Origin: Bacteroidota bacterium
Lineage (GTDB): Bacteria > Bacteroidota > Bacteroidia > J057 > JAJTIE01
Direction of reading: 5' to 3'
Assembly (NCBI GenBank): GCA_019638695.1
Contig: JAHBTG010000013.1
Span: forward strand, 1-52,436
DNA: 52,436 bases
Shown here: positions 1 through 52,436 of the stretch, one piece after another
How the letters are laid out: each line of letters begins with the position of its first letter
Position numbering within the stretch: position 1 is the first letter of the stretch
The notes under the pieces: generated by a model
The model's database searches: none
Told to the model about the DNA's origin: nothing
The model's input: the letters and a program-made list of their open reading frames with translations, nothing else
Position numbers and translations under genes: made by a program

Positions 1-429
1 CGTCATGCACCCGGTTCACATCCTGCATACTGCGGGCCGTGTCCATCAGGGCAAAACAGCGGCTGTCCATCTCAAAGTGTGTAAAATCCGCACTGCGCAG
101 TACGGCATACAGCTGCGAAAGCGGAATATCTGCTGTGCGCCATGTGGCGCTGACAGGCCGGAATCGGAGCCCCCGTTCCTGCCAGCTTTCCAGCCTGGCC
201 TGCGGGGATAGGCCTATGATAGCCCGCACATACTGGTTGAGCCCGGTGCCTTGCACCAGGTAGCGTTCGCCGAGTGCGGCGGGGATAGGTTTCAGAAAAT
301 CTCCCTTGGCCGAAAAATGGTCACGGCTCTCATTCAGGAAAAAGCCCGTGGGACCGTAAGTAATAGGTTGGCCATTCAGTCTGAATACTTGACAAATGAG
401 CAAGCTTGCCAGCAAAAGTTTCTTCATAC
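1..429 (-). CDS. N-terminal part of a secreted protein, possibly subtilisin-like; cut by window edge and frame-disturbed at its start
   Basis: A continuous reading frame runs leftwards from about 418 to the window edge (about 139 codons). It opens with a hydrophobic signal-peptide-like stretch (LLLASLLICQVF) and continues into a soluble domain ending FALMDTARSMQDVNRVHD. The only ATG in a sensible place (427-429) is in another frame: it reads ATG AAG AAA AAC and stops after 17 codons. One more A in the run of five A (complement of 419-423) would give MKKKLLLASLLICQ, an ideal secretion signal. The pattern of an N-terminal domain followed by a D-x-A-R...D-x-V-x-x-V-H segment is like the region before the catalytic domain of Bacteroidota S8 peptidases, but no catalytic residues are inside the window, so that family call is inference. 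It is divergent from the RND exporter gene. Confidence 0.55.
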
Positions 430-503
430 GATAAAATTAGACAATAATTATTAGCTGAAACCTAATGCGCACTCTTTTTCAAAAAACCCGGCATCTGCAG
501 ATA

Positions 504-534
504 TTGGGCGGATAGTAATTAAGCTTTACCTTTG
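504..534 (+). promoter_or_regulatory. Bacteroidota-type promoter for the RND exporter
   Basis: TTG at 504-506, a 20-base spacer and TACCTTTG at 527-534 match the Bacteroidota -33/-7 consensus (TTG, 19-21 bases, TAnnTTTG). Transcription should start near 538, giving a leader of about 67 bases before the ATG at 605. This is one of the few promoters here with both elements well placed. Confidence 0.65.
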
Positions 535-604
535 GAGCCTCTTGTGCAGATCAGTAATGCAATTATTTACCAGGCGTTCAGGCGTCATACTTCTTCAGTA
601 GCCT

Positions 605-3040
605 ATGTGGAAAGCGGTATCCCGCATTGTCATCCGGCACCGGGTCTTGTTGCTTATTGCGGTGGGGCTTCTCACCGCCTTCTTTGCCTATCATGGTTCC
701 AAGGTGGAGAAGAGCCAGGAGTTTGCCCGGGTAGTTCCCACGGATGACCCGGACTTTCAGAACTTCATGCAGTTTCAGAAGCTGTTTGGAGAAGATGCCA
801 ATACCATTATCATAGGACTTAAAGGAGAGCACCTGTTTACTCCCGGCGGCCTGAATGCTATCCGCCGTTTTTGCGAGGATGCCCGCAAGATGGCGGGTGT
901 GCAGGAAGTAGTGAGCATTACCCATGTCTATGACCTGGTTGTCAATGACAGCACGCAGTCATTTGTAACGGAGCCTTTGCTCCGGGACAGCATCCGCACC
1001 CAGGCCCAGGCCAATGCCCTGAAGCGGAAGATCCAGGGCCTCAAGTTCTATGAAGGGCTCCTCCTCAACAAGGATGGCAGCGCCACCATTGTGGCCGTCA
1101 CCATTACCAAAGAGGCCAGCAACAGCAAGCAGAAGCATCAGCTGGTAGTAGATCTCAGGGATCAGGTGCATGTGCTTTCCCGGCAATCGGGCCTGGAGGC
1201 GCATGTGGTAGGCTTGCCCTACATCCGCAGTTATATGAGCACCCAGATTGCCAAGGAGCTTAACCTGTTCATGGCGCTGGCCATCGCCCTCACGGCGCTG
1301 TCTCTCTATGCTTTCTACCGCTCATTCTATGCGGTGATCTTCCCGCTCATCCTCCTGGCGGTGTCTTCGCTGGTGACGCTGGGGCTGGTGCAGGTCCTGG
1401 GGTACAAGCTCAATATCCTGAGTGCGCTCCTGCCTCCCATCATTGTGATCCTGGGCATACCTTCCAGCATCTACCTGCTGAGCGATTACCACGACGAATA
1501 TAAGAAGACCGGGCATAAACTGCTGGCCATTAGCAAGATGGTGCGCAAGCTGGGATTGGTCACCTTCATGATCAACGCCAATACCGCCTTTGGATTCCTG
1601 ACGCTCTATTTTACGCAGGTGACCATCCTGCAGGAATTTGGCCTGGTAGCCTTTATCTCTACCATGCTCACCTTTGTGCTCACCATGATCATTATTCCGG
1701 GGGTGTTCAGCCTGCTGCCGCCGCCCACGGATAAGAACCTGAAGCACCTGGATGCCCCGGCCATTGTGCGCATTGTGCAGCTGACAGACCGCCTGGTGCA
1801 GCGGCGCAGCAGGGGTATCTTCATTACCACCTGCATTATTCTGGTCATAGGGGTTATCGGCTGTTTCAAGCTCCAGGCCGTGAGCTTCATGGTAGATGAC
1901 CTGCCCAAGGGAGATACTATCCGCAAGGACCTGGCTTTCCTCGAGGCCAACTTCAAGGGCGTCATGCCATTTGAGATAGTGATCGATACCCGCAAGGAAG
2001 GTTCCCTCAAGAAGCTGCGTTATCTGAAAAAAATAGATGCCCTCCAGGACAGCCTTAAGAAATATCCTGAACTGAGCCGTACCCTCAGTATCGTAGATGC
2101 ACTCAAATGGAGCCGCCAGGCCTATATGGGCGGAGCTCCCGGAGAGTATCAACTGCCTGCGCGGGAAGAACTTACCTTTATTGCGGAGTATGCCGACAAT
2201 ACGCGCCGCCAGGCCGAACCTCAGGCAACTGCACGGCCTGCAGGCCGCCGCGATATCCTTCGTATCGTGGTAGACAGTACCTACCGGTATGCGCGCATTA
2301 CCGGGTATGTCAAGGATATCGGTTCCAATGAAATGCCTCACCTTATGGAGCGGGTGCAGGCTGATATTGACGAGGTATTTGCCCAGGAGATGGCCCCCAA
2401 AGGAGACCAAGACGCCTCCAATACGCTGAACAGCTTTATTACCGGTACTACCTCTATCTTCCTCAAGGCCAATGAGTACCTGATCGATAACCTGGCCTGG
2501 AGCCTGCTGGCTGTGTTCCTGCTGATCGGGCTGCAGATGCAGCTGCTCTTCGGCTCTTTCCGCATCATGATGATCAGTATGGTGCCCAACCTGATTCCGC
2601 TGGCCGTAACGGCAGGGATTATGGGTTACCTGGACATTGCCATGAAGCCCAGCACGGCGCTTATTTATGAACTGGCCTTTGGCATTGCCATAGACAACAG
2701 CATCCATTACCTGGCCATGTACCGGCAGAAGCGCAAAAGCGGAATGTCCATACCAGATTCTGTGTCCGAAACCCTGCGGGTCACGGGCATGAGCATCATC
2801 TACACGTCCATCGTATTGTTCGTAGGCTTTATCATCTTCACCCCCAGTACATTCGGCAGTACGCAGGCCCTGGGCTTGCTTACCAGCATCACTTTATTTG
2901 TGGCGATGTTCAGCAACCTGCTGCTGATGCCTGCCCTGCTGCTCAAGTTTGACCGGGAGAAATCAGTGGAAGGTCCTGCTCCCATAGATCCCCCTGCAGA
3001 TCTGGACAACGGACTGGAAGAGATCTCTCACCTGGAATAG
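605..3040 (+). CDS. RND-superfamily (MMPL/Patched-type) exporter
   Basis: This 811-residue inner-membrane protein has the RND layout: one N-terminal membrane helix (about residues 10-30), a large periplasmic domain with the PTDDPDFQNF segment, a block of five membrane helices (about 220-370) containing LPPIIVILGIPSSIYLL, then a second helix/periplasmic loop/helix-block unit ending near residue 780. The second block has the conserved pattern ELAFGIAIDNSIHYLA with an acidic residue in the helix, typical of proton-coupled MMPL/COG1033 exporters. It resembles predicted lipid or hydrophobic-molecule exporters rather than HAE1 drug pumps, because no membrane-fusion protein or TolC gene is next to it. 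The substrate cannot be told. It stands alone, convergent with the gene at 3102, and has its own promoter at 504-534. Confidence 0.85.
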   Translation: MWKAVSRIVIRHRVLLLIAVGLLTAFFAYHGSKVEKSQEFARVVPTDDPDFQNFMQFQKLFGEDANTIIIGLKGEHLFTPGGLNAIRRFCEDARKMAGVQEVVSITHVYDLVVNDSTQSFVTEPLLRDSIRTQAQANALKRKIQGLKFYEGLLLNKDGSATIVAVTITKEASNSKQKHQLVVDLRDQVHVLSRQSGLEAHVVGLPYIRSYMSTQIAKELNLFMALAIALTALSLYAFYRSFYAVIFPLILLAVSSLVTLGLVQVLGYKLNILSALLPPIIVILGIPSSIYLLSDYHDEYKKTGHKLLAISKMVRKLGLVTFMINANTAFGFLTLYFTQVTILQEFGLVAFISTMLTFVLTMIIIPGVFSLLPPPTDKNLKHLDAPAIVRIVQLTDRLVQRRSRGIFITTCIILVIGVIGCFKLQAVSFMVDDLPKGDTIRKDLAFLEANFKGVMPFEIVIDTRKEGSLKKLRYLKKIDALQDSLKKYPELSRTLSIVDALKWSRQAYMGGAPGEYQLPAREELTFIAEYADNTRRQAEPQATARPAGRRDILRIVVDSTYRYARITGYVKDIGSNEMPHLMERVQADIDEVFAQEMAPKGDQDASNTLNSFITGTTSIFLKANEYLIDNLAWSLLAVFLLIGLQMQLLFGSFRIMMISMVPNLIPLAVTAGIMGYLDIAMKPSTALIYELAFGIAIDNSIHYLAMYRQKRKSGMSIPDSVSETLRVTGMSIIYTSIVLFVGFIIFTPSTFGSTQALGLLTSITLFVAMFSNLLLMPALLLKFDREKSVEGPAPIDPPADLDNGLEEISHLE

Positions 3041-3101
3041 CGCACAATAGGCCGGTATGTCGGCTGGAGTGGGTAACGACTGAAGTGCCTTGTAGAGCTT
3101 C

Positions 3102-3824
3102 TTAGAAGAGCCAGCCCACACCCACTACCAGGTTGAAGCCGTTATGATGCAGGAGGCGCTTGCCTGCCCAGCGGGCTATCTGGGTGTCGCCGGAGCGGTT
3201 GGTAGCCAAGTAACCCATGCGGAACAATACCCCCGTTTGCACCCCTATGTCCAGCAGCCAGCGAGGCGCTATGGCCAGTTGATTGCCTACCTGCAGGTTG
3301 ACGGCCAGCGCATGCAGTTCTCCGAAACGGTAACCCCCCAGGGCTTCGCTGGTTCGCTGGCTGCTATGTTTGCCTTCATAGATATAAGCATAGTGCCGGT
3401 TGACATCTACAGCTCCGTAGAGGCCGAGCGGCGCCAGGCTGCCCGCCGGGCGCGGCCAGAAGACCTTGGCACGCAATCCCCAGTACAGGCTGCTGATGCG
3501 CAGGAAGTCGCCATCCGCCAGTCCTCTTTCTTCCAGCGTCACACCCGTTGGGTGGGTCGTCACCTCCAGCGGCAGGGCTGTGGCCATGCCGCCCACTTGT
3601 GCCCCTACCGCCAGCCAGGGACGCAGCACGTACTCTGCACCCAGCTGGTTGCGCAGGTTCCAGCGCCCTAATGGGAGGGGCTGATGCCGCACCGAGGGAA
3701 AGAGATACCCGTTCCACTGAAGATAGGCGCGGCGGCCTTGCCAGCCGGCTGTCTGCGCCTGCAGCCAGTGGGGGACAGACAGCAGTCCTATGAGGATAAT
3801 AAAGAGGAATGTGCGCAGGCTCAT
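3102..3824 (-). CDS. Small outer-membrane beta-barrel-like protein, translationally coupled to the M48-like gene
   Basis: The product is 240 residues. It starts with a classic signal peptide (MSLRTFLFIILIGLLSVPHWLQAQ) and continues with alternating hydrophobic/polar stretches (for example WNLRNQLGAEYVLRPWLAVG and LDIGVQTGVLFRMGY), ending in an aromatic residue (GVGWLF), as expected for an outer-membrane beta barrel. The start at 3824 is decided by an ATGA overlap with the stop of the upstream gene (ATG 3824-3822, TGA 3823-3821). Longer starts in the same frame would lose the signal peptide. The tight coupling suggests that it acts together with the upstream M48-like membrane protein, perhaps at the envelope. 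No family name could be assigned. Confidence 0.7.
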   Translation of the reverse strand: MSLRTFLFIILIGLLSVPHWLQAQTAGWQGRRAYLQWNGYLFPSVRHQPLPLGRWNLRNQLGAEYVLRPWLAVGAQVGGMATALPLEVTTHPTGVTLEERGLADGDFLRISSLYWGLRAKVFWPRPAGSLAPLGLYGAVDVNRHYAYIYEGKHSSQRTSEALGGYRFGELHALAVNLQVGNQLAIAPRWLLDIGVQTGVLFRMGYLATNRSGDTQIARWAGKRLLHHNGFNLVVGVGWLF

Positions 3825-6007
3825 GGTTGCGGAACGGCTATATGGCTGCATTGGAGCAACGCCTGGTGGATATGGGCATGCCAGAGATCCTGCCGCCAAT
3901 GATCTGCCCGGATGCTTGCGCTATAGGTAAAAGCCGGCTGTCCGGTGCGCAGGTAATATACCCGCAGGTTCACGGTCTGCTGGGGGGCAGGGGTAGCCGC
4001 ATAATACAGCCCTGCAGGCAGCAGCGGGGTGACCACAGCACTGGCGGCCAATACCCAGGGCCAGTGCTCCCGGTGCTGGCGGGAAGTATATACCTGGCAA
4101 GTGGCCCCAAATTGCCCGCCTGACGGGGCATATTCCGGGCAAAGGCTCAGGCAGCCCGGCGGCGCCTTGCTGCGTTCATAGAGCCACAGATGCAGTTGCT
4201 GCAGGTTATGGTAATCGGCCAGGCTGTCGCGCTCCAGGAATGCACCGTCCAGCAAATGCGCCTGCAGCCCCAGGCTGTCCAGCTGCCTGGCCATATATTG
4301 GTTCAGCACAAACTGTGTTTTCAAAGAGGTTTCCATCTGCAGTTTGTCCGTCTTGCGCATATCGGCCAGCAGGTAATCCCCTTTGGCAAAGAGGATATCC
4401 TGTAGCAGGATATGGCCGGGTGGGACAGGAGGCTTTTTGAGCCCCGTAGCGATAAGCATTTTGCTGAGCTGCGATACTTTGAGGCTATCAGCAGGATCCT
4501 GCTCAAAAAGAGTATACAGCAAGGGGTTCCCGGCATAGTCCTTCAGTGCGTCCAGGCACAAAGGGGTGCGCACCGGTTTGTGAGAGGCGTCTGTACCAAA
4601 GTCTGCCGCATCTTCTCCGCTGGCCAGGGCTGTGCGCAGCCATTGAGGTTCCCATTGCCATCTTTGCCGCAGATCCTGCGCCAGGTCCTGGGCCAGGCAC
4701 AATACCAGCGTATCGGAGGGATACCGCTGGAGGTGGCGCAGGCATACATGGAGCGTGATACAATGGAGTTCCAGGGGCGGTATTTCCCGGAAGAGGTGCA
4801 TTAATTGCGTCACCTGGCCACTGTGCAAGGCAGGATCCGGCTGCTTGCCGGCAGAAGTGGAATCTGCTGTGGCTTTGGCGGCACCGTAGAGTGCGCGCAG
4901 CTGCACCTGTTCCAGGAAAGGATTGGCAAAATCTTCCAGCTCCAGGATATAAGCCTGGTAGAAGGCACGTGCATACCGGTGGGTAGCCAGCAGCAGCAGG
5001 CATTGTTCATACCGTGCAAGCTTCACGGCATAGGCAAATGCCTCCGGGGGTAGGAGGTAAGCGGCTCCGCCTCGTTTCCACTGGGTGAGCGCCTGTTCCA
5101 TAGCGCTGACCCGTACCTTGGGCTGGGCAAACCGTGCAATATGTCCGTCGGATTGCGCATCGGGCTGCTGGTCATGTACCACCAGCGGCAGGTATTCCTG
5201 CGGTATACGCAGGTATTCGCTTTCCAGGAATACGGTGGAGAAAAAGATATCTTCTGCATGCCCATACAGGCTGCCCAGCACCTGCAATGCCGGCAACGCT
5301 TCTGCCGCAGCATAGCCGGCCCGCACATAAGTCCCCAGGCAGGCAGTATCAGCATATATCTGGTCAGCAGCACCATACAGGCGGCGCCCCAGCAGCCGGT
5401 CTTCCAGGTCCGGCTGTTCCAGGCCCTGCAGCGTTTGGGAGACACTCAGAAACACGTCTTGCCCGGATATCCGGTGCTGGTGAATATAATGTACCACCAG
5501 GCGGGACAATGCCCAGGCCAGCTGGGCCTCATTCTGGCAACGGGCGATGAGCCCGGTGGTGATAAAGGCCATGCCGTTCTCCGTTACAAACGCATTGATG
5601 GCCGGGCTCTTTACCACATAGAAACGCAGTTCCCGCATCAGCGTCGGATTGCGGTGGATGAGGGTATAGGCTACCTGGTTCACATAGCGGCTCAGGGTAT
5701 CGTTGAAAAGCACCCTGCCTTCTGAGAACATGTCATAGATGGCAAATTGCACATGCTTGAGGTAATTGATCTTCTCCTCGCGGTAGAGTGCAAATTCTTC
5801 CCGGAAGCCAAAGGTCCCCGCCTGGTTGGGATTGAGGTGCAATACACTGAGCAGGTCAGGGGGCAATGCGCCTTCGCTCAGCAAGGGGGTATAATGCCTG
5901 AAGTCGGTTTGTGCTGCCGTTTGCCCGGGAAGACCCGGGAGAAGCCACAAGGACCATAGCAGAAAACGGCACAGGGTTTGGCGCACAGCAGACGGATTTT
6001 GCCCCAC
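3821..6007 (-). CDS. M48-family metalloprotease homologue with lost zinc ligands (pseudoprotease)
   Basis: This 728-residue protein starts with a signal sequence (residues about 12-33, ending AAQT) and then shows the M48 peptidase fold. VKSPAINAFVTENGMAFITTGLI (about 132-154) corresponds to the conserved N-A-F-x-x-x-x-G-x-x-x-x-x-x-G-L segment of M48 enzymes. The helix that should carry HExxH reads R169-L-V-V-H173, so the first His and the catalytic Glu are gone and only the second His remains. The later E-x-x-x-D ligand motif reads Q216-I-Y-A-D220, so the third ligand is also lost. A single membrane helix lies near residues 651-670. From established M48 chemistry this protein should not be a zinc protease; a scaffold or binding role is inferred. 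Translation starts at a GTG at 6007. It is followed by the coupled beta-barrel gene and is driven by the box at 6036-6043. Confidence 0.7.
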   Translation of the reverse strand: MGQNPSAVRQTLCRFLLWSLWLLPGLPGQTAAQTDFRHYTPLLSEGALPPDLLSVLHLNPNQAGTFGFREEFALYREEKINYLKHVQFAIYDMFSEGRVLFNDTLSRYVNQVAYTLIHRNPTLMRELRFYVVKSPAINAFVTENGMAFITTGLIARCQNEAQLAWALSRLVVHYIHQHRISGQDVFLSVSQTLQGLEQPDLEDRLLGRRLYGAADQIYADTACLGTYVRAGYAAAEALPALQVLGSLYGHAEDIFFSTVFLESEYLRIPQEYLPLVVHDQQPDAQSDGHIARFAQPKVRVSAMEQALTQWKRGGAAYLLPPEAFAYAVKLARYEQCLLLLATHRYARAFYQAYILELEDFANPFLEQVQLRALYGAAKATADSTSAGKQPDPALHSGQVTQLMHLFREIPPLELHCITLHVCLRHLQRYPSDTLVLCLAQDLAQDLRQRWQWEPQWLRTALASGEDAADFGTDASHKPVRTPLCLDALKDYAGNPLLYTLFEQDPADSLKVSQLSKMLIATGLKKPPVPPGHILLQDILFAKGDYLLADMRKTDKLQMETSLKTQFVLNQYMARQLDSLGLQAHLLDGAFLERDSLADYHNLQQLHLWLYERSKAPPGCLSLCPEYAPSGGQFGATCQVYTSRQHREHWPWVLAASAVVTPLLPAGLYYAATPAPQQTVNLRVYYLRTGQPAFTYSASIRADHWRQDLWHAHIHQALLQCSHIAVPQP

Positions 6008-6035
6008 CTTTGCCAGAGAGAACAGGGGCTTCCCA

Positions 6036-6043
6036 CAAAGTTA
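6036..6043 (-). promoter_or_regulatory. -7 box of the leftward promoter of the M48-like gene
   Basis: On the minus strand this reads TAACTTTG, an exact TAnnTTTG box, 29 bases before the GTG at 6007. No clear -33 TTG is seen. It lies only 16 bases from the rightward box at 6060-6067, so two RNA polymerases could not easily use both promoters at once. Confidence 0.5.
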
Positions 6044-6059
6044 GCCAAAACCTATTTGC

Positions 6060-6067
6060 TAGATTTG
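6060..6067 (+). promoter_or_regulatory. -7 box of the rightward lipoprotein promoter
   Basis: TAGATTTG is an exact TAnnTTTG box. It ends seven bases before the first base of the GTG start at 6074, so the transcript should begin within about 0-3 bases of the start codon. This supports the GTG at 6074 over the ATG at 5978. Confidence 0.5.
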
Positions 6068-6073
6068 CCATAC

Positions 6074-7711
6074 GTGAAACTCATATACATTTTTTTGCTT
6101 GCCTGCCTGGGCGGTTGTGCGGCTATCAAGGCCCCGGAAGGCGGGCCGCGTGATAATACCGGGCCGTTGCTCCTGCGGGTGACCCCGGCTCACCTGAGCA
6201 CGCAAACGCGGCAGCCGCATGTGGTTTTCCGCTTTAATGAATACCTGGACCGCAACAGCGTGCAGTCTGCAGTCTTTATCTCCCCCATTCCGGCGGTGCC
6301 GCCCCGCATCTGGGCCAAGAACCGGCAGCTCCATGTCCAGTTCATGGCCCCGGTGCCGGATAGCACCACCTGTGTCATTAGCGTGGGTACAGGGTTAAGA
6401 GATTTTAACGAAAAAAATCCTATCGAAGAAGGCTTCAGTTATGCCTTTAGCAGCGGCAGCCATATAGATACCGGTATGGTGCGCGGGCACCTGGTCAGCG
6501 CGTTTACCGGTAAGCCGGTGAGCCGCATGCGCGCCCTGTTGTTCCCGGAAGACAGCGTACAAGGGGGGTATTTTGGGCGTATGCCGCTCTATGCGGCAGA
6601 TGCGGATTCCGGTGGTCACTTCACGTTAGCTTATTTACGCCCCGGCCGTTACCGTTTGCTGGCGGTGGGCGACAAGGATAACAGCTACAGCTGGAATCAG
6701 CCCACAGAAACCATAGGCGCCCGGCAGGATAACGACCTGCTCATAGATGCCCGGAATACCGGCTGGGAGGCAGATCTGATCACCTGGGTGCCGGATGACC
6801 AGCCTCCGCGCTTGCTGGCCGCGCTCCCTCTCCATAAATATGCACTTACCCTGCGGTTCAGCGAACCCCTGGCACAAGCCCCCGTCGTCTTGATAGGCAC
6901 GGATACCCTGCCGGCCCAGTGGGCTCCGGAGGGTAAGGCAGAACTCGTGCGGCTAAACTTGCCCCATGCGCTGGATACAACTGCGTTGCCCCTGCAGTTG
7001 CGTGCAGTCACAGACACTGCCGGCAACCGTATGGATACGCTGGCGGTGTTGCAACCGGAACCCTGGGCGCCCAATCCCCGCTTGCGCCAGCCTGCGCCCA
7101 TTATCTCTTATATACCGCCTGTTACAGCGTTCCGGCCACTGGGGCTGGTCTTTCTGTGCCGGGATGCCCTGGCATCTGCGCAGGACACTGCGGATGCCAT
7201 AGCCGTTACAACCCTGGAGGATAACCCCGTTCCGTTCCGGTACCAGAAACTGGGCAGTCATAGTTTTGCCGTGGAGCTTCGTTACCCCTATAGCGATAGC
7301 ATACGTATCACTCTCAAACCGGGGCTCCGGCTGGCCTTTGACCGCCAGCTGGATACCACGCTGGTATTTACCTGTTTGCCTGAGAACCCCGACCGTTACG
7401 GCAGTTTTCAGATGGAGTTGGTGGCTCGCCGGGCGCCCCTGATCCTGGAGCTGCTGGACAGCCGGCAACAAGTGGTGCGCCGGGAGCGCGTAACCCAGGC
7501 AGGTGTCCATCCCTTTGGGTGGACGTGGCTGCGCCCCGGAGACTACAGCCTGCGGGTGATTTCCGATGAAGACCATAGCGGCGCCTGGACCCCCGGCCGC
7601 CTCATTCCCTGGCGGCGGCCGGAGCCGGTAGTCTATTATCCGGATCGTATTTCCTTGCGTGCCAGCTGGGAAATGGAGGGCTTGCGCATTGAATATCCCC
7701 CACATCGGTAA
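6074..7711 (+). CDS. Lipoprotein with N-terminal SbsA/Big_5-type Ig-like domain
   Basis: The product is 545 residues, starting at GTG 6074: VKLIYIFLLACLGGC is a short SpII signal with lipobox LGGC (Cys15), so the mature protein is a lipoprotein. The next part (CAAIKAPEGGPRD, then VTPAHLSTQTRQPHVVFRFNEYL, ISPIPAVPPR, TTCVISVGTGLRDFNEKNP, YAFSSGSHIDTGMVRG) is the pattern of the Bacteroidota Ig-like (Big_5/SbsA) lipoprotein family, in which the domain binds or presents at the cell surface or periplasm. The rest (about 150-545) is beta-rich with repeated Ig-like or carboxypeptidase-regulatory-like strands. An ATG start at 5978 would bury the lipobox behind 32 residues and overlap the opposite gene, so it is rejected. 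It is probably first in a co-directional run with the next three genes. Confidence 0.75.
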   Translation: MKLIYIFLLACLGGCAAIKAPEGGPRDNTGPLLLRVTPAHLSTQTRQPHVVFRFNEYLDRNSVQSAVFISPIPAVPPRIWAKNRQLHVQFMAPVPDSTTCVISVGTGLRDFNEKNPIEEGFSYAFSSGSHIDTGMVRGHLVSAFTGKPVSRMRALLFPEDSVQGGYFGRMPLYAADADSGGHFTLAYLRPGRYRLLAVGDKDNSYSWNQPTETIGARQDNDLLIDARNTGWEADLITWVPDDQPPRLLAALPLHKYALTLRFSEPLAQAPVVLIGTDTLPAQWAPEGKAELVRLNLPHALDTTALPLQLRAVTDTAGNRMDTLAVLQPEPWAPNPRLRQPAPIISYIPPVTAFRPLGLVFLCRDALASAQDTADAIAVTTLEDNPVPFRYQKLGSHSFAVELRYPYSDSIRITLKPGLRLAFDRQLDTTLVFTCLPENPDRYGSFQMELVARRAPLILELLDSRQQVVRRERVTQAGVHPFGWTWLRPGDYSLRVISDEDHSGAWTPGRLIPWRRPEPVVYYPDRISLRASWEMEGLRIEYPPHR

Positions 7712-7747
7712 GATTTTGCTAACTTACCCCCATTGTTTCATGCTGGT

Positions 7748-8845
7748 ATGAAAAAAAGACTACTGAGCGCCTGTGTGGGCCTCTTGCTCCTGATGCCTGC
7801 AGGTTGCGGTGTATTCAAAGACCCCGAACTGCCCACCTGGAACCTGGATCTGTATGGCCCGCTTTCCTTGGTGGAAGTTGAGCTGTCGGATCTCTTCAGC
7901 GGGCAGGTCTTTACTTATGGAACCGGGTTCAAGGTGAGCGATTTCAGCCTGCCCTTCCCGCTCAATTTCCCTATCCCCGGCATATCGGGTTATGATGTGC
8001 CGGAGATCGATACGGTCATCTCCCGGGACTTTAAGTCGCTGATACTGGGATCTGCTTACCTGGGAGTGAGCATTGAGAACAACTGGCCTATCAATATCCA
8101 GGCCGGTACTGTCATTAGCATTAGCAATGAAGAAGATGAACTGCTGGTAGCCTTTACGTTGGAGCAGAACATTGCGCCTAACGGGGGTACTTACCAGCGG
8201 GAGGTGTATGTTGAGAATGTCCGTTATACGGCCCGCCTCAAGTTCCAGATCACCAACCTGGGTACGGATGGCTCCGGCGGGCAGGTGGTGGACTTCGGGG
8301 ACAAGGAGCTCCGTTTCCTGTTCAGTCCCCGTGAGATGGACATTGTGGAGATGACCATTACAGACAACCGTGAGATCCCTTATGAGGAGTCTGATGATTT
8401 CAGTATTACCAGTGACCGGGTGAAAGCCCTGGGCGTGCTGGGTAAGTTCTATACCATCTTTTCCAATCCTCATCCTTTCTCCTTCTCCAACCAGAGCTAC
8501 CTGCTGGCTACGGACAGCACAGTGCTGGACTCGCTCTTTGAAGGTACACAGCTCATTATGGGAACAGAGGGTTTGCAGGCGTCCGGCGCCTGCCCCAATC
8601 TGCAGGGCACGGTGCAGGTGCCGCCGGATGATGCTATCCTCCAAAGACCTGTCATTAACCGGGATACGATTAATCTCACACAGACCCGCCTGGAAAATAT
8701 CAATGCGGCCAAGATCGTCAAAATACGCGGCTATATCTGCCTGCCTCCCAACCCGGATAACAGCGGGGTCTGGACGATGCGTAAGGAAGACGTGATTTTC
8801 CTCAAGATCATTGGCGACATTAATCTAAAAATGGACCTGAAGTAG
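7748..8845 (+). CDS. Uncharacterised lipoprotein
   Basis: This 365-residue protein starts at ATG 7748 with MKKRLLSACVGLLLLMPAGC. The Cys at residue 20 is in a slightly non-canonical lipobox (PAGC), so it is probably a lipoprotein. The mature chain is mostly beta-predicted and contains FPIPGISGYDVPEIDT and repeated short strands. No catalytic motif was seen, and no family could be named with confidence. It lies 36 bases after the Ig-like lipoprotein and one base before the DUF5723-type outer-membrane gene, so the three are most likely co-transcribed and may form one envelope assembly. An in-frame ATG at 7733 is less likely because it puts five extra residues before the lysine-rich signal start. 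Confidence 0.6.
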   Translation: MKKRLLSACVGLLLLMPAGCGVFKDPELPTWNLDLYGPLSLVEVELSDLFSGQVFTYGTGFKVSDFSLPFPLNFPIPGISGYDVPEIDTVISRDFKSLILGSAYLGVSIENNWPINIQAGTVISISNEEDELLVAFTLEQNIAPNGGTYQREVYVENVRYTARLKFQITNLGTDGSGGQVVDFGDKELRFLFSPREMDIVEMTITDNREIPYEESDDFSITSDRVKALGVLGKFYTIFSNPHPFSFSNQSYLLATDSTVLDSLFEGTQLIMGTEGLQASGACPNLQGTVQVPPDDAILQRPVINRDTINLTQTRLENINAAKIVKIRGYICLPPNPDNSGVWTMRKEDVIFLKIIGDINLKMDLK

Positions 8846-8846
8846 C

Positions 8847-10211
8847 ATGAAACGGTTCCTCTCTTTCTGGCTTTTCACGTGTGTGGGGAGCAGCCTTTTG
8901 CCGGTATATGCCCAGGATGCCTATAGCCTGCTGTATAGCCAGCCAGGCAGTTTGCGGGCCAGTACGCTGGCGCCAGCCAGCCTGAAGTTTGCCGGCGACC
9001 GCCAATGGCAGCTTGGTACCCTGAGCCTGAACGGCTGGCTGGCCAATAACGGAGCCCACGCACCCCTGGCTGCCCGTTTCTTTTCCGGGCAGCATATCAC
9101 AGAACAGCAAAAGGATGAATTGCTGGCAGATCTGCCCACGGTCATTCGCCTGGGTGCCGGTGCCAATGTCATGAGCCTGGGTGCTGGCTTTCAGTTGCAG
9201 AACCCCGCGCACCTGGCTTTCAGCTTCATGGCTACGGACCGGGTGCTGGCCACGGCCCAGTTTCATAAGAACTTCCTGGACTTCATGCTGCGCGGCAACC
9301 GCCATCTTGCCGGGCAACGTGTGGACCTGGCGCAAGATATGCGCATGGGCGGCATATGGATGCGGGAATATGCACTGGGGGCAGCCACAGACCTGTTTGG
9401 AGACTCCGAACATTTTCGCCTGCGCCTGGGTGTGCGGGCCAAGCTGCTGGCCGGTTATTTTGCCGTGCAGGTAGAAGATCCCCGCCTGGAAATTTACACG
9501 CACCCGGACGGAGAGTATATCGATGCCAATTATGATTATTCCCTCTATAAAACCCGGGGCGAAGGCATGGGGCCCTTTAAGCCGAGGGGCACAGGCTTTG
9601 GCATGGACATCGGCTTGCAGGCGGATATCCATCAGAGGCTGCAAGTGGGCCTTTCGCTGGTAGATATAGGTAAGGTGAATATTAACAAGGAAGTAGATCT
9701 GTACCGGGGCAAAGGCAATGAACGCTATGAGCAGCTCATTGTGGGCGCCCTCTTCTGGGACGACCGCTTTGCAGGTTCCAGTGAGGAAGAACAGCGTTCC
9801 TATCCGCTGGCGCCGGATACCCTGCTGCTGCAATCTTTTCAGATGGCGTTGCCTACCCGCCTGGTACTGAATACCCAGCTGGGGCTGGGAGAAGCGCAGG
9901 AGAATGCTTTTGGTGCCGCCTATCACCCGCACATGCTCTTTCTGTCCGGCACCTTACTGCTGGTGGATGCTCCCGGCTATCATCGTGCTCCGGCACTTTC
10001 TGCCGCCTATGCCTACCATCTCAAAGGCATTCTGCGCATAGGCGCCAGCCTTTCGCACAGCGGTTATTCGCCCATAGGTGCGGGCGCCTTTGCCGGGCTG
10101 GATACCGGTTTCTTTCAGCTGGGCCTGGCTTCGGAAAATATTATCCCACTGCTGCGTAAGGACGAACTGGCCGGGGGAGATTTCATGCTCAACCTCTCCT
10201 TTTCCTTTTAG
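8847..10211 (+). CDS. DUF5723-like outer-membrane protein
   Basis: The product has 454 residues and an SpI signal peptide (MKRFLSFWLFTCVGSSLLPVYAQ). The body has repeated amphipathic strands with aromatic girdles (FRLRLGVRAKLLAGY, LQVGLSLVDIGKVNINKE, ILRIGASLSHSGY) and ends in the aromatic pattern LNLSFSF, typical of a beta barrel. The overall layout, including the KVNINKE segment near the middle, resembles the Bacteroidota-specific DUF5723 family of outer-membrane proteins, whose function is unknown. The ATG follows the stop of the preceding lipoprotein gene by one base. A role as the barrel partner of the two upstream lipoproteins is inferred from position only. Confidence 0.7.
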   Translation: MKRFLSFWLFTCVGSSLLPVYAQDAYSLLYSQPGSLRASTLAPASLKFAGDRQWQLGTLSLNGWLANNGAHAPLAARFFSGQHITEQQKDELLADLPTVIRLGAGANVMSLGAGFQLQNPAHLAFSFMATDRVLATAQFHKNFLDFMLRGNRHLAGQRVDLAQDMRMGGIWMREYALGAATDLFGDSEHFRLRLGVRAKLLAGYFAVQVEDPRLEIYTHPDGEYIDANYDYSLYKTRGEGMGPFKPRGTGFGMDIGLQADIHQRLQVGLSLVDIGKVNINKEVDLYRGKGNERYEQLIVGALFWDDRFAGSSEEEQRSYPLAPDTLLLQSFQMALPTRLVLNTQLGLGEAQENAFGAAYHPHMLFLSGTLLLVDAPGYHRAPALSAAYAYHLKGILRIGASLSHSGYSPIGAGAFAGLDTGFFQLGLASENIIPLLRKDELAGGDFMLNLSFSF

Positions 10212-10237
10212 CGCCTAGCGCGCTCTACCCCCTGCTC

Positions 10238-11731
10238 ATGGGTCTGCTGCGCAAACTAGCCGGACAAACCGCCATCTATGGCCTCAGTTCTATTGCCGGG
10301 CGCATTATCAACTGGGGGCTGACACCGCTGCATACTGCGCTGTTTGCTGCCGGGGAATATGGGATCTACAATGACCTTATCTCCCTGACCTTCTCTGCCC
10401 AGGTGATCCTCACCTTTGGGATGGAAACCAGCTTCTTCCACTTCTCCAGCAAGCACCAGGACCAGGCACAGACCGCCTATAACCAGGCCTTCTTTTGGGT
10501 GGCTTTGTTGACGGCGGCTTTTGTTGCCCTTTTTGGACTGGGATATCGTCCCCTGGCGGGGGCCTTGGGTTATGGAGACCAGCCGGAGCTGGTGCTCTAC
10601 TGTGTGGGCATTGTGGCTTTTGACGCGCTGGCAGCTTTGCCTATGGCCCGTTTGCGCTACCGGGAACTGCCCATGCGTTTCACCACCATTAACCTGACGA
10701 ACATAGCCTTCACCGTTTTGCTCAATCTGGTACTGCTGCTGGGGTTTGAGGCAGATATTGCCTATGTGTTCATTGCCAATCTTCTGGCCAGCGGGGTGCG
10801 GCTGGCCATGGCCCTGTACCGGAATATGCCCGAACGTTTCAAACCTGACGGGGCCTGGCTAAAGCCCATGCGCCGCTATGGTTTCTTTATCATGCTGGCC
10901 GGATTGGCGGGCGCGCAGAATGAGGTGCTGGACCGCAACCTGCTCCCCCGGCTGTGGACGGACGGACAAGCGTGGATGGGACAGGCGCGCACCGGGCTGG
11001 AGATGGCCGGCATCTATAGCGCCGTATACAAACTGGCGGTGCTGATTGCACTGGGTACACAGGCATTCCGCTATGCGGCAGAACCTTTTTTCTTTAAAGA
11101 TTCCCAGGCACAGGATAGCCGCCAGAACCTCCGCAGGGTGTTTCACTGGTATATGCTGGCCTCGCTCATCATGCTGCTCCTCATCGGTAGTTTTGCCTGG
11201 GAGATCGTGAGTTTTGATGCCTGGGGGCTGTTGCCCTTCACCCTGCTGAACCATAATTACTGGGATGGCCTGGTGGTGGTCCCCATTCTGCTGGCGGCCA
11301 ATGTGTGCATGGGCGGGTATATCAACCTATCCATGTGGTACAAGCTCACCGGGCAGCTTCGTATGGGCCTGCTGATTGCCGTGGTGGGCATGAGCATTAC
11401 CCTGCTGGTTAATGTGCTGACCATCCCCTGGCTGGGCTATGTGGGCAGTGCGCTGGCTACTTTCCTGTGCTACTTTGTGATGCTGATCCTGTGCTGGAGG
11501 CTGGGCCAGCAGTATTACCCGGTGAATTATACGGTGCGCCGCCTGTGGCGGTATGCCCTGCTGTGCGTGGGCGGCGCCTGGCTGAATATGCTGTTTTACC
11601 TGGCCGGGTATACCGGCTGGGAAACTACGCTGCTCAAGATACTCATTGCCGGGGCTATCATTGCTGCTATTGTATGGGCAGAACGCCGCTATCCGGCGCT
11701 GGGCAGGCAGGATCTAAAAAGCAATGAATAA
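10238..11731 (+). CDS. Polysaccharide/oligosaccharide flippase-family membrane protein (MATE-like fold)
   Basis: This 497-residue protein has about 12-14 membrane helices. It begins with GLLRKLAGQTAIYGLSSIAGRIINW, the usual opening of Wzx-type lipid-linked oligosaccharide flippases (gain of G-x-x-S-x-x-x-R in helix 1), and continues with GEYGIYNDLISLTF and LTFGMETSFFHF, both typical of the family in Bacteroidota. It would move lipid-linked sugars across the inner membrane. No glycosyltransferases are next to it, so the substrate is unknown and it may serve a distant pathway. It lies 26 bases after the DUF5723-like gene. Confidence 0.8.
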   Translation: MGLLRKLAGQTAIYGLSSIAGRIINWGLTPLHTALFAAGEYGIYNDLISLTFSAQVILTFGMETSFFHFSSKHQDQAQTAYNQAFFWVALLTAAFVALFGLGYRPLAGALGYGDQPELVLYCVGIVAFDALAALPMARLRYRELPMRFTTINLTNIAFTVLLNLVLLLGFEADIAYVFIANLLASGVRLAMALYRNMPERFKPDGAWLKPMRRYGFFIMLAGLAGAQNEVLDRNLLPRLWTDGQAWMGQARTGLEMAGIYSAVYKLAVLIALGTQAFRYAAEPFFFKDSQAQDSRQNLRRVFHWYMLASLIMLLLIGSFAWEIVSFDAWGLLPFTLLNHNYWDGLVVVPILLAANVCMGGYINLSMWYKLTGQLRMGLLIAVVGMSITLLVNVLTIPWLGYVGSALATFLCYFVMLILCWRLGQQYYPVNYTVRRLWRYALLCVGGAWLNMLFYLAGYTGWETTLLKILIAGAIIAAIVWAERRYPALGRQDLKSNE

Positions 11732-11746
11732 CGTAATGGCCATCAC

Positions 11747-12166
11747 ATGATGAAAAGCGACACCCAGGTACCGGTTACTATTGATGAATATATAGCGCAG
11801 TATCCTCCGGCTATGCAGGAGTTGCTGGCACAGGTGCGCAAGACTATACGCGAAGCTGCTCCGGGCGCCACGGAGTGCATCAGCTACCAGATGCCCACCT
11901 TTCGGCTGGAGGGTAACCTGGTGCACTTTGCTGCGTGTAAACAACACATTGGCTTTTATCCTTCTCCTTCGGGTATCCGGGCATTTGCAGAAGCCCTGGC
12001 GCCATATGTGACTTCCAAGGGCGCTGCGCAGTTTCTCCTGGATAAACCTATGCCTTATGCGCTCATTGCAGATATTGTGCGGTTCCGGGTGCAGGAGAAC
12101 CTTGAGAAGGCTGCTGCCCGCAAGGCTGCGCGTGCTGCCGGGGCTAAGACTAAGAAAGCATCCTAG
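11747..12166 (+). CDS. DUF1801-domain protein (first of two)
   Basis: This 139-residue cytosolic protein begins TIDEYIAQYPPAMQELLAQVRKTIREAAPGATECISYQMPTF, the characteristic DUF1801 opening, followed by FAACKQHIGFYPSPSGI. Members related to YdhG/Fra are described as iron-binding proteins in some Firmicutes, but the biochemical role is not general knowledge for this phylum. The C-terminus is a lysine/alanine tail (KAARAAGAKTKKAS). It lies 15 bases after the flippase and 14 bases before a second DUF1801 gene. The two are only distantly similar, so this looks like an old duplication or a paired function rather than a recent copy. Confidence 0.75.
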   Translation: MMKSDTQVPVTIDEYIAQYPPAMQELLAQVRKTIREAAPGATECISYQMPTFRLEGNLVHFAACKQHIGFYPSPSGIRAFAEALAPYVTSKGAAQFLLDKPMPYALIADIVRFRVQENLEKAAARKAARAAGAKTKKAS

Positions 12167-12180
12167 CTGGCCGGGAAGAT

Positions 12181-12582
12181 ATGGGCAAATCCCCACCACT
12201 TACCGTAGAAGCTTACCTCCAGGCACTTGATCATCCACAGAAAGTAACCCTGCAGGCACTCAGAAGGATTGTGCTGGCGGCAAGCGACCAGGTGGGTGAG
12301 CAGATCAAATGGAACTCCCTGAGCTTTTATTATGCCGGGGAGATGCAGGCGTTTGATGCCAGGGCCTATCTGCGGGATATCCTGGTATGCAATCTGAATA
12401 AACCCGATTTCGTGCTATTGGTCTTCCCCACCGGCGCCCGTGTGCCGGATGGCAAGGGATTGCTGACCGGCACTTATGCCGATGGCAGGCGGATGGTCCG
12501 GATAGCCAGCGAGGAGGAGGCGCTGCAACAAGCAGAGGCGCTGCAGGCCATTGTTCTGCAATGGCTCGCACAAGTGGAGTGA
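12181..12582 (+). CDS. DUF1801-domain protein (second of two)
   Basis: The product is 133 residues. The core (LTVEAYLQALDHPQKVTLQALRRIVLAASDQVGEQIKWNSLSFYY) matches DUF1801: a helical N-terminus followed by an I-K-W-N segment entering a beta sheet. It lacks the basic tail of its neighbour. It ends 15 bases before the convergent acylphosphatase gene. No catalytic residues can be assigned. Confidence 0.7.
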   Translation: MGKSPPLTVEAYLQALDHPQKVTLQALRRIVLAASDQVGEQIKWNSLSFYYAGEMQAFDARAYLRDILVCNLNKPDFVLLVFPTGARVPDGKGLLTGTYADGRRMVRIASEEEALQQAEALQAIVLQWLAQVE

Positions 12583-12596
12583 CCGGAGATCTTGAA

Positions 12597-12878
12597 CTAA
12601 CGTTTGAAATCAAACCCGGTTTCCCCTTCGGATACGGGCAGCGGGGTGACCTCTACACCCGTTACTTGTGCTGTAGGCGGGCCATGATGGCACCATTTCA
12701 CCAGGGAGGCCAAGGCCTCCGGGTCGCCCTGGGCTTCCAGCAATACGCTGCCGTCTGCCTGGTTCTGCACCCACCCGGTGATGGCCAGTCCCTGAGCCTG
12801 TACCTGGACACTGGCCCTGTAGTACACTCCCTGCACTTTGCCACTGATCATTACTCGTATGCGTTGTAAGTTCTTCAT
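12597..12878 (-). CDS. acyP: Acylphosphatase
   Basis: This 93-residue protein hydrolyses the carboxyl-phosphate bond of acylphosphates. The signature G-K-V-Q-G-V-Y-Y-R (residues about 13-21) forms the phosphate-binding loop with the catalytic Arg, and the catalytic Asn is in GWVQNQADGSV. Length and motif order match the single-domain enzyme. The start at ATG 12878 keeps the beta-1 strand (IRVMISGKV) intact. It lies 49 bases downstream of uvrC on the same strand and could be read through from it; no functional link is known. Confidence 0.92.
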   Translation of the reverse strand: MKNLQRIRVMISGKVQGVYYRASVQVQAQGLAITGWVQNQADGSVLLEAQGDPEALASLVKWCHHGPPTAQVTGVEVTPLPVSEGETGFDFKR

Positions 12879-12927
12879 TAACCAAAAATAAAGAAATGAA
12901 GATTAGTAAGTTGGCTGGGTGCCCGGA

Positions 12928-14781
12928 TTATTCTCCGGCGGAGCCCACCTCATTTGGCGCAAAATAAGCCAGGATAGCTGCTGCCTTGGCAGGACCCACC
13001 ACCTGGCTGAGCTCTTCCAGTGTGGCTGCTTTCACGGCCTTTACGCTCCCCAGTTGCTTCAGCAGCTTTTTAGCCGTGGCAGCCCCAATGCCCGGGACTT
13101 TCGTTAAAGCAGTGTGCAGTGTCTCCTGGCTGCGGCGCTTGCGGTGATAAGAGATGGCCGTGTCATGCGCCTCATTGCGCATATGCTGGAGCAGGCGCAG
13201 GGTAGGGCTTTTTTTGTCGATATGCAGGGGCACTGGGTCTTCCGGGTAGTAGATCTCCTCCAGTCGTTTGGCAATGGAGATCAGCGGGATTTGCGTGGCC
13301 AGTTCCAGTTCTTCCAGGGCGGCGCGTGCGTGGCTCAGCTGGCCTTTGCCGCCGTCTATCACCACCAGGTCCGGCAGGGGTTGTCCTTCTTCCTGCATGC
13401 GGCGGTAGCGGCGCAGTACCACTTCCTGCATGGTGGCAAAATCATCGGGTCCCTGCACGGTCTTTACCCGGAATACCCGGTAATCCCGCCGGGCGGGTTT
13501 GCCGTCTCTAAAGACCACGCAGCTGCTGACCGGGGCATACCCCTGGATATTGGAGTTGTCAAAACATTCGATATGCCTGGGCAGTGTTTTCAGGTTCAGG
13601 TCCTGTTGCACCCGTGCCAGCAGTTTCATCTTGGGATCTTCTGCCAGCCGGGTGATACGCACCAGCAGCTTTTCTTCCAGCAGCACCTCGCAGTTCTTGA
13701 GCGAGAGCTCTATCAGTTTGCGTTCTCCGCCCCGCTGGGGTACACTTACCTGGTAAATTTCGGCCATATCGCTGCCCTCCGGGAGGAGCAGGTTACAGAG
13801 TATGCGCTTGCCAAAGTCTTCATCTTCTGCCGCCAGCTGAGAGAGGGCGGCTTCCAGCAACTGGGCTTCCGTCTCTCCATAATGCGGGCGCAGGACCAGG
13901 CTGCGGGTGGCCACCAGTGTGCGTTCCTGTACCCTGAAGTGGTTTACGGCTGCCAGCCCTTCCTGCAGGGCAATGGTCACGACCTCACAATCCGGCACAT
14001 GCTCTGTGCCTATAGAGCTTTTGCTGCGGTTCTTGATCACCTCCTCCAGCCGCTCTTTCAACAGATGTGCTTTTTCAAACTGCAGCTGGGCGACTGCCCT
14101 GTCCAGGCGTGTTTTGAGGTCGTCTATGACCGCTTTATAGCTTCCCTTCAGCAACTGGCGTATCTCACGGATGTCTGTCTGGTAGTCCTCTTCTGTTTGC
14201 AGCCCGGCACAGGGAGCCTTGCACCGTCCGATATGGTATTCCAGGCAGGGCCTGAACTTGCCTGCACGGATATTGGCCTCGCTCAGGTGCAGTTTGCAGG
14301 TGCGCAGCTGATAGCTGTCTCTCAGGAAGCGCAGGATGGCATACATGGTGCCTATACTGGGGTAGGGGCCAAAATAGGTGCTGCCATCCTTTATCTGGTT
14401 GCGTGTACTGATCACCCTCGGGAACCGCTCATTCTTGATCATGATATACGGATAGGTCTTGCCGTCCTTGAAGCGGATATTGTATTTGGGCTGGTACTCT
14501 TTGATCAGGTTGTTCTCCAGTACCAGGGCCTGCTGCTCGTTTTCTACTATGGTGTAGGCTATGTGGGCTATCTGCGTTACCAGCGTTTCCGTTTTGTTGT
14601 CCAGGTGGTTCTTGGTAAAGTAACTGTTGACCCGTTTGCGCAGGTCTTTTGCTTTGCCTATGTAAAGCAGGTGACCGCCTGTATCGTAGTAGCGGTATAC
14701 GCCCGGTTTTTGGGGAATACGCTTCCGCTGCTCTTGCAGGCTGAGGGGCTCGGGAGAAGGCGTGAACGCGTCGGTGGTCAT
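12928..14781 (-). CDS. uvrC: UvrABC excinuclease subunit C
   Basis: The 617-residue product is the incision subunit of nucleotide excision repair. The N-terminal GIY-YIG nuclease is present (GVYRYYDTGGHLLYIGKAKDLRKRV, about residues 27-51), followed by a UVR motif region (AVAQLQFEKAHLLKERLEEV), the RNase H-like C-terminal nuclease core (ECFDNSNIQG and VIDGGKGQLSHA), and tandem helix-hairpin-helix motifs (VPGIGAATAKKLLKQLGSV) at the end. Length is typical. A second cluster of cysteines (CRPCLEYHIGRCKAPC-like, at about 170-190) is also as in the family. A very long rightward open frame lies antisense to this gene but is not coding. Confidence 0.97.
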   Translation of the reverse strand: MTTDAFTPSPEPLSLQEQRKRIPQKPGVYRYYDTGGHLLYIGKAKDLRKRVNSYFTKNHLDNKTETLVTQIAHIAYTIVENEQQALVLENNLIKEYQPKYNIRFKDGKTYPYIMIKNERFPRVISTRNQIKDGSTYFGPYPSIGTMYAILRFLRDSYQLRTCKLHLSEANIRAGKFRPCLEYHIGRCKAPCAGLQTEEDYQTDIREIRQLLKGSYKAVIDDLKTRLDRAVAQLQFEKAHLLKERLEEVIKNRSKSSIGTEHVPDCEVVTIALQEGLAAVNHFRVQERTLVATRSLVLRPHYGETEAQLLEAALSQLAAEDEDFGKRILCNLLLPEGSDMAEIYQVSVPQRGGERKLIELSLKNCEVLLEEKLLVRITRLAEDPKMKLLARVQQDLNLKTLPRHIECFDNSNIQGYAPVSSCVVFRDGKPARRDYRVFRVKTVQGPDDFATMQEVVLRRYRRMQEEGQPLPDLVVIDGGKGQLSHARAALEELELATQIPLISIAKRLEEIYYPEDPVPLHIDKKSPTLRLLQHMRNEAHDTAISYHRKRRSQETLHTALTKVPGIGAATAKKLLKQLGSVKAVKAATLEELSQVVGPAKAAAILAYFAPNEVGSAGE

Positions 14782-14859
14782 ATCGGCGTAACAAATAAAA
14801 CGCCTGATAAGGTCGTTTTGCTAGGTAAGCACTCTGTTTTCCCTCAAATTTGCACGCAA

Positions 14860-15519
14860 ATGGAGCAAAAGCTAGCCTTCTTCCTGGTTTTCTTTACGGG
14901 GCTTATCAGTGTACTGAATCCGCTGAGCGCGGTACCTGTGTGGCTTAGCCTTACCGGAACCCGCTCGGATGCGGATAAACGGGTGCTGATGCGCAAAATT
15001 GCCCGCAATATCTTCATCACCCTGCTGGTCATCCTGTTGCTGGGCAACTATATCCTCAATTTTTTTGGCATCACCCTGCCTGCCATCCGCATTGCCGGCG
15101 CCATACTGGTGCTTAATAGCGGACTGGGCATGGTGATCAACCGGGAAAAGGTATCTGCCAAAGCACTGACCGATGACAAATCCCGCGAGGATATCAGCTT
15201 TTCTCCCATGACCATGCCTTTCTTGGTGGGACCGGGCACTATGGCGCTGGTATTGTCCTATGCAGACCAGGTGGGTCCTTTTTGGGAGAGCTGGCAGCAC
15301 CTGGCGGCACACAGCCTGCTGATCCTGGGTATTGCGCTGGCAGCATTGGTAGCCTACCTGGCCATTCGCTCGTCGGAGTACCTGCAGCGTTACCTGGGCA
15401 GTACCGGCATTGTGGCCATGACCAAGATCATGGGCTTCATTGTCCTGAGTGTGGGCGTGCAAATGCTGCTGAATACCGTGGATCTGCTAGCCAAGCAATA
15501 TCCACAGTGGCTAGGCTAG
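14860..15519 (+). CDS. MarC/NAAT-family membrane protein
   Basis: The 219-residue protein starts at ATG 14860 (MEQKLAFFLVFFTGLISVLNPLSAVPVWLSLT) and has six predicted membrane helices. The N-P-L-S-A-V-P segment in helix 1 and the SFSPMTMPFLVGPGTMAL segment mark the MarC family. Despite the old link to multiple antibiotic resistance, the function of MarC proteins is not settled. The frame is open far upstream over the antisense uvrC gene, but the signal-like first helix and 78-base intergenic gap decide this start. Confidence 0.88.
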   Translation: MEQKLAFFLVFFTGLISVLNPLSAVPVWLSLTGTRSDADKRVLMRKIARNIFITLLVILLLGNYILNFFGITLPAIRIAGAILVLNSGLGMVINREKVSAKALTDDKSREDISFSPMTMPFLVGPGTMALVLSYADQVGPFWESWQHLAAHSLLILGIALAALVAYLAIRSSEYLQRYLGSTGIVAMTKIMGFIVLSVGVQMLLNTVDLLAKQYPQWLG

Positions 15520-15585
15520 TCGTCTGACGATGCCTGTGTCGCTTTTTTTGCCGGTAGGGTTTGCTATTCTTTTGCAGATTGTGAG

Positions 15586-15593
15586 TATTTTTG
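15586..15593 (+). promoter_or_regulatory. -7 box upstream of the secreted protein at 15599
   Basis: TATTTTTG fits TAnnTTTG exactly, with a TTG at 15561-15563 and a 22-base spacer (slightly long). Its position inside a possible longer reading frame starting at 15530 argues that translation starts downstream of it, at 15599 or 15614. Confidence 0.4.
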
Positions 15594-15598
15594 AGAAA

Positions 15599-16228
15599 AT
15601 GTGGATGAATTCCATGAGGGCTACGCTACTGTTTTGGCTGGTGCTTTTGGGGGCAGTAACCTTAAGAGCCGAGAACTCCGTTCAAATAGGCACCTTTCTG
15701 GTGGAAGTGGTGGAGGATAAGATCGTGTGCTCCTGGAGCGCTCGCGTGGAGCCCACCGAGGGGCATTACTATGTTCAAAAGAGTGCAGACGGCCGCAGCT
15801 GGGAGACCATTTGCCGCCTGGCCGCCAAAGGTCCCAAGGAGCCTAATCCTTACTATACGTTCACGCATCCTGCCAATCGGCTGTTTGTGCACTATCGCCT
15901 TATCTTTCGTGCAACAGGCGGCGCTCCGGCTTTGCTGGCCAGCGAGCAGGTGAATTATTATGTCAACTTCCGGTTGCAGGAAGTGGAGGTGCAACGGGAT
16001 AAACAACAGCTTCACCTCGAGTATTTCCTGGATAAGGACAAGCAGCTGATCCTTCGTCTCTATGACCAGATAGGCCAGCAGGTGCAGACAGTGCACCTGC
16101 CCAGCGGCCGTGCAGGCATCTATGACTACGACCTCCCCCTTGTCGGCATGAGTAAGGGCAGTTACCTGGTAGTCATTACCCAGGAAGATTTTAACCTGAA
16201 TGTGGCTGATTTTCGCGTCTCCTACTAA
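15599..16228 (+). CDS. Small secreted protein of unknown function
   Basis: The product is about 209 residues. The signal peptide is clear (MRATLLFWLVLLGAVTLRAEN). Three starts are possible: 15530, 15599 and 15614. The last two follow the promoter box, and 15614 gives the most compact signal. The mature part looks like two beta-sandwich domains: the first (IGTFLVEVVEDKIVCSWSARVEP, then YYVQKSADGRSWETI) resembles a fibronectin-III-like fold with the SxDGxxWxxI pattern; the second (LHLEYFLDKDKQLILRLYDQIGQQV, GIYDYDLPLVGMSKGSYLVVI) resembles the beta domain of T9SS sorting modules, but without the usual L-x-V-Y-P-N-P start. It may be a degenerate T9SS cargo or a surface adhesin. It is convergent with the M49 gene. 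Confidence 0.65.
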   Translation: MWMNSMRATLLFWLVLLGAVTLRAENSVQIGTFLVEVVEDKIVCSWSARVEPTEGHYYVQKSADGRSWETICRLAAKGPKEPNPYYTFTHPANRLFVHYRLIFRATGGAPALLASEQVNYYVNFRLQEVEVQRDKQQLHLEYFLDKDKQLILRLYDQIGQQVQTVHLPSGRAGIYDYDLPLVGMSKGSYLVVITQEDFNLNVADFRVSY

Positions 16229-16257
16229 CTAACGGGGAGGCGACGCCAGCGGGTATT

Positions 16258-17895
16258 CTATTTCTGTTGCTGTAATCCCAGCACATCCATCCCCTGCTCA
16301 AAGACAATGTCTATGGGGATATTGCGGTCTGCCAGTTTTTGTTGCGCCTCACGGTAGGCATCGGGTAATTGCCCGTCTGTGGCCAGCCACTGGGTGGCTC
16401 CAGCGTAATCGCCGTCTCCCTGCACCTGCAAGATCCTGGCCGCCAGGGACTCCACGGCGGACGGCATTTTGTCCAGCACAATATGATAGCGGCCGTTGGG
16501 TAGCTGCACAAGGGCTCCCTGGGTCAGGAAGTGATTGAGCGCCAGCAGGTTGGCCCTTGCGTGTGCACTGCCTGCCCCAAAGCGCGTGCTCCGGAAGATG
16601 CCGCATACGAAGGTCACGTAGTTCTGTTGGATGTTCCCTTCGGTCAGGTGCCCCCACTCATATAACTTGCTCACCATGTAGAGGCCCAGTACATCTGCCT
16701 TGGCTTCTTCCAGCGCGCTGTGTGTTTCCTTGAGCGCATCCTTTACCAGGCCCTTGCCCCGGATAGTTTGTTTGATGCCCAGTCCGTGAGCCACCTCATG
16801 GAACATAGTATTGGCAAAGAAGGCGTCGAAGGTTACCAGCGGCAGTTGTTCCGGGTCCAGCAGTTCCTGCACGATGGGGGTGAGGATGTGTGTGAACTTG
16901 GCCTGCATGGTATTTTTCAGTTGCAGGCGTCGGGTGCCCTTGCGCAGTTGTACGCCCTCATCATTGGGCAGGTTGATGGCCATGGTTTTGGGCCCGGCAT
17001 TGCAGTCTCCGGCGTAGAATACCACGTCATAGGCATTCAGGTCGCCTCCGGTGCCGGGTTTTTCTGCGCGATAGGCAGGTTCCACCGGGAGGTTTTCCTG
17101 TAACTGGGGTAGCAGCGCATTAAACCGCTCCAGGCGCTGGCTCCAGGCCAGGTCTTTGATCAGGACAAACGCTTCGTGGCTGGTTCGCAGGCCCAGTAAT
17201 CCGTCGTCATAACTTTCGATGGGGCCTATGACAATGTCCACCGCGTTGTGCTTCATATCCAGCCACGCTTCATCGCTGGCAATGTAGTCATCTGTGCGCA
17301 GTGCTTCTGCCCGTAGCTTCAGGTACCGGGTTTGGCCGGGGTCTGTGCTCAGCCTGGCGGCTTGCTCCAGCAGCTCGGCTGCCTTGAGGTGGTATATCCG
17401 GTATTTTTCGTGATAGAACAGGGTGTAGAGTTTGCCTTTGTCATCGCGCTGTACCACAGTATAGGGATTGCTCTTGTGGGGATGCTGCCAGGCTTCCCAT
17501 TCCTTCAGCGTCAGGTCTGTGGGGTAGAAGAAGGCACCGGGCGGGCAGGGCGCAACGCCTTCTACAAAAGGCGCGTTGTTGTTCAGGATGTCATAGGGGC
17601 CGTAGTTAAGGTCAAAATAAGAGCGGGTGGCTGCATCCGGGATCCGTCCGCGCAGTTGCTCCCAGTCGGGGTAGCGCTCCAGGCGATAGACCTCGTCCAT
17701 TAGCTGTGCCGCTTGCATAAACAGTACCAGCATCTGGCGTTGCTGCGGTGCCAGGGGATCCAGGGATGCGCTTAGCGTGACCGGGTAATATTGCTGCAGG
17801 TGTTTTTCCATATCGGATTGAGCAAATACAGGGGAAGCCAGGAGAGGAGATAGCCAAAGACCGGCAAGAAACATTAAGGCAGATAAACGATTCAT
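16258..17895 (-). CDS. Secreted M49 (dipeptidyl-peptidase III-like) zinc peptidase
   Basis: The product is 545 residues with a signal peptide (MNRLSALMFLAGLWLSPLLASPVFAQ), start at ATG 17895. The zinc motif is a pentapeptide, HEVAH (about residues 366-370) inside FFANTMFHEVAHGLGI, and the second motif EEAKAD (about 396-401) supplies the third ligand. Both belong to the M49 family, where classical DPP III has the hexapeptide HEXXGH. A shorter HExxH form is known in a few bacterial members. GDLNAYDVVFYAGDCNAGPKTMAINLPND in the middle is also typical of bacterial M49-like proteins. It probably cleaves peptides in the periplasm or outside the cell. Promoter at 17923-17954. Confidence 0.82.
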   Translation of the reverse strand: MNRLSALMFLAGLWLSPLLASPVFAQSDMEKHLQQYYPVTLSASLDPLAPQQRQMLVLFMQAAQLMDEVYRLERYPDWEQLRGRIPDAATRSYFDLNYGPYDILNNNAPFVEGVAPCPPGAFFYPTDLTLKEWEAWQHPHKSNPYTVVQRDDKGKLYTLFYHEKYRIYHLKAAELLEQAARLSTDPGQTRYLKLRAEALRTDDYIASDEAWLDMKHNAVDIVIGPIESYDDGLLGLRTSHEAFVLIKDLAWSQRLERFNALLPQLQENLPVEPAYRAEKPGTGGDLNAYDVVFYAGDCNAGPKTMAINLPNDEGVQLRKGTRRLQLKNTMQAKFTHILTPIVQELLDPEQLPLVTFDAFFANTMFHEVAHGLGIKQTIRGKGLVKDALKETHSALEEAKADVLGLYMVSKLYEWGHLTEGNIQQNYVTFVCGIFRSTRFGAGSAHARANLLALNHFLTQGALVQLPNGRYHIVLDKMPSAVESLAARILQVQGDGDYAGATQWLATDGQLPDAYREAQQKLADRNIPIDIVFEQGMDVLGLQQQK

Positions 17896-17922
17896 AATAC
17901 TGCGGCAAAAATGGTAAACAGA

Positions 17923-17954
17923 CAAAAATAGCACCGTTTTGCCATGCTTTACAA
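17923..17954 (-). promoter_or_regulatory. Promoter of the M49 peptidase gene
   Basis: On the minus strand TTG (17954-17952), 21 bases and TATTTTTG (17930-17923) match both Bacteroidota elements with correct spacing. The leader before ATG 17895 is about 24 bases. Confidence 0.65.
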
Positions 17955-18047
17955 TTAAAGATATGTGCAGATGTCAGCACATGGCTATATAATTTGTCAT
18001 TTATATATGATTTGTAGAAAAATAATATATAAAAAATAAAGGAATGC

Positions 18048-18078
18048 TTGCACGGATGAAAAATGCGCATTTAATTTG
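18048..18078 (+). promoter_or_regulatory. Possible promoter of the tRNA-like gene
   Basis: TTG at 18048-18050, 21 bases and TAATTTG at 18072-18078. The -7 box is one base short of TAnnTTTG, so this is a variant. A transcript from here would start near 18083 and begin with a 5-bp hairpin (ACCAG at 18083-18087, CTGGT at 18096-18100) before the tRNA-like structure. Confidence 0.35.
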
Positions 18079-18105
18079 TGTCACCAGATTCTTACCTGGT
18101 TTTCT

Positions 18106-18221
18106 TGCAGGGTGGCGAAAGTTGGCAGACGCGCCCGCTCGTCTAGCGGGTGGGGAGTGTGCGGCAGTATGGGAATACAGAAGCAGGCTACCTGTTGGAG
18201 GTTCGAATCCTCCCCCTGCAG
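18106..18221 (+). tRNA. Class-II tRNA-like gene with unresolved anticodon and oversized variable region
   Basis: A perfect 7-bp acceptor stem (TGCAGGG 18106-18112 with CCCTGCA 18214-18220), U8, a leucine/serine-style D arm (GGCGAAAGTTGGCAGACGC) and a perfect 5-bp T arm with loop TTCGAAT (18197-18213) leave no doubt that the ends are tRNA-shaped. Position 73 is G and CCA is not encoded. The anticodon arm is odd: the best stem CCCGC/GCGGG (18134-18138/18146-18150) gives the loop TCGTCTA, which would mean anticodon GUC with C33 and U37, both very unusual. Between this stem and the T arm are 46 bases with two further hairpins (GTAT-GGGA-ATAC at 18167-18178, and GCAGG-CTA-CCTGT at 18183-18195), more than twice a normal class-II variable arm. 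It may be a damaged leucine/serine tRNA, one with an insertion, or a non-decoding tRNA. Confidence 0.55.
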
Positions 18222-18323
18222 CATCTCTTTTTTGGGAGATAATAGCGGAAGTGGGCAGTTCTATGAAAGTAGGGCTGCCTTTTTTGTCTTTACGGCGCCT
18301 GGATAATGGTGTATTTTGCAGCT

Positions 18324-19682
18324 ATGTCTAAAAAAGTGCGCACCGCTTATGTATGCAACGCCTGCGGGCAGGACCACGCCAAGTGGCAGGGCCAGTGCAG
18401 CAGTTGCGGGGAATGGAATACCCTGAGCGAGGTGCGGCTCGAAAGCAATTCTGTGGCTGCCAGCCGAAGCCTGCCGGGCACCCAGCAGGCAACCCCCCAG
18501 TTGCTCAGCAGCCTGGAAGGGCAGGAAGTCTCTCGCCTGCGGCTTCCCGGCAAAGAATTGAACCGGGTGTTGGGAGGGGGCATTCCTGCCGGTGCCTTGG
18601 TGCTGATAGGAGGAGAGCCCGGCATAGGAAAAAGTACCTTATTGCTGCAAACCGCCCTGCGCATGCTGGGTAGCCGGGTGCTATACGTTTCCGGCGAAGA
18701 AAGCAGCCAGCAGGTAAAACTGCGGGCAGACCGCCTGCCAGGAGACAACCCGGACCTATATCTTCTCCCTGAAACAGATGTGGAAGCCATTTTGACCGCC
18801 TGCCAGCAGTTACACCCTGCATTGGTCATTGTAGACTCCATCCAGACACTCTACAGCGGAGCGCTGGAGAGTGCTCCGGGCACCGTGGGACAGGTGCGGG
18901 AGTGTGCCACCCGCTTGTTGCGTTATGCCAAGGAAACGGGGGTGCCTGTGCTGCTGGTGGGGCATATCACCAAAGAAGGGTCGCTGGCCGGCCCCAAGGT
19001 GCTGGAGCATATGGTGGATGCCGTCATCGAATTTGAAGGAGAGCGGCATTACCAGTACCGGGTCATTCGTTCCGTGAAGAACCGCTTTGGCCCCACGCCC
19101 GAACTGGGTTTTTATGAGATGCAGCATACCGGGCTCAAGGAAGTGGCCAACCCCTCGGCCTTGTTTCTCAGCAGCAGTGAATCTGCCGCCGCCGGCGTGG
19201 CGGTGGCGGCTACGCTGCAAGGCCAGCGCCCCCTTTTGGTAGAATGCCAGGCATTGGTGGCAGATGCCGCCTATGGCACTCCCCAGCGCAGTGCCAACGG
19301 CATAGATATGCGCCGTCTTTCCTTGCTGCTGGCCGTACTGGAGAAGAAATGCAACCTGCGCATGGGCAGTAAGGACGTGTTTGTGAACCTGGCCGGTGGA
19401 TTGCGGCTGGATGACCCCGGTATGGACCTGGCCATTGTGGCAGCGCTGCTCTCTGCCTATTTTGATACGCCATTGCCTCCTCACGCCCTTTTTGTGGCAG
19501 AACTGAGCCTCACCGGGGCATTGCGGTTGCCGGTCCGCCTGGAGCATCGCCTTACAGAGGGGCAGCGTATGGGATTTATCCGGGGTTTTGGTGCACAAGC
19601 CTCCGGGCAGGCCTTGCCGGAGGGTCTTACCTATCACGGACTGGCACATGTGGCCGAGTTATTGCCCACATTGTTTGGCTAA
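18324..19682 (+). CDS. radA: DNA repair protein RadA
   Basis: The 452-residue product helps process recombination intermediates as a RecA-related branch-migration ATPase. It has the N-terminal C4 zinc finger (C11-x2-C14...C25-x2-C28), Walker A GGEPGIGKST, Walker B-like ALVIVDSIQTLY, the RadA-specific KNRFGPT motif, and the C-terminal Lon-like domain (MRRLSLLLAVLEKKCNLRMG, DVFVNLAGGLRLDDPGMDLAI). The start at ATG 18324 fits; an upstream in-frame start at 18306 adds six residues before the usual SKKVRTAYVC beginning. TATTTTG at 18312-18318, a one-base-short -7 box, lies five bases before the ATG. Confidence 0.97.
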   Translation: MSKKVRTAYVCNACGQDHAKWQGQCSSCGEWNTLSEVRLESNSVAASRSLPGTQQATPQLLSSLEGQEVSRLRLPGKELNRVLGGGIPAGALVLIGGEPGIGKSTLLLQTALRMLGSRVLYVSGEESSQQVKLRADRLPGDNPDLYLLPETDVEAILTACQQLHPALVIVDSIQTLYSGALESAPGTVGQVRECATRLLRYAKETGVPVLLVGHITKEGSLAGPKVLEHMVDAVIEFEGERHYQYRVIRSVKNRFGPTPELGFYEMQHTGLKEVANPSALFLSSSESAAAGVAVAATLQGQRPLLVECQALVADAAYGTPQRSANGIDMRRLSLLLAVLEKKCNLRMGSKDVFVNLAGGLRLDDPGMDLAIVAALLSAYFDTPLPPHALFVAELSLTGALRLPVRLEHRLTEGQRMGFIRGFGAQASGQALPEGLTYHGLAHVAELLPTLFG

Positions 19683-19763
19683 ATACTTAAGAGATGTCAG
19701 CCATTATGGAAAATATTTAGGCTATTTTTCCCCATAGTGCCCCTGAAAATGCGTTGCAGGCAC

Positions 19764-19771
19764 TATTTTTG
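19764..19771 (+). promoter_or_regulatory. -7 box upstream of the nuclease-helicase
   Basis: TATTTTTG is an exact TAnnTTTG box, about 44 bases before the ATG at 19815. No -33 TTG at the right spacing was found. Its place downstream of an alternative start at 19737 supports 19815. Confidence 0.4.
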
Positions 19772-19814
19772 CGCATACTACTCAAACAGAACCTGCTTTA
19801 TCCCGGATTACTCC

Positions 19815-22800
19815 ATGAAGTCTATTGCTGCGGAATCGGCTACCTATCTCTACAAGCGTATAGTGGAGCTGCACCGCAAGCCCGGTTTGTCCTATAAGGA
19901 GAAGATCCCCAAGCTCAGAACATTGCTGGAGAAGCTGTTTAAGGAGCTGACGGCAGATGAGGAAACCCTGTTCCCGGATTTGCGCAGCCGCATGGTCTTC
20001 ATTCAGAACCAGTATGACGTGCCCGCAGACTTCTGCCGGCAGATACATGGATTGCGAAGCTATGCCAACCGTGTGGTGCATGAAGACCATACCCAGCCCG
20101 GAGACCGGGAGTACCTGGCCAGTTTGTACTGGATGACCGAATGCGTGCGCGTATTTTCTGCACAGCCGGTGCCGGCAGAGCTGGCGCAGCTGCTGAGCGG
20201 GTATACGACACTGGAGCTGGCGCCCGAGCGGGAACAGACCAAAGAGAAGATCCCTTACCTGCAGGCCACGGTGCTGGATATCGGGGAAGTGAAGCGCGGC
20301 CCCAACTCCCGGCAGGCACATTGCAGCCTGCGCTGTGATAGCCAGGAATATGGGTTGGTAACCATAGTGCTGAGGGACCTGGACAAAGATTGCTTTGGCG
20401 CAGATATCAGCCAGCTGGGGAGCCAGCTGTGGAAGTATGCCGTCATAGATGTCTATAACCTCACCCGGGCTAAGAATGATCCGGATGTGTTGCTGACCAC
20501 CAATGAATCCCTGGTGGTCATGCAGCCCGATTACCTGGTGCAGGCCACCGATATCGCCCGCTGCTTTCTGCATGATGCCCGAAATCCTCAGCTGGATCTT
20601 ATCCACCGCTTCATAGATAGCGAGCCCTCCACCCAACTGATACAGGGGGCCTTGGTCAATTATTTGCTGGATGTGTTCATCCAGGACCCGGAACAGGATT
20701 TTGATACCGTTTTTATGCATGCCCTGCATCAGCAGGCTTTGGATATTATCTGCCTGCTCAATAGCAAGAATGCCCTGGCTCCAGAGATGGTGGCCAACTT
20801 CCGGCAGGATGTGGCGGACCATGTGCCGCAGCTGCGCCACTTTGCCCGCCAGGTGCAAGGGCAGATTGCCTTCATAGAACCTACTTATAACTCTATCAGG
20901 TATGGATTACAAGGCCGCCTGGATGTTATGCTCCAGGACCCGGAACGACCTGAGAAAAAAGACATTGTGGAACTCAAGGGAGGGCGCTCTGCCTCCCTGC
21001 AGCATAAGAACGGGGTGAAGAGCGATCATGCCGCCCAGACTCATTGCTATCATTTGCTCCTGAAAAGCACCTTCCCCAATCGCATAGGGAATAATGCCAT
21101 TCTCTATAGCGGCACGCCTGAAGGGCAGCCTGCCCGCCGCAATGTGCCCTGCGGGTTACAGGACGTACTGGGCGTTATGATGATTCGTAACCAGCTGGTA
21201 AGTTATGATCACAAGATGGCCGCCGGAGATTTCAGCATGCTCCGGGATTTGCTGAATGGCAGGGTGGGCACTATGCCTAACTGGAAGCTCACCTCGGTAG
21301 ATTTTTTTGTCAATATCCTCAAGAATGCTTCTCCGCTGGAGCAGGCGTATTTTAAAGAATATGCAGCTTTTATCACCCGGGAGAAGATCATTGCCAAAAC
21401 CGGCAGCGACCTGGATGAGGTGGACAACGGGTATGCAGCACTCTGGCAAAACAGCCTCGAAGAAAAGCTGGACAATTATGCCATTCTCTATAAGCTGGAG
21501 ATAGATGCCGAGGGAAGTGATTTTGGCCAGGGATATCTGCGGTTGCTCCGGCGGCAGGAACTGAGCCGCCGTATTGCCAATTTCCGGCAGGGAGATATTG
21601 CCATTCTCTACCCCGTGGAACCCGATGGCAGCCTGAAACCCCTGAGCCACCAGCTGCTTAAATGCTCCATCAAGCAATCGGGCTCAGATGCCCTGGTCAT
21701 CAGCCTGCGCAACAAGCAAGTGCAGGACGCTTACTTTGCGCAGCATCCCTACTGGGTGCTGGAGCATGATTACCTGGAGAGTGGGGTCAACAGCCTGTAT
21801 CAGTCTCTCTTTCATTTCCTGCAAAACACGGAGCGGCGTAAACGGCAGGTGCTGCTGGGGCTGGAACCGCCCCAGTTTGATCCCAGTCCGGGCGTGGTAG
21901 ACGACCGCCTGGATGCGCGCCAGCTTGCCGTGCTTAACCAGGCCCTTTCGGCCAAAGACTATTTCCTGCTGCAAGGTCCTCCCGGCACCGGTAAAACCAG
22001 CATCCTGCTGCGCAATCTCGTCCGGCATTTGCATGCCGACCCGCAGGAGAGCCTTATTCTGCTGGCGTTTACCAACCGGGCCGTAGACGAGATCTGTGTG
22101 CAGATGCAGCACGAGGGCATAGATTACCTGCGGTTAGGGTTTGCAGACCCGGAGCAGTTTACCGTGCTTTCCCGCGTGCTGCGTGATAATACCCTGGAGC
22201 AAACGGCGGCTTACCTGGCGAACGTACGAGTGGTGGTTTCTACTGTCAGCAGTTTCCTGTCTTCCTTTAATAAGCTCCGTTTCAGGCGGTTTACTACTGC
22301 CATCATAGACGAAGCGTCCCAACTGCTGGATCCGCATCTGGCGGGCATCTGCATAGGTGTCAACCGGTTCATTATGATAGGGGATGAGAAGCAGTTGCCG
22401 GCTGTGGTGACCCAGAATCCCAGCAAAACGCAGGTGCAAAACCCTGCTTTGCGTGCCCAGGGGATTACGGACCTGCGGGTGTCTATGTTTGAGCGGTTGC
22501 TCAGCCAGTGCCGCCGGCAGGGCTGGCACCAGGCCAACGGCATGCTGGCCACGCAGGGGCGCATGCACCAGCGCATCGCCGATTTTCCCAGCCGCCTGTA
22601 TTACCAGGGAGAACTACTGCCCGCCACTCCCCGGCAGCATGAGCAGGCCTCGCTCTTTCTCCCCACAGGAGAGTGCGCCTTGTTTGACCAGTTATGCCGG
22701 GAACGGCTGGCATTTGTGGCCACTGAACCCGAGCCCTATGCCAAGACACATCTTCAGGAGGCCGTTACCGTGGCTCGTCTCGTCAGGCTGGCCGCTGTGC

Positions 22801-23189
22801 AGCTGGGAGACCGGTTCAATGAATACAGCATAGGGGTGATTACCCCCTACAGGGCCCAGATAGCTGAGATCTTTCACCTGTTGCCGCCAGCCTTGCAGGC
22901 ACTGGTAACTATAGATACGGTAGAACGCTTTCAGGGCAGCCAAAGGGATCTTATCATTGTGAGCATGAGCGTCAACCACTCGGCTCAGTTGCGCAACCTG
23001 CAGGCACCCACGCTGGACAGCACGGTAGACCGCAAGCTGAATGTGACCCTTACGCGCGCGCGCTCCCACCTGTGGCTGCTGGGCTGCGAACAGGTACTTA
23101 GCCAGAACTTCCATTACAACCAGTTTATCTCCTATACTAAAGATGAAGGTATCTATCACCGGTTGAATGATGTGCTGGGGAGCTTCTGA
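19815..23189 (+). CDS. Dna2-like fused nuclease / superfamily-1 helicase
   Basis: The product is about 1124 residues. The N-terminal helical region has the L-R-x-x-x-N-x-x-x-H pattern (IHGLRSYANRVVHED, about residues 75-90), similar to DUF4145-like domains. A PD-(D/E)xK nuclease follows: GRLDVML (about 366), IVELKGG (about 386) and the RecB-type Q-x-x-x-Y (QTHCYHLL). The C-terminal half is an SF1B helicase: GPPGTGKTS (about 721), IIDEASQ (about 832), GDEKQLPAV (about 856), ERFQGSQRDLIIVSMS (about 1037) and NVTLTRAR. Order and motifs match Dna2-like nuclease-helicases, which act on flaps or DNA ends; whether it serves repair or defence is not shown. The four-cysteine iron-sulfur signature of Cas4/Dna2 nucleases was not recognised. 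Start 19815 was chosen because the 26 extra residues from 19737 look non-coding. Confidence 0.82.
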   Translation: MKSIAAESATYLYKRIVELHRKPGLSYKEKIPKLRTLLEKLFKELTADEETLFPDLRSRMVFIQNQYDVPADFCRQIHGLRSYANRVVHEDHTQPGDREYLASLYWMTECVRVFSAQPVPAELAQLLSGYTTLELAPEREQTKEKIPYLQATVLDIGEVKRGPNSRQAHCSLRCDSQEYGLVTIVLRDLDKDCFGADISQLGSQLWKYAVIDVYNLTRAKNDPDVLLTTNESLVVMQPDYLVQATDIARCFLHDARNPQLDLIHRFIDSEPSTQLIQGALVNYLLDVFIQDPEQDFDTVFMHALHQQALDIICLLNSKNALAPEMVANFRQDVADHVPQLRHFARQVQGQIAFIEPTYNSIRYGLQGRLDVMLQDPERPEKKDIVELKGGRSASLQHKNGVKSDHAAQTHCYHLLLKSTFPNRIGNNAILYSGTPEGQPARRNVPCGLQDVLGVMMIRNQLVSYDHKMAAGDFSMLRDLLNGRVGTMPNWKLTSVDFFVNILKNASPLEQAYFKEYAAFITREKIIAKTGSDLDEVDNGYAALWQNSLEEKLDNYAILYKLEIDAEGSDFGQGYLRLLRRQELSRRIANFRQGDIAILYPVEPDGSLKPLSHQLLKCSIKQSGSDALVISLRNKQVQDAYFAQHPYWVLEHDYLESGVNSLYQSLFHFLQNTERRKRQVLLGLEPPQFDPSPGVVDDRLDARQLAVLNQALSAKDYFLLQGPPGTGKTSILLRNLVRHLHADPQESLILLAFTNRAVDEICVQMQHEGIDYLRLGFADPEQFTVLSRVLRDNTLEQTAAYLANVRVVVSTVSSFLSSFNKLRFRRFTTAIIDEASQLLDPHLAGICIGVNRFIMIGDEKQLPAVVTQNPSKTQVQNPALRAQGITDLRVSMFERLLSQCRRQGWHQANGMLATQGRMHQRIADFPSRLYYQGELLPATPRQHEQASLFLPTGECALFDQLCRERLAFVATEPEPYAKTHLQEAVTVARLVRLAAVQLGDRFNEYSIGVITPYRAQIAEIFHLLPPALQALVTIDTVERFQGSQRDLIIVSMSVNHSAQLRNLQAPTLDSTVDRKLNVTLTRARSHLWLLGCEQVLSQNFHYNQFISYTKDEGIYHRLNDVLGSF

Positions 23190-23215
23190 GCGCAGAATAC
23201 AATTATTGCCGCTTT

Positions 23216-23719
23216 CTACTTGCAATAGACATCCTTGCTGTCTATCGCCATTTCATTGCCCAGCTCGGCGGCCTTACCCAGGTCTTCACACCCGGCGTGG
23301 CGTTCATTGAGTTCTATGCGGGTGAGCCCCCGGTAATACCATATTTCTGCATGACCGGGTTTTACGACCACCGCCTGGTTAAAATCTGACAGTGCGGCTA
23401 TATATTGTCCCATGCTCTTGAGCACCTTGCCGCGCAACAAAAGGGCTTCGGCATTCTTGTTGTCCAGCTGAATGGCACGATTGGCGCTTTGCAGGGCCAG
23501 GTCTTTGCGAGACAGCTTCAGATGAGCCTGGGCTTGCAGCAGATACACTTCCGGCTGGTTAGGTTGCAGGCTGTCTATCCTGTGCAGCAAAGCCAGCACG
23601 CGCGGATAATCCCGCTGCTGAAACGCCTGGCGTGCCAGCGCCAGTTCCTGCACTGCACCCAACTGACCCCAAGCGGTGCCGCCCAGCAAGAAGAGCAACA
23701 CAATAAGCCTATGCATCAT
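23216..23719 (-). CDS. Secreted TPR-repeat protein
   Basis: The product is 167 residues starting at ATG 23719 (or 23716). A signal peptide (MHRLIVLLFLLGGTAWGQ) is followed by tetratricopeptide repeats: PEVYLLQAQAHLKLSRKDLALQSANRAIQLD, AEALLLRGKVLKSMGQYIAALSDFNQAVVVKP and AEIWYYRGLTRIELN, with the A-x-x-x-Y-x-x-A-x-x-x-F spacing. It ends with an AGCEDLGKAAELG segment, as in periplasmic TPR lipoproteins, and a terminal Cys-Lys. It is probably a periplasmic protein-protein adaptor. It is convergent with the nuclease-helicase and divergent from the exopolyphosphatase gene. Confidence 0.75.
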   Translation of the reverse strand: MMHRLIVLLFLLGGTAWGQLGAVQELALARQAFQQRDYPRVLALLHRIDSLQPNQPEVYLLQAQAHLKLSRKDLALQSANRAIQLDNKNAEALLLRGKVLKSMGQYIAALSDFNQAVVVKPGHAEIWYYRGLTRIELNERHAGCEDLGKAAELGNEMAIDSKDVYCK

Positions 23720-23782
23720 AGAGCGAATATAATAACCTGATTTATACCGCATAAAAAAATCATGCCAAAGCCCCTGATTTCG

Positions 23783-23790
23783 TATTTTTG
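23783..23790 (+). promoter_or_regulatory. -7 box of the exopolyphosphatase operon
   Basis: TATTTTTG is an exact TAnnTTTG box. It predicts a leader of about 14 bases before ATG 23808. No clear -33 TTG. Confidence 0.5.
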
Positions 23791-23807
23791 CCCTAATCTT
23801 CTCCTGC

Positions 23808-25370
23808 ATGCCGACGGAAAATATTGCCATCATAGACCTGGGTACCAATACCTTCCACCTGATGGTAATTGCTGTGGAAGGCCGCAGCTATCGCATCCTG
23901 GACAAATATAAAGAACCCGTAAAGCTGGGACAGGGAGGCATTACCCAGGGCATTATTGGCCCGGAAGCTTACAAGCGCGGGATCAAAGCGCTGCAGAAAT
24001 TCCGCAAGATATTGGACACCCGCCGTGTCACACACATCATGGCGTTTGCTACCAGTGCCGTCCGCGGGGCTGCCAATGCCCAGCAGTTTATTGATGAGGC
24101 GCTGAGTGCCAGCGGTATTGCCATTAAAATCATCAATGGCTATGAAGAAGCGGTGCTTATCTACGAAGGCGCCAAGAACGGTATACAGCTTCCCGGGCAG
24201 GAGAATGTGCTGTTTGTGGATATTGGCGGTGGCTCGGTAGAGTTTATCGTAGGAGACCGTAAGCACCCCAAGCTTATCCGCAGCCTCAATATAGGAGGTT
24301 CCCGTTTGCTGGAGCTGCTGCGCCCGCATGACCCCATGACGCCGGAGGATATTGCCCGCGCCCAGGCCTATATTGCAGACCAGCTGGAGCCCTTACTCAT
24401 GGAGATCCAGCATTTTGCCATCCGGCGCATTGTGGGCAGTTCCGGCTCGTTTGAAACGCTGGGCACACTGGTAGCTGCCGCTGAGGGCAAGACGCTTACG
24501 GCAGATATGGTCAATGCCTACCAGTTTGGTACAGAGGCCTTTCAACAGGTATATACCCAGCTCATACCCACCTCTGCCAAAGAAAGGAAGGCCATGCCCG
24601 GCATGGATGCCTCGCGGGTGGAGATGATCAATATGGGCTGCATCCTGGTCAAGTACCTGGTAGATCACCTGAAGATACAGTCCATCCTGGTGTCCTCTTT
24701 TGCGCTCAAGGAGGGTATCCTGTTCACCTGGATGAGTGAAAAGCATGCGGCCAACGCGCATTCCACCTTGGAGATCAATGTGCGGGAGCGGGCCATTGTT
24801 GCCCTGGCAGAGAAATACCAGTATGATGCCCCGCATGCACGGCAGGTAAGTGCCCTGGCCCTCAGCTTGTTTGACCAACTGGCGGGCCTGCACCATATGG
24901 GTGCTGATGAACGGGAACTTCTGCACTATGCCGCTGTGCTTCATGATATCGGGCACTTTGTAGACCGTAGCGGGCACCACAAGCACGGACAATACCTGGT
25001 GATGAATAGTAGATTGCCGGGCTTCAATTCTGACGAGCTGATGCTATTGGGTAACCTGATCCGTTACCACCGCAAAAGTCTTCCCAGTTTTGAACATATG
25101 CACTATAATTCCCTGTACAAGGAAGATAAACACAAGGTGATGGTGCTGGGGGGCCTTCTGCGGCTGGCTGTGAACCTGGACAAAGCGCACCGGGCTCTGG
25201 TCACTCGCCTGGAGGTTGCGGTAAAGCCGCGCGCTATAGATGTTTTGATCAAAGCCACGGATGAGATTGATATAGAACTGGCCGCTGCCCGGGAGTCTAC
25301 GGCTATGCTGGAGCAGGCTTTTGAACGCAAAATGACCCTTCGGTGCCAGGTGCAGCAACCGGTAAGTTAG
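23808..25370 (+). CDS. ppx: Exopolyphosphatase (Ppx/GppA family) with C-terminal HD domain
   Basis: The 520-residue product removes terminal phosphate from polyphosphate, or from pppGpp in related enzymes. The actin-like ATPase fold is clear: phosphate-1 loop IIDLGTNTFHLMV, VRGAANAQQF, the GYEEAVLIYEGAKNG segment and phosphate-2 loop FVDIGGGSVEF. The C-terminal region (about 320-510) is an HD-type domain with HYAAVLHDIGHFV and HHKHGQYL. Bacteroidota often combine both. Polyphosphatase and pppGpp phosphatase cannot be separated by sequence alone. It is probably co-transcribed with the binding-protein gene that starts two bases after its stop. Confidence 0.9.
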   Translation: MPTENIAIIDLGTNTFHLMVIAVEGRSYRILDKYKEPVKLGQGGITQGIIGPEAYKRGIKALQKFRKILDTRRVTHIMAFATSAVRGAANAQQFIDEALSASGIAIKIINGYEEAVLIYEGAKNGIQLPGQENVLFVDIGGGSVEFIVGDRKHPKLIRSLNIGGSRLLELLRPHDPMTPEDIARAQAYIADQLEPLLMEIQHFAIRRIVGSSGSFETLGTLVAAAEGKTLTADMVNAYQFGTEAFQQVYTQLIPTSAKERKAMPGMDASRVEMINMGCILVKYLVDHLKIQSILVSSFALKEGILFTWMSEKHAANAHSTLEINVRERAIVALAEKYQYDAPHARQVSALALSLFDQLAGLHHMGADERELLHYAAVLHDIGHFVDRSGHHKHGQYLVMNSRLPGFNSDELMLLGNLIRYHRKSLPSFEHMHYNSLYKEDKHKVMVLGGLLRLAVNLDKAHRALVTRLEVAVKPRAIDVLIKATDEIDIELAAARESTAMLEQAFERKMTLRCQVQQPVS

Positions 25371-25372
25371 TT

Positions 25373-26251
25373 ATGCGTGTGCGGTATTTCCTGTTATATG
25401 TACTGTTGTGCTGCACTGCCTGCGAGCCGTTGCTGAAGCCCGCGCCTGTTTCATCTGCTTTGCGTAAGCAAATGCCCCGTGCCATCGTATTAGGACTGCC
25501 CTGGGTAGCATTGGCTCAGGCCATGGGCGCTTCTTGCCAGCTGGCGGGGGTGGATTATAGCAGCCATCAGCTTCCTGGTGTGGCAAAGTTGCCTGGCGTG
25601 GGTTTCCTGCGCAGTCTGCTGGTCAATGAAATGACCGCACTCCAACCGGATATTGTCATCATGAGCGCAGAAGCCGGTCCCCGTCCGCAACTGATGCGCC
25701 TGCACTACCAGGGGATTGGCCTGAAACAACTGCGCCGCCCGGCAGTGCGCGAAGAGTTCTTCGAGGAGATCCTGGCGCTGGGAATTGCCCTGGGCCGGCG
25801 CCACCAGGCCGATTCCCTGCGGACGCTATTGGCCGGCCAGTTTGCAGCGGTAGATAGCTTGGTGGCCCGCAGCGCTATTCGTCCGCAGGTGCTGGTCATA
25901 CACGGTGCTTCGGGAGATGCCCTGTTACTGCACGGCCGGGGCGCACCCGTAGAGTTCCTGCTTGCCCAGGTGGGGGCGTTCAATGCCGCTCCGCATACGG
26001 GCATGCAAATCATTGGTCCCAAGGACCCTCTGCCCGATGCCGCTTTTCTCCTGGTAGAAGACAGCACCCTGGTGCAACTGGGAGGCGTGGAGGCGCTTAA
26101 GCAACACAAGCGGTTGCGTAGCCTGCGTGCCGTGCAACAGGGTAAGGTGCTGGGTATCCCGGCTACATACCTATACGGGCCCGGGCCGCAGGCAGGACAC
26201 TTCTGCCTGCGCTTTGCCGGCAAGCTGCATGGGCTACCCCTGGCGCCCTAG
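25373..26251 (+). CDS. Periplasmic-binding-protein lipoprotein, hemin/cobalamin type (HmuT/BtuF-like)
   Basis: The product is 292 residues. It starts MRVRYFLLYVLLCCTAC, a short SpII-like signal with a Cys at 17. The fold of class-III substrate-binding proteins is shown by PRAIVLGLPWVALAQAMG, the GVDYSSHQLPGVAKLPGVGFLRSLLVNEMTALQPDIVIMSAEAGP segment (the usual G-Y-x-R-x-L-x-x-E-x-I-x-x-L-x-P-D-x-V pattern), and the second lobe ending LRSLRAVQQGKVLGI. The pattern is closest to heme-binding HmuT. No permease or ATPase gene is adjacent, so transport partners must be elsewhere. Its ATG follows the exopolyphosphatase stop by two bases. Confidence 0.7.
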   Translation: MRVRYFLLYVLLCCTACEPLLKPAPVSSALRKQMPRAIVLGLPWVALAQAMGASCQLAGVDYSSHQLPGVAKLPGVGFLRSLLVNEMTALQPDIVIMSAEAGPRPQLMRLHYQGIGLKQLRRPAVREEFFEEILALGIALGRRHQADSLRTLLAGQFAAVDSLVARSAIRPQVLVIHGASGDALLLHGRGAPVEFLLAQVGAFNAAPHTGMQIIGPKDPLPDAAFLLVEDSTLVQLGGVEALKQHKRLRSLRAVQQGKVLGIPATYLYGPGPQAGHFCLRFAGKLHGLPLAP

Positions 26252-26266
26252 TCCTCTCTGTGCCGG

Positions 26267-27109
26267 TTATTTGCGCATGTGGGCTATTGCGAAGCCGGGG
26301 TTCCCTACAAAGGCAATCTCATATTCTTTGGCGCTGGGCACTTTCTCCACGATCTTTTTGCCATTGATATAGGTGGTGCGCGTAGAAGTGCCTCCCCAGT
26401 TTGTGCTGGCAATGCCCAGCTGTTTGCTGTTATCTGGTGCAAAAGGCTCTATGCATTCTACTTCGGCCCATTCTTGGGCAGATAGCTCAAAGCATTCCTT
26501 CAGGGATTTGCCATCAAAGAAGTTCTTGAGGAAGTTGAGTGTACCGACACCCAGGTTATTGGCGTAGTAGGCGCCGGCTCCCGTCTTGAAAAAAGGGGCC
26601 GCATAGTCTTGCACTCGCAGGCGGGCTTCTGCTATACCAATGTCCCCATCGTCGCCGGCACTGGAGCCGGCGCCTCTGCATACGGACTTAAAAATAACCA
26701 GCGCATTCCCGGCCAGCTTCAGGTCTTCTACCAGGGTCTTGCTGGAGATCCGTTGCGTAAGGCATAACCCGCCCGTCCGGCCGTTCTCTCCCAATGTGCT
26801 GCCATGCCCGGAATAGATGAAGAAATGAGCTCCACGGGCTGCTGTTTTGATCCGTTCCCAATCGGCCTTCTTGTCATAGAATACGCTGACGTGTACCCCT
26901 TTGCTTTCCAGGAAATGCCGGATCTCTTCCATGGATTTGATGAAAGAGGCCGTAGCATCCTCCACGTGTCCTACTATCAGTACCGCTCTCAGCTGGGGTA
27001 CTGGTGCTACAGGTTTGTGCAGGTTTCCGGGGCTATAAAAAGCTCCGAATATTGACAATAGGCCCAGCAATACACTTGCGCGACCCGCACGATGCAGAAC
27101 AGCTTTCAT
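26267..27109 (-). CDS. Secreted caspase-like (clan CD) cysteine peptidase homologue
   Basis: The product is 280 residues from ATG 27109 with a hydrophobic N-terminal segment (about 10-26) that should act as signal or anchor. The clan CD dyad is visible: His102 in FFIYSGHGS and Cys144 in VIFKSVCRGAGSS. The LRAVLIVGHVEDATASFIKSM and VHVSVFYDKKADWERIK segments give the Rossmann-like caspase core. This is a minimal domain without an obvious binding module. In Bacteroidota such proteins may process surface proteins, but none of that is shown here. It lies next to the nuoB gene, on the same strand, with about 170 bases between. Confidence 0.65.
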   Translation of the reverse strand: MKAVLHRAGRASVLLGLLSIFGAFYSPGNLHKPVAPVPQLRAVLIVGHVEDATASFIKSMEEIRHFLESKGVHVSVFYDKKADWERIKTAARGAHFFIYSGHGSTLGENGRTGGLCLTQRISSKTLVEDLKLAGNALVIFKSVCRGAGSSAGDDGDIGIAEARLRVQDYAAPFFKTGAGAYYANNLGVGTLNFLKNFFDGKSLKECFELSAQEWAEVECIEPFAPDNSKQLGIASTNWGGTSTRTTYINGKKIVEKVPSAKEYEIAFVGNPGFAIAHMRK

Positions 27110-27170
27110 GACGATAAATTGGTTTGGCAATAAGCACAGCAATTTTCGTGCATAAACCGAAAACTCCGCT

Positions 27171-27187
27171 GCATTTCCTGGAAATGC
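27171..27187 (-). terminator. Weak terminator-like hairpin after nuoB
   Basis: GCATTTC (27171-27177) and GAAATGC (27181-27187) form a 7-bp stem with a three-base loop. There is no clean T tract next to it, so this is only a candidate end for the rsmG-nuoA-nuoB transcript or a structure in the leader of the caspase-like gene. Confidence 0.25.
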
Positions 27188-27278
27188 GGCATATGCCTAA
27201 ACACATGCACCGATTTGCAGTTGCCTGTCTGCTATGGAAACACCGGCCCTGAAGCCAGGTTCCCGGTATCTTCTGTGC

Positions 27279-27761
27279 CTAGTCCTGCAGCACGGAATGT
27301 TGTTCCTGCACTTTTTTCTGTATCTCTATCAGGCCATGCAACAGTACCTCCGGACGGGGAGGGCAGCCGGGCAGGTATACATCCACCGGCAGGAAATTAT
27401 CGCATCCCTGTACCACACCATATACGCGGTGCATGCCGCCTGTGCTGGCGCAGGCACCCATGGCGATACACCATTTGGGGTCCGGCATCTGGTCCCACAC
27501 CCGTTTGATGGCGTGCGCCATCTTATAGGTGCACCAGCCTGCTACGATCATCAGGTCTGCCTGGCGGGGAGAGAAGCGCATAACCTCGCTGCCAAAGCGG
27601 CTGGCATCATATTTGGGCCCGGCAAACGCCATCATCTCAATAGCGCAGCAAGCTAGTCCCATGGGCATAGGCCACATGGCATTCGCACGTCCCCAGTTGG
27701 TGAGGGCATCCACCGTGGTGGTGATGAAGCCATTTTGTGCAAGTGCTTTTTCCAGTCCCAT
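27279..27761 (-). CDS. nuoB: NADH-quinone oxidoreductase subunit B
   Basis: This 160-residue subunit carries the N2 iron-sulfur cluster at the end of the electron chain of complex I, next to the quinone site. Ligand cysteines are visible in LACCAIEMM (residues 38-39), MGACASTGG and LPGCPPRPE, and the core motifs [21 protein letters not shown] are intact. Start at ATG 27761. It lies 71 bases after nuoA, but the next gene downstream is the caspase-like gene rather than nuoC, which is unusual. Confidence 0.97.
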
Positions 27762-27832
27762 GGTCTTGAGTATTTAGAAGGGGGAGAGAGATCGCTAAGA
27801 ATTTGACGGACAGCGCGGCGGACTTTGTGGGG

Positions 27833-28201
27833 CTATTCCCACTCAAACCCTTTCTTTTTGTAGAGATAAATATAGCCTACAAACAGGATGAGTACGAACA
27901 CCAGCATCTCGATGAAAGGGAAGGCGCCGTAGGCCTCGGTCATTTGACGGAACTGTACTGCCCAGGGATACATGAAGATAAGTTCGATATCAAATACGAT
28001 AAAGAACATGGCAATGAGGTAGAATTTAACACTGAAGCGGTCTCGTGCAGAACCTATGGGATCCATACCGCTTTCATAGGGCATGAGTTTCTTTTGGGTG
28101 GGTCTGCGCGGGCCCAGTATCTGGTGCAATATGGGCAGGATGAGGCCCAGGGCGGCAGCCACCACAAACATGACAACGAAACCTATGTAATCCTGTATCA
28201 T
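27833..28201 (-). CDS. nuoA: NADH-quinone oxidoreductase subunit A
   Basis: This 122-residue membrane subunit of complex I has three helices. Core motifs are PYESGMDPIGSARDRFSVKFYLIAMFFIVFDIELIFMYPWA. The start at ATG 28201 (MIQDYIGFVVM) is set by the 10-base gap after rsmG; a longer frame starting at 28327 overlaps rsmG and is rejected. Confidence 0.97.
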   Translation of the reverse strand: MIQDYIGFVVMFVVAAALGLILPILHQILGPRRPTQKKLMPYESGMDPIGSARDRFSVKFYLIAMFFIVFDIELIFMYPWAVQFRQMTEAYGAFPFIEMLVFVLILFVGYIYLYKKKGFEWE

Positions 28202-28211
28202 GGTAACAAAG

Positions 28212-28844
28212 CTATCGACAATCAGACAAATACACAAGAAATTTTGTGTCGTAGAACGGCAGCGGCAGCACCTCTTTAAGGGGGTGCAGGCTATGGCGGC
28301 AAGTAATCTGCGCCAGTTCTTCTGCAAAATCCCCGCCCTTGAGATACAGAATGCCCGAAGGCAAATTGCCGGCTTGCCCGGCGCGCAGGCGGGGCCTTGC
28401 CAGTCTTATGAAGCCCGGCAGCGCAGTAACCGCTCTGCCCAGTATGTAGTCATAGCGGAGAGAGTGTTCCTCTGCCCGCTGCCAGGTGGGCCGCACATTG
28501 GCCAGGCCCATTTCCTGTGCGATGGCTTCCACGGCATCTATCTTTTTGCGGGTGCTGTCCAGCAGGGTGAACTGCACCCCGGGATAACAGAGGGCCAGTG
28601 GCAGCCCGGGTAACCCGCCTCCGCAGCCAATATCCAGTACCTGTGCGCCCGGTGCAGGCTGCCAGTAGTGCGTAATGCAGAGGCCGTGCAGCAGGTGGTG
28701 CGCCCACAGGTGCTCGGTGTCCTTGCGGCTGACCAGGTTGATGCGGCTGTTCCAGCTCAGCAGCAGGTCATGCAACTGCATCAGCCGTGCTGACAGCGCC
28801 ATCCACTGGGGAAAATAGTGTTCGATAAGGCGGGTATCCGGCAT
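28212..28844 (-). CDS. rsmG: 16S rRNA (guanine527-N7)-methyltransferase
   Basis: The 210-residue product methylates G527 of 16S rRNA. It has the typical opening IEHYFPQ...LLSWNSRINLVSRKD, the SAM-binding motif VLDIGCGGGLPGLPLA, FTLLDSTRKKIDAVE and the RAVTALPGFIRLARP segment. The ATG at 28844 begins one base after the T tract of a hairpin terminator (28845-28873), which implies a regulated or leaky read-through. It is followed by nuoA after 10 bases, an odd pairing. Confidence 0.95.
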   Translation of the reverse strand: MPDTRLIEHYFPQWMALSARLMQLHDLLLSWNSRINLVSRKDTEHLWAHHLLHGLCITHYWQPAPGAQVLDIGCGGGLPGLPLALCYPGVQFTLLDSTRKKIDAVEAIAQEMGLANVRPTWQRAEEHSLRYDYILGRAVTALPGFIRLARPRLRAGQAGNLPSGILYLKGGDFAEELAQITCRHSLHPLKEVLPLPFYDTKFLVYLSDCR

Positions 28845-28873
28845 AAAAAACCCGCTACGACAAAGGCAGCGGG
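28845..28873 (-). terminator. Rho-independent terminator abutting the rsmG start
   Basis: In the minus direction the stem CCCGCT/AGCGGG (28873-28868 and 28856-28851, loop of 11 bases) is followed by six T (28850-28845) and then directly by the rsmG ATG. It would end the transcript of the small gene at 28923, or act as an attenuator for rsmG-nuoA-nuoB if no promoter lies inside it. Confidence 0.75.
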
Positions 28874-28922
28874 TGGGAATATGCTAAGTGAATCACTGCA
28901 CTAAACAGAGAGATGACCCTCC

Positions 28923-29165
28923 TTAGTTTTTGTGCAATTTCATCTGGCTTTCTACGGAGGTAAGCACGCGCTCAATGCGCACGGCCTGAATTTCGCCCAG
29001 GCGGGTAACGCCGGTGCGCTCCACCTCACGGATAGCATCCAGTGAGTTCAATACCTGGTTGGCAGCAAAAACCGCGCGGCCGTCGTTCAGTTTGATGTGC
29101 GTCATCTCGGTCTGGAGAAAACGCTTGGCCACCGCAAGGCGGTCGATCAATTCTTTGGTGTTCAT
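28923..29165 (-). CDS. Small (80-residue) protein of unknown function
   Basis: The product (start MNTKELIDRLAVAKRFLQ at ATG 29165) is charged and helical, probably two to three amphipathic helices, with segments TRLGEIQAVRIERVL and LTSVESQMKLHKN. No signal or membrane segment was found and no family was recognised. The reading frame is supported by a strong promoter upstream (29228-29256), a terminator downstream (28845-28873), and normal codon use. The upstream in-frame ATG at 29198 adds a hydrophobic segment between promoter and start and is less likely. A small cytosolic adaptor is a guess. Confidence 0.6.
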   Translation of the reverse strand: MNTKELIDRLAVAKRFLQTEMTHIKLNDGRAVFAANQVLNSLDAIREVERTGVTRLGEIQAVRIERVLTSVESQMKLHKN

Positions 29166-29227
29166 AACTTTGGTAAGGAGAGAGAGATAGAGAAACAATA
29201 GCGAACCAATTCCCGGAAAGGGACGTA

Positions 29228-29256
29228 AATATAACTGTGGAAAACTTCAGTGTCAA
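29228..29256 (-). promoter_or_regulatory. Strong sigma-70-like promoter of the 80-residue gene
   Basis: On the minus strand TTGACA (29256-29251), 17 bases and TATATT (29233-29228) match the textbook sigma-70 consensus, unusual in this phylum. The overlapping TATATTTA is one base from the Bacteroidota -7 box TAnnTTTG. The leader before ATG 29165 would be about 55 bases. Confidence 0.55.
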
Positions 29257-29264
29257 GATATTTT

Positions 29265-29288
29265 TTACGAAATATTACGAAATCGTAA
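29265..29288. repeat. TTACGA repeats forming a palindrome upstream of the promoter
   Basis: TTACGA at 29265-29270 and again at 29275-29280, the latter forming a perfect palindrome TTACGA-AA-TCGTAA (29275-29288). It lies just upstream of the -35 at 29251-29256, where an activator would bind. It is a candidate operator; no known regulator can be named. Confidence 0.4.
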
Positions 29289-29307
29289 AATCTATCAGAA
29301 GCGATAG
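29284..29307 (-). terminator. Weak terminator after def
   Basis: In the minus direction a 5-bp stem (CTATC 29307-29303, GATAG 29296-29292) is followed by ATTTTA. It could end a transcript coming from the leftward side only if one reads through from beyond; as def ends at 29343 it lies on the wrong side of def for terminating it, so its role is uncertain. It may instead belong to the leader region of the 80-residue gene. Confidence 0.15.
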
Positions 29308-29342
29308 CTACAAACTCCAGATCACAGGATAAAACAGCTGCG

Positions 29343-29918
29343 CTAGCGTATGTTAGACACTATGGGATAGTCTGCATCGGCTCCGCGTTTGGCCATGCGC
29401 GTGAGCTTGGCACGCAGGATCTGTTTTTTGAGTGGGCTGAGATGGTCTGTGAACAATACCCCCTCTATGTGGTCATATTCATGCTGAAAGATGCGGGCAG
29501 CAATGCCGGATAGAGTTTCTTCCACCGGCTCAAACTGCCGGTTCAGGTAGCGTACCTGTATCTGCGGATGGCGCTGCACGGTTTCCCGGATGCCGGGGAT
29601 GCTGAGACATCCCTCTTCAAACCCCCATTTGGGTCCGCTTTCTGCTACCAATACAGGATTGATGATCACCCGCTGGTAGGTTTTGAGAAATTCCGCTTCT
29701 TCGGGCGTGGCGGCCATTTCCTGCATGCCTTGTCCGTCTATGACAAACAGCCGCAGCGAATGGCCTACCTGGGGGGCAGCCAACCCCACGCCATGCGCGT
29801 TGTACATGGTGTCAAACATCTGATCAATCAGTTCCTGCACTCCCGCTTCCTGCGGAGCCAGGTCCCGGCCCCGCTGACGCAATACAGGCTGGCCGTAGAG
29901 AACAATTGGTAGTATCAT
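29343..29918 (-). CDS. def: Peptide deformylase
   Basis: The 191-residue product removes the N-formyl group from nascent proteins. All three motifs are present: GVGLAAPQ (residues 43-50), EGCLS (102-106) and HEYDH (146-150), giving the Cys/His/His metal site and the catalytic Glu. ATG 29918 overlaps the ruvX stop (ATGA), so the two genes are coupled. Confidence 0.97.
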   Translation of the reverse strand: MILPIVLYGQPVLRQRGRDLAPQEAGVQELIDQMFDTMYNAHGVGLAAPQVGHSLRLFVIDGQGMQEMAATPEEAEFLKTYQRVIINPVLVAESGPKWGFEEGCLSIPGIRETVQRHPQIQVRYLNRQFEPVEETLSGIAARIFQHEYDHIEGVLFTDHLSPLKKQILRAKLTRMAKRGADADYPIVSNIR

Positions 29919-30316
29919 CCCAGGAAATTTTGAAGCAATATGGCAGCAGATACGCTGTTTTCCAGCATTTTGTTCTGTTTTTGCTGGCGTGTGGCGCCAG
30001 CCTGGTGCAGTGCCTGGGCGGCCAGGCGGGAGCTGAAGCGTTCGTCCACCAGATGCAGGGGGATTGCCGGCCAGCGTTCGCACAGTTTTTGGGCAAACGC
30101 TTCCACTGCCGTAGTGCTGTCCGTAGGGCGGCCATCCAGGCGGGTGGGATAGCCCAGCACCACTTCCTCTACTCCCTGGGCAATCAGGGTTTCCAGCCGG
30201 GGAAACAGTTCAGTCGTATGGCAGGCCTCCAGCGGACTGGCGATCATGCGCAGGGGATCCGTCCACGCCAGCCCCGTGCGTTTGGCCCCGTAATCTATTG
30301 CCAGTACCCTGCCCAT
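29915..30316 (-). CDS. ruvX: RuvX/YqgF, putative Holliday-junction resolvase-type RNase H-fold nuclease
   Basis: The 133-residue product is the pre-16S rRNA-processing/Holliday-junction-resolvase-like family. The core is MGRVLAIDYGAKRTGLAWTD with the first catalytic Asp, VVLGYPTRLDGRPTDST, LVDERFSSRLA and a final SAAILLQNFL segment. The -7 box at 30325-30332 lies upstream of ATG 30316 and downstream of a second in-frame ATG at 30337, so 30316 is preferred. It is followed by def with an ATGA overlap. Confidence 0.93.
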   Translation of the reverse strand: MGRVLAIDYGAKRTGLAWTDPLRMIASPLEACHTTELFPRLETLIAQGVEEVVLGYPTRLDGRPTDSTTAVEAFAQKLCERWPAIPLHLVDERFSSRLAAQALHQAGATRQQKQNKMLENSVSAAILLQNFLG

Positions 30317-30324
30317 CTCTGCTA

Positions 30325-30332
30325 CAAAGATA
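30325..30332 (-). promoter_or_regulatory. -7 box of ruvX-def
   Basis: On the minus strand TATCTTTG is an exact TAnnTTTG box, ending nine bases before ATG 30316. A very short leader of about five bases is predicted. It rules out the in-frame ATG at 30337 as the main start. Confidence 0.5.
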
Positions 30333-30377
30333 GGCATTGCACACGGATTGCAGGGTTTTTGCGTTACTTTACAGCGT

Positions 30378-31817
30378 ATGAAGAAGCTTCACCTGCTATT
30401 GCTGCGTGCCTTTATGCCGCCTTTCCTGGCCAGCTTCTCCATTTCACTTTTCATCCTCACCCTCCAGTTTATCTCCACCTACCAGGACGATATTTTTGGC
30501 AAAGGGTTCAGTGGATGGGTGATCGCGCAGTTGTTCCTGTATGCCATGGTCAACCTCGTCAAGGTGTGTTTGCCCATATCCCTGTTGCTGGCCGGTCTCA
30601 TGACCCTGGGGAAGCTCGGGGAGCAATATGAACTGGCGGCTATCAAGAGTGCAGGCATCAGTCTTTTCAGGGTTATTTATCCCTTGTTGCTGTTTGCGGG
30701 GCTGGTAACGGTCCTGTCCCTGTGGCTCAGCTGGCAGATCATCCCGGCCAGTAATGTGCGCTTGTACAGCCTGCTCTATGACGTGCAGCAGGCCAAGCCG
30801 GAGTTTGCCCTGAAGCCGGGAGTGTTTAATAACAGCATCCCGGACTACCGCATCTGGTATGCAGAGCGCAGCCCGGCAGGCAGGCTGCTACGGGTCTATA
30901 TCTGGGACCATACCGATTCCCAGAGCGGGGGCGGGACCGTGCTGGTGGCCGATAGCGCGGCCATGCGCATGGATGATCGCCTGCTCTACCTGCGGCTTAC
31001 CCTGTACAAAGGCACCCGCTACAAGGAGGAAGGTCCGGGCTTTCACTCCGGGGCGCCGCTGGTGGCCCAGCCGTTCTCACGCATGCAGTTCGATTCCCTG
31101 CACTACAATGTGGATATGAGCGGGGTGGGCCTGCAGCGCACGGATGAGAACCTCTTTACCCGGCACCAATACACCCAGGATATCGTCGCGCTGGGCAAAA
31201 GTGTGGACAGCCTCCGCCTGGTACCGGACCTGGCCCGGCAGACGGTGCAGCGGCTGGCGCACCAACAGTGGGCCATAGACTCGCTGGTACCCCGCATGAC
31301 CCGGTTCCAAGGAAAAGTCCCTACTTACAAGGACAGTCCGCTGGAGCTTTTTCCGCCGCATGATGCCCAGATAGCGCTGGACCGCAGCCTGCGGGGCGCC
31401 CGCCTGATGAAACAGTGGGTGGGGGAGCAGAAAAACTGGCAGGCCGAGCAGCAGAAGACACTCAACAAATACCGATATGAGTACATGTGCATGTTTACGG
31501 TGCCGCTGGCCTGTCTCATCATGCTGTTTATAGGGGCTCCGCTGGGCGCCATTATCCGCAAGGGCGGACTGGGTGTGCCGGCCATTATCAGTATCCTGTT
31601 TTTTATCCTGTTCTATGTGTTGCTCAACCAGGGCAAGAAGCTGGCCCATGAAGGGGAATTGCCTCCCTGGCTGGGCGCCTGGCTCCCCTTGTTCATCATC
31701 GCACCCATAGCCCTCTATGTCACCTACCAGAGTACTACGGACAGCCGTTTATTTGATCTTTCTGCCTGGAAATACCTGTGGGCACGTGTGCTGCGTTATC
31801 TGCGGCTGCGCCGTTAG
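30378..31817 (+). CDS. LptF/LptG-family permease (YjgP/YjgQ)
   Basis: The 479-residue product has six membrane helices in two groups of three (about residues 15-120 and 385-465) with a periplasmic beta-jellyroll between them, the layout of the LPS-export permeases LptF and LptG. Typical segments are LLLRAFMPPFLASFSISLFIL, LGKLGEQYELAAIKSAGISLFRVIYPLL and LIMLFIGAPLGAIIRKGGLGVP. Here one gene is found; with the LptB ATPase and a second permease elsewhere it would move LPS from the inner membrane. Start at ATG 30378; ATG-less codons further up add a short untypical extension. Confidence 0.9.
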   Translation: MKKLHLLLLRAFMPPFLASFSISLFILTLQFISTYQDDIFGKGFSGWVIAQLFLYAMVNLVKVCLPISLLLAGLMTLGKLGEQYELAAIKSAGISLFRVIYPLLLFAGLVTVLSLWLSWQIIPASNVRLYSLLYDVQQAKPEFALKPGVFNNSIPDYRIWYAERSPAGRLLRVYIWDHTDSQSGGGTVLVADSAAMRMDDRLLYLRLTLYKGTRYKEEGPGFHSGAPLVAQPFSRMQFDSLHYNVDMSGVGLQRTDENLFTRHQYTQDIVALGKSVDSLRLVPDLARQTVQRLAHQQWAIDSLVPRMTRFQGKVPTYKDSPLELFPPHDAQIALDRSLRGARLMKQWVGEQKNWQAEQQKTLNKYRYEYMCMFTVPLACLIMLFIGAPLGAIIRKGGLGVPAIISILFFILFYVLLNQGKKLAHEGELPPWLGAWLPLFIIAPIALYVTYQSTTDSRLFDLSAWKYLWARVLRYLRLRR

Positions 31818-31835
31818 TCTCACGGCTTTATCCCA

Positions 31836-31871
31836 ATGTTAACATATTGATAACTCAGGCGCGTATATTTG
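31836..31871 (+). promoter_or_regulatory. Promoter region with a 10-bp palindrome, upstream of the two-component genes
   Basis: TATATTTG at 31864-31871 is an exact TAnnTTTG box. A perfect palindrome ATGTTAACAT (31836-31845) lies 18 bases upstream of it, near where the -33 element should be, so a regulator could bind there. TSS near 31875 leaves an 86-base leader before ATG 31962. Confidence 0.45.
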
Positions 31872-31961
31872 TTGATATACACTTTCGAAAATTGCAGGCG
31901 TAGAAAAGTGCCTTTGCTTAAGGGCTTTCACCGATTGCCGATTTTCTCTTACTTACCATAC

Positions 31962-32663
31962 ATGGCCAATCCAAAACATCTGGGTAAACACAAGATTCTG
32001 GTAGTAGATGACGAGCCCGATATCCTGGAGTTCATTGAGTATAACCTCATCAATGAAGGATATGAGGTGCAGACGGCGCCTGACGGAGAAGAGGCGCTGC
32101 GCATAGCTAAGAGCTATCAGCCAGATATGGTGCTGCTGGATATCATGATGCCCAAGATGGACGGGGTGGAGACCTGCCGCCGCCTGCGCGACCTGCCCGA
32201 GACCAAGGATGCGCTTATCGTATTTCTCACTGCCCGTGCAGAGGAGTATAGCGAGCTGGCCGGCTTTGATGCCGGGGGCGATGATTATGTGACTAAGCCG
32301 GTGCGCCCGCGGGTCTTGCTCACCCGCCTCAAAGCGCTCTTCCGCAGGGGGCATGAAGAAGACCGTGGCAAAGCCAGCAGCAGCCTGCTGGTCACAGACC
32401 TGCGCATTGTGCGGGATGAGTTCCTCGTCTACCAGAATGACCAGCCCATTAACCTGCCCAAGAAAGAATTTGAGCTGCTGTTCTTCCTGGCGTCCAAGCC
32501 CGGCAAGGTGTTCTCCCGGGAGGTCTTGCTGGAGAAAATATGGGGCAATGACGTGTATGTGGTACCCCGCACTATAGATGTGCATATTCGCAAGCTGCGC
32601 GAGAAGCTGGGGGAGAACTATATACAGACCATTAAAGGAGTAGGCTACAAATTTGTGGGATGA
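31962..32663 (+). CDS. OmpR/PhoB-family response regulator
   Basis: The 233-residue product has a receiver domain (ILVVDDEPDIL with acidic pocket, phosphoacceptor Asp60 in VLLDIMMPKMDG, Thr in FLTARAEE, Lys in DYVTKPVRP) followed by a winged-helix domain (LPKKEFELLFFLASKPGKVFSREVLLEKIWG, RTIDVHIRKLREKLG, IKGVGYKF). It would activate or repress genes when phosphorylated by the next gene's kinase; the ATGA overlap supports the pair. It resembles PhoB/PhoP-type regulators, but the signal is unknown. The start at 31962 was preferred to 31869 because the first 31 residues there lack a folded domain. Confidence 0.93.
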   Translation: MANPKHLGKHKILVVDDEPDILEFIEYNLINEGYEVQTAPDGEEALRIAKSYQPDMVLLDIMMPKMDGVETCRRLRDLPETKDALIVFLTARAEEYSELAGFDAGGDDYVTKPVRPRVLLTRLKALFRRGHEEDRGKASSSLLVTDLRIVRDEFLVYQNDQPINLPKKEFELLFFLASKPGKVFSREVLLEKIWGNDVYVVPRTIDVHIRKLREKLGENYIQTIKGVGYKFVG

Positions 32664-33712
32664 ACCCCTTGCTGGCGCAAATCCTGGTAACGCTGGGTAT
32701 CAGCCTGTTGCTCACGCTGGGCATGGTCGTGCTGGGTCAGCAGCATCCTTCACACGGTTGGGCATTGTGGACTTTCGGGGGATTGTGTGTGGGGGTAGTG
32801 GGCCTCTCGCTGGAGCTGTTCTTCTACCGCAGGCTGCGCAGGCTGCACCGCCGCATCCGGCAGAACCTGCGCCGCAAGGATGGCCCCAATATACACCTGG
32901 ATGCGCCCAGCGGAGACCTGATAGAAGCTATCTACCAAAGCATGCTGGAAGTGCATACCAAGCTGCGTAAGGAGTTTGCCGAGATGCGGGAGATGGACAT
33001 CTTCCGCCGTGAATTCCTGGGGGATGTGTCGCATGAGCTGAAGACGCCCATTTTTGCCATCCAGGGATATGTGGAGACGCTGCTGGACGGCGCCCTGGAG
33101 GACAAGCGCGTCAACAGGAAATTCCTGAAGAAAGCCCTGAGCAATGTCTTCAGGCTCGAAACACTGGTGCGGGACCTGCTCACCATCAGCCAGCTGGAGA
33201 GCGGCCAGCTGCGTATGGAAGTAAGCGAGTTCAAGATCTATGACCTGGTGCTGGATGTATTTGAGACCCAGTCAGATAAATCGCAAAAGGAGGGCCGCCG
33301 CGTGGAGCTGAGCCTTAAGACCGGTAACCTGGAAAATACCTATGCCCGCGGAGATAAGGAGCGTATACGCCAGGTGCTGGAGAACCTGGTCAACAATGCG
33401 ATCAAATATGGCCCTGAAGACCAGGTGAATGTGGAAGTGGAGCTTAAAATACAGGGGCATAACGGCCACCGCCGCCTCTATATCTCCGTGCGGGACAATG
33501 GACCCGGCATTGCCCCGGAACACCTGACCCGCATCTTTGAGCGGTTTTATCGCATAGACAAAAGCCGCAGCCGGGAGATGGGCGGCACAGGGCTGGGCCT
33601 CAGCATCGTTAAATACCTGCTAGAAGCGCACCAACAGGATATCACCGTGCAGTCCGTCCCGGGGCAGGGCACTACCTTTACGTTCACGCTGGAACCCGTG
33701 CTTCCGCGTTAG
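32660..33712 (+). CDS. Sensor histidine kinase (PhoR-like)
   Basis: The 350-residue product has two N-terminal membrane helices (about 6-27 and 36-56) with a very short periplasmic loop, so it probably senses within the membrane or through a partner, as PhoR does. The HisKA motif is FLGDVSHELKTPI with His125, then HATPase_c: N-box QVLENLVNNAIKY, G1 DNGPGIA, F-box FERFYRIDKSRSR, G2 GGTGLGLSIV. The ATG overlaps the regulator stop (ATGA). Confidence 0.93.
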   Translation: MNPLLAQILVTLGISLLLTLGMVVLGQQHPSHGWALWTFGGLCVGVVGLSLELFFYRRLRRLHRRIRQNLRRKDGPNIHLDAPSGDLIEAIYQSMLEVHTKLRKEFAEMREMDIFRREFLGDVSHELKTPIFAIQGYVETLLDGALEDKRVNRKFLKKALSNVFRLETLVRDLLTISQLESGQLRMEVSEFKIYDLVLDVFETQSDKSQKEGRRVELSLKTGNLENTYARGDKERIRQVLENLVNNAIKYGPEDQVNVEVELKIQGHNGHRRLYISVRDNGPGIAPEHLTRIFERFYRIDKSRSREMGGTGLGLSIVKYLLEAHQQDITVQSVPGQGTTFTFTLEPVLPR

Positions 33713-33769
33713 ACACTTATTTTTTTGTGAGAAAACATAAAAACTGCTGGCATAGAACCCGCAGAAGAT

Positions 33770-33777
33770 TAGTTTTG
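33770..33777 (+). promoter_or_regulatory. -7 box of nuoI
   Basis: TAGTTTTG is an exact TAnnTTTG box, 39 bases before ATG 33817. It shows that nuoI is transcribed on its own. Confidence 0.5.
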
Positions 33778-33816
33778 TAAAGTTTAAACCGAGTAGTACG
33801 CAAAACCGGAAACCAC

Positions 33817-34407
33817 ATGGGTAACATTCGCATCAAAGAAGGCACGCCGGATGAGCGCCATCTCAATTTCTGGCACAAGCTGTATTTTCCCGAGATTATC
33901 AAGGGAATGATGTTCTCCATCAAGCACGTGTTTCGCAAGCAGGTGACGCTGGAATACCCTGAGGTAAAACCTGAACTGGGCCCGGAATTTCGCGGCCGTC
34001 CCGTGCTGGTAGAAGAAGCCGGGCAGGAGCGTTGCGTGGCCTGTGGCCTCTGTGCCCGTGCCTGCCCTCCGCTGGCCATCAGTATGCAGGCTGCGGAGAC
34101 TCCCGACCAGAAGGAACGGTATCCTGCACGTTTTGAGATAGACATGCTGCGCTGCATCTACTGTGGCTTGTGCGAAGAAGTGTGCCCGGAAGAAGCGATT
34201 GTCATGAGCGAGGAATACGATCTTACCTTCCATACCCGCGAGAATGCGATCATGGGCAAGGACCGCCTGCTCGTTCCCAAGGAGAAGCTCAAACCCCGCC
34301 TCGATTGGCTGCAGAAGTTCCGTAACCCCGACTTCGGTACCGTGTGGAATCACCAGCCGGCCAATAACACGCACAGTGTGCGTGACCGTACCCGGCACCA
34401 GCACTAA
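33817..34407 (+). CDS. nuoI: NADH-quinone oxidoreductase subunit I
   Basis: The 196-residue product carries two [4Fe-4S] clusters of complex I: C73-x2-C76-x2-C79-x3-C83 and C113-x2-C116-x2-C119-x3-C123, in the ferredoxin folds [16 protein letters not shown] and [16 protein letters not shown]. The N-terminal helix region ([22 protein letters not shown]) matches the family. It is 5.6 kb from nuoB on the opposite strand with no other nuo gene beside it. The hydrophilic tail after residue 170 ([14 protein letters not shown]) is longer than usual. Confidence 0.96.
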
Positions 34408-34484
34408 GCCTGTAGCCGGACAAGCACTGTACCCGGCAGGTCTTTTTTCCCTAATTTGCCTTTTCCTTTTCTGTTATAGGCAAT

Positions 34485-35564
34485 ATGGTGCGTTTTCTAT
34501 ACTTTGGTTGTTTGCTCCTGTTAGGAGCCTCTTCCGTGTTTGCCCAGCAAACCCTCACACAGTCAGACTTTGGTGCGGCCAGGGATACGGCGCTGGTCTA
34601 CATCCGGGCAGGCGGTATTACGTATTATCCTCCGGCAGATGAGAACCCCGCTACAGGCTGGGATTTTAGTATGCTGGATAACCGTGGCACCAGCACGCTG
34701 AACTTTTACCCTCCTGGAAATGGTCAGTTTGATCATTTGTTTCCGCTCTCTACCTATAGCGTAGAAACGGCCGCAGACCTCTTCCTGTATGTGCGGGTGA
34801 CGGCAGACAGCGTGCAGCAACTGGGCCTTGCTGGCAATGCGTCCTCTCTGATAGGGTTCCCTATAGATTTTAGTGCCGCTTACAACCCGCCTTTGCATAT
34901 GGCAGAACTCCCGGTCATGCAGGGGCAATCCACCTATCAGCAAACCGGCTTTGATGCCCGCCAGGCCGTGAGCTACCTGTTTGTAGACTCGGCCCGGGTG
35001 AAACGCACGATCTTTCGCAGCACTCATTTTGATGCGGAGGGATTGCTGACCCTGCCGAATGCTACTGAGGTCCCGTGCCTGCGGGTGGCGGTGTCGGATA
35101 CTACGATAGATTCCATATGGGTGCGCCAGTTTGGCACCTGGACGCTGGGCGCCGACCTCCTGGGCGTACCCGGTGTAATGAGAGACACTATGCTGACATA
35201 TAGCTGGTGGACGAACGGCCGCATGAGCCATATCCTGCAGATCATCACAGCTGCGGACAGCTCCGTAAGAAGCCTGCAGTACCTGGGCTATGGCGGCCCG
35301 TTGTCGCGTACCCAGGTGCCTGACTATGCACTGCGTGTGTATCCCAACCCGACTACCGGGGTGTTTCAGGTGCAGGGAGCCTTGCCCGACCTGGGTACGC
35401 TGTCTGTACTCGATACCCGGGGTAAGGTTGTGCGCCGGTTCCCTGCGGGTAAAGGACAATCCTATTCCCTGAACGGACTGGCGCCTGGTCTGTACCTTGT
35501 GCAGGTGCAGGATACCCGTCATAAACTCGTACATTTGGGCAGAATATCATTATTGCCCAGGTAG
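34485..35564 (+). CDS. Secreted T9SS-targeted protein
   Basis: The 359-residue product has a signal peptide (MVRFLYFGCLLLLGASSVFAQ) and a C-terminal type A T9SS sorting domain (LRVYPNPTTGVFQVQ, then LNGLAPGLYLVQV...), so it is exported to the surface. The middle has no recognised fold or catalytic residue. The one-base-short -7 box TAATTTG (34452-34458) lies 27 bases upstream of the ATG. A TauE/SafE gene follows four bases after its stop, which may be coincidence or a shared transcript. Confidence 0.8.
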   Translation: MVRFLYFGCLLLLGASSVFAQQTLTQSDFGAARDTALVYIRAGGITYYPPADENPATGWDFSMLDNRGTSTLNFYPPGNGQFDHLFPLSTYSVETAADLFLYVRVTADSVQQLGLAGNASSLIGFPIDFSAAYNPPLHMAELPVMQGQSTYQQTGFDARQAVSYLFVDSARVKRTIFRSTHFDAEGLLTLPNATEVPCLRVAVSDTTIDSIWVRQFGTWTLGADLLGVPGVMRDTMLTYSWWTNGRMSHILQIITAADSSVRSLQYLGYGGPLSRTQVPDYALRVYPNPTTGVFQVQGALPDLGTLSVLDTRGKVVRRFPAGKGQSYSLNGLAPGLYLVQVQDTRHKLVHLGRISLLPR

Positions 35565-35568
35565 ATCC

Positions 35569-35967
35569 ATGTTTCAGGAGTTCGTCATCGTCATACTTAT
35601 AGGAATTGCCGGGGGACTGATGAGCGGACTCTTTGGGGTGGGAGGGGGCATTGTCCTGGTACCCCTTATGGTATTCCTGTTGCATTTTTCGCAGAAAACA
35701 GCTCAGGGGACCACACTGGCCATGCTGGCCTTGCCCGTGGCCCTGATAGGTGCCTGGAATTATCATCGCCAGGGGCAGGTCAACTGGCAGGTGGCTTTGC
35801 TGCTGGCAGTAGGGTTTGTGTTAGGCGTGTATGTGAGCTCCCGCATGGCGGTGCATCTGCCGGAACGCCTGTCCTTAGGCTCCTGGCATATAGACCAGCC
35901 CCTTCGCAAGCTGTTTGGGTTGCTGTTGCTGGCCGTAGCAGCGCTCCTGCTTTTCGGGAAAAAATAA
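35569..35967 (+). CDS. TauE/SafE-family membrane protein, half-size
   Basis: The 132-residue product has four helices and opens with IGIAGGLMSGLFGVGGGIVLVPLMVFLLHFSQKTAQGTTLAMLALPVALIGAWNYHRQGQVNW, the repeated motif of TauE/SafE permeases for sulfonates or other anions. Full-length members have two such halves (about 250 residues), so this should function as a dimer. It probably sits in the inner membrane; the substrate is unknown. Confidence 0.8.
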   Translation: MFQEFVIVILIGIAGGLMSGLFGVGGGIVLVPLMVFLLHFSQKTAQGTTLAMLALPVALIGAWNYHRQGQVNWQVALLLAVGFVLGVYVSSRMAVHLPERLSLGSWHIDQPLRKLFGLLLLAVAALLLFGKK

Positions 35968-36046
35968 ACGATTTACCTGGGGCGCTCCCTTATTTTAGGG
36001 CAGATGTGATTGTCATAGCCCGCTCTTTCACTATACTTGTGTTGTC

Positions 36047-36790
36047 ATGGAGGTGCATTTCCTGGGAACCAATGGCTGGTATAGCGACCACAAGGGGAAT
36101 ACCTTGAGTACCTATGTGCGGTTGCCCGATGCCGATATTATACTGGATGCAGGGAATGGCATTTATAAGGCAGACCGCCTCCTGCGTCCCGGCTTGCCCT
36201 GCTACCTGTTTATCAGCCACTTTCACCTGGATCATATTCATGGCTTGCATTACCTGGTAAAGCTGAGACCTCCTGTACTCCATATCGTGAGCAGCAAAGG
36301 CACCACCCCTGTGTTGCAGCAGTTTATCAACCGCCCTTATACGATCCCCTACGACCGCCTGCCTTATCCTGTCCATTTCCACGAACTCGCAGACGGCTGG
36401 AATGATATGCCCTGGGGACGTGTGCAGGCCTTGCCGCTGGTGCATGAGATCACCTGCTATGGCTATCGCCTGGAAGCTGCCGGTAAGAGCCTGGCCTATT
36501 GTACCGATACAGGTATGAGCGATAATGTTCCGGTGCTGGGCCGGGAAGCAGATTTGCTGATCACCGAATGCGCTCTCCTCCCGGGTGTTCCGGATGGCGG
36601 GTGGGGCCACCTCAATCCGCAGGATGCCGCAACACTTGCCCGGCGTGCGCATTGCAAACAACTGGCGCTCACTCATTTTGCTGCACATGATTATCCTGAG
36701 CTGGCAGACCGCCAGCAGGCGCTCACGGCGGCATCTGCCATTTTCCCCCATACGATAGTGGCTCGTGAGGATACGCCGCTTGTACTCTAG
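36047..36790 (+). CDS. MBL-fold metallo-hydrolase (RNase Z-like)
   Basis: The 247-residue product has the metallo-beta-lactamase motif SHFHLDH (with His/Asp ligands), preceded by LDAGNGI and followed by YCTDTG, ITECALL and LTHF. The layout VHFLGTNGWYSDHKGNTLSTYVR matches RNase Z-like or phosphodiesterase-type MBL proteins, but the tRNA-binding exosite of RNase Z is not evident, so the substrate is unclear. A near-match -7 box (TATACTTG, 36032-36039) lies seven bases before the ATG. Confidence 0.82.
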   Translation: MEVHFLGTNGWYSDHKGNTLSTYVRLPDADIILDAGNGIYKADRLLRPGLPCYLFISHFHLDHIHGLHYLVKLRPPVLHIVSSKGTTPVLQQFINRPYTIPYDRLPYPVHFHELADGWNDMPWGRVQALPLVHEITCYGYRLEAAGKSLAYCTDTGMSDNVPVLGREADLLITECALLPGVPDGGWGHLNPQDAATLARRAHCKQLALTHFAAHDYPELADRQQALTAASAIFPHTIVAREDTPLVL

Positions 36791-36816
36791 GGAAAACGTC
36801 CGCTATCTTCGTGGGT

Positions 36817-37077
36817 ATGAACCTGTTTGACCTTGTGGGCTTGCTGGCAGCCTCGCTCACTACACTGGCTTTCTTACCCCAGGTGCTCAAGACCTACCGC
36901 AGCCGCCAGGTGCGGGATCTTTCGCTGAGCATGACCCTCATGTTATGCCTGGGGGTGTTGCTCTGGCTGGTGTATGGCATCTATAAATCGGATATCCCCC
37001 TGGTAGTGGCCAATGGCAGCACCCTGTTGCTGGTACTGGCGCTCCTGGGCATGAAATTGCGCTGGTCTGGCCGCTAG
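36817..37077 (+). CDS. SemiSWEET-type sugar transporter subunit
   Basis: The 86-residue product has three membrane helices in the MtN3/SemiSWEET arrangement, with the PQ-loop Pro-Gln (LAFLPQVLKTYRSRQVRDLS) and the MTLMLCLGVLLWLVYGI helix, ending LVVANGSTLLLVLALL. SemiSWEETs are dimers that move sugars passively. ATG 36817 is preferred; TATCTTCG (36804-36811), one mismatch from the -7 box, is five bases upstream. Confidence 0.88.
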   Translation: MNLFDLVGLLAASLTTLAFLPQVLKTYRSRQVRDLSLSMTLMLCLGVLLWLVYGIYKSDIPLVVANGSTLLLVLALLGMKLRWSGR

Positions 37078-37099
37078 CGCATATTCAGGCACAAAACCG

Positions 37100-37107
37100 T
37101 ACTTTTG
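37100..37107 (+). promoter_or_regulatory. -7 box of the membrane WG-repeat gene
   Basis: TACTTTTG is an exact TAnnTTTG box that ends four bases before ATG 37112, so the mRNA should begin at or next to the start codon (leaderless). Confidence 0.55.
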
Positions 37108-37111
37108 CCGC

Positions 37112-37849
37112 ATGGCTCAGCAATCCAAAAAGGGCGCTCCGCGACCCGACTTTAATACCGACGGCAAAGTGTTCACGGTACTTAGCTGGTGCATGGGTTC
37201 CCTGTGTATCGTTTTTGCAGTGCTTTACGCCCTCCTGGCGGCCTCCGAGCGGGGTACGGAAGCAGAGATCTTCCTCACGATCGCTTATGTCATAGGCGCC
37301 AATATTATCCTGCCCCCCATCCGCCGCCAGTGGGAGAAATGGCTGCGCATCCGGTTATATGGCAACCGCCTGGTGTACTTATATCTGGGACTTTTTTTGC
37401 TGGTCATGGGTTTAGGTCAGTACAGCAGTATGCGCCAGGAACAGTTTATTAAAGATTACCAGGCCAGGCATGCCATCGGTAAAGTCACCACCCGTGTGCC
37501 TGTGGATAGCCTGCTGGCGCCTGCACAGCAGGGCCTCTTCTGGGGGTATGTCAATACCCGGGGCCAGTGGGTGATTCCTGCCGACCAGTATGAGGCGGCC
37601 GGGCCCTTTAGCAATGGCTATGCCCGTGTGCAATTACAAGGCAAATCACTGGTAATAGACCGCAAGGGCAAACAAGTGGATGATGCACCCCGGGAGAAAG
37701 CTGCTGATAGCCTGAGGATAATGCTGAAACCCGTGCGCCACCAGGGCCTGTGGGGCTGGCAGGACAGTACCGGCCGTTGGGCGATCTCTCCCGCTTTTGA
37801 TGCTGTAGGCGCCTGGGGCCGTGCCTATAGCCCTGCGGATAAGCCGTGA
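37112..37849 (+). CDS. Membrane-anchored WG-repeat protein
   Basis: The 245-residue product has three N-terminal membrane helices (about residues 20-110, including LSWCMGSLCIVFAVLYALLAAS and LVYLYLGLFLLVMGLGQ), then WG-type repeats in the periplasm or cytoplasm (LFWGYVNTRGQWVIPADQYEAAGPF and LWGWQDSTGRWAISPAFDAVG). WG repeats are beta-propeller-like and mediate binding. No enzyme motif was seen. Confidence 0.72.
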   Translation: MAQQSKKGAPRPDFNTDGKVFTVLSWCMGSLCIVFAVLYALLAASERGTEAEIFLTIAYVIGANIILPPIRRQWEKWLRIRLYGNRLVYLYLGLFLLVMGLGQYSSMRQEQFIKDYQARHAIGKVTTRVPVDSLLAPAQQGLFWGYVNTRGQWVIPADQYEAAGPFSNGYARVQLQGKSLVIDRKGKQVDDAPREKAADSLRIMLKPVRHQGLWGWQDSTGRWAISPAFDAVGAWGRAYSPADKP

Positions 37850-37871
37850 TACGCTACACCGCTTTTTTGGC

Positions 37872-37879
37872 TAGTTTTG
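37872..37879 (+). promoter_or_regulatory. -7 box of the lpdA operon
   Basis: TAGTTTTG is an exact TAnnTTTG box, 48 bases before ATG 37928. It follows an open frame starting at 37877 that is too close to the box to be a genuine start, and supports the ATG at 37928. Confidence 0.5.
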
Positions 37880-37927
37880 TTTCCGTTCGATACCTCTATT
37901 CTCCACCCCTATAAATCACTCTTCGCT

Positions 37928-39334
37928 ATGGCAACTTCTGAATATGATCTGGTAGTAATCGGCTCTGGTCCCGGGGGCTATGTGGCCGCTATTCGTGCAG
38001 CGCAACTGGGTATGAAGACGGCCCTGGTGGAGAAAGATCAGTCGCTGGGAGGTACCTGCCTCAATGTGGGGTGTATTCCCAGCAAGGCCCTGCTCGACAG
38101 CAGTGAACATTATCACAATGCCAAGCACCACTTTGCCGTACACGGTATCGGCACCGGCACGCTCAAGCTGGATATGAAGCAGATGATCACCCGCAAGAAT
38201 GACGTGGTCACCAAGACCGTAGACGGCATTCGTTTCCTGATGAAGAAGAACAAGATAGATGTGTATGTGGGGCATGGTAGCCTGAAAGATGCCCATACCG
38301 TGGCTGTGGCAGGTGCCCAGGCGGCCGAGCTGAAAGCCAAGAAGATCATCCTGGCCACAGGTTCCGTACCCAGCGGGCTGCCCGGCGTAAATATAGACGG
38401 CAAGCGTGTGCTCACCAGTACAGAAGCCCTGGAGCTTACGGAGGTACCCAAGCATTTCATGGTGATCGGCGGAGGGGTGATCGGGCTGGAACTGGGCAGC
38501 GTGTTTGCCCGCCTGGGCGCCGAAGTGAGTGTGGTTGAATATGCCGACAGGCTGATCCCCGGTATGGATGCCGACCTGGGTAACGAGCTGAAAAAAGTAC
38601 TGCAGAAACAACTGGGCTTCAAGTGTTACCTCAACCACAAGGTGCAAAAGACTGAAGTGAAGGGCAAGCAGGTGACTATTACCGCTTTGGACAAAGACAA
38701 CAAGGAGGTGACCTTTACAGGTGATTATTGCCTGGTGAGTGTGGGCCGCAAACCCTATACCGAGGGTTTAAACCTGGATAAAGTGGGTATCCAGGTAAAT
38801 AGCCGCGGCCAGATAGAGGTCAATGATGACCTGCAGACAGCGGTGCCCCATATCTATGCCATAGGGGATTGTATCCGGGGCGCGATGCTGGCCCACAAAG
38901 CCAGTGATGAAGGCGTGATGGTGGCCGAGAAAATAGCCGGTCAGCACAGCCATGTCAACTACCTTTGTATTCCCAACGTGGTATATACCTGGCCCGAGGT
39001 GGCCGGTGTGGGCTACACAGAGCAGGAACTTAAGGAAAAAGGCACCGCTTACAAAGTGGGCAAGTTTCCCTTCATGGCCCTGGGCCGTGCCCGTGCTTCC
39101 GGGGATACCGACGGATTTGTGAAGGTGCTGGCAGATAAAACCACGGATGAGATCCTGGGCGTGCACATGATAGGCCCCCGCTGTGCAGATGTGATTGCTG
39201 AAGCCGTGACGCTCATGGAGTTCCGCGCCAGCGCAGAGGATGCCGGTATCTTCAGCCATGCCCACCCCACGTTTACGGAGGCCATGAAGGAAGCTGCACT
39301 CGCCGCTACCGGCAACCGCGCCTTGCATATGTAG
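37928..39334 (+). CDS. lpdA: Dihydrolipoyl dehydrogenase
   Basis: The 468-residue flavoprotein reoxidises the lipoyl group of 2-oxoacid dehydrogenase complexes, or of glycine cleavage. It has the FAD motif VVIGSGPGGYVAAIRAAQLG, the redox pair C44-LNVG-C49, the NAD motif VIGGGVIGLELGSVFARLG, IYAIGDC, and the C-terminal HAHPTFTEAMKEAA with catalytic His/Glu. The start at 37928 gives the canonical MATSEYDLVVIG. It heads an operon with a small membrane protein and a lipoprotein. The acyltransferase genes of its complexes are not in the window. Confidence 0.97.
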   Translation: MATSEYDLVVIGSGPGGYVAAIRAAQLGMKTALVEKDQSLGGTCLNVGCIPSKALLDSSEHYHNAKHHFAVHGIGTGTLKLDMKQMITRKNDVVTKTVDGIRFLMKKNKIDVYVGHGSLKDAHTVAVAGAQAAELKAKKIILATGSVPSGLPGVNIDGKRVLTSTEALELTEVPKHFMVIGGGVIGLELGSVFARLGAEVSVVEYADRLIPGMDADLGNELKKVLQKQLGFKCYLNHKVQKTEVKGKQVTITALDKDNKEVTFTGDYCLVSVGRKPYTEGLNLDKVGIQVNSRGQIEVNDDLQTAVPHIYAIGDCIRGAMLAHKASDEGVMVAEKIAGQHSHVNYLCIPNVVYTWPEVAGVGYTEQELKEKGTAYKVGKFPFMALGRARASGDTDGFVKVLADKTTDEILGVHMIGPRCADVIAEAVTLMEFRASAEDAGIFSHAHPTFTEAMKEAALAATGNRALHM

Positions 39335-39336
39335 CC

Positions 39337-39522
39337 ATGCGTAAACATCTGCGGCAACCCTGGCTTTACATCGCCCTGACCTACGGGCTGGTGATGACCT
39401 GGGTGCGCTGGCGTCACTGGGGCGAGACCGATCTGGGCTGGGCTATTGGCGAGAGTGTCGCATCGGCAATCGTGATGTGGCTGCTATTGTGGACGGTGTT
39501 TGGCAAAAGGAAAAAAGAATGA
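39337..39522 (+). CDS. Small membrane protein of unknown function
   Basis: The 61-residue product has two hydrophobic segments (LYIALTYGLVMTWVRW and GESVASAIVMWLLLWTVF) and a basic tail (GKRKKE). Its ATG follows the lpdA stop by two bases and its stop overlaps the next ATG (ATGA at 39519-39522), so it belongs to the lpdA operon. The overlap at both ends strongly supports it as a real gene. No family was recognised. Confidence 0.6.
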   Translation: MRKHLRQPWLYIALTYGLVMTWVRWRHWGETDLGWAIGESVASAIVMWLLLWTVFGKRKKE

Positions 39523-40574
39523 AGCGCTGGGCAGGATGCGTACTGCTGTGCCTGGCATTGACAGGATGTGTACCCGAGCCTGACTTTCCCGAAGAAGGTG
39601 CCTTGCAGGCAGAGTACAGGGGCCTCTTCATTCTCAATGAAGGGCAGTGGAACCAGAGCAATGCCACCCTGGACTTTTACGATCCGCAAAAGGGCTATGC
39701 CCGCACTTCGGAGGTGTTCTACCGCACAAATGGCGAGCGGCTGGGGGATGTGGCCAATTCTGTGCTGCTGGATGCGGATACGCTCTATATCGTCATGAAC
39801 AATACCCAGCTTATTTATAAGGTGCAGATGCCTTCATTGCGGTTGCTGGGCCGCATCTCCCTGCCGGCGGCCGCATCTCCCCGTGAGATGGTTAAGGTCT
39901 CGCCTACCAAAGCCTATATCAATAGCCTGCTGGGCGGCCAGCTTTATGTGGCCAATCCGCAGACATTGCAGGTGACGGCCAGTGTGCCTCTGCCAGATCA
40001 TGCCGAGAGTATGGTCTATGTGGAGGGGCGCGTATTTATTACACTGGGCAATTATCCCGGCACTGTCAATAGCCAGCTGGCTGTGGTGGACCCCCAGACC
40101 GATGCGGTGCAATTATTGACCCTGCCTATTCAGAACCCCGGCCCGATGGCCCTGCAGCCGGACGGCCAGCTGGCGATAGGGTGCAGGGGCAACTACCTCA
40201 ATACTAACAGCGCAGTCTGCTGGCTCGATCCGCAGACCCTTGCGTTCACGGATACCGTATATATAAACGGCTATTTATATGATCTGGCGGCGCTACCGGA
40301 CAGGCTGGTGCTGAGTTCCGATCATGATATCTCCTCGGTTCGGTATGCAGATAAAATCGTGGAATATGCGTGGATAGACCGCGCCCGGCTGGGTGCACGC
40401 AGTACGGACCTGCTCTATGCCGTGCACTGGGATGACCTGGCACAGGAGCTGTATGTGACCAATGCCGGGTATGGCGCCCAGAATGGCAAATGCCATGTGC
40501 TTACTCCGGACGGCCAGCTATTGCGCACCCTTTCTACCGGTATCTTTCCCGGAACCCTGTTCTGGTATCGCTAG
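39519..40574 (+). CDS. Lipoprotein with beta-propeller-type repeats (YncE/DUF5074-like)
   Basis: The 351-residue product starts MKRWAGCVLLCLALTGC; Cys17 is in a clear lipobox (LTGC). The opening FILNEGQWNQSNATLDFYDP matches the DUF5074/YncE-like surface lipoproteins of Bacteroidota, and the body has propeller-like blades (QLYVANPQTLQVTASVPLPDHAESMVYVEGRVFI, QLAVVDPQTDAVQLLTL, PGPMALQPDGQLAIGCRG). Such proteins often pair with TonB receptors; none is nearby. Its stop is only four bases from that of the convergent ChaN-like gene. Confidence 0.75.
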   Translation: MKRWAGCVLLCLALTGCVPEPDFPEEGALQAEYRGLFILNEGQWNQSNATLDFYDPQKGYARTSEVFYRTNGERLGDVANSVLLDADTLYIVMNNTQLIYKVQMPSLRLLGRISLPAAASPREMVKVSPTKAYINSLLGGQLYVANPQTLQVTASVPLPDHAESMVYVEGRVFITLGNYPGTVNSQLAVVDPQTDAVQLLTLPIQNPGPMALQPDGQLAIGCRGNYLNTNSAVCWLDPQTLAFTDTVYINGYLYDLAALPDRLVLSSDHDISSVRYADKIVEYAWIDRARLGARSTDLLYAVHWDDLAQELYVTNAGYGAQNGKCHVLTPDGQLLRTLSTGIFPGTLFWYR

Positions 40575-40578
40575 CACA

Positions 40579-41442
40579 CTAATACGTGCCGGTCATATTG
40601 CTGGGCACTACCACAATATAGTCTGCCAGTTCCCTGTGGGCCGCATCCAGGGTTTCCAGCTGGTCCTGTTGCACCACCTGTATCGTGCCTATCTTCAGGT
40701 CCGGGGCCAGGCGCTGCAAGTACCAGATGATCCCTTCTTTGCGTTGCGTGTGGAAAGCGCCGTTAAGGTGCAGGAGCAGACTACTCTCACTGCGGCGGGC
40801 GTGGATGGTATGTGCCATAGTGGCATCCTTCAGCGCCTGGGACTGCACCAGGTACGCGCTGGAGTGGCTGCCGTGCCCGCCCATCTCCTTGGCGATTTGC
40901 TGGTAGCCGGGCAGCTCCGGGTCCACCGTCAGCGGCAGGGGCGCTATATATGTCAGTGCCTCCGGGCTCAGCTCAGAGAGCGCCTCCAGCCCCTTGTAAA
41001 AGACCATGTTGGCATACCTGCGGGGTACGTTGGTGGCCCATACGGGTAGCTTGTGAGTTTGGCAGAAAGCGATGATGGGCCGGTAATCCGTCTGGTAATT
41101 ATCCCAGAGTTTCGCCTCTTTCTTAAAGCTGGTTTCGCGGATAAGGCCCGATAGGTATTCGTTCAGTACCAATTGGTCATCCCGTTCAAACATTTCCATA
41201 CCTATCTCCAGCGATTTCACCCGTTTGTGCAGGTCGGTGGCCAGTTCCAGTTGCAGCCAATGGCCTATGGGGTCATTGTGCTGTTCGCCAAAAAAGACCA
41301 CATCCTGTTTGGCCAGTGCGGCGCTCATTTTCTCAAAAGTGGTCGCCTTGCCTTCTGCGGTAAAGAGAGTATAGGCGGGTTTGGTCTCAGGTCCTTTGGC
41401 AATACCCAGGAGGGTGACCAGCAGTATCCAGGCTATATTCAT
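40579..41442 (-). CDS. ChaN-like (PF04187-type) heme-binding-family protein
   Basis: The 287-residue product has a signal-like N-terminus (MNIAWILLVTLLGIAKG; ATG 41442). The family pattern is clear: VVFFGEQHNDPIGHWLQLELATDL, SLEIGMEMFERDDQLVLNEYLSGLI, WDNYQTDYRPIIAFCQTHKLPVWATNVPRRYAN, and MGGHGSHSSAYLVQSQALKDATMAHTI. Some ChaN proteins bind heme with Tyr or His; biological roles are poorly known. It has no lipobox, so it would be a soluble periplasmic or exported protein. It may share an iron/heme context with the binding lipoprotein at 25373, but they are far apart. Confidence 0.82.
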   Translation of the reverse strand: MNIAWILLVTLLGIAKGPETKPAYTLFTAEGKATTFEKMSAALAKQDVVFFGEQHNDPIGHWLQLELATDLHKRVKSLEIGMEMFERDDQLVLNEYLSGLIRETSFKKEAKLWDNYQTDYRPIIAFCQTHKLPVWATNVPRRYANMVFYKGLEALSELSPEALTYIAPLPLTVDPELPGYQQIAKEMGGHGSHSSAYLVQSQALKDATMAHTIHARRSESSLLLHLNGAFHTQRKEGIIWYLQRLAPDLKIGTIQVVQQDQLETLDAAHRELADYIVVVPSNMTGTY

Positions 41443-41483
41443 TTGATAGAGACTTAACGGGGAAAGTGAAAAATGTCTCCAAA

Positions 41484-41577
41484 ATAACGCAAAGAACACG
41501 TTATGACGCCAAAGGGTGGCGGGTTTTTCCATTCCGGGTTCATGCCGGGAGCCGGCTGGCTGGGGATAAAGTTATCC
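41484..41577. promoter_or_regulatory. Two inverted repeats between the divergent ChaN-like and WG genes
   Basis: ATAACG/CGTTAT (41484-41489 and 41499-41504) and GGATAA-AG-TTATCC (41564-41577) are symmetric sites in the 169-base space between the two genes. They are candidate operator sites for a common regulator; no exact -7 box was found in this space. Confidence 0.3.
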
Positions 41578-41611
41578 GTATCGCTACAGGTTTAGCCCTT
41601 AATTTAGCCCA

Positions 41612-42727
41612 ATGAGAAAAGCGCTCCTGCTGTTGGTGATCTGGAGTATGATGGGGCCGTGGCATGGGCTGGCGCAAGACCGCATCCCCCATATTGCCCT
41701 GTCAAAGGGGGATAGCCTTTTTGTGCTCAATGCCCGGGGCGATACACTTTTTACCTCCGCCGAATGGTTCTCTCCAACGGTCTATGCCAATGGGTACCTG
41801 CAGGTTTCGCGCATGTACCTGGATGAAGACAGCATTCTGCAGAAAGCCACTGCCTGGGCGGATACCCTGGGCCGGGAGGTGCTTATATTGCCCGCGCGGT
41901 ATGAAGGGTGGGTGATACAGAACGAACTGGTGCGCGTGCGCGATGTGGTTACCGGACTTTACGGCTTTTGGGATCTCAAAAGACGAGAGGTCCTGGAGCC
42001 GCTTTTCTACAATGCCGGCCAGCTGAGCCAGGGATTGATCTGGATGCAGAATATGGTGTGGGACAGCATCCCGCCACAGGACAGGCTTCATTATTACATT
42101 AATCTCAAGGGTAAGGCCAGGATTCGCGCGCGCTATCCCCGTGTGTGCGATTTTGCAGAAGGGCGCGCCCGTGTGCAGAATGCTGGCGGCAGGTGGGGCT
42201 ACCTCGATCTCAAGGGCAGGCTGGTGATAGACACCCTGTATACGCAGGTGACAGACTTCTGTCAGGGAGAAGCCGTAGCCTGCACCTATGCCGGGTGCGG
42301 CATTCTCAACCAGAAAGGCCAGTGGGTCATCCCCCCGGATTATTGCGGGATGGGCCGTTTCCAGGAAGGGCTGGCTCCGGTGTGTGTAAATGGCAGGTGG
42401 GGGTACATTAACCGCAAGAATGAACTGGTGATCAGCCCCCAGTATAGCGATGCCCGCGGGTTCTTCTGCGGGCGGGCAGCCGTGGAGATAGACGAAGAAT
42501 GGGGGTATATCAATGCGGGTGGAGCTATGGTCATTATGCCCACACCCCAGCAGATAGGAGAGGACTTTCATCTCTGTCGCGCCTGGAATGGCCGGGGTAG
42601 TTATATGAATGAAGCCGGCGAGGACCAGCCGCTGCCGCCTGCTTTTGATAAGCTGTATGACCTGCACCTCCCGGCCGGTTGGCCTCAGTTGCACCCGCAG
42701 CCTTATAGGCTGCGCCTGGAGCCATAG
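41612..42727 (+). CDS. Secreted WG-repeat protein
   Basis: The 371-residue product starts with a signal peptide (MRKALLLLVIWSMMGPWHGLAQ) and consists mostly of WG repeats of about 40-50 residues: YGFWDLKRREVLEP, WGYLDLKGRLVIDTLYTQVTDF, GILNQKGQWVIPPDYCGMGRF, WGYINRKNELVISPQYSDARGF and WGYINAGGAMVI. The repeats suggest a beta-propeller-like binding protein. A weak hairpin ending in a T tract (42750-42780) follows. Confidence 0.8.
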   Translation: MRKALLLLVIWSMMGPWHGLAQDRIPHIALSKGDSLFVLNARGDTLFTSAEWFSPTVYANGYLQVSRMYLDEDSILQKATAWADTLGREVLILPARYEGWVIQNELVRVRDVVTGLYGFWDLKRREVLEPLFYNAGQLSQGLIWMQNMVWDSIPPQDRLHYYINLKGKARIRARYPRVCDFAEGRARVQNAGGRWGYLDLKGRLVIDTLYTQVTDFCQGEAVACTYAGCGILNQKGQWVIPPDYCGMGRFQEGLAPVCVNGRWGYINRKNELVISPQYSDARGFFCGRAAVEIDEEWGYINAGGAMVIMPTPQQIGEDFHLCRAWNGRGSYMNEAGEDQPLPPAFDKLYDLHLPAGWPQLHPQPYRLRLEP

Positions 42728-42778
42728 GCTTATCTCTGCTATCAGAAAGATCTGTAAACTTTCAGATTGTCATTTTTA

Positions 42779-42794
42779 ATCGTAATATTGCAAT
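42779..42794 (+). promoter_or_regulatory. Imperfect palindrome and -7 box before arsR (candidate ArsR operator)
   Basis: ATCGTAAT/ATTGCAAT is an 8+8 imperfect inverted repeat (two mismatches) 15 bases before ATG 42810. It overlaps TAATATTG (42783-42790), one mismatch from the -7 box. ArsR repressors often bind such sites over their own promoter. Confidence 0.4.
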
Positions 42795-42809
42795 GTAAAG
42801 ATCATCGAA

Positions 42810-43142
42810 ATGGGTATTACCAAATCCGGCCATTTTACAGAGCAGCAGAACAACCTGGCAGCTATTGCCAAGGCCCTGGGGCATCCGGCAAGAATTGCTA
42901 TACTGGATTACCTGCTCAAGGTAGATGTTTGTATCTGTGGGGATATTGTGGGCGAAATCCCGTTGGCACAGCCTACTATCTCACAGCATCTCAAGGAACT
43001 CAAGCAGGTGGGGCTTATCAAAGGCAGTATATCAGGAAATACCGTTTGCTACTGTCTGGATGAGGTGGCTGTGAGCACTTTGCAATCCTACCTTTCTGTG
43101 CTAAGCCAAAAGCTGAGAGACCACCAGAATCAGTGCTGTTAA
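42810..43142 (+). CDS. arsR: ArsR/SmtB-family metalloregulator
   Basis: The 110-residue product has a winged helix (AIAKALGHPARIAILDYLLKVDVCICGDIVGEIPLAQPTISQHLKELKQVGLIKGSISGNTVCYCL). Cys41 and Cys43 (CIC) correspond to the C-x-C of the ArsR ELCVCDL metal-sensing loop, and further cysteines lie at 80, 82, 109 and 110. Arsenite (or antimonite) binding would release DNA. It heads an operon with DUF6428, a 41-residue membrane protein and arsC. Confidence 0.92.
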   Translation: MGITKSGHFTEQQNNLAAIAKALGHPARIAILDYLLKVDVCICGDIVGEIPLAQPTISQHLKELKQVGLIKGSISGNTVCYCLDEVAVSTLQSYLSVLSQKLRDHQNQCC

Positions 43143-43154
43143 ATCCTGAGTACA

Positions 43155-43622
43155 ATGACCTTCTCTGAACTGAAAGCGAAACTGGAGCACCTGGAAAGCC
43201 TGCGTTTCATCCTCCCCAATGGGACTATTGTGCCTGCCTGTTTTCATGTGACAGAAATAGGCGAGGTATCCAAGCGATTTATGGACTGCGGCAATGTATT
43301 GCGTGAGCAGAAGACCGTTAGTATGCAACTGTGGGTGGCTAATGATACGGAACACCGGCTGGCTCCTGCAAAGTTGTTGCGTATTCTGCAACAATCGGAA
43401 AAGGCATTGGGCATAGGCGACCACGAAGTAGTGGTGGAGTATCAAACCCAGCAAACCCAGGTACTGGGCAAGTACAGCTTAGATTTCAACGGGCTGGACT
43501 TCACCTTAATACCCCAGCAAGCTGCCTGCCTGGCTCCTGCTCAATGTGGGGTTAGTCCTGAAAAGAAACGTATATCCTTGGCAACGCTGAAAGCCCTGAA
43601 GGAAGGAGGTTGTTGCGCATGA
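43155..43622 (+). CDS. DUF6428-like protein of arsenic operons
   Basis: The 155-residue product begins MTFSELKAKLEHLESLRFILPNGTIVPACFHVTEIGEVSKRFMDCGNVLREQKTVSMQLWVANDTEHRL, which matches the DUF6428 proteins found between arsR and arsC in Bacteroidota. Cysteines in the first part (PACFH, DCGN) and the C-terminal CLAPAQCG and GCC may bind metalloid, which is only a guess. The stop overlaps the next ATG (ATGA). Confidence 0.75.
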   Translation: MTFSELKAKLEHLESLRFILPNGTIVPACFHVTEIGEVSKRFMDCGNVLREQKTVSMQLWVANDTEHRLAPAKLLRILQQSEKALGIGDHEVVVEYQTQQTQVLGKYSLDFNGLDFTLIPQQAACLAPAQCGVSPEKKRISLATLKALKEGGCCA

Positions 43623-43744
43623 AGGCATTGCTGATTCGCTACCGAAAGCCGGTTGTCATTTCCCTGGCTATTCTCATGCTGAATATAGTTTTAGGCTTTG
43701 ACCTTCGGTTTACCCTTATCAATCTTATCTGGTTGTTGGTATAA
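43619..43744 (+). CDS. 41-residue membrane protein in the arsenic operon
   Basis: ATG 43619 overlaps the DUF6428 stop (ATGA) and the frame closes at TAA 43742-43744, four bases before arsC. The protein is a basic start (MKALLIRYRKP) followed by a hydrophobic helix (VVISLAILMLNIVLGFDLRF) and a second hydrophobic stretch (LINLIWLLV). Coupled start, conserved position and codon use make it a probable gene, although short. No family is recognised; a role in membrane handling of arsenic is conjecture. Confidence 0.5.
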   Translation: MKALLIRYRKPVVISLAILMLNIVLGFDLRFTLINLIWLLV

Positions 43745-43747
43745 ACT

Positions 43748-44167
43748 ATGAAGAACATTCTGGTCCTCTGTACGGGTAATAGTTGCCGAAGCCAGATGGC
43801 AGAAGGATATATCCGGTATTTTTCAGCGGGTAGGGCCGGGATTTATAGCGCAGGCATTGAGGCGCATGGGGTTAACCCGTTGGCGGTTGCGGTCATGAAA
43901 GAAGATGGCCTGGACATTTCTGGCCATACCTCGGATACAATTGCTCAATACTTGCACCTGCCGTTCGACATTGTCCTCACTGTATGTGATAATGCGCAAG
44001 AGCGTTGCCCGGTTTTCCCTGGCACTATGAATCGTGTGCATTATAGTTTTCCCGACCCGGCCAGGGCAGTTGGTGCGCAAGAAGAGGTCCTGCAACAATT
44101 CCGGGTAGTCAGGGATATGATTAAATCCTACGCCAGAGAGTTCGTTAAACAGAACCTGGAGGACTAA
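43748..44167 (+). CDS. arsC: Arsenate reductase, thioredoxin-coupled (low-molecular-weight tyrosine-phosphatase fold)
   Basis: The 139-residue product reduces arsenate to arsenite. It has the phosphatase P-loop C8-TGNSC-R14 (CTGNSCRSQ) and the redox cysteines C80 and C87 (VCDNAQERC) needed for the thioredoxin-coupled triad, as in the Staphylococcus enzyme (C10, C82, C89 there), plus the DP loop SFPDPARAVG. It is the last gene of the operon; no arsB or acr3 exporter follows. Confidence 0.93.
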   Translation: MKNILVLCTGNSCRSQMAEGYIRYFSAGRAGIYSAGIEAHGVNPLAVAVMKEDGLDISGHTSDTIAQYLHLPFDIVLTVCDNAQERCPVFPGTMNRVHYSFPDPARAVGAQEEVLQQFRVVRDMIKSYAREFVKQNLED

Positions 44168-44244
44168 ACCCTGCCTTTATGAGCGGATGCGGTTCGTTAG
44201 ATTTCTTGTCTGAATTTTGTCCAAAGTCCTTGTGGGCCGGATAC

Positions 44245-44284
44245 AAAAAAGCCTCAAAACAAGCAAGAAACGCAGTTTTGAGGC
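44245..44284 (-). terminator. Terminator of tRNA-Phe
   Basis: In the minus direction a perfect 10-bp stem (GCCTCAAAAC at 44251-44260 paired with GTTTTGAGGC at 44275-44284, loop of 14) is followed by six T (44250-44245). It lies seven bases after the tRNA 3' end, and could also stop transcription arriving from arsC. Confidence 0.8.
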
Positions 44285-44290
44285 ATAGAG

Positions 44291-44363
44291 TGGTGATGGA
44301 GGGAATCGAACCCCCGACACATAGATTTTCAGTCTATTGCTCTACCGACTGAGCTACATCACC
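44291..44363 (-). tRNA. tRNA-Phe (GAA)
   Basis: Minus strand, 73 bases. Acceptor GGTGATG/CATCACC, discriminator A, D arm GCTCAGTCGGTAGAGC, anticodon stem ATAGA/TCTAT with loop CTGAAAA (anticodon GAA), T arm with TTCGATT. CCA is not encoded. All arms pair fully. Confidence 0.96.
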
Positions 44364-44375
44364 GGGATGGGAGTG

Positions 44376-44404
44376 CAAATATAGCAGAAAGGACAACAGC
44401 GCAA
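44376..44404 (-). promoter_or_regulatory. Promoter of tRNA-Phe
   Basis: On the minus strand TTG (44404-44402), 18 bases and TATATTTG (44383-44376), an exact -7 box, 13 bases before the tRNA 5' end. Confidence 0.6.
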
Positions 44405-44426
44405 GTGACCGGCGCCAAGATTTCGC

Positions 44427-44434
44427 TAAATTTG
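44427..44434 (+). promoter_or_regulatory. -7 box of tRNA-Arg
   Basis: TAAATTTG is an exact TAnnTTTG box, 22 bases before the 5' end of tRNA-Arg; the promoter is divergent from that of tRNA-Phe. A 9-bp inverted repeat flanks it (GGCGCCAAG at 44411-44419, CTTGGCGCC at 44453-44461). Confidence 0.55.
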
Positions 44435-44455
44435 TGCCCATACAAACTTGCCCTT

Positions 44456-44527
44456 GGCGCCGTAGTTCAACGGATAGAACGAGTGTTTCCTAAACACTAG
44501 ATCTGGGTTCGATTCCCGGCGGGGCCA
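44456..44527 (+). tRNA. tRNA-Arg (CCT), with a G4-G69 acceptor mismatch
   Basis: 72 bases. Anticodon stem AGTGT/ACACT with loop TTCCTAA gives anticodon CCT, which reads AGG. D arm GTTCAACGGATAGAAC; T stem CTGGG/CCCGG with one G-T pair and loop TTCGATT. The acceptor is GGCGCCG/CGGGGCC, with G4 opposite G69. A C at 44459 would make it perfect. The CCA is only partly encoded (CCT). Confidence 0.9.
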
Positions 44528-44531
44528 CCTA

Positions 44532-44561
44532 GCAAAAGCCCCGCATATGCGGGGCTTTTGC
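44532..44561. terminator. Bidirectional terminator between tRNA-Arg and the giant surface protein
   Basis: A perfect 30-base palindrome: GCAAAAGCCCCGC (44532-44544), loop ATAT, GCGGGGCTTTTGC (44549-44561). It has A/T-rich flanks of the stem on both sides and lies between convergent units, so it can end both. Confidence 0.8.
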
Positions 44562-44585
44562 GTCTTGCGAGCCCATACAATAGGC

Positions 44586-47500
44586 TTAGTTGTTCGACTT
44601 GTCAATCACCCACCAGCCATTGGTGCCGTCAGAGATCACGGAGTAGGAAACGCGGGACGTACTGGCTCCGGGATTATACGTGGCTGCCGCGCCTTCTATC
44701 GTATTTCCGCCGCTGGGGGCAAGCGAAATAGACATGGAAGTCGTAGAAGTTTTTTTGATGGTATAGATCCTTCCCGGGCAGGAGGCTGCCGTGGGCAGGT
44801 TCAATACCTGGTTGCCGGTGGCGGTGTGTATGATCACCCGGTGCGTTTCATTGAGAGTGATGGCATTGTTGATGACATCTACCTTCAGCGCTTCAGAGCC
44901 GTTGTTATGCAGCCTTGAGGTGGGGGTACTGATGCCCAGGCCGGTATTCCCGTTCTTCAATACCACCATAGCATTGGCGCGTAATGCGTTTGAGGTACCT
45001 GTGCCTATGGTAAAGACACGGTCCGTAGCTACAAAGGTGCCCGGGGTACCGGTGTAGCCGGTGGTATCGTTGTATTGCCCTATCACCACCTCACTTAAAC
45101 TGCGGGCACGGTTCTGCTGTCCTCCCAGTACAACCGAGTGGTTGCCCAGGGCAACGTTGCTCCATCCGCTGCTTACAAAGGCATTGGTGCCCTGGGCGGC
45201 ATTGCTCCATCCGCCGCTCACGGCGCTGTTATCGCCCTCGGCCTTGTTTAGCTGGCCACCCGCTACGGTGCTGAGGCTGCCCGATGCCGTATTGCTCCAT
45301 CCGCCAGCTATTGTGGCAGTTCCCCCTGAGGCTGAGTTTGCTTCACCCCCCCCAATTGTACTGCGCCCGCCGGAAGCCGTATTGTTCTGGCCCCCCCCTA
45401 TGGAGGCATAAATGCTGGAAGCCGTGTTGCCTTGTCCGCCGCCTATGTAGGAATATCCTGCAGAGGCGATATTAGCGGTACCGCCTACTACTACGGCATA
45501 TTGGGCGGTGGTCTGGCTGGCATCGTTGTCTCCCGCCTGGTTGTTCCGTCCGCCCCCTATAAATCCATAGTTATCTGTGATCACGTTAGGAAAGGACACG
45601 GCACCGCCGCCGGTAATGACACTGCCCACGCCCATGGTGATGTTATTGGACGAATGCCCCCATGTAATGTTAGGAGAGGTGGTGCTATAGGTAAGTAACC
45701 CAATCTTTACGTTATTCAGCCGAAATTCGAGAGGCAGGGTGTTGGTAGTGCCCAGGAAATCGCCGCTAGTGATCGCATTGCCCGCCAGGCTCCAGTTGGT
45801 TATTGGCGGTACCTGCCAGGTGGCTACGCCATTAGCGTCACTGGTGAGCACACGGCCGGCGGCCTGTGTGCCGTCTGCCAGGCGGAATGCGCCTGCTGTG
45901 GCGCTGCTGATGTGCATGCGGACAGATGGCAGGCTGGTGCCAATACCGATGTTACCGTTCTTGAGTACCACCAGGGCATTGGCACGAGAGACCTCTGCAG
46001 CACCAATGCCTATGGTAAAGATACGGTCCGTGGCTATAAAGGTGCCCGGAGTGCCGGTATAGCCGGTGGTATCGTTGTATTGCCCTATCGCTATCTCGCT
46101 CATGCTCCGTGCACGGTTCTGTTGCCCTCCCAGCACTGCGGAGTAGTTGCCCGCAGCAACGTTGCTCCATCCGCCGCTCACGGCACTGTTGTCTCCCTGG
46201 GCCTTGTTCAGCTGGCCGCCCCCTATGGTACTGAAAGTACCGGAAGCCGTATTTGCCTGTCCGCCTCCTACGGTGCTGCGTCCGCCCGAAGCCATGTTGC
46301 CACTCCCACCTCCTACAGTGGCATTTGTCTGGGATGCGGTATTGCTGCCTCCCCCGGCTACGGTGGACTGGTCTCCTGAGGCAGTGTTGCTAAGTCCGCC
46401 CCCTACAGTGCTCCGGTTGTTTGAAGCTGTGTTGCTTTCACCTCCCGCTATGGTGGCAACCTGGCTGGAAGCGGTATTGTTAAGGCCCCCGCCTATAGTG
46501 GCATAATCTCCGCTAAGGGTAATGCGGTTGGGTGCGCTGGAATAGCCCCCTCCGCTTATGGTGGCGCCAAATAAGCTGGCGCTTATGGCATTGGCACTGT
46601 GGCCCATGAAGATGCTGGGACTGGTAGCATTGGGAGAAAACCGGGCTACACGCAGGTTATTGGCACGGATGTCCACTGCAGCGTCGTTTGTACTACCGAG
46701 AAAGTGTGTGCCCACAGTGACGACATTGCCTGTTAAAGCCCAGTCGGTTATTGCCGGTGCCTGCCAGGTGGCTACGCCATTAGCGTCACTGGTGAGTATG
46801 CGGCCGGCGGCCTGTGTGCCGTCTGCCAGGCGGAATGCGCCTGCTGTAGCGCTGCTGATATGCATGCGGACGGATGGCAGGCTGGTGCCTATCCCGATAT
46901 TTCCATTCTTCAATACTACCATGGCATTGGCCCGTGCGACTGTGGATGTGCCGTTTCCTATAGTAAAGATGCGGTCGGCAGCTATGAAGCTACCGGGTGT
47001 GCCGGTGTAACCGGTGGTATCGTTAAATACACCCGTTACCACTTCTCCATAGCTGCGGGATACCAACTGGTAACCGCCGGGTATGGTCGCATACTGGCCT
47101 GTGGCAGTATTATTGGCGCCTCCGCCTATAGTGGCGTATCCGCTGCCTATAGGAACCGTATTGCTATTACCCCCGCTTATGGTAGCGTAAGTACTGCTGG
47201 ATGAGATGTTATGACTGGCTCCCCCTCCTATGGTGGAGTAATTGGCCAGGGCAGAATTGAGGCCTCCTCCGCTTATGGTAGACTGTATGCCTGTGGCGCT
47301 GTTGGTCAGTCCTCCGCCGATAGAGGCATTTTGCCCGGCGGCAGTATGACTTTGCCCTCCGGCTATAGTGGAATATTGGCCGTTAGCGGTATTGTTATTT
47401 CCCCCGCCAATGGCAGCCATGTTGCCGGCAGTATTGTTCCGTCCGCCCCCTATGGTTCCGTAGTTGGCCGTCACCCGGTTGGGGAAGCTGGCTTCACCCC

Positions 47501-49850
47501 CACCACCGATGGTAGCTGCATATACCCCGCCGTTTATACTGTTACTGGCATGACCCATAATGACATTGGGACTGGTGGTATGGGGGACAAACCTGCCTAC
47601 CCGTTCATTGTTCACCCGTATATCCAGCGGCACATTATCCGAGGTGCCTATATAGTCGATACCGTCTGTAGTGCCGGCATTGCCCGCGAGGTTCCATCCG
47701 CTGCCGCCGGCTACCGCATCCTGCCAGGTGGCCACCCCGTTGGCGTCACTGGTGAGTACGCGGCCCGCCAGCTGGTTGCCGTCCTCGTAGCGCAACTGTC
47801 CTGCTATATGCAGGGTAGTGTCCGGGTTTGCGGTCCCTATACCTACGTTTCCTATCGGGCTGATGGTCATGCGAGTAACCGGATTCGCATCTCCCGGCCC
47901 TGCAGTGGCAAAGCTGAGATTTGCCGGATGTTGTGTGGGACTTGTCCAGTTGCTGACTGCCCGGGATTCGATGGTGGCGCCTGACGTGAAATTGGAAAGT
48001 GCATACCCGGAAAATTCCACGCGCCCCAGGTTGGTATTGCTGGTTATGGCAGATGGGGCCTCCAGTGAGCCTTGTGCATGAATAAGACGCAAGACGGCCT
48101 TCTCGTTGGTATTGGAAGAGAACACCCCGATATTGATATCCGTGTCCGTGTTGCGGAATACGCCTATGGCGGTAGCGAATAGATTGCCGGCTACTTCCAG
48201 TTTGGCTCTTGGCGTGGAAGTGCCTATGCCCACGCTGTCGCTGGCGTAGTCCAGCCGCACATAATTATTGTTTTTAAGCCAGGTGCTGGCATTAAAATTC
48301 ACCCTGCCCCAGTCGGTGCCGCTCCATACATACAATCCTCCGTTCACACCGCTGGTATCTGCCACTACCAGGCCGGTATGCGAATCATTCAGACCGGACT
48401 GCAGGGGTCCTGTCCGGATAGCAGTGGACATCTGTGGCAGCAACAAACCTCCCGGGCGAATGGTCTCGGACTTGATGTGCAGCAACGCCTTGGGGTCCGG
48501 TGTGGAGGTACCTACCCCCACGTTTCCACCGTTGAAGGTCGCTGCATAATTCTCATTGCCGCCGCTGACATTTACCCGTAGTCCCGTATTGGTAGAGCCG
48601 GGCGTGTTCCAGTTGCCGGTGCTTTCTATCAGCAGGCCTGTTTTGGTCAGGCCGCCTATTGCTACAACGGTGGAAGTATTCCCTATATAAGCAGCCGTAA
48701 TATTCGTGGTCGTGTTGACCACTCCGCGGTCTGCCCGCAGGGCATAGTTGTTCGACATGACGTTGTTTTCTGCCCGTATGGCATTGGAAGTGTTGGTCGT
48801 GGTGCCGTATACACCCGCTGACAGGCTATTGCTGCTGTTGGTAGACCCATGTACGCCAAAGGTTTGGTTGGCAGAAGCATTGGTGGCTGAGCCGTATACC
48901 CCTACTGTGCCGCTGGCTGTGCTGGAAGTTGTACCGCTCACACCTTTGCCGCTATTGGGGCCTGTGTATTGCCCGGCTACGGCAGTGCCTGTTCCGGTGT
49001 TGAGAGAGCCCAGTATACCATAGCCTCCCTGGCTGGTGCCGAATACCCCCGCAGTATTGGCATCTGCGCTGGAACTGCTGCCGTATACCCCGTATATCTG
49101 CCCGGTAGCGGCCGTGGCGCGTCCCTCAATACCTGAGGAAGTGTTGGTGTTGTTGCTGTTCTCTGCCAGTATACCGATACTGGGCGTTCCTGTGCCCGTG
49201 TTCTCTACGCGCAACGTGCGCGCCAGGCTGCTTCCTGTACTCAGGCGCGCGGTAGTAAACGGCCCTAGTCCTATGCCTACATTGCCCAGGCCGTTGACCA
49301 CCAGCCGCGGAGTACCATTGCTGCTTACATTCAGGATCTCCGTAGCATTGTCCGCTGCCTGGGTGCTTATATACAGGCCATTATGCCCGCTAAGCCCGGC
49401 CGGATTGATGATGCGCACCAGGTGGCCCGCTTGCGAGGCCGATACCTCCAGTTTGGCGCCGGGTGTGGCCGTGCCGATCCCCACGTTATAGTTAAGATCC
49501 AGCGGGTAAAGATTGTTACCTGTGCGCTCCCACAATTCTCCGTCGCCCTCGAATTGCAATCGCACCCAATCTGTTCCGTCCCACACGAACAAGCCCCCAG
49601 TCACAGAACTGGTATCCGTTACCAGCAGGCCTTTGTCCGCCTCGCCCAGCGAGGTGCCCAGTGTCAGCCGCTGCGCATTGGACAAACGTGGCAGTAACAA
49701 CCCCCGGGGAGTGCTCCCATGTTCCAGGTGCAGTACCGCGTGAGTATTGGGGTTTGTGGTGCCTATGCCCACCTGTGCCAGCACCGGCAGGCAGAAAAGT
49801 GAGCATATAATAGCAAGCGCAGTAGATTTCAGGTAGTTCTGTAACATCAT
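44586..49850 (-). CDS. Very large secreted repeat protein (YadA/Hia-head-like adhesin, tail-fibre-like)
   Basis: The product is about 1754 residues (ATG 49850 or 49847) with a signal peptide (MLQNYLKSTALAIICSLFCLPVLAQ). Short motifs N-V-G-I-G-T-x-x-P-x-x-x-L-x-I recur through the protein. From about residue 667 it is built of three large modules of about 315-335 residues, each starting V/IGIGT...LADGTQAAGRxLTSDANGVATWQ and then carrying long runs of 14-residue T-I-G-G-G-x-x-N-x-A-x-G-like repeats, as in trimeric head domains of YadA/Hia-type adhesins and Bacteroidota fibre-like proteins. A beta-rich end domain (SMSISLAPSGGNTIEGAAATY, GWWVIDKSNN) closes it. No T9SS sorting domain and no membrane anchor was found. 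Long open frames on the opposite strand are repeat shadows. Confidence 0.75.
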   Translation of the reverse strand: MMLQNYLKSTALAIICSLFCLPVLAQVGIGTTNPNTHAVLHLEHGSTPRGLLLPRLSNAQRLTLGTSLGEADKGLLVTDTSSVTGGLFVWDGTDWVRLQFEGDGELWERTGNNLYPLDLNYNVGIGTATPGAKLEVSASQAGHLVRIINPAGLSGHNGLYISTQAADNATEILNVSSNGTPRLVVNGLGNVGIGLGPFTTARLSTGSSLARTLRVENTGTGTPSIGILAENSNNTNTSSGIEGRATAATGQIYGVYGSSSSADANTAGVFGTSQGGYGILGSLNTGTGTAVAGQYTGPNSGKGVSGTTSSTASGTVGVYGSATNASANQTFGVHGSTNSSNSLSAGVYGTTTNTSNAIRAENNVMSNNYALRADRGVVNTTTNITAAYIGNTSTVVAIGGLTKTGLLIESTGNWNTPGSTNTGLRVNVSGGNENYAATFNGGNVGVGTSTPDPKALLHIKSETIRPGGLLLPQMSTAIRTGPLQSGLNDSHTGLVVADTSGVNGGLYVWSGTDWGRVNFNASTWLKNNNYVRLDYASDSVGIGTSTPRAKLEVAGNLFATAIGVFRNTDTDINIGVFSSNTNEKAVLRLIHAQGSLEAPSAITSNTNLGRVEFSGYALSNFTSGATIESRAVSNWTSPTQHPANLSFATAGPGDANPVTRMTISPIGNVGIGTANPDTTLHIAGQLRYEDGNQLAGRVLTSDANGVATWQDAVAGGSGWNLAGNAGTTDGIDYIGTSDNVPLDIRVNNERVGRFVPHTTSPNVIMGHASNSINGGVYAATIGGGGEASFPNRVTANYGTIGGGRNNTAGNMAAIGGGNNNTANGQYSTIAGGQSHTAAGQNASIGGGLTNSATGIQSTISGGGLNSALANYSTIGGGASHNISSSSTYATISGGNSNTVPIGSGYATIGGGANNTATGQYATIPGGYQLVSRSYGEVVTGVFNDTTGYTGTPGSFIAADRIFTIGNGTSTVARANAMVVLKNGNIGIGTSLPSVRMHISSATAGAFRLADGTQAAGRILTSDANGVATWQAPAITDWALTGNVVTVGTHFLGSTNDAAVDIRANNLRVARFSPNATSPSIFMGHSANAISASLFGATISGGGYSSAPNRITLSGDYATIGGGLNNTASSQVATIAGGESNTASNNRSTVGGGLSNTASGDQSTVAGGGSNTASQTNATVGGGSGNMASGGRSTVGGGQANTASGTFSTIGGGQLNKAQGDNSAVSGGWSNVAAGNYSAVLGGQQNRARSMSEIAIGQYNDTTGYTGTPGTFIATDRIFTIGIGAAEVSRANALVVLKNGNIGIGTSLPSVRMHISSATAGAFRLADGTQAAGRVLTSDANGVATWQVPPITNWSLAGNAITSGDFLGTTNTLPLEFRLNNVKIGLLTYSTTSPNITWGHSSNNITMGVGSVITGGGAVSFPNVITDNYGFIGGGRNNQAGDNDASQTTAQYAVVVGGTANIASAGYSYIGGGQGNTASSIYASIGGGQNNTASGGRSTIGGGEANSASGGTATIAGGWSNTASGSLSTVAGGQLNKAEGDNSAVSGGWSNAAQGTNAFVSSGWSNVALGNHSVVLGGQQNRARSLSEVVIGQYNDTTGYTGTPGTFVATDRVFTIGTGTSNALRANAMVVLKNGNTGLGISTPTSRLHNNGSEALKVDVINNAITLNETHRVIIHTATGNQVLNLPTAASCPGRIYTIKKTSTTSMSISLAPSGGNTIEGAAATYNPGASTSRVSYSVISDGTNGWWVIDKSNN
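44940..47851. repeat. Three tandem intragenic modules of about 950-1010 bp
   Basis: Inside the giant surface gene the sequence starting CTGCCAGGTGGCTACGCCAT occurs at 45813 and 46761, and a diverged form starts at 47721, giving periods of 948 and 960 bases. The first two copies are nearly identical for about 130 bases at this point. Modules are at about 46905-47851, 45945-46904 and 44940-45944, in order from the N-terminus. Confidence 0.75.
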
Positions 49851-49970
49851 TGGGGCAATCAATGGATATTCTACGAATATCACTGAAAAATCGATCCGTT
49901 CAGAAAATATTTCGTTTAGTTATATAAACCAGGTACCATATCGTATAAATAAAGGCATGAAGGGTTTGCG

Positions 49971-49978
49971 TATCTTTG
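49971..49978 (+). promoter_or_regulatory. -7 box of dusB
   Basis: TATCTTTG is an exact TAnnTTTG box. It ends 16 bases before the TTG start at 49994, giving a leader of about 12 bases. Confidence 0.5.
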
Positions 49979-49993
49979 TAAAAAGATTGCGTC

Positions 49994-51040
49994 TTGGTAC
50001 ACATTGGCCCTGTTATTTTGCCGCACCAGCCGTTGTTGCTGGCACCTATGGAGGACGTGAGCGATCCGCCCTTCCGTGCGGTGTGCAAAGACCTGGGTGC
50101 GGACCTGTTGTTTACCGAGTTTATCAGCAGCGAGGGCCTTATCAGGGATGCGACCAAGAGCCGCCAGAAGCTGGATATCTACGAGCGGGAACGCCCCGTG
50201 GGTGTGCAGCTTTTTGGGGGCGACAGTGATGTGATGGTGGAAGCCGCGCGCATCGTCACCCAAACGCGCCCGGATATCCTGGACATCAACTACGGATGTC
50301 CTGTGAAGAAGGTTGTGTGTAAAGGTGCGGGCGCTGCCATTCTCAAAGATCCGGTCTTTATGGAGAAACTCACCCGCCAGGTAGTGCAGGCTACAGACTT
50401 GCCGGTGACCGTAAAGACACGGCTGGGGTGGGATGAAAACAACATCAATGTGATAGAGGTGGCCCTGCGCCTGCAGGATGCCGGTATCAAAGCCCTGAGC
50501 ATCCATGCCCGCACCCGTGCCCAACTCTACAAAGGCCAGGCAGACTGGGACTGGATCTCACGTGTGACCAGCCACCCCGATATAGAGATCCCCATCTTTG
50601 GGAATGGCGATGTAGACAGCCCTCAAACGGCGGTACAACGGCTGCAGACCTCCGGCGTGCAGGGCATCATGATAGGCCGTGCCGCCATTGGGTATCCCTG
50701 GATATTCCGTGAGATCAAACACTACCGGGAGACAGGCACCTTGCTGGCCCCGCCCGATATACCCGAACGGGTGCGGGTCTGCCGCCTGCATTTCCAGGCC
50801 AGTGTAGAATGGAAAGGAGAACGCACGGCGGTTAATGAGATGCGCCGCCACTATGCCAACTACTTCAAGGGGGTAGCGCACTTCAAGCCCTGGCGCACCC
50901 GGCTGGTAGAAGCTCCGGATGCTGCAACTGTACATGCTTTGCTGGATGAGATTGCCGCTACTGATTTTATGATGGCCCATGAGTTGCCCGCAGACGCTGC
51001 ACTGGATCCTGCCCTGCAGGCCACGGCAGAGCGGTGGTAG
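49994..51040 (+). CDS. dusB: tRNA-dihydrouridine synthase
   Basis: The 348-residue product reduces uridine in the tRNA D loop using FMN and NADPH. Motifs are LLLAPMEDVSDPPFRAVCKDLGADLLFTEF, PVGVQLFGGD, LDINYGCPVKKVVCKGAGAAIL with the catalytic Cys, and SIHARTRAQLYKGQADW and PIFGNGDVDS, GIMIGRAAIGYPW. A TTG at 49994 is the only plausible start: an in-frame stop lies at 49979-49981, and the first ATG (in PMEDV) would remove the first beta strand. Confidence 0.95.
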   Translation: MVHIGPVILPHQPLLLAPMEDVSDPPFRAVCKDLGADLLFTEFISSEGLIRDATKSRQKLDIYERERPVGVQLFGGDSDVMVEAARIVTQTRPDILDINYGCPVKKVVCKGAGAAILKDPVFMEKLTRQVVQATDLPVTVKTRLGWDENNINVIEVALRLQDAGIKALSIHARTRAQLYKGQADWDWISRVTSHPDIEIPIFGNGDVDSPQTAVQRLQTSGVQGIMIGRAAIGYPWIFREIKHYRETGTLLAPPDIPERVRVCRLHFQASVEWKGERTAVNEMRRHYANYFKGVAHFKPWRTRLVEAPDAATVHALLDEIAATDFMMAHELPADAALDPALQATAERW

Positions 51041-51243
51041 GGCCGGGTGTCTTTACTGACTGGTTTGGTGTGGAGGATGCCCTCGCGTCATCCTGAGCGC
51101 AGCGAAGGCTCTCTGCTCTGGCGGAATATCCCAACCCCAACCCCTCCTGCTGGGAGGGGAGCCATGCCTACTTGCTCCTCCCCTGCGGGAAAGAACGGCC
51201 TAAGCGAAAAGGGCGAAATCGCGGGGGCGGCCAGAGGCGAAAT

Positions 51244-51292
51244 GCCCAAAACACTGTCTGAGCCCCTGCTAAGGGGCGAGTTTGTTTTGGGC
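51244..51292. repeat. Nested stem-loop in the intergenic region
   Basis: An outer 10-bp stem (GCCCAAAACA 51244-51253, TGTTTTGGGC 51283-51292) encloses an inner 6-bp stem (GCCCCT 51262-51267, AGGGGC 51272-51277, loop GCTA). Confidence 0.6.
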
Positions 51293-51479
51293 CGCCGAAA
51301 AGCCGTGCACGCCGCCCTTTTCGGTTAAAAGTACAAATACAACATCCGGGCTATACCACAGCTACTATGCAGGGCAGAGAAGGAGGACACTCACGCGGCT
51401 TCAGCTGCGCGAGTGCGGTAGGGGTGCCTTTTTCGCTTAGGCCGTTTATCCGCACCCGTCATGCCGAACTCGTTTCGGC

Positions 51480-51512
51480 ATCTCCTGCACAGCACCAGGT
51501 ATGGCAGGAGAT
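51480..51512. repeat. Inverted repeat, 9 bp
   Basis: ATCTCCTGC (51480-51488) and GCAGGAGAT (51504-51512), directly after the palindrome GCCGAA-CTCGT-TTCGGC (51463-51479). The phrase CCGAACTCGTT is repeated at 51464 and 51514, like common extragenic repeats. Confidence 0.55.
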
Positions 51513-51678
51513 CCCGAACTCGTTGGCACTGATATATCATTTACACAACAGCTCACACCAGTTCCCCTCTCAAGTATCACCACTCCCGCATCTAAACTCG
51601 CCTGGCCCCTGCGGGCGGCCTTCTTTTGACTTGACCCCAAAGAAGCAAAAGCTCAAGGCCCCTGCCGGGCGGCAATTG

Positions 51679-51717
51679 TTGCCAGATCCGGAACACTGCT
51701 CATCCCGGATCTGGCAA
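51679..51717. repeat. Inverted repeat with a 13-bp perfect stem
   Basis: TTGCCAGATCCGG (51679-51691) and CCGGATCTGGCAA (51705-51717), loop of 13. It lies about 70 bases past the valS stop codon and may protect or end that transcript, but there is no T tract on either side. Confidence 0.55.
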
Positions 51718-51784
51718 AGGATACCGATCCAATGGAATTGGGGCCTGGGCCTGCTCCCTAGGAGACAAAGCCGGGTGGTGCAGG

Positions 51785-52436
51785 TTAGTTTAAGCTGGCC
51801 AGCTGCTGTTGCAGGGCCGCCAGTTTGGCCTGGGCATCCGCCTGCTTCTTGCGCTCATTAGCCACTACCTCGGGTTTAGCGTTTGCTACAAATTTCTCGT
51901 TGTCCAGCTTCTTTCCCACGCTGGCCAGAAATCCCTCTATATAGGAGATCTCTTCCTGCAGCCTGCTACGGGCTTCGCCGGCATCCACGGCTCCTTTGGG
52001 CAGGTAGAGGGTGTGTGCCCTGACGAGGGTGGTGGCCATGCCTTCTTGCCGGTCTGTTACCGCTGAGATGTCTGACAGCGCCGCAAAACGGCGCATAAGG
52101 TCGCGGTACCGGTCAAAAACACCCGGTGCCTGGGTGTGTACCTGCAGGGTAAGCATTTCCTTGCCACCCAGCCCGTTCTCTGCCCGCAGCGCCCGGATAG
52201 CAGTGATCAGTTCGCGTGCCTCCTGCATTTCGGCCAGGGTGGTGGCATCGGTGTCCAGCACGGCGGGGGTGCGCATGAGGGATACCATCAGGCAGTCCTT
52301 GTCGCCCCGGTTGCGCAGCTGGTGCCACAATTCCTCGGTGATAAAGGGCGTGAAGGGGTGCAGGAGTTTGAGGATCTCCTCGAAGAGCACCCGCGTGTCT
52401 TCCATGGCATGTGCAGAGATGGTGCTTCCTTGTGCG
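51785..52436 (-). CDS. valS: Valine-tRNA ligase, C-terminal part
   Basis: About 217 codons of the gene are visible; it continues past the right edge. The frame reads AQGSTISAHAMEDTRVLFEEILKLLHPFTPFITEELWHQL, the anticodon-binding domain of ValRS (LLHPFxPFITEELW), followed by the EARELITAIRALRAENG region and the C-terminal coiled-coil arm (LQEEISYIEGFLASVGKKLDNEKFVANAKPEVVANERKKQADAQAKLAAL) that contacts tRNA-Val. The C-terminus is complete. Confidence 0.96.
   Translation of the reverse strand, partial: AQGSTISAHAMEDTRVLFEEILKLLHPFTPFITEELWHQLRNRGDKDCLMVSLMRTPAVLDTDATTLAEMQEARELITAIRALRAENGLGGKEMLTLQVHTQAPGVFDRYRDLMRRFAALSDISAVTDRQEGMATTLVRAHTLYLPKGAVDAGEARSRLQEEISYIEGFLASVGKKLDNEKFVANAKPEVVANERKKQADAQAKLAALQQQLASLN

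What the first reader, a model, noticed from the sequence alone, without database searches (positions are those of the whole stretch)
3821..6007. M48-like membrane protein with all but one zinc ligand lost, coupled to a beta barrel
The helix with HExxH reads RLVVH and the third ligand motif reads QIYAD, while the surrounding M48 sequence is well kept. This looks like a conserved pseudoprotease anchored by a C-terminal helix (about 651-670). The downstream outer-membrane-like gene starts inside its stop codon, which suggests that they work as a pair, for example as a stress or assembly sensor.
Basis: partly seen in the sequence, partly recalled or inferred. Interest (0 to 1): 0.6.

Follow-up and report, generated by a model that had tools for sequence, protein, structure and literature searches.

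The report
Dead M48 protease paired with barrel
A bacterial cell-envelope protein built like a protein-cutting enzyme has lost its metal-binding cutting site but is kept by evolution next to an outer-membrane barrel protein, which suggests it now works by holding or guiding proteins rather than cutting them.

Summary
Window 3821-6007(-) encodes a 728-aa secreted M48-fold protein (Pfam 24.9 bits; BepA fold Z 14.0) in which HExxH reads RLVVH, the third-ligand Glu is Gln, and the plug His of HPx4R is Phe. It belongs to an apparently undescribed Bacteroidia family (103 of 395 class genomes): BepA-like M48, TPR-like helices, CsgG/PelC/TolB-N-like C-terminal domain. Of 130 sampled members with the motif covered, 123 are intact and 7 degenerate. 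The loss is not local: the orthologue in another genus (38% identity) has lost all ligands. At least three losses are independent; in all 7 the first His became Arg. One such lineage shows dN/dS of about 0.03-0.05. An OmpA-like barrel gene is adjacent in 59 of 84 intact and 5 of 7 degenerate members; window and orthologue share the same ATGA overlap. The 'C-terminal anchor' is a hydrophobic insertion inside the C-terminal domain, absent from some relatives. Most likely a pseudoprotease acting as a chaperone-like or regulatory partner at the outer membrane; that function is inferred, not shown.

The parts
3821..6007 (-). Pseudoprotease gene, 728 aa, M48/BepA-like + TPR-like + CsgG/TolB-N-like domain
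5909..6007 (-). Likely Sec signal peptide, residues 1-33 (ends AAQ; no lipobox Cys)
   Evidence: sequence read directly; Q33 93% conserved in intact relatives; cleavage inferred
5078..5719 (-). M48-like domain, about residues 97-310
   Evidence: PF01435 hit 125-183; BepA 6sar Z 14.0, model residues 100-333
5588..5596 (-). Residues N138-A139-F140, aligned with the BepA edge strand N105-A106-F107
   Evidence: alignment; N 99%, A 94% in 115 intact relatives; BepA numbering from PMC8423444
5489..5503 (-). Degenerate HExxH: R169 L V V H173
5348..5362 (-). Degenerate third-ligand motif: Q216 I Y A D220
5111..5131 (-). Remnant of the active-site plug HPx4R: F293 A294 ... R299
   Evidence: H in 116 of 122, R in 122 of 122 full-length members
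4613..5047 (-). TPR-like helical region, about residues 321-465
   Evidence: model helices; TPR-type matches Z about 8-10
3827..4408 (-). C-terminal domain, residues 534-727, CsgG/PelC/HpaA/TolB-N-like fold
   Evidence: Foldseek, VIA-align Z 10.5 CsgG, 10.0 PelC; model confidence there is low
3995..4063 (-). Hydrophobic insertion, residues 649-671, inside the C-terminal domain
3821..3824 (-). ATGA overlap of stop and next start
   Evidence: same in L077
3102..3824 (-). Outer-membrane beta barrel gene, 240 aa, OmpA/OprF-like
   Evidence: OprF Z 15.2
5978..7711 (+). Divergent Big_5 protein, probably a lipoprotein with its true start near 6073 (LACLGGC lipobox)
   Evidence: divergent homologue at the same place in L077, 38% identity; lipobox read from the sequence

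Best explanation
The gene encodes a periplasmic pseudoprotease descended from a Bacteroidia family of BepA-like M48 proteases. SHOWN by sequence: zinc site and plug His gone, fold and family architecture retained, orthologue and gene order kept across two genera, barrel partner kept. INFERRED: it cannot bind catalytic zinc or cut; it still grips client polypeptides through the BepA-type edge strand and TPR-like surface, sits at the periplasmic face of the outer membrane by its CsgG/PelC/TolB-N-like domain (with a hydrophobic insertion dipping into the membrane or onto a partner), and works as a chaperone-like holder or regulator of the co-translated 8-stranded barrel or of proteins that the barrel recruits.
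For: Degenerate site. Orthologue in another genus with the same R and Q; 38% identity over residues 20-727 with no stop. Repeated independent losses with R each time. Purifying selection in a separate degenerate lineage (dN 0.09-0.13 against dS above 2). Edge-strand NAF kept while ligands are lost. Barrel neighbour. Same ATGA overlap in both genera. BepA precedent for non-proteolytic help to a barrel protein and for substrate contact by the edge strand: PMC8423444 passages.
Against: No functional data. The window's own lineage is known from two genomes only. In BepA the protease-dead E137Q gives only weakened LptD maturation (PMC8423444 passages) and is dominant negative (PMC7950410 passages), so a dead M48 is not automatically a good chaperone. 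The edge-strand triplet is HAF in L077 and reads INF in L186. The window protein keeps only 2 of 8 strongly conserved C-terminal-domain columns. The model is weak overall (mean pLDDT 49). No direct evidence of contact with the barrel. The second degenerate lineage (L036, L044) has no barrel neighbour.
Confidence: 0.55

Rival explanations
1. A regulatory decoy: the pseudoprotease binds the intact paralogue (L035, HEIEH) or its substrates and tunes its activity, rather than acting as a chaperone by itself.
For: The own genome keeps one intact family member (L035). In G129 the degenerate copy lies upstream of an intact one on the same contig and strand (122358-124697 and 125832-128150). BepA E137Q is dominant negative over wild type (PMC7950410 passages).
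Against: G001 keeps both degenerate lineages but no intact 700-aa member was found in it; its other M48 hits have frames of 310 and 506 aa. That leaves no obvious same-family client there.
Confidence: 0.2
2. The zinc site was remodelled into a metal-free arginine pocket (R169 plus invariant R299) that binds an anionic ligand such as a C-terminal carboxylate, phosphate or lipid head group, making the protein a receptor.
For: All 7 degenerate members have R at the first His, at least 3 origins; R is kept through synonymous codon changes (CGC/CGG, AGA/CGA); R299 is invariant in 122 of 122. Single-step chance of R in all origins: 0.2-1.2% for four, 0.8-3.7% for three, at transition bias 2-6.
Against: The calculation is post hoc; H to R is one transition away; a purely structural role of R would do as well. 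The first position is R also in the unrelated pseudoprotease FtsHi4 (REAAV; PMC11266112 table), so R may just be a tolerated replacement. No structure of adequate confidence.
Confidence: 0.2
3. A decaying gene: loss of function in progress.
For: Window and L077 have drifted far (38% identity), and L077 has lost even the last ligand.
Against: Open frame over 700 aa in both genera with overlap, barrel and divergent gene kept; a separate degenerate lineage is under strong purifying selection.
Confidence: 0.05

Closest known systems
BepA (YfgC), E. coli M48 beta-barrel assembly-enhancing protease
   Same: Periplasmic M48 fold followed by TPR-like helices; matching edge strand; best structural match (Z 14.0)
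   Different: BepA has intact HExxH, third Glu and plug His; the C-terminal CsgG/TolB-N-like domain matches other proteins, not BepA; NCBIfam BepA score 29.8 against cut-off 570
Putative Zn peptidase 3c37, minimal M48
   Same: M48 fold, best sequence match in PDB
   Different: 253 aa, no added domains; shows an HExxH-type helix in the alignment
CsgG / PelC / HpaA / TolB N-domain / LpoB fold
   Same: C-terminal domain 534-727 matches in fold
   Different: Here fused to a protease fold; about 10% identity; no evidence of ring formation or pore
OmpA/OprF transmembrane domain
   Same: Eight-stranded barrel fold of the partner
   Different: The 240-aa gene is a barrel only, without a further domain; 11-16% identity
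FtsHi pseudoproteases of chloroplasts (M41)
   Same: Metallopeptidase homologues with lost HExxH that are kept; FtsHi4 reads REAAV (PMC11266112, passages)
   Different: Different family (M41), linked to chloroplast protein import

Membership tests
Peptidase family M48 (PF01435), as fold family | Sequence match over curated cut-off | tested here: met
   24.9 bits against 20.3, residues 125-183 only; 5 of 5 members of A2 match
Peptidase family M48 (PF01435), as fold family | M48 fold | tested here: met
   6sar Z 14.0 over 152 residues, 3c37 Z 10.8; model confidence moderate in this part
Active M48 metalloprotease | HExxH | tested here: not met
   RLVVH
Active M48 metalloprotease | Third ligand Glu | tested here: not met
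   Q216
Active M48 metalloprotease | HPx4R active-site plug | tested here: not met
   F293, A294; only R299 kept; motif definition from PMC7950410
Active M48 metalloprotease | Zinc binding and proteolysis in vitro | not testable with these tools
   needs purified protein
BepA equivalog (NF052400) | Score over curated cut-off | tested here: not met
   29.8 against 570 bits
BepA equivalog (NF052400) | TPR domain after the protease domain | tested here: inconclusive
   TPR-type helical matches Z about 8-10 around residues 321-475; repeats often score so
CsgG/PelC/TolB-N-like (anticodon-binding-like) fold | Fold match of the C-terminal domain | tested here: met
   CsgG Z 10.5, HpaA 10.3, PelC 10.0; but local pLDDT only about 31-58 by blocks of ten
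CsgG/PelC/TolB-N-like (anticodon-binding-like) fold | Oligomeric ring or lipoprotein anchor | not testable with these tools
   no lipobox seen in the signal peptide; oligomers not modelled
Small OmpA-type barrel | Signal peptide, 8-stranded barrel fold, aromatic C-terminus | tested here: met
   ends GWLF; OprF Z 15.2, OmpA 13.2; model pLDDT 71.6

The most novel reading that the evidence does not exclude
Bacteroidia carry an undescribed two-gene outer-membrane module (BepA-like M48 protease fused to a CsgG/PelC-like domain, plus a co-translated 8-stranded barrel), and several lineages have separately converted the protease into a metal-free receptor or chaperone by replacing the first zinc His with Arg, which then becomes a conserved functional residue.
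Probability: 0.3. Interest if true: 0.7.

Novelty: new variant of a known kind. Interest (0 to 1): 0.52.

Why it matters
Outer-membrane protein assembly in Bacteroidota has proved very different from that of E. coli (two 2025 BAM structure papers, whose main texts hold no occurrence of M48 or BepA). A widespread protease-barrel pair with repeated, selected loss of catalysis offers a natural separation-of-function series: it shows which parts of a BepA-like protein matter without cutting.

Tried and rejected
Local mutation or assembly error: rejected, since the orthologue in another genus shares R169 and Q216. Misalignment of HExxH: rejected, since the flanking helix aligns without gaps in the rows. 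C-terminal transmembrane anchor: rejected as stated. The 'sensor' reading: left untested. Viral carriers: the scan of viral contigs gave 12 pattern matches and no relative. The genome-contig scan gave 4 relatives, all intact. A phylum-wide sample searched with the profile of the four degenerate proteins of the window's family gave 2 of 395 genomes at E up to 1e-15: the own genome, and one with a short M48-like frame (485 aa). So no further member of those two lineages was found; that search is strict and also missed ordinary family members. Literature: six searches listed no paper on this family; most subscription journals are not in the library.

Limits of counts: family members were collected by similarity to the window protein and are not a random sample; of 138 distinct ORFs, 8 did not cover the motif and were left out of the 130. 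Tallies of barrel neighbours use members with over 900 bases on both sides (91 of 122) or over 600 downstream (105 of 122, of which 70 had it). The barrel profile was grown from the same downstream genes that it counts; as a control, of 125 unique hits among 4103 ORFs in the held loci 107 lie immediately downstream of a family ORF (truncated copies of one gene in overlapping loci may be counted twice). L186 sits on a very long branch and was left out of the careful tree (42 rows of 122), so four origins rest on the quick tree and three on both. The window pair and the L036/L044 pair group with support 70/69 only, so their loss may be one event or two.

Full report
WHAT IS THERE. The reverse-strand frame 3821-6007 starts with GTG and encodes 728 residues. 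Residues 1-33 look like a Sec signal peptide ending AAQ (read from the sequence; Q33 is 93% conserved in intact relatives). Pfam gives only one family, Peptidase_M48, 24.9 bits with cut-off 20.3. PDB sequence search gives 3c37 (E 5.3e-8) and BepA (E 1.3e-3); the family profile A4 (30 rows) gives 3c37 at 7.9e-25 and BepA at 4.7e-19. The AlphaFold2 model from a five-row alignment is weak (mean pLDDT 49.1), with 70-83 in parts of the M48 and helical core. Still, the structure comparison separates two domains: BepA 6sar Z 14.0, rmsd 2.8, 152 residues, model 100-333; and CsgG 4q79 Z 10.5, HpaA Z 10.3, PelC Z 10.0 for model 530-728 (Foldseek). Between them lie helices with TPR-type matches (Z about 8-10, which repeats reach easily).

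THE DEGENERATE SITE. Residues 169-173 are RLVVH and 216-220 QIYAD (coordinates). Among 115 full-length intact relatives the corresponding H, E, H and E are 100% conserved; intact was defined by the first three, so only the fourth is an independent result. BepA's fourth ligand and switch, H246 in the plug motif HPx4R (PMC7950410, passages), is H in 116 of 122 full-length members; the window protein has F, and keeps only the arginine, invariant in 122 of 122. So of three zinc ligands one is left, the general base is Leu, and the plug ligand is gone too. Of 35 other strongly conserved columns in the M48 region the window protein keeps 25.

THE FAMILY. Search of 60 relatives hit 25 genomes at E up to 1e-3; a class-wide draw hit 103 of 395 at E up to 1e-10. 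I fetched stretches for most of these matches and took 138 distinct family ORFs, 122 of them at least 600 aa. In 130 the motif columns are covered: 123 intact, 7 degenerate. The seven are: window (RLVVH, Q); L077 in G001, the only other genome held of the window's family (RLIAQ, Q); L036 in the window's own genome and L044 in G001 (REAAN and REFAN, A); L148 in G031 (REIAH, E kept); L119 in G129 (REIAH, Q); L186 in G227 (REITK, T). All seven have Arg in place of the first His. The own genome also holds one intact family member, L035, HEIEH; G001 holds none of that length that the searches found.

HOW OFTEN AND UNDER WHAT SELECTION. The tree of 122 rows (motif columns left out) needs four changes, at least three forced by strongly supported branches. 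The careful tree of 42 rows, without L186, needs three, all forced, 3-4 in bootstraps; window + L077 is 100/100, and this pair with L036 + L044 is 70/69. Close relatives of L186 exist in two more species of its genus (79 and 84% identity): they keep the Arg, and dN is 0.09-0.13 with dS above 2 (saturated dS, so the ratio of about 0.03-0.05 is rough). L148 and L119 are single-species cases among intact relatives of 42-47% identity. The Arg is kept through synonymous codon change in the L186 trio (AGA, CGA, AGA) and within window/L077 and L036/L044 (CGC, CGG). If the first step is one mutation from CAT or CAC with a transition bias of 2-6, Arg in four of four origins has a chance of 0.2-1.2%, in three of three 0.8-3.7%. 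That is a post hoc calculation and only suggestive.

THE PARTNER. The next gene (3102-3824) is 240 aa with a signal peptide; it matched no Pfam family, and of five barrels tested one had a marginal hit to OMP_b-brl, E 0.02. Its model (pLDDT 71.6) matches 8-stranded barrels: OprF Z 15.2, OmpA 13.2. Its start overlaps the stop of the protease gene as ATGA, and the orthologous pair in L077 has the same ATGA overlap. A profile of this barrel family finds it immediately downstream in 70 of 105 full-length family members with room; counted on either side, next to 59 of 84 intact and 5 of 7 degenerate members. In L148 and several relatives it lies upstream on the other strand instead. L036 and L044 have none. 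So the pair is older than the loss of catalysis. In both genera a Big_5 gene lies divergently upstream (38% identity over 548 aa); among the 152 sources scanned it appears only beside these two.

THE SUPPOSED ANCHOR. The hydrophobic stretch 649-671 is followed by 57 residues that form the last strands and helix of the C-terminal domain in the model. In 17 of 122 members the corresponding segment is under 45 residues and, in the shortest ones listed, little more than a turn between the two strands. A membrane-crossing helix there would place two neighbouring strands on opposite sides, so I read it as a hydrophobic insertion on one side of a membrane, or a partner-binding element. This is inference.

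MECHANISM. BepA both degrades stalled LptD and helps its assembly; its edge strand, with N105, A106, F107, contacts LptD and is needed for both, while E137Q shows only weakened conversion (PMC8423444, passages) and is dominant negative (PMC7950410, passages). The window protein aligns NAF to that strand, and N and A are 99% and 94% conserved in intact relatives. Hence my reading: client binding kept, cutting lost, position at the outer membrane kept with its barrel. Shown: sequence loss, conservation, pairing. Inferred: no zinc, no cutting, chaperone-like or regulatory role, contact with the barrel. Alternatives are a decoy for an intact paralogue and an arginine receptor pocket.

WHAT IS KNOWN. 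Pseudopeptidases are a known kind (review PMC11266112: no occurrence of M48 in its main text; FtsHi4 listed as REAAV; passages). Two 2025 papers on Bacteroidota BAM complexes contain no occurrence of M48, BepA or peptidase in the main text (PMC12611786, PMC12578637; term counts and passages). Six literature searches (listings only, apart from the papers named here) showed nothing on this family. I therefore call it a new variant of a known kind, with an apparently undescribed family behind it.

Noticed in passing
window 5978-7711 (+) and L077 4379-6061 (-): A Big_5 protein, probably a lipoprotein, lies divergently upstream of the pseudoprotease in both genera and beside no other family member in the held loci.
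   Followed up: partly
L119 2516-4855 and the neighbouring member at G129:C11:125832-128150: A degenerate, barrel-paired family member lies directly upstream of an intact one on the same strand.
   Followed up: no
L036 3434-5677 (own genome) and L044 3415-5775: A second degenerate lineage (REAAN/REFAN) keeps the HP of the plug and all 12 strongly conserved columns of the helical region but has no barrel neighbour; in L044 the next gene looks like a metallo-beta-lactamase-fold hydrolase (read by eye).
   Followed up: partly
L091, L082, L168, L184, L185, L181, L187: In these family members the immediate downstream frame is a different one of 525-558 aa instead of the barrel; what it is was not examined.
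   Followed up: no
window 8847-10211 (+): A DUF5723 protein (PF18990, E 1.5e-31) and a preceding uncharacterised lipoprotein-like gene (7733-8845) follow the Big_5 gene in the same direction.
   Followed up: no

Follow-up and report, generated by a model that had tools for sequence, protein, structure and literature searches.

What is the oversized tRNA-like gene at positions 18106–18221 of the window, i.e. of the whole 52,436-nt stretch of Bacteroidota DNA that was analysed? The original prediction had described perfect acceptor, D and T arms, C33 and U37, 46 bases in place of the variable arm and a discriminator G, and had left the choice among a non-decoding tRNA, an allo-tRNA-like form, a tRNA with an insertion and a fossil. 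A direct reading of the sequence bears out the description: 18106–18221 is a complete class II tRNA cloverleaf with a 46-nt variable region and a terminator on its 3′ side.

The cloverleaf in the window

The conserved element extends over 18105–18222, and all features given here lie on the plus strand. The acceptor 5′ strand UGCAGGG (18106–18112), in which U1 pairs with A72 and G2 with C71, faces CCCUGCA (18214–18220), followed by G73 (18221) and an encoded C74 (18222). Position −1 (18105), a U that is C in 72 of 103 relatives, could pair with G73, as it frequently does across the family. U8 and G9 lead into a tRNA-Leu-like D arm with a 3-bp stem, GCG-AAAGUUGGCAGA-CGC (18115–18132), in which G10 is present. 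The anticodon arm CCCGC-UCGUCUA-GCGGG (18134–18150) places G34, U35 and C36 at 18141–18143 and has C33, U37 and A38, the usual base at the last position being C38. The variable region (18151–18196) is followed by the T arm GGAGG-UUCGAAU-CCUCC (18197–18213). Acceptor, D, anticodon and T stems are all fully paired, and the predicted fold has an MFE of −51.7 kcal/mol (z = −2.98), with none of 200 shuffled sequences equally stable. The window copy diverges from its family at three places: its anticodon loop has C33 and A38, and in the variable arm the 3′ half of the basal helix is unrecognisable when set against relatives. An ORF at 18044–18331 overlaps the gene, an open frame without support.

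The possible promoter of the original prediction has a weak counterpart in the window, a tentative Bacteroidota −7 element, TTAATTTG, at 18071–18078 that agrees with TAnnTTTG in 7 of 8 positions. Across the family the signal is clearer, as TAnnTTTG occurs within 150 nt upstream in 71/103 relatives against 11 expected. On the other side, a good intrinsic terminator (GGGCAG...CUGCC followed by UUUUUU, 18253–18285) marks the end of the transcription unit, and strong terminators also follow many relatives. A GTTCTT motif resembling the boxA of rRNA operons lies at most 70 nt upstream in 37/103 members, with about 2 expected (L118–L196).

Standard annotation passes over this gene. ARAGORN makes no call at 18106–18221 and Rfam gathering thresholds give nothing there, both reporting in the window only a tRNA-Phe and a tRNA-Arg that lie elsewhere. 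At E ≤ 10 Rfam returns sub-threshold chance matches only, including a chance alignment to the tRNA-Sec model at 13.7 bits where 47 are needed; the anticodon is GUC instead of the UCA of tRNA-Sec, which is defined by an 8/5 branch. No Rfam 15 entry matches the family above threshold, and ARAGORN in standard mode detects a single one of 103 members, labelled as tRNA-Pro. The literature searched, open-licence papers only and hence no proof of novelty, held no earlier description, and the RNA family appears to be undescribed so far. It is thus a widespread family that standard annotation has overlooked.

A widespread family under selection

Searched at the nucleotide level, 60 related genomes yielded full-length homologues at ~70% identity, with three tandem copies in one genome. 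A covariance model built from 16 of these full-length homologues uncovered a widespread family where the Rfam models had no match. With this model every true member reaches 75 bits or more, well clear of the next-best matches, which stop at 64 bits and resemble, by appearance, ordinary tRNAs of Leu length. The model finds members in 12/22 genomes of the order and 67/395 genomes of the class (46/197 genera), and members also occur in a second class. A pattern scan adds named genomes of Chitinophaga, Niabella, Flavihumibacter, Pedobacter, Algoriphagus, Cyclobacterium, Echinicola, Pontibacter and Hymenobacter, together with Marivirga, Fulvivirga, Neolewinella, Saprospiraceae and one Ignavibacteriales assembly. 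The number of copies per locus varies from one to three, and tandem arrangements are frequent.

Phage and plasmid records gave no family match; a viral collection gave three contigs with matches. One of them, a provirus contig (L319:1-1434, IMGVR_UViG_3300013104_000042), starts with the 3′ 57 nt of the RNA gene and has a tyrosine-recombinase-like integrase ORF 180 bp further on. Like tRNA genes, the RNA gene probably serves phages as an attachment site.

To the question of selection, the alignment of 100 distinct sequences gives a direct answer. Paired cells make up 98.5% of the total, and 261 both-sided compensatory changes were counted against 66 expected by shuffling. Such changes fall in 16 of 25 pairs, covariation is 0.382 versus 0.185 in shuffled alignments, and none of the slid controls comes near the observed signal. 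The D stem alone appears as AUG/CAU, UUG/CAA, ACG/CGU, GUG/CAC and GCG/CGC among members. The family cloverleaf is therefore under selection, and the idea of a non-decoding tRNA maintained by selection gains support both from these changes and from the homologues in many genera.

The long arm is part of what is conserved. The variable region ranges from 32 to 130 nt and in relatives comprises a basal GRGG/CCYC stem, an internal loop, GAYAAAC/GCUAAC, that most members share, and an apical hairpin. The decamer GGRUUGACCA occurs in the apical part of 82/216 unique members (e.g. L134:4386-4536 and L146:4331-4479) and is not present in the window copy. The D arm, U44 and the GU joint that follows the variable stem are tRNA-Leu-like.

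The original prediction had looked to radA or an M49 gene as the partner, a setting found in the window genome only; the partner of the family is an AsnC-type regulator gene. It lies upstream of the RNA and divergent from it, never on the same strand, in 51/79 loci of one set and 63/97 of a second, at a distance of about 150 bp and typically within 120–190 bp. Loci without an adjacent asnC (28/79 and 34/97) include some cut at contig ends, and the window, the single representative of its genus in the comparison set, is also without one; its genome encodes an AsnC-type protein (53% identity) on another contig with no RNA beside the gene. Eleven neighbour proteins score 156–188 bits with the AsnC profile and 43–66 bits with the Lrp profile. 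We call them AsnC-type because AsnC is by far the best profile, with a gap of about 100 bits or more, yet the NCBIfam AsnC equivalog cut-off of 227 bits is not reached. In E. coli, the gene of the AsnC regulator is divergent from asnA, the asparagine synthetase A gene. The arrangement is the same in the family, but the divergent gene is an RNA gene instead of asnA. In three genomes of one family (L119, L121 and L123), a second divergent copy is located near a same-strand ion-channel-like gene instead of asnC.

Identity elements and co-occurrence with GatCAB

Bacterial aspartate identity rests on G73, G10, G34, U35, C36 and C38; an Asp-tRNA becomes a substrate for amidation through U1-A72, and G1-C72 and U20a act as antideterminants (PMC9976931; see also PMC4206432). 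In bacterial tRNAAsp, G1-C72 is strict (PMC9976931). We compared the family with these determinants in two partly overlapping member sets, whose identity counts are somewhat inflated, as the covariance model favours consensus-like sequences. Among 103 members, U1:A72, G2:C71 and C74 occur in all 103, G73 in 102, G34 in 99, U35 and C36 in 102 each and C38 in 100, giving a GUC anticodon in 98. Among 125 unique members, U1:A72 occurs in 124, G2:C71 and G73 in 125, U35, C36 and C38 in 125 each and G34 in 116. The family thus keeps the AspRS set G34, U35, C36, C38 and G73, plus G2:C71, minus the minor determinant G10 (position 10 is usually A10), and has the GatCAB pair U1-A72 in place of the G1-C72 of tRNAAsp. 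The D loop is mostly GG-C-A-G, and position 20a reads A, the loop numbering being by analogy only. Features of codon reading fare differently. U33 is found in only 78/103 and 106/125 members, position 37 is mostly U (a purine in only 2/125), and in several clades U33 has changed to G, A or C with G34, U35, C36 and C38 unchanged. Because the AspRS set and U1-A72 are kept while U33 and purine 37 are lost or absent, the RNA looks built for charging and amidation, not for codon reading.

This reading of U1:A72 predicts dependence on GatCAB, whose presence was scored by gatB. All 47 RNA-bearing genomes carry gatB, against 17/33 without the RNA; class-wide the counts are 66/67 and 229/328 (p = 1.7e-8). 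AsnRS is encoded in 80/80 tested genomes and GlnRS, too, in 46. Since both synthetases are present in these 46, GatCAB is formally redundant there, and gatB is nevertheless found in 28/28 RNA-bearing genomes versus 2/18 of the others (p = 1.5e-10). Both p-values assume independent genomes and are thus optimistic; the better argument is that the contrast recurs inside three families (f4, f42 and f47). Genomes lacking GlnRS all have gatB with or without the RNA, as expected. The exceptions to the pattern are G017, G031 and G243. G017 has the RNA with no gatB detected in a fragmentary assembly (390 contigs, 93% complete). In G031, which lacks the RNA and has both GlnRS and AsnRS, the gatB match (G031:C19:17848-19227) lies in an unusually long frame of 1120 aa, a possible fusion.

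AsnB-like or AsnA genes are present in 41/47 RNA-bearing genomes, so the RNA would rarely be the sole source of asparagine. Both are missing from six genomes with the RNA and two without, and their presence does not separate the groups. Replacement of asparagine synthetase was rejected as the whole story, as AsnB-like genes are common in genomes with and without the RNA.

Candidate roles of the RNA

Taken together, we propose a stand-alone, non-decoding acceptor RNA of Bacteroidota that would be charged with aspartate by AspRS, amidated to asparagine by GatCAB and placed under AsnC-type control, a reading that we hold at about even confidence. The promoter consensus and the terminators suggest transcription as a unit of its own, and the transcript would mature as tRNAs do, with CCA added to its 3′ end. 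AspRS may then load it with aspartate, and GatCAB, recognising U1:A72, may turn the RNA-bound Asp into Asn, with the AsnC-type protein adjusting the RNA supply to asparagine. The product is predicted to stay outside ordinary decoding, since neither the loop nor so large a variable arm is suited to it, and an Asn-carrying RNA with a GUC anticodon would put the wrong residue at Asp codons; the family RNAs probably do not read codons. The RNA could thus serve to make or sense asparagine, as an acceptor that takes no part in decoding. The Asn might be released, be transferred to another acceptor or act as a signal.

The same Asp-type charging determinants, the same U1:A72 pair and, in nearly every RNA-bearing genome, the same gatB link the family to the indirect Asn/Gln pathway, in which AspRS or GluRS together with GatCAB act on tRNAAsn or tRNAGln. 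However, the substrates of that pathway are decoding tRNAs (GUU, UUG), whereas the family RNA has GUC, its U33 and purine 37 have been lost, and its variable region measures 32–130 nt. A bolder reading, to which we give less than an even chance, is a dedicated RNA cofactor for the synthesis of amino-acid amides, kept only for aspartylation and transamidation, never for decoding, and under AsnC-type control. This would be the reason why many Bacteroidota with both GlnRS and AsnRS retain GatCAB, and it offers a testable answer to the question why bacteria with these direct routes keep the enzyme. If charged and amidated, the RNA would be a tRNA relative wholly diverted to amino-acid metabolism or sensing.

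The main rival, which we regard as unlikely, is that the RNA is a regulator and that its state of charging or amidation is itself the output, in place of the amino acid; it would be a sensor of asparagine or aspartate that acts through its variable arm, with AsnC-type feedback. The conserved GAYAAAC/GCUAAC and GGRUUGACCA motifs exceed what charging needs, and both the AsnC-type neighbour and the frequent presence of AsnB as well would suit a sensor. Against it, over half of the members, the window copy included, are missing GGRUUGACCA. Another rival, an improbable one, is that the RNA holds AspRS and/or GatCAB as a scaffold or sponge, in a transamidosome-like manner, with no need of charging. 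It would account for the same determinants and the same co-occurrence with GatB, but the invariant G73-C74 and the perfect acceptor stem suggest that the RNA receives CCA and is charged.

Highly improbable is a serine or leucine acceptor of the allo-tRNA type. The original prediction had called the gene serine/leucine-like, and part of this stands, as the D arm and the joint of the variable arm are tRNA-Leu-like, Leu tRNAs are apparently the next-best matches to the model, and the long arm with G73 would suit SerRS. The resemblance ends at G73 and the anticodon arm, which are those of an aspartate acceptor. Leucine requires A73 (PMC9976931), and of the serine determinants C72 is absent, A72 being invariant, and C11-G24 is usually absent, occurring in 17/103 members. 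The allo-tRNA form is also set aside, as the T stem has 5 bp in the consensus, not the 3 or 4 of a 12-bp acceptor branch (8/4 or 9/3). Allo-tRNAs, selC* tRNACys and tRNASec (PMC7609411) resemble the family in being tRNA-derived, in their enlarged variable arms and in escaping standard detectors; they differ in their 8/4, 9/3 or 8/5 branches, their anticodon logic and their phyla, the family having a 7/5 branch to which a −1:73 pair may be added. By model score, tRNA-Leu is apparently the closest of the ordinary tRNAs; it shares U44, the GU joint and both the loop and the 3-bp stem of the D arm, but lacks G73, U1:A72, the NNGUCNC loop and the long structured variable arm.

A true decoding isoacceptor for Asp codons is scarcely credible. 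The retained U33 of many members, the GUC anticodon, G73 and C38 (A38 in the window) would fit tRNAAsp, but its purine 37 is almost never seen, its G1-C72 and small variable loop are not found, U33 has been replaced in several clades that keep G34, U35, C36 and C38, and U1:A72 would expose the Asp-tRNA to amidation and hence mistranslation. Finally, a fossil and a single tRNA disrupted by an insertion have next to no chance; all that speaks for them is that the window copy has A38 and a degenerate variable stem. For the family they are ruled out by widespread homologues with compensatory changes, by terminators and a conserved loop, and by a long arm that is ancestral, structured and conserved.

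Three minor observations concern the anticodon loop. Pairing between it and the D loop (GUCU with AGAC) was considered and rejected as inconsistent, several members combining CAGCC with UUGUCUC. In a subgroup, C, A or U at position 34 yields Glu or Asp anticodons, as in the otherwise intact L145:4571-4687, L157:4431-4547 and L130:4149-4260, which have C or U (CUC and UUC, Glu anticodons); for this subgroup a Glu-to-Gln version of the same route is conceivable. The anticodon loop of L182:3856-4003 is apparently shortened (CCCTCTCGGGGG), possibly marking a decaying copy.
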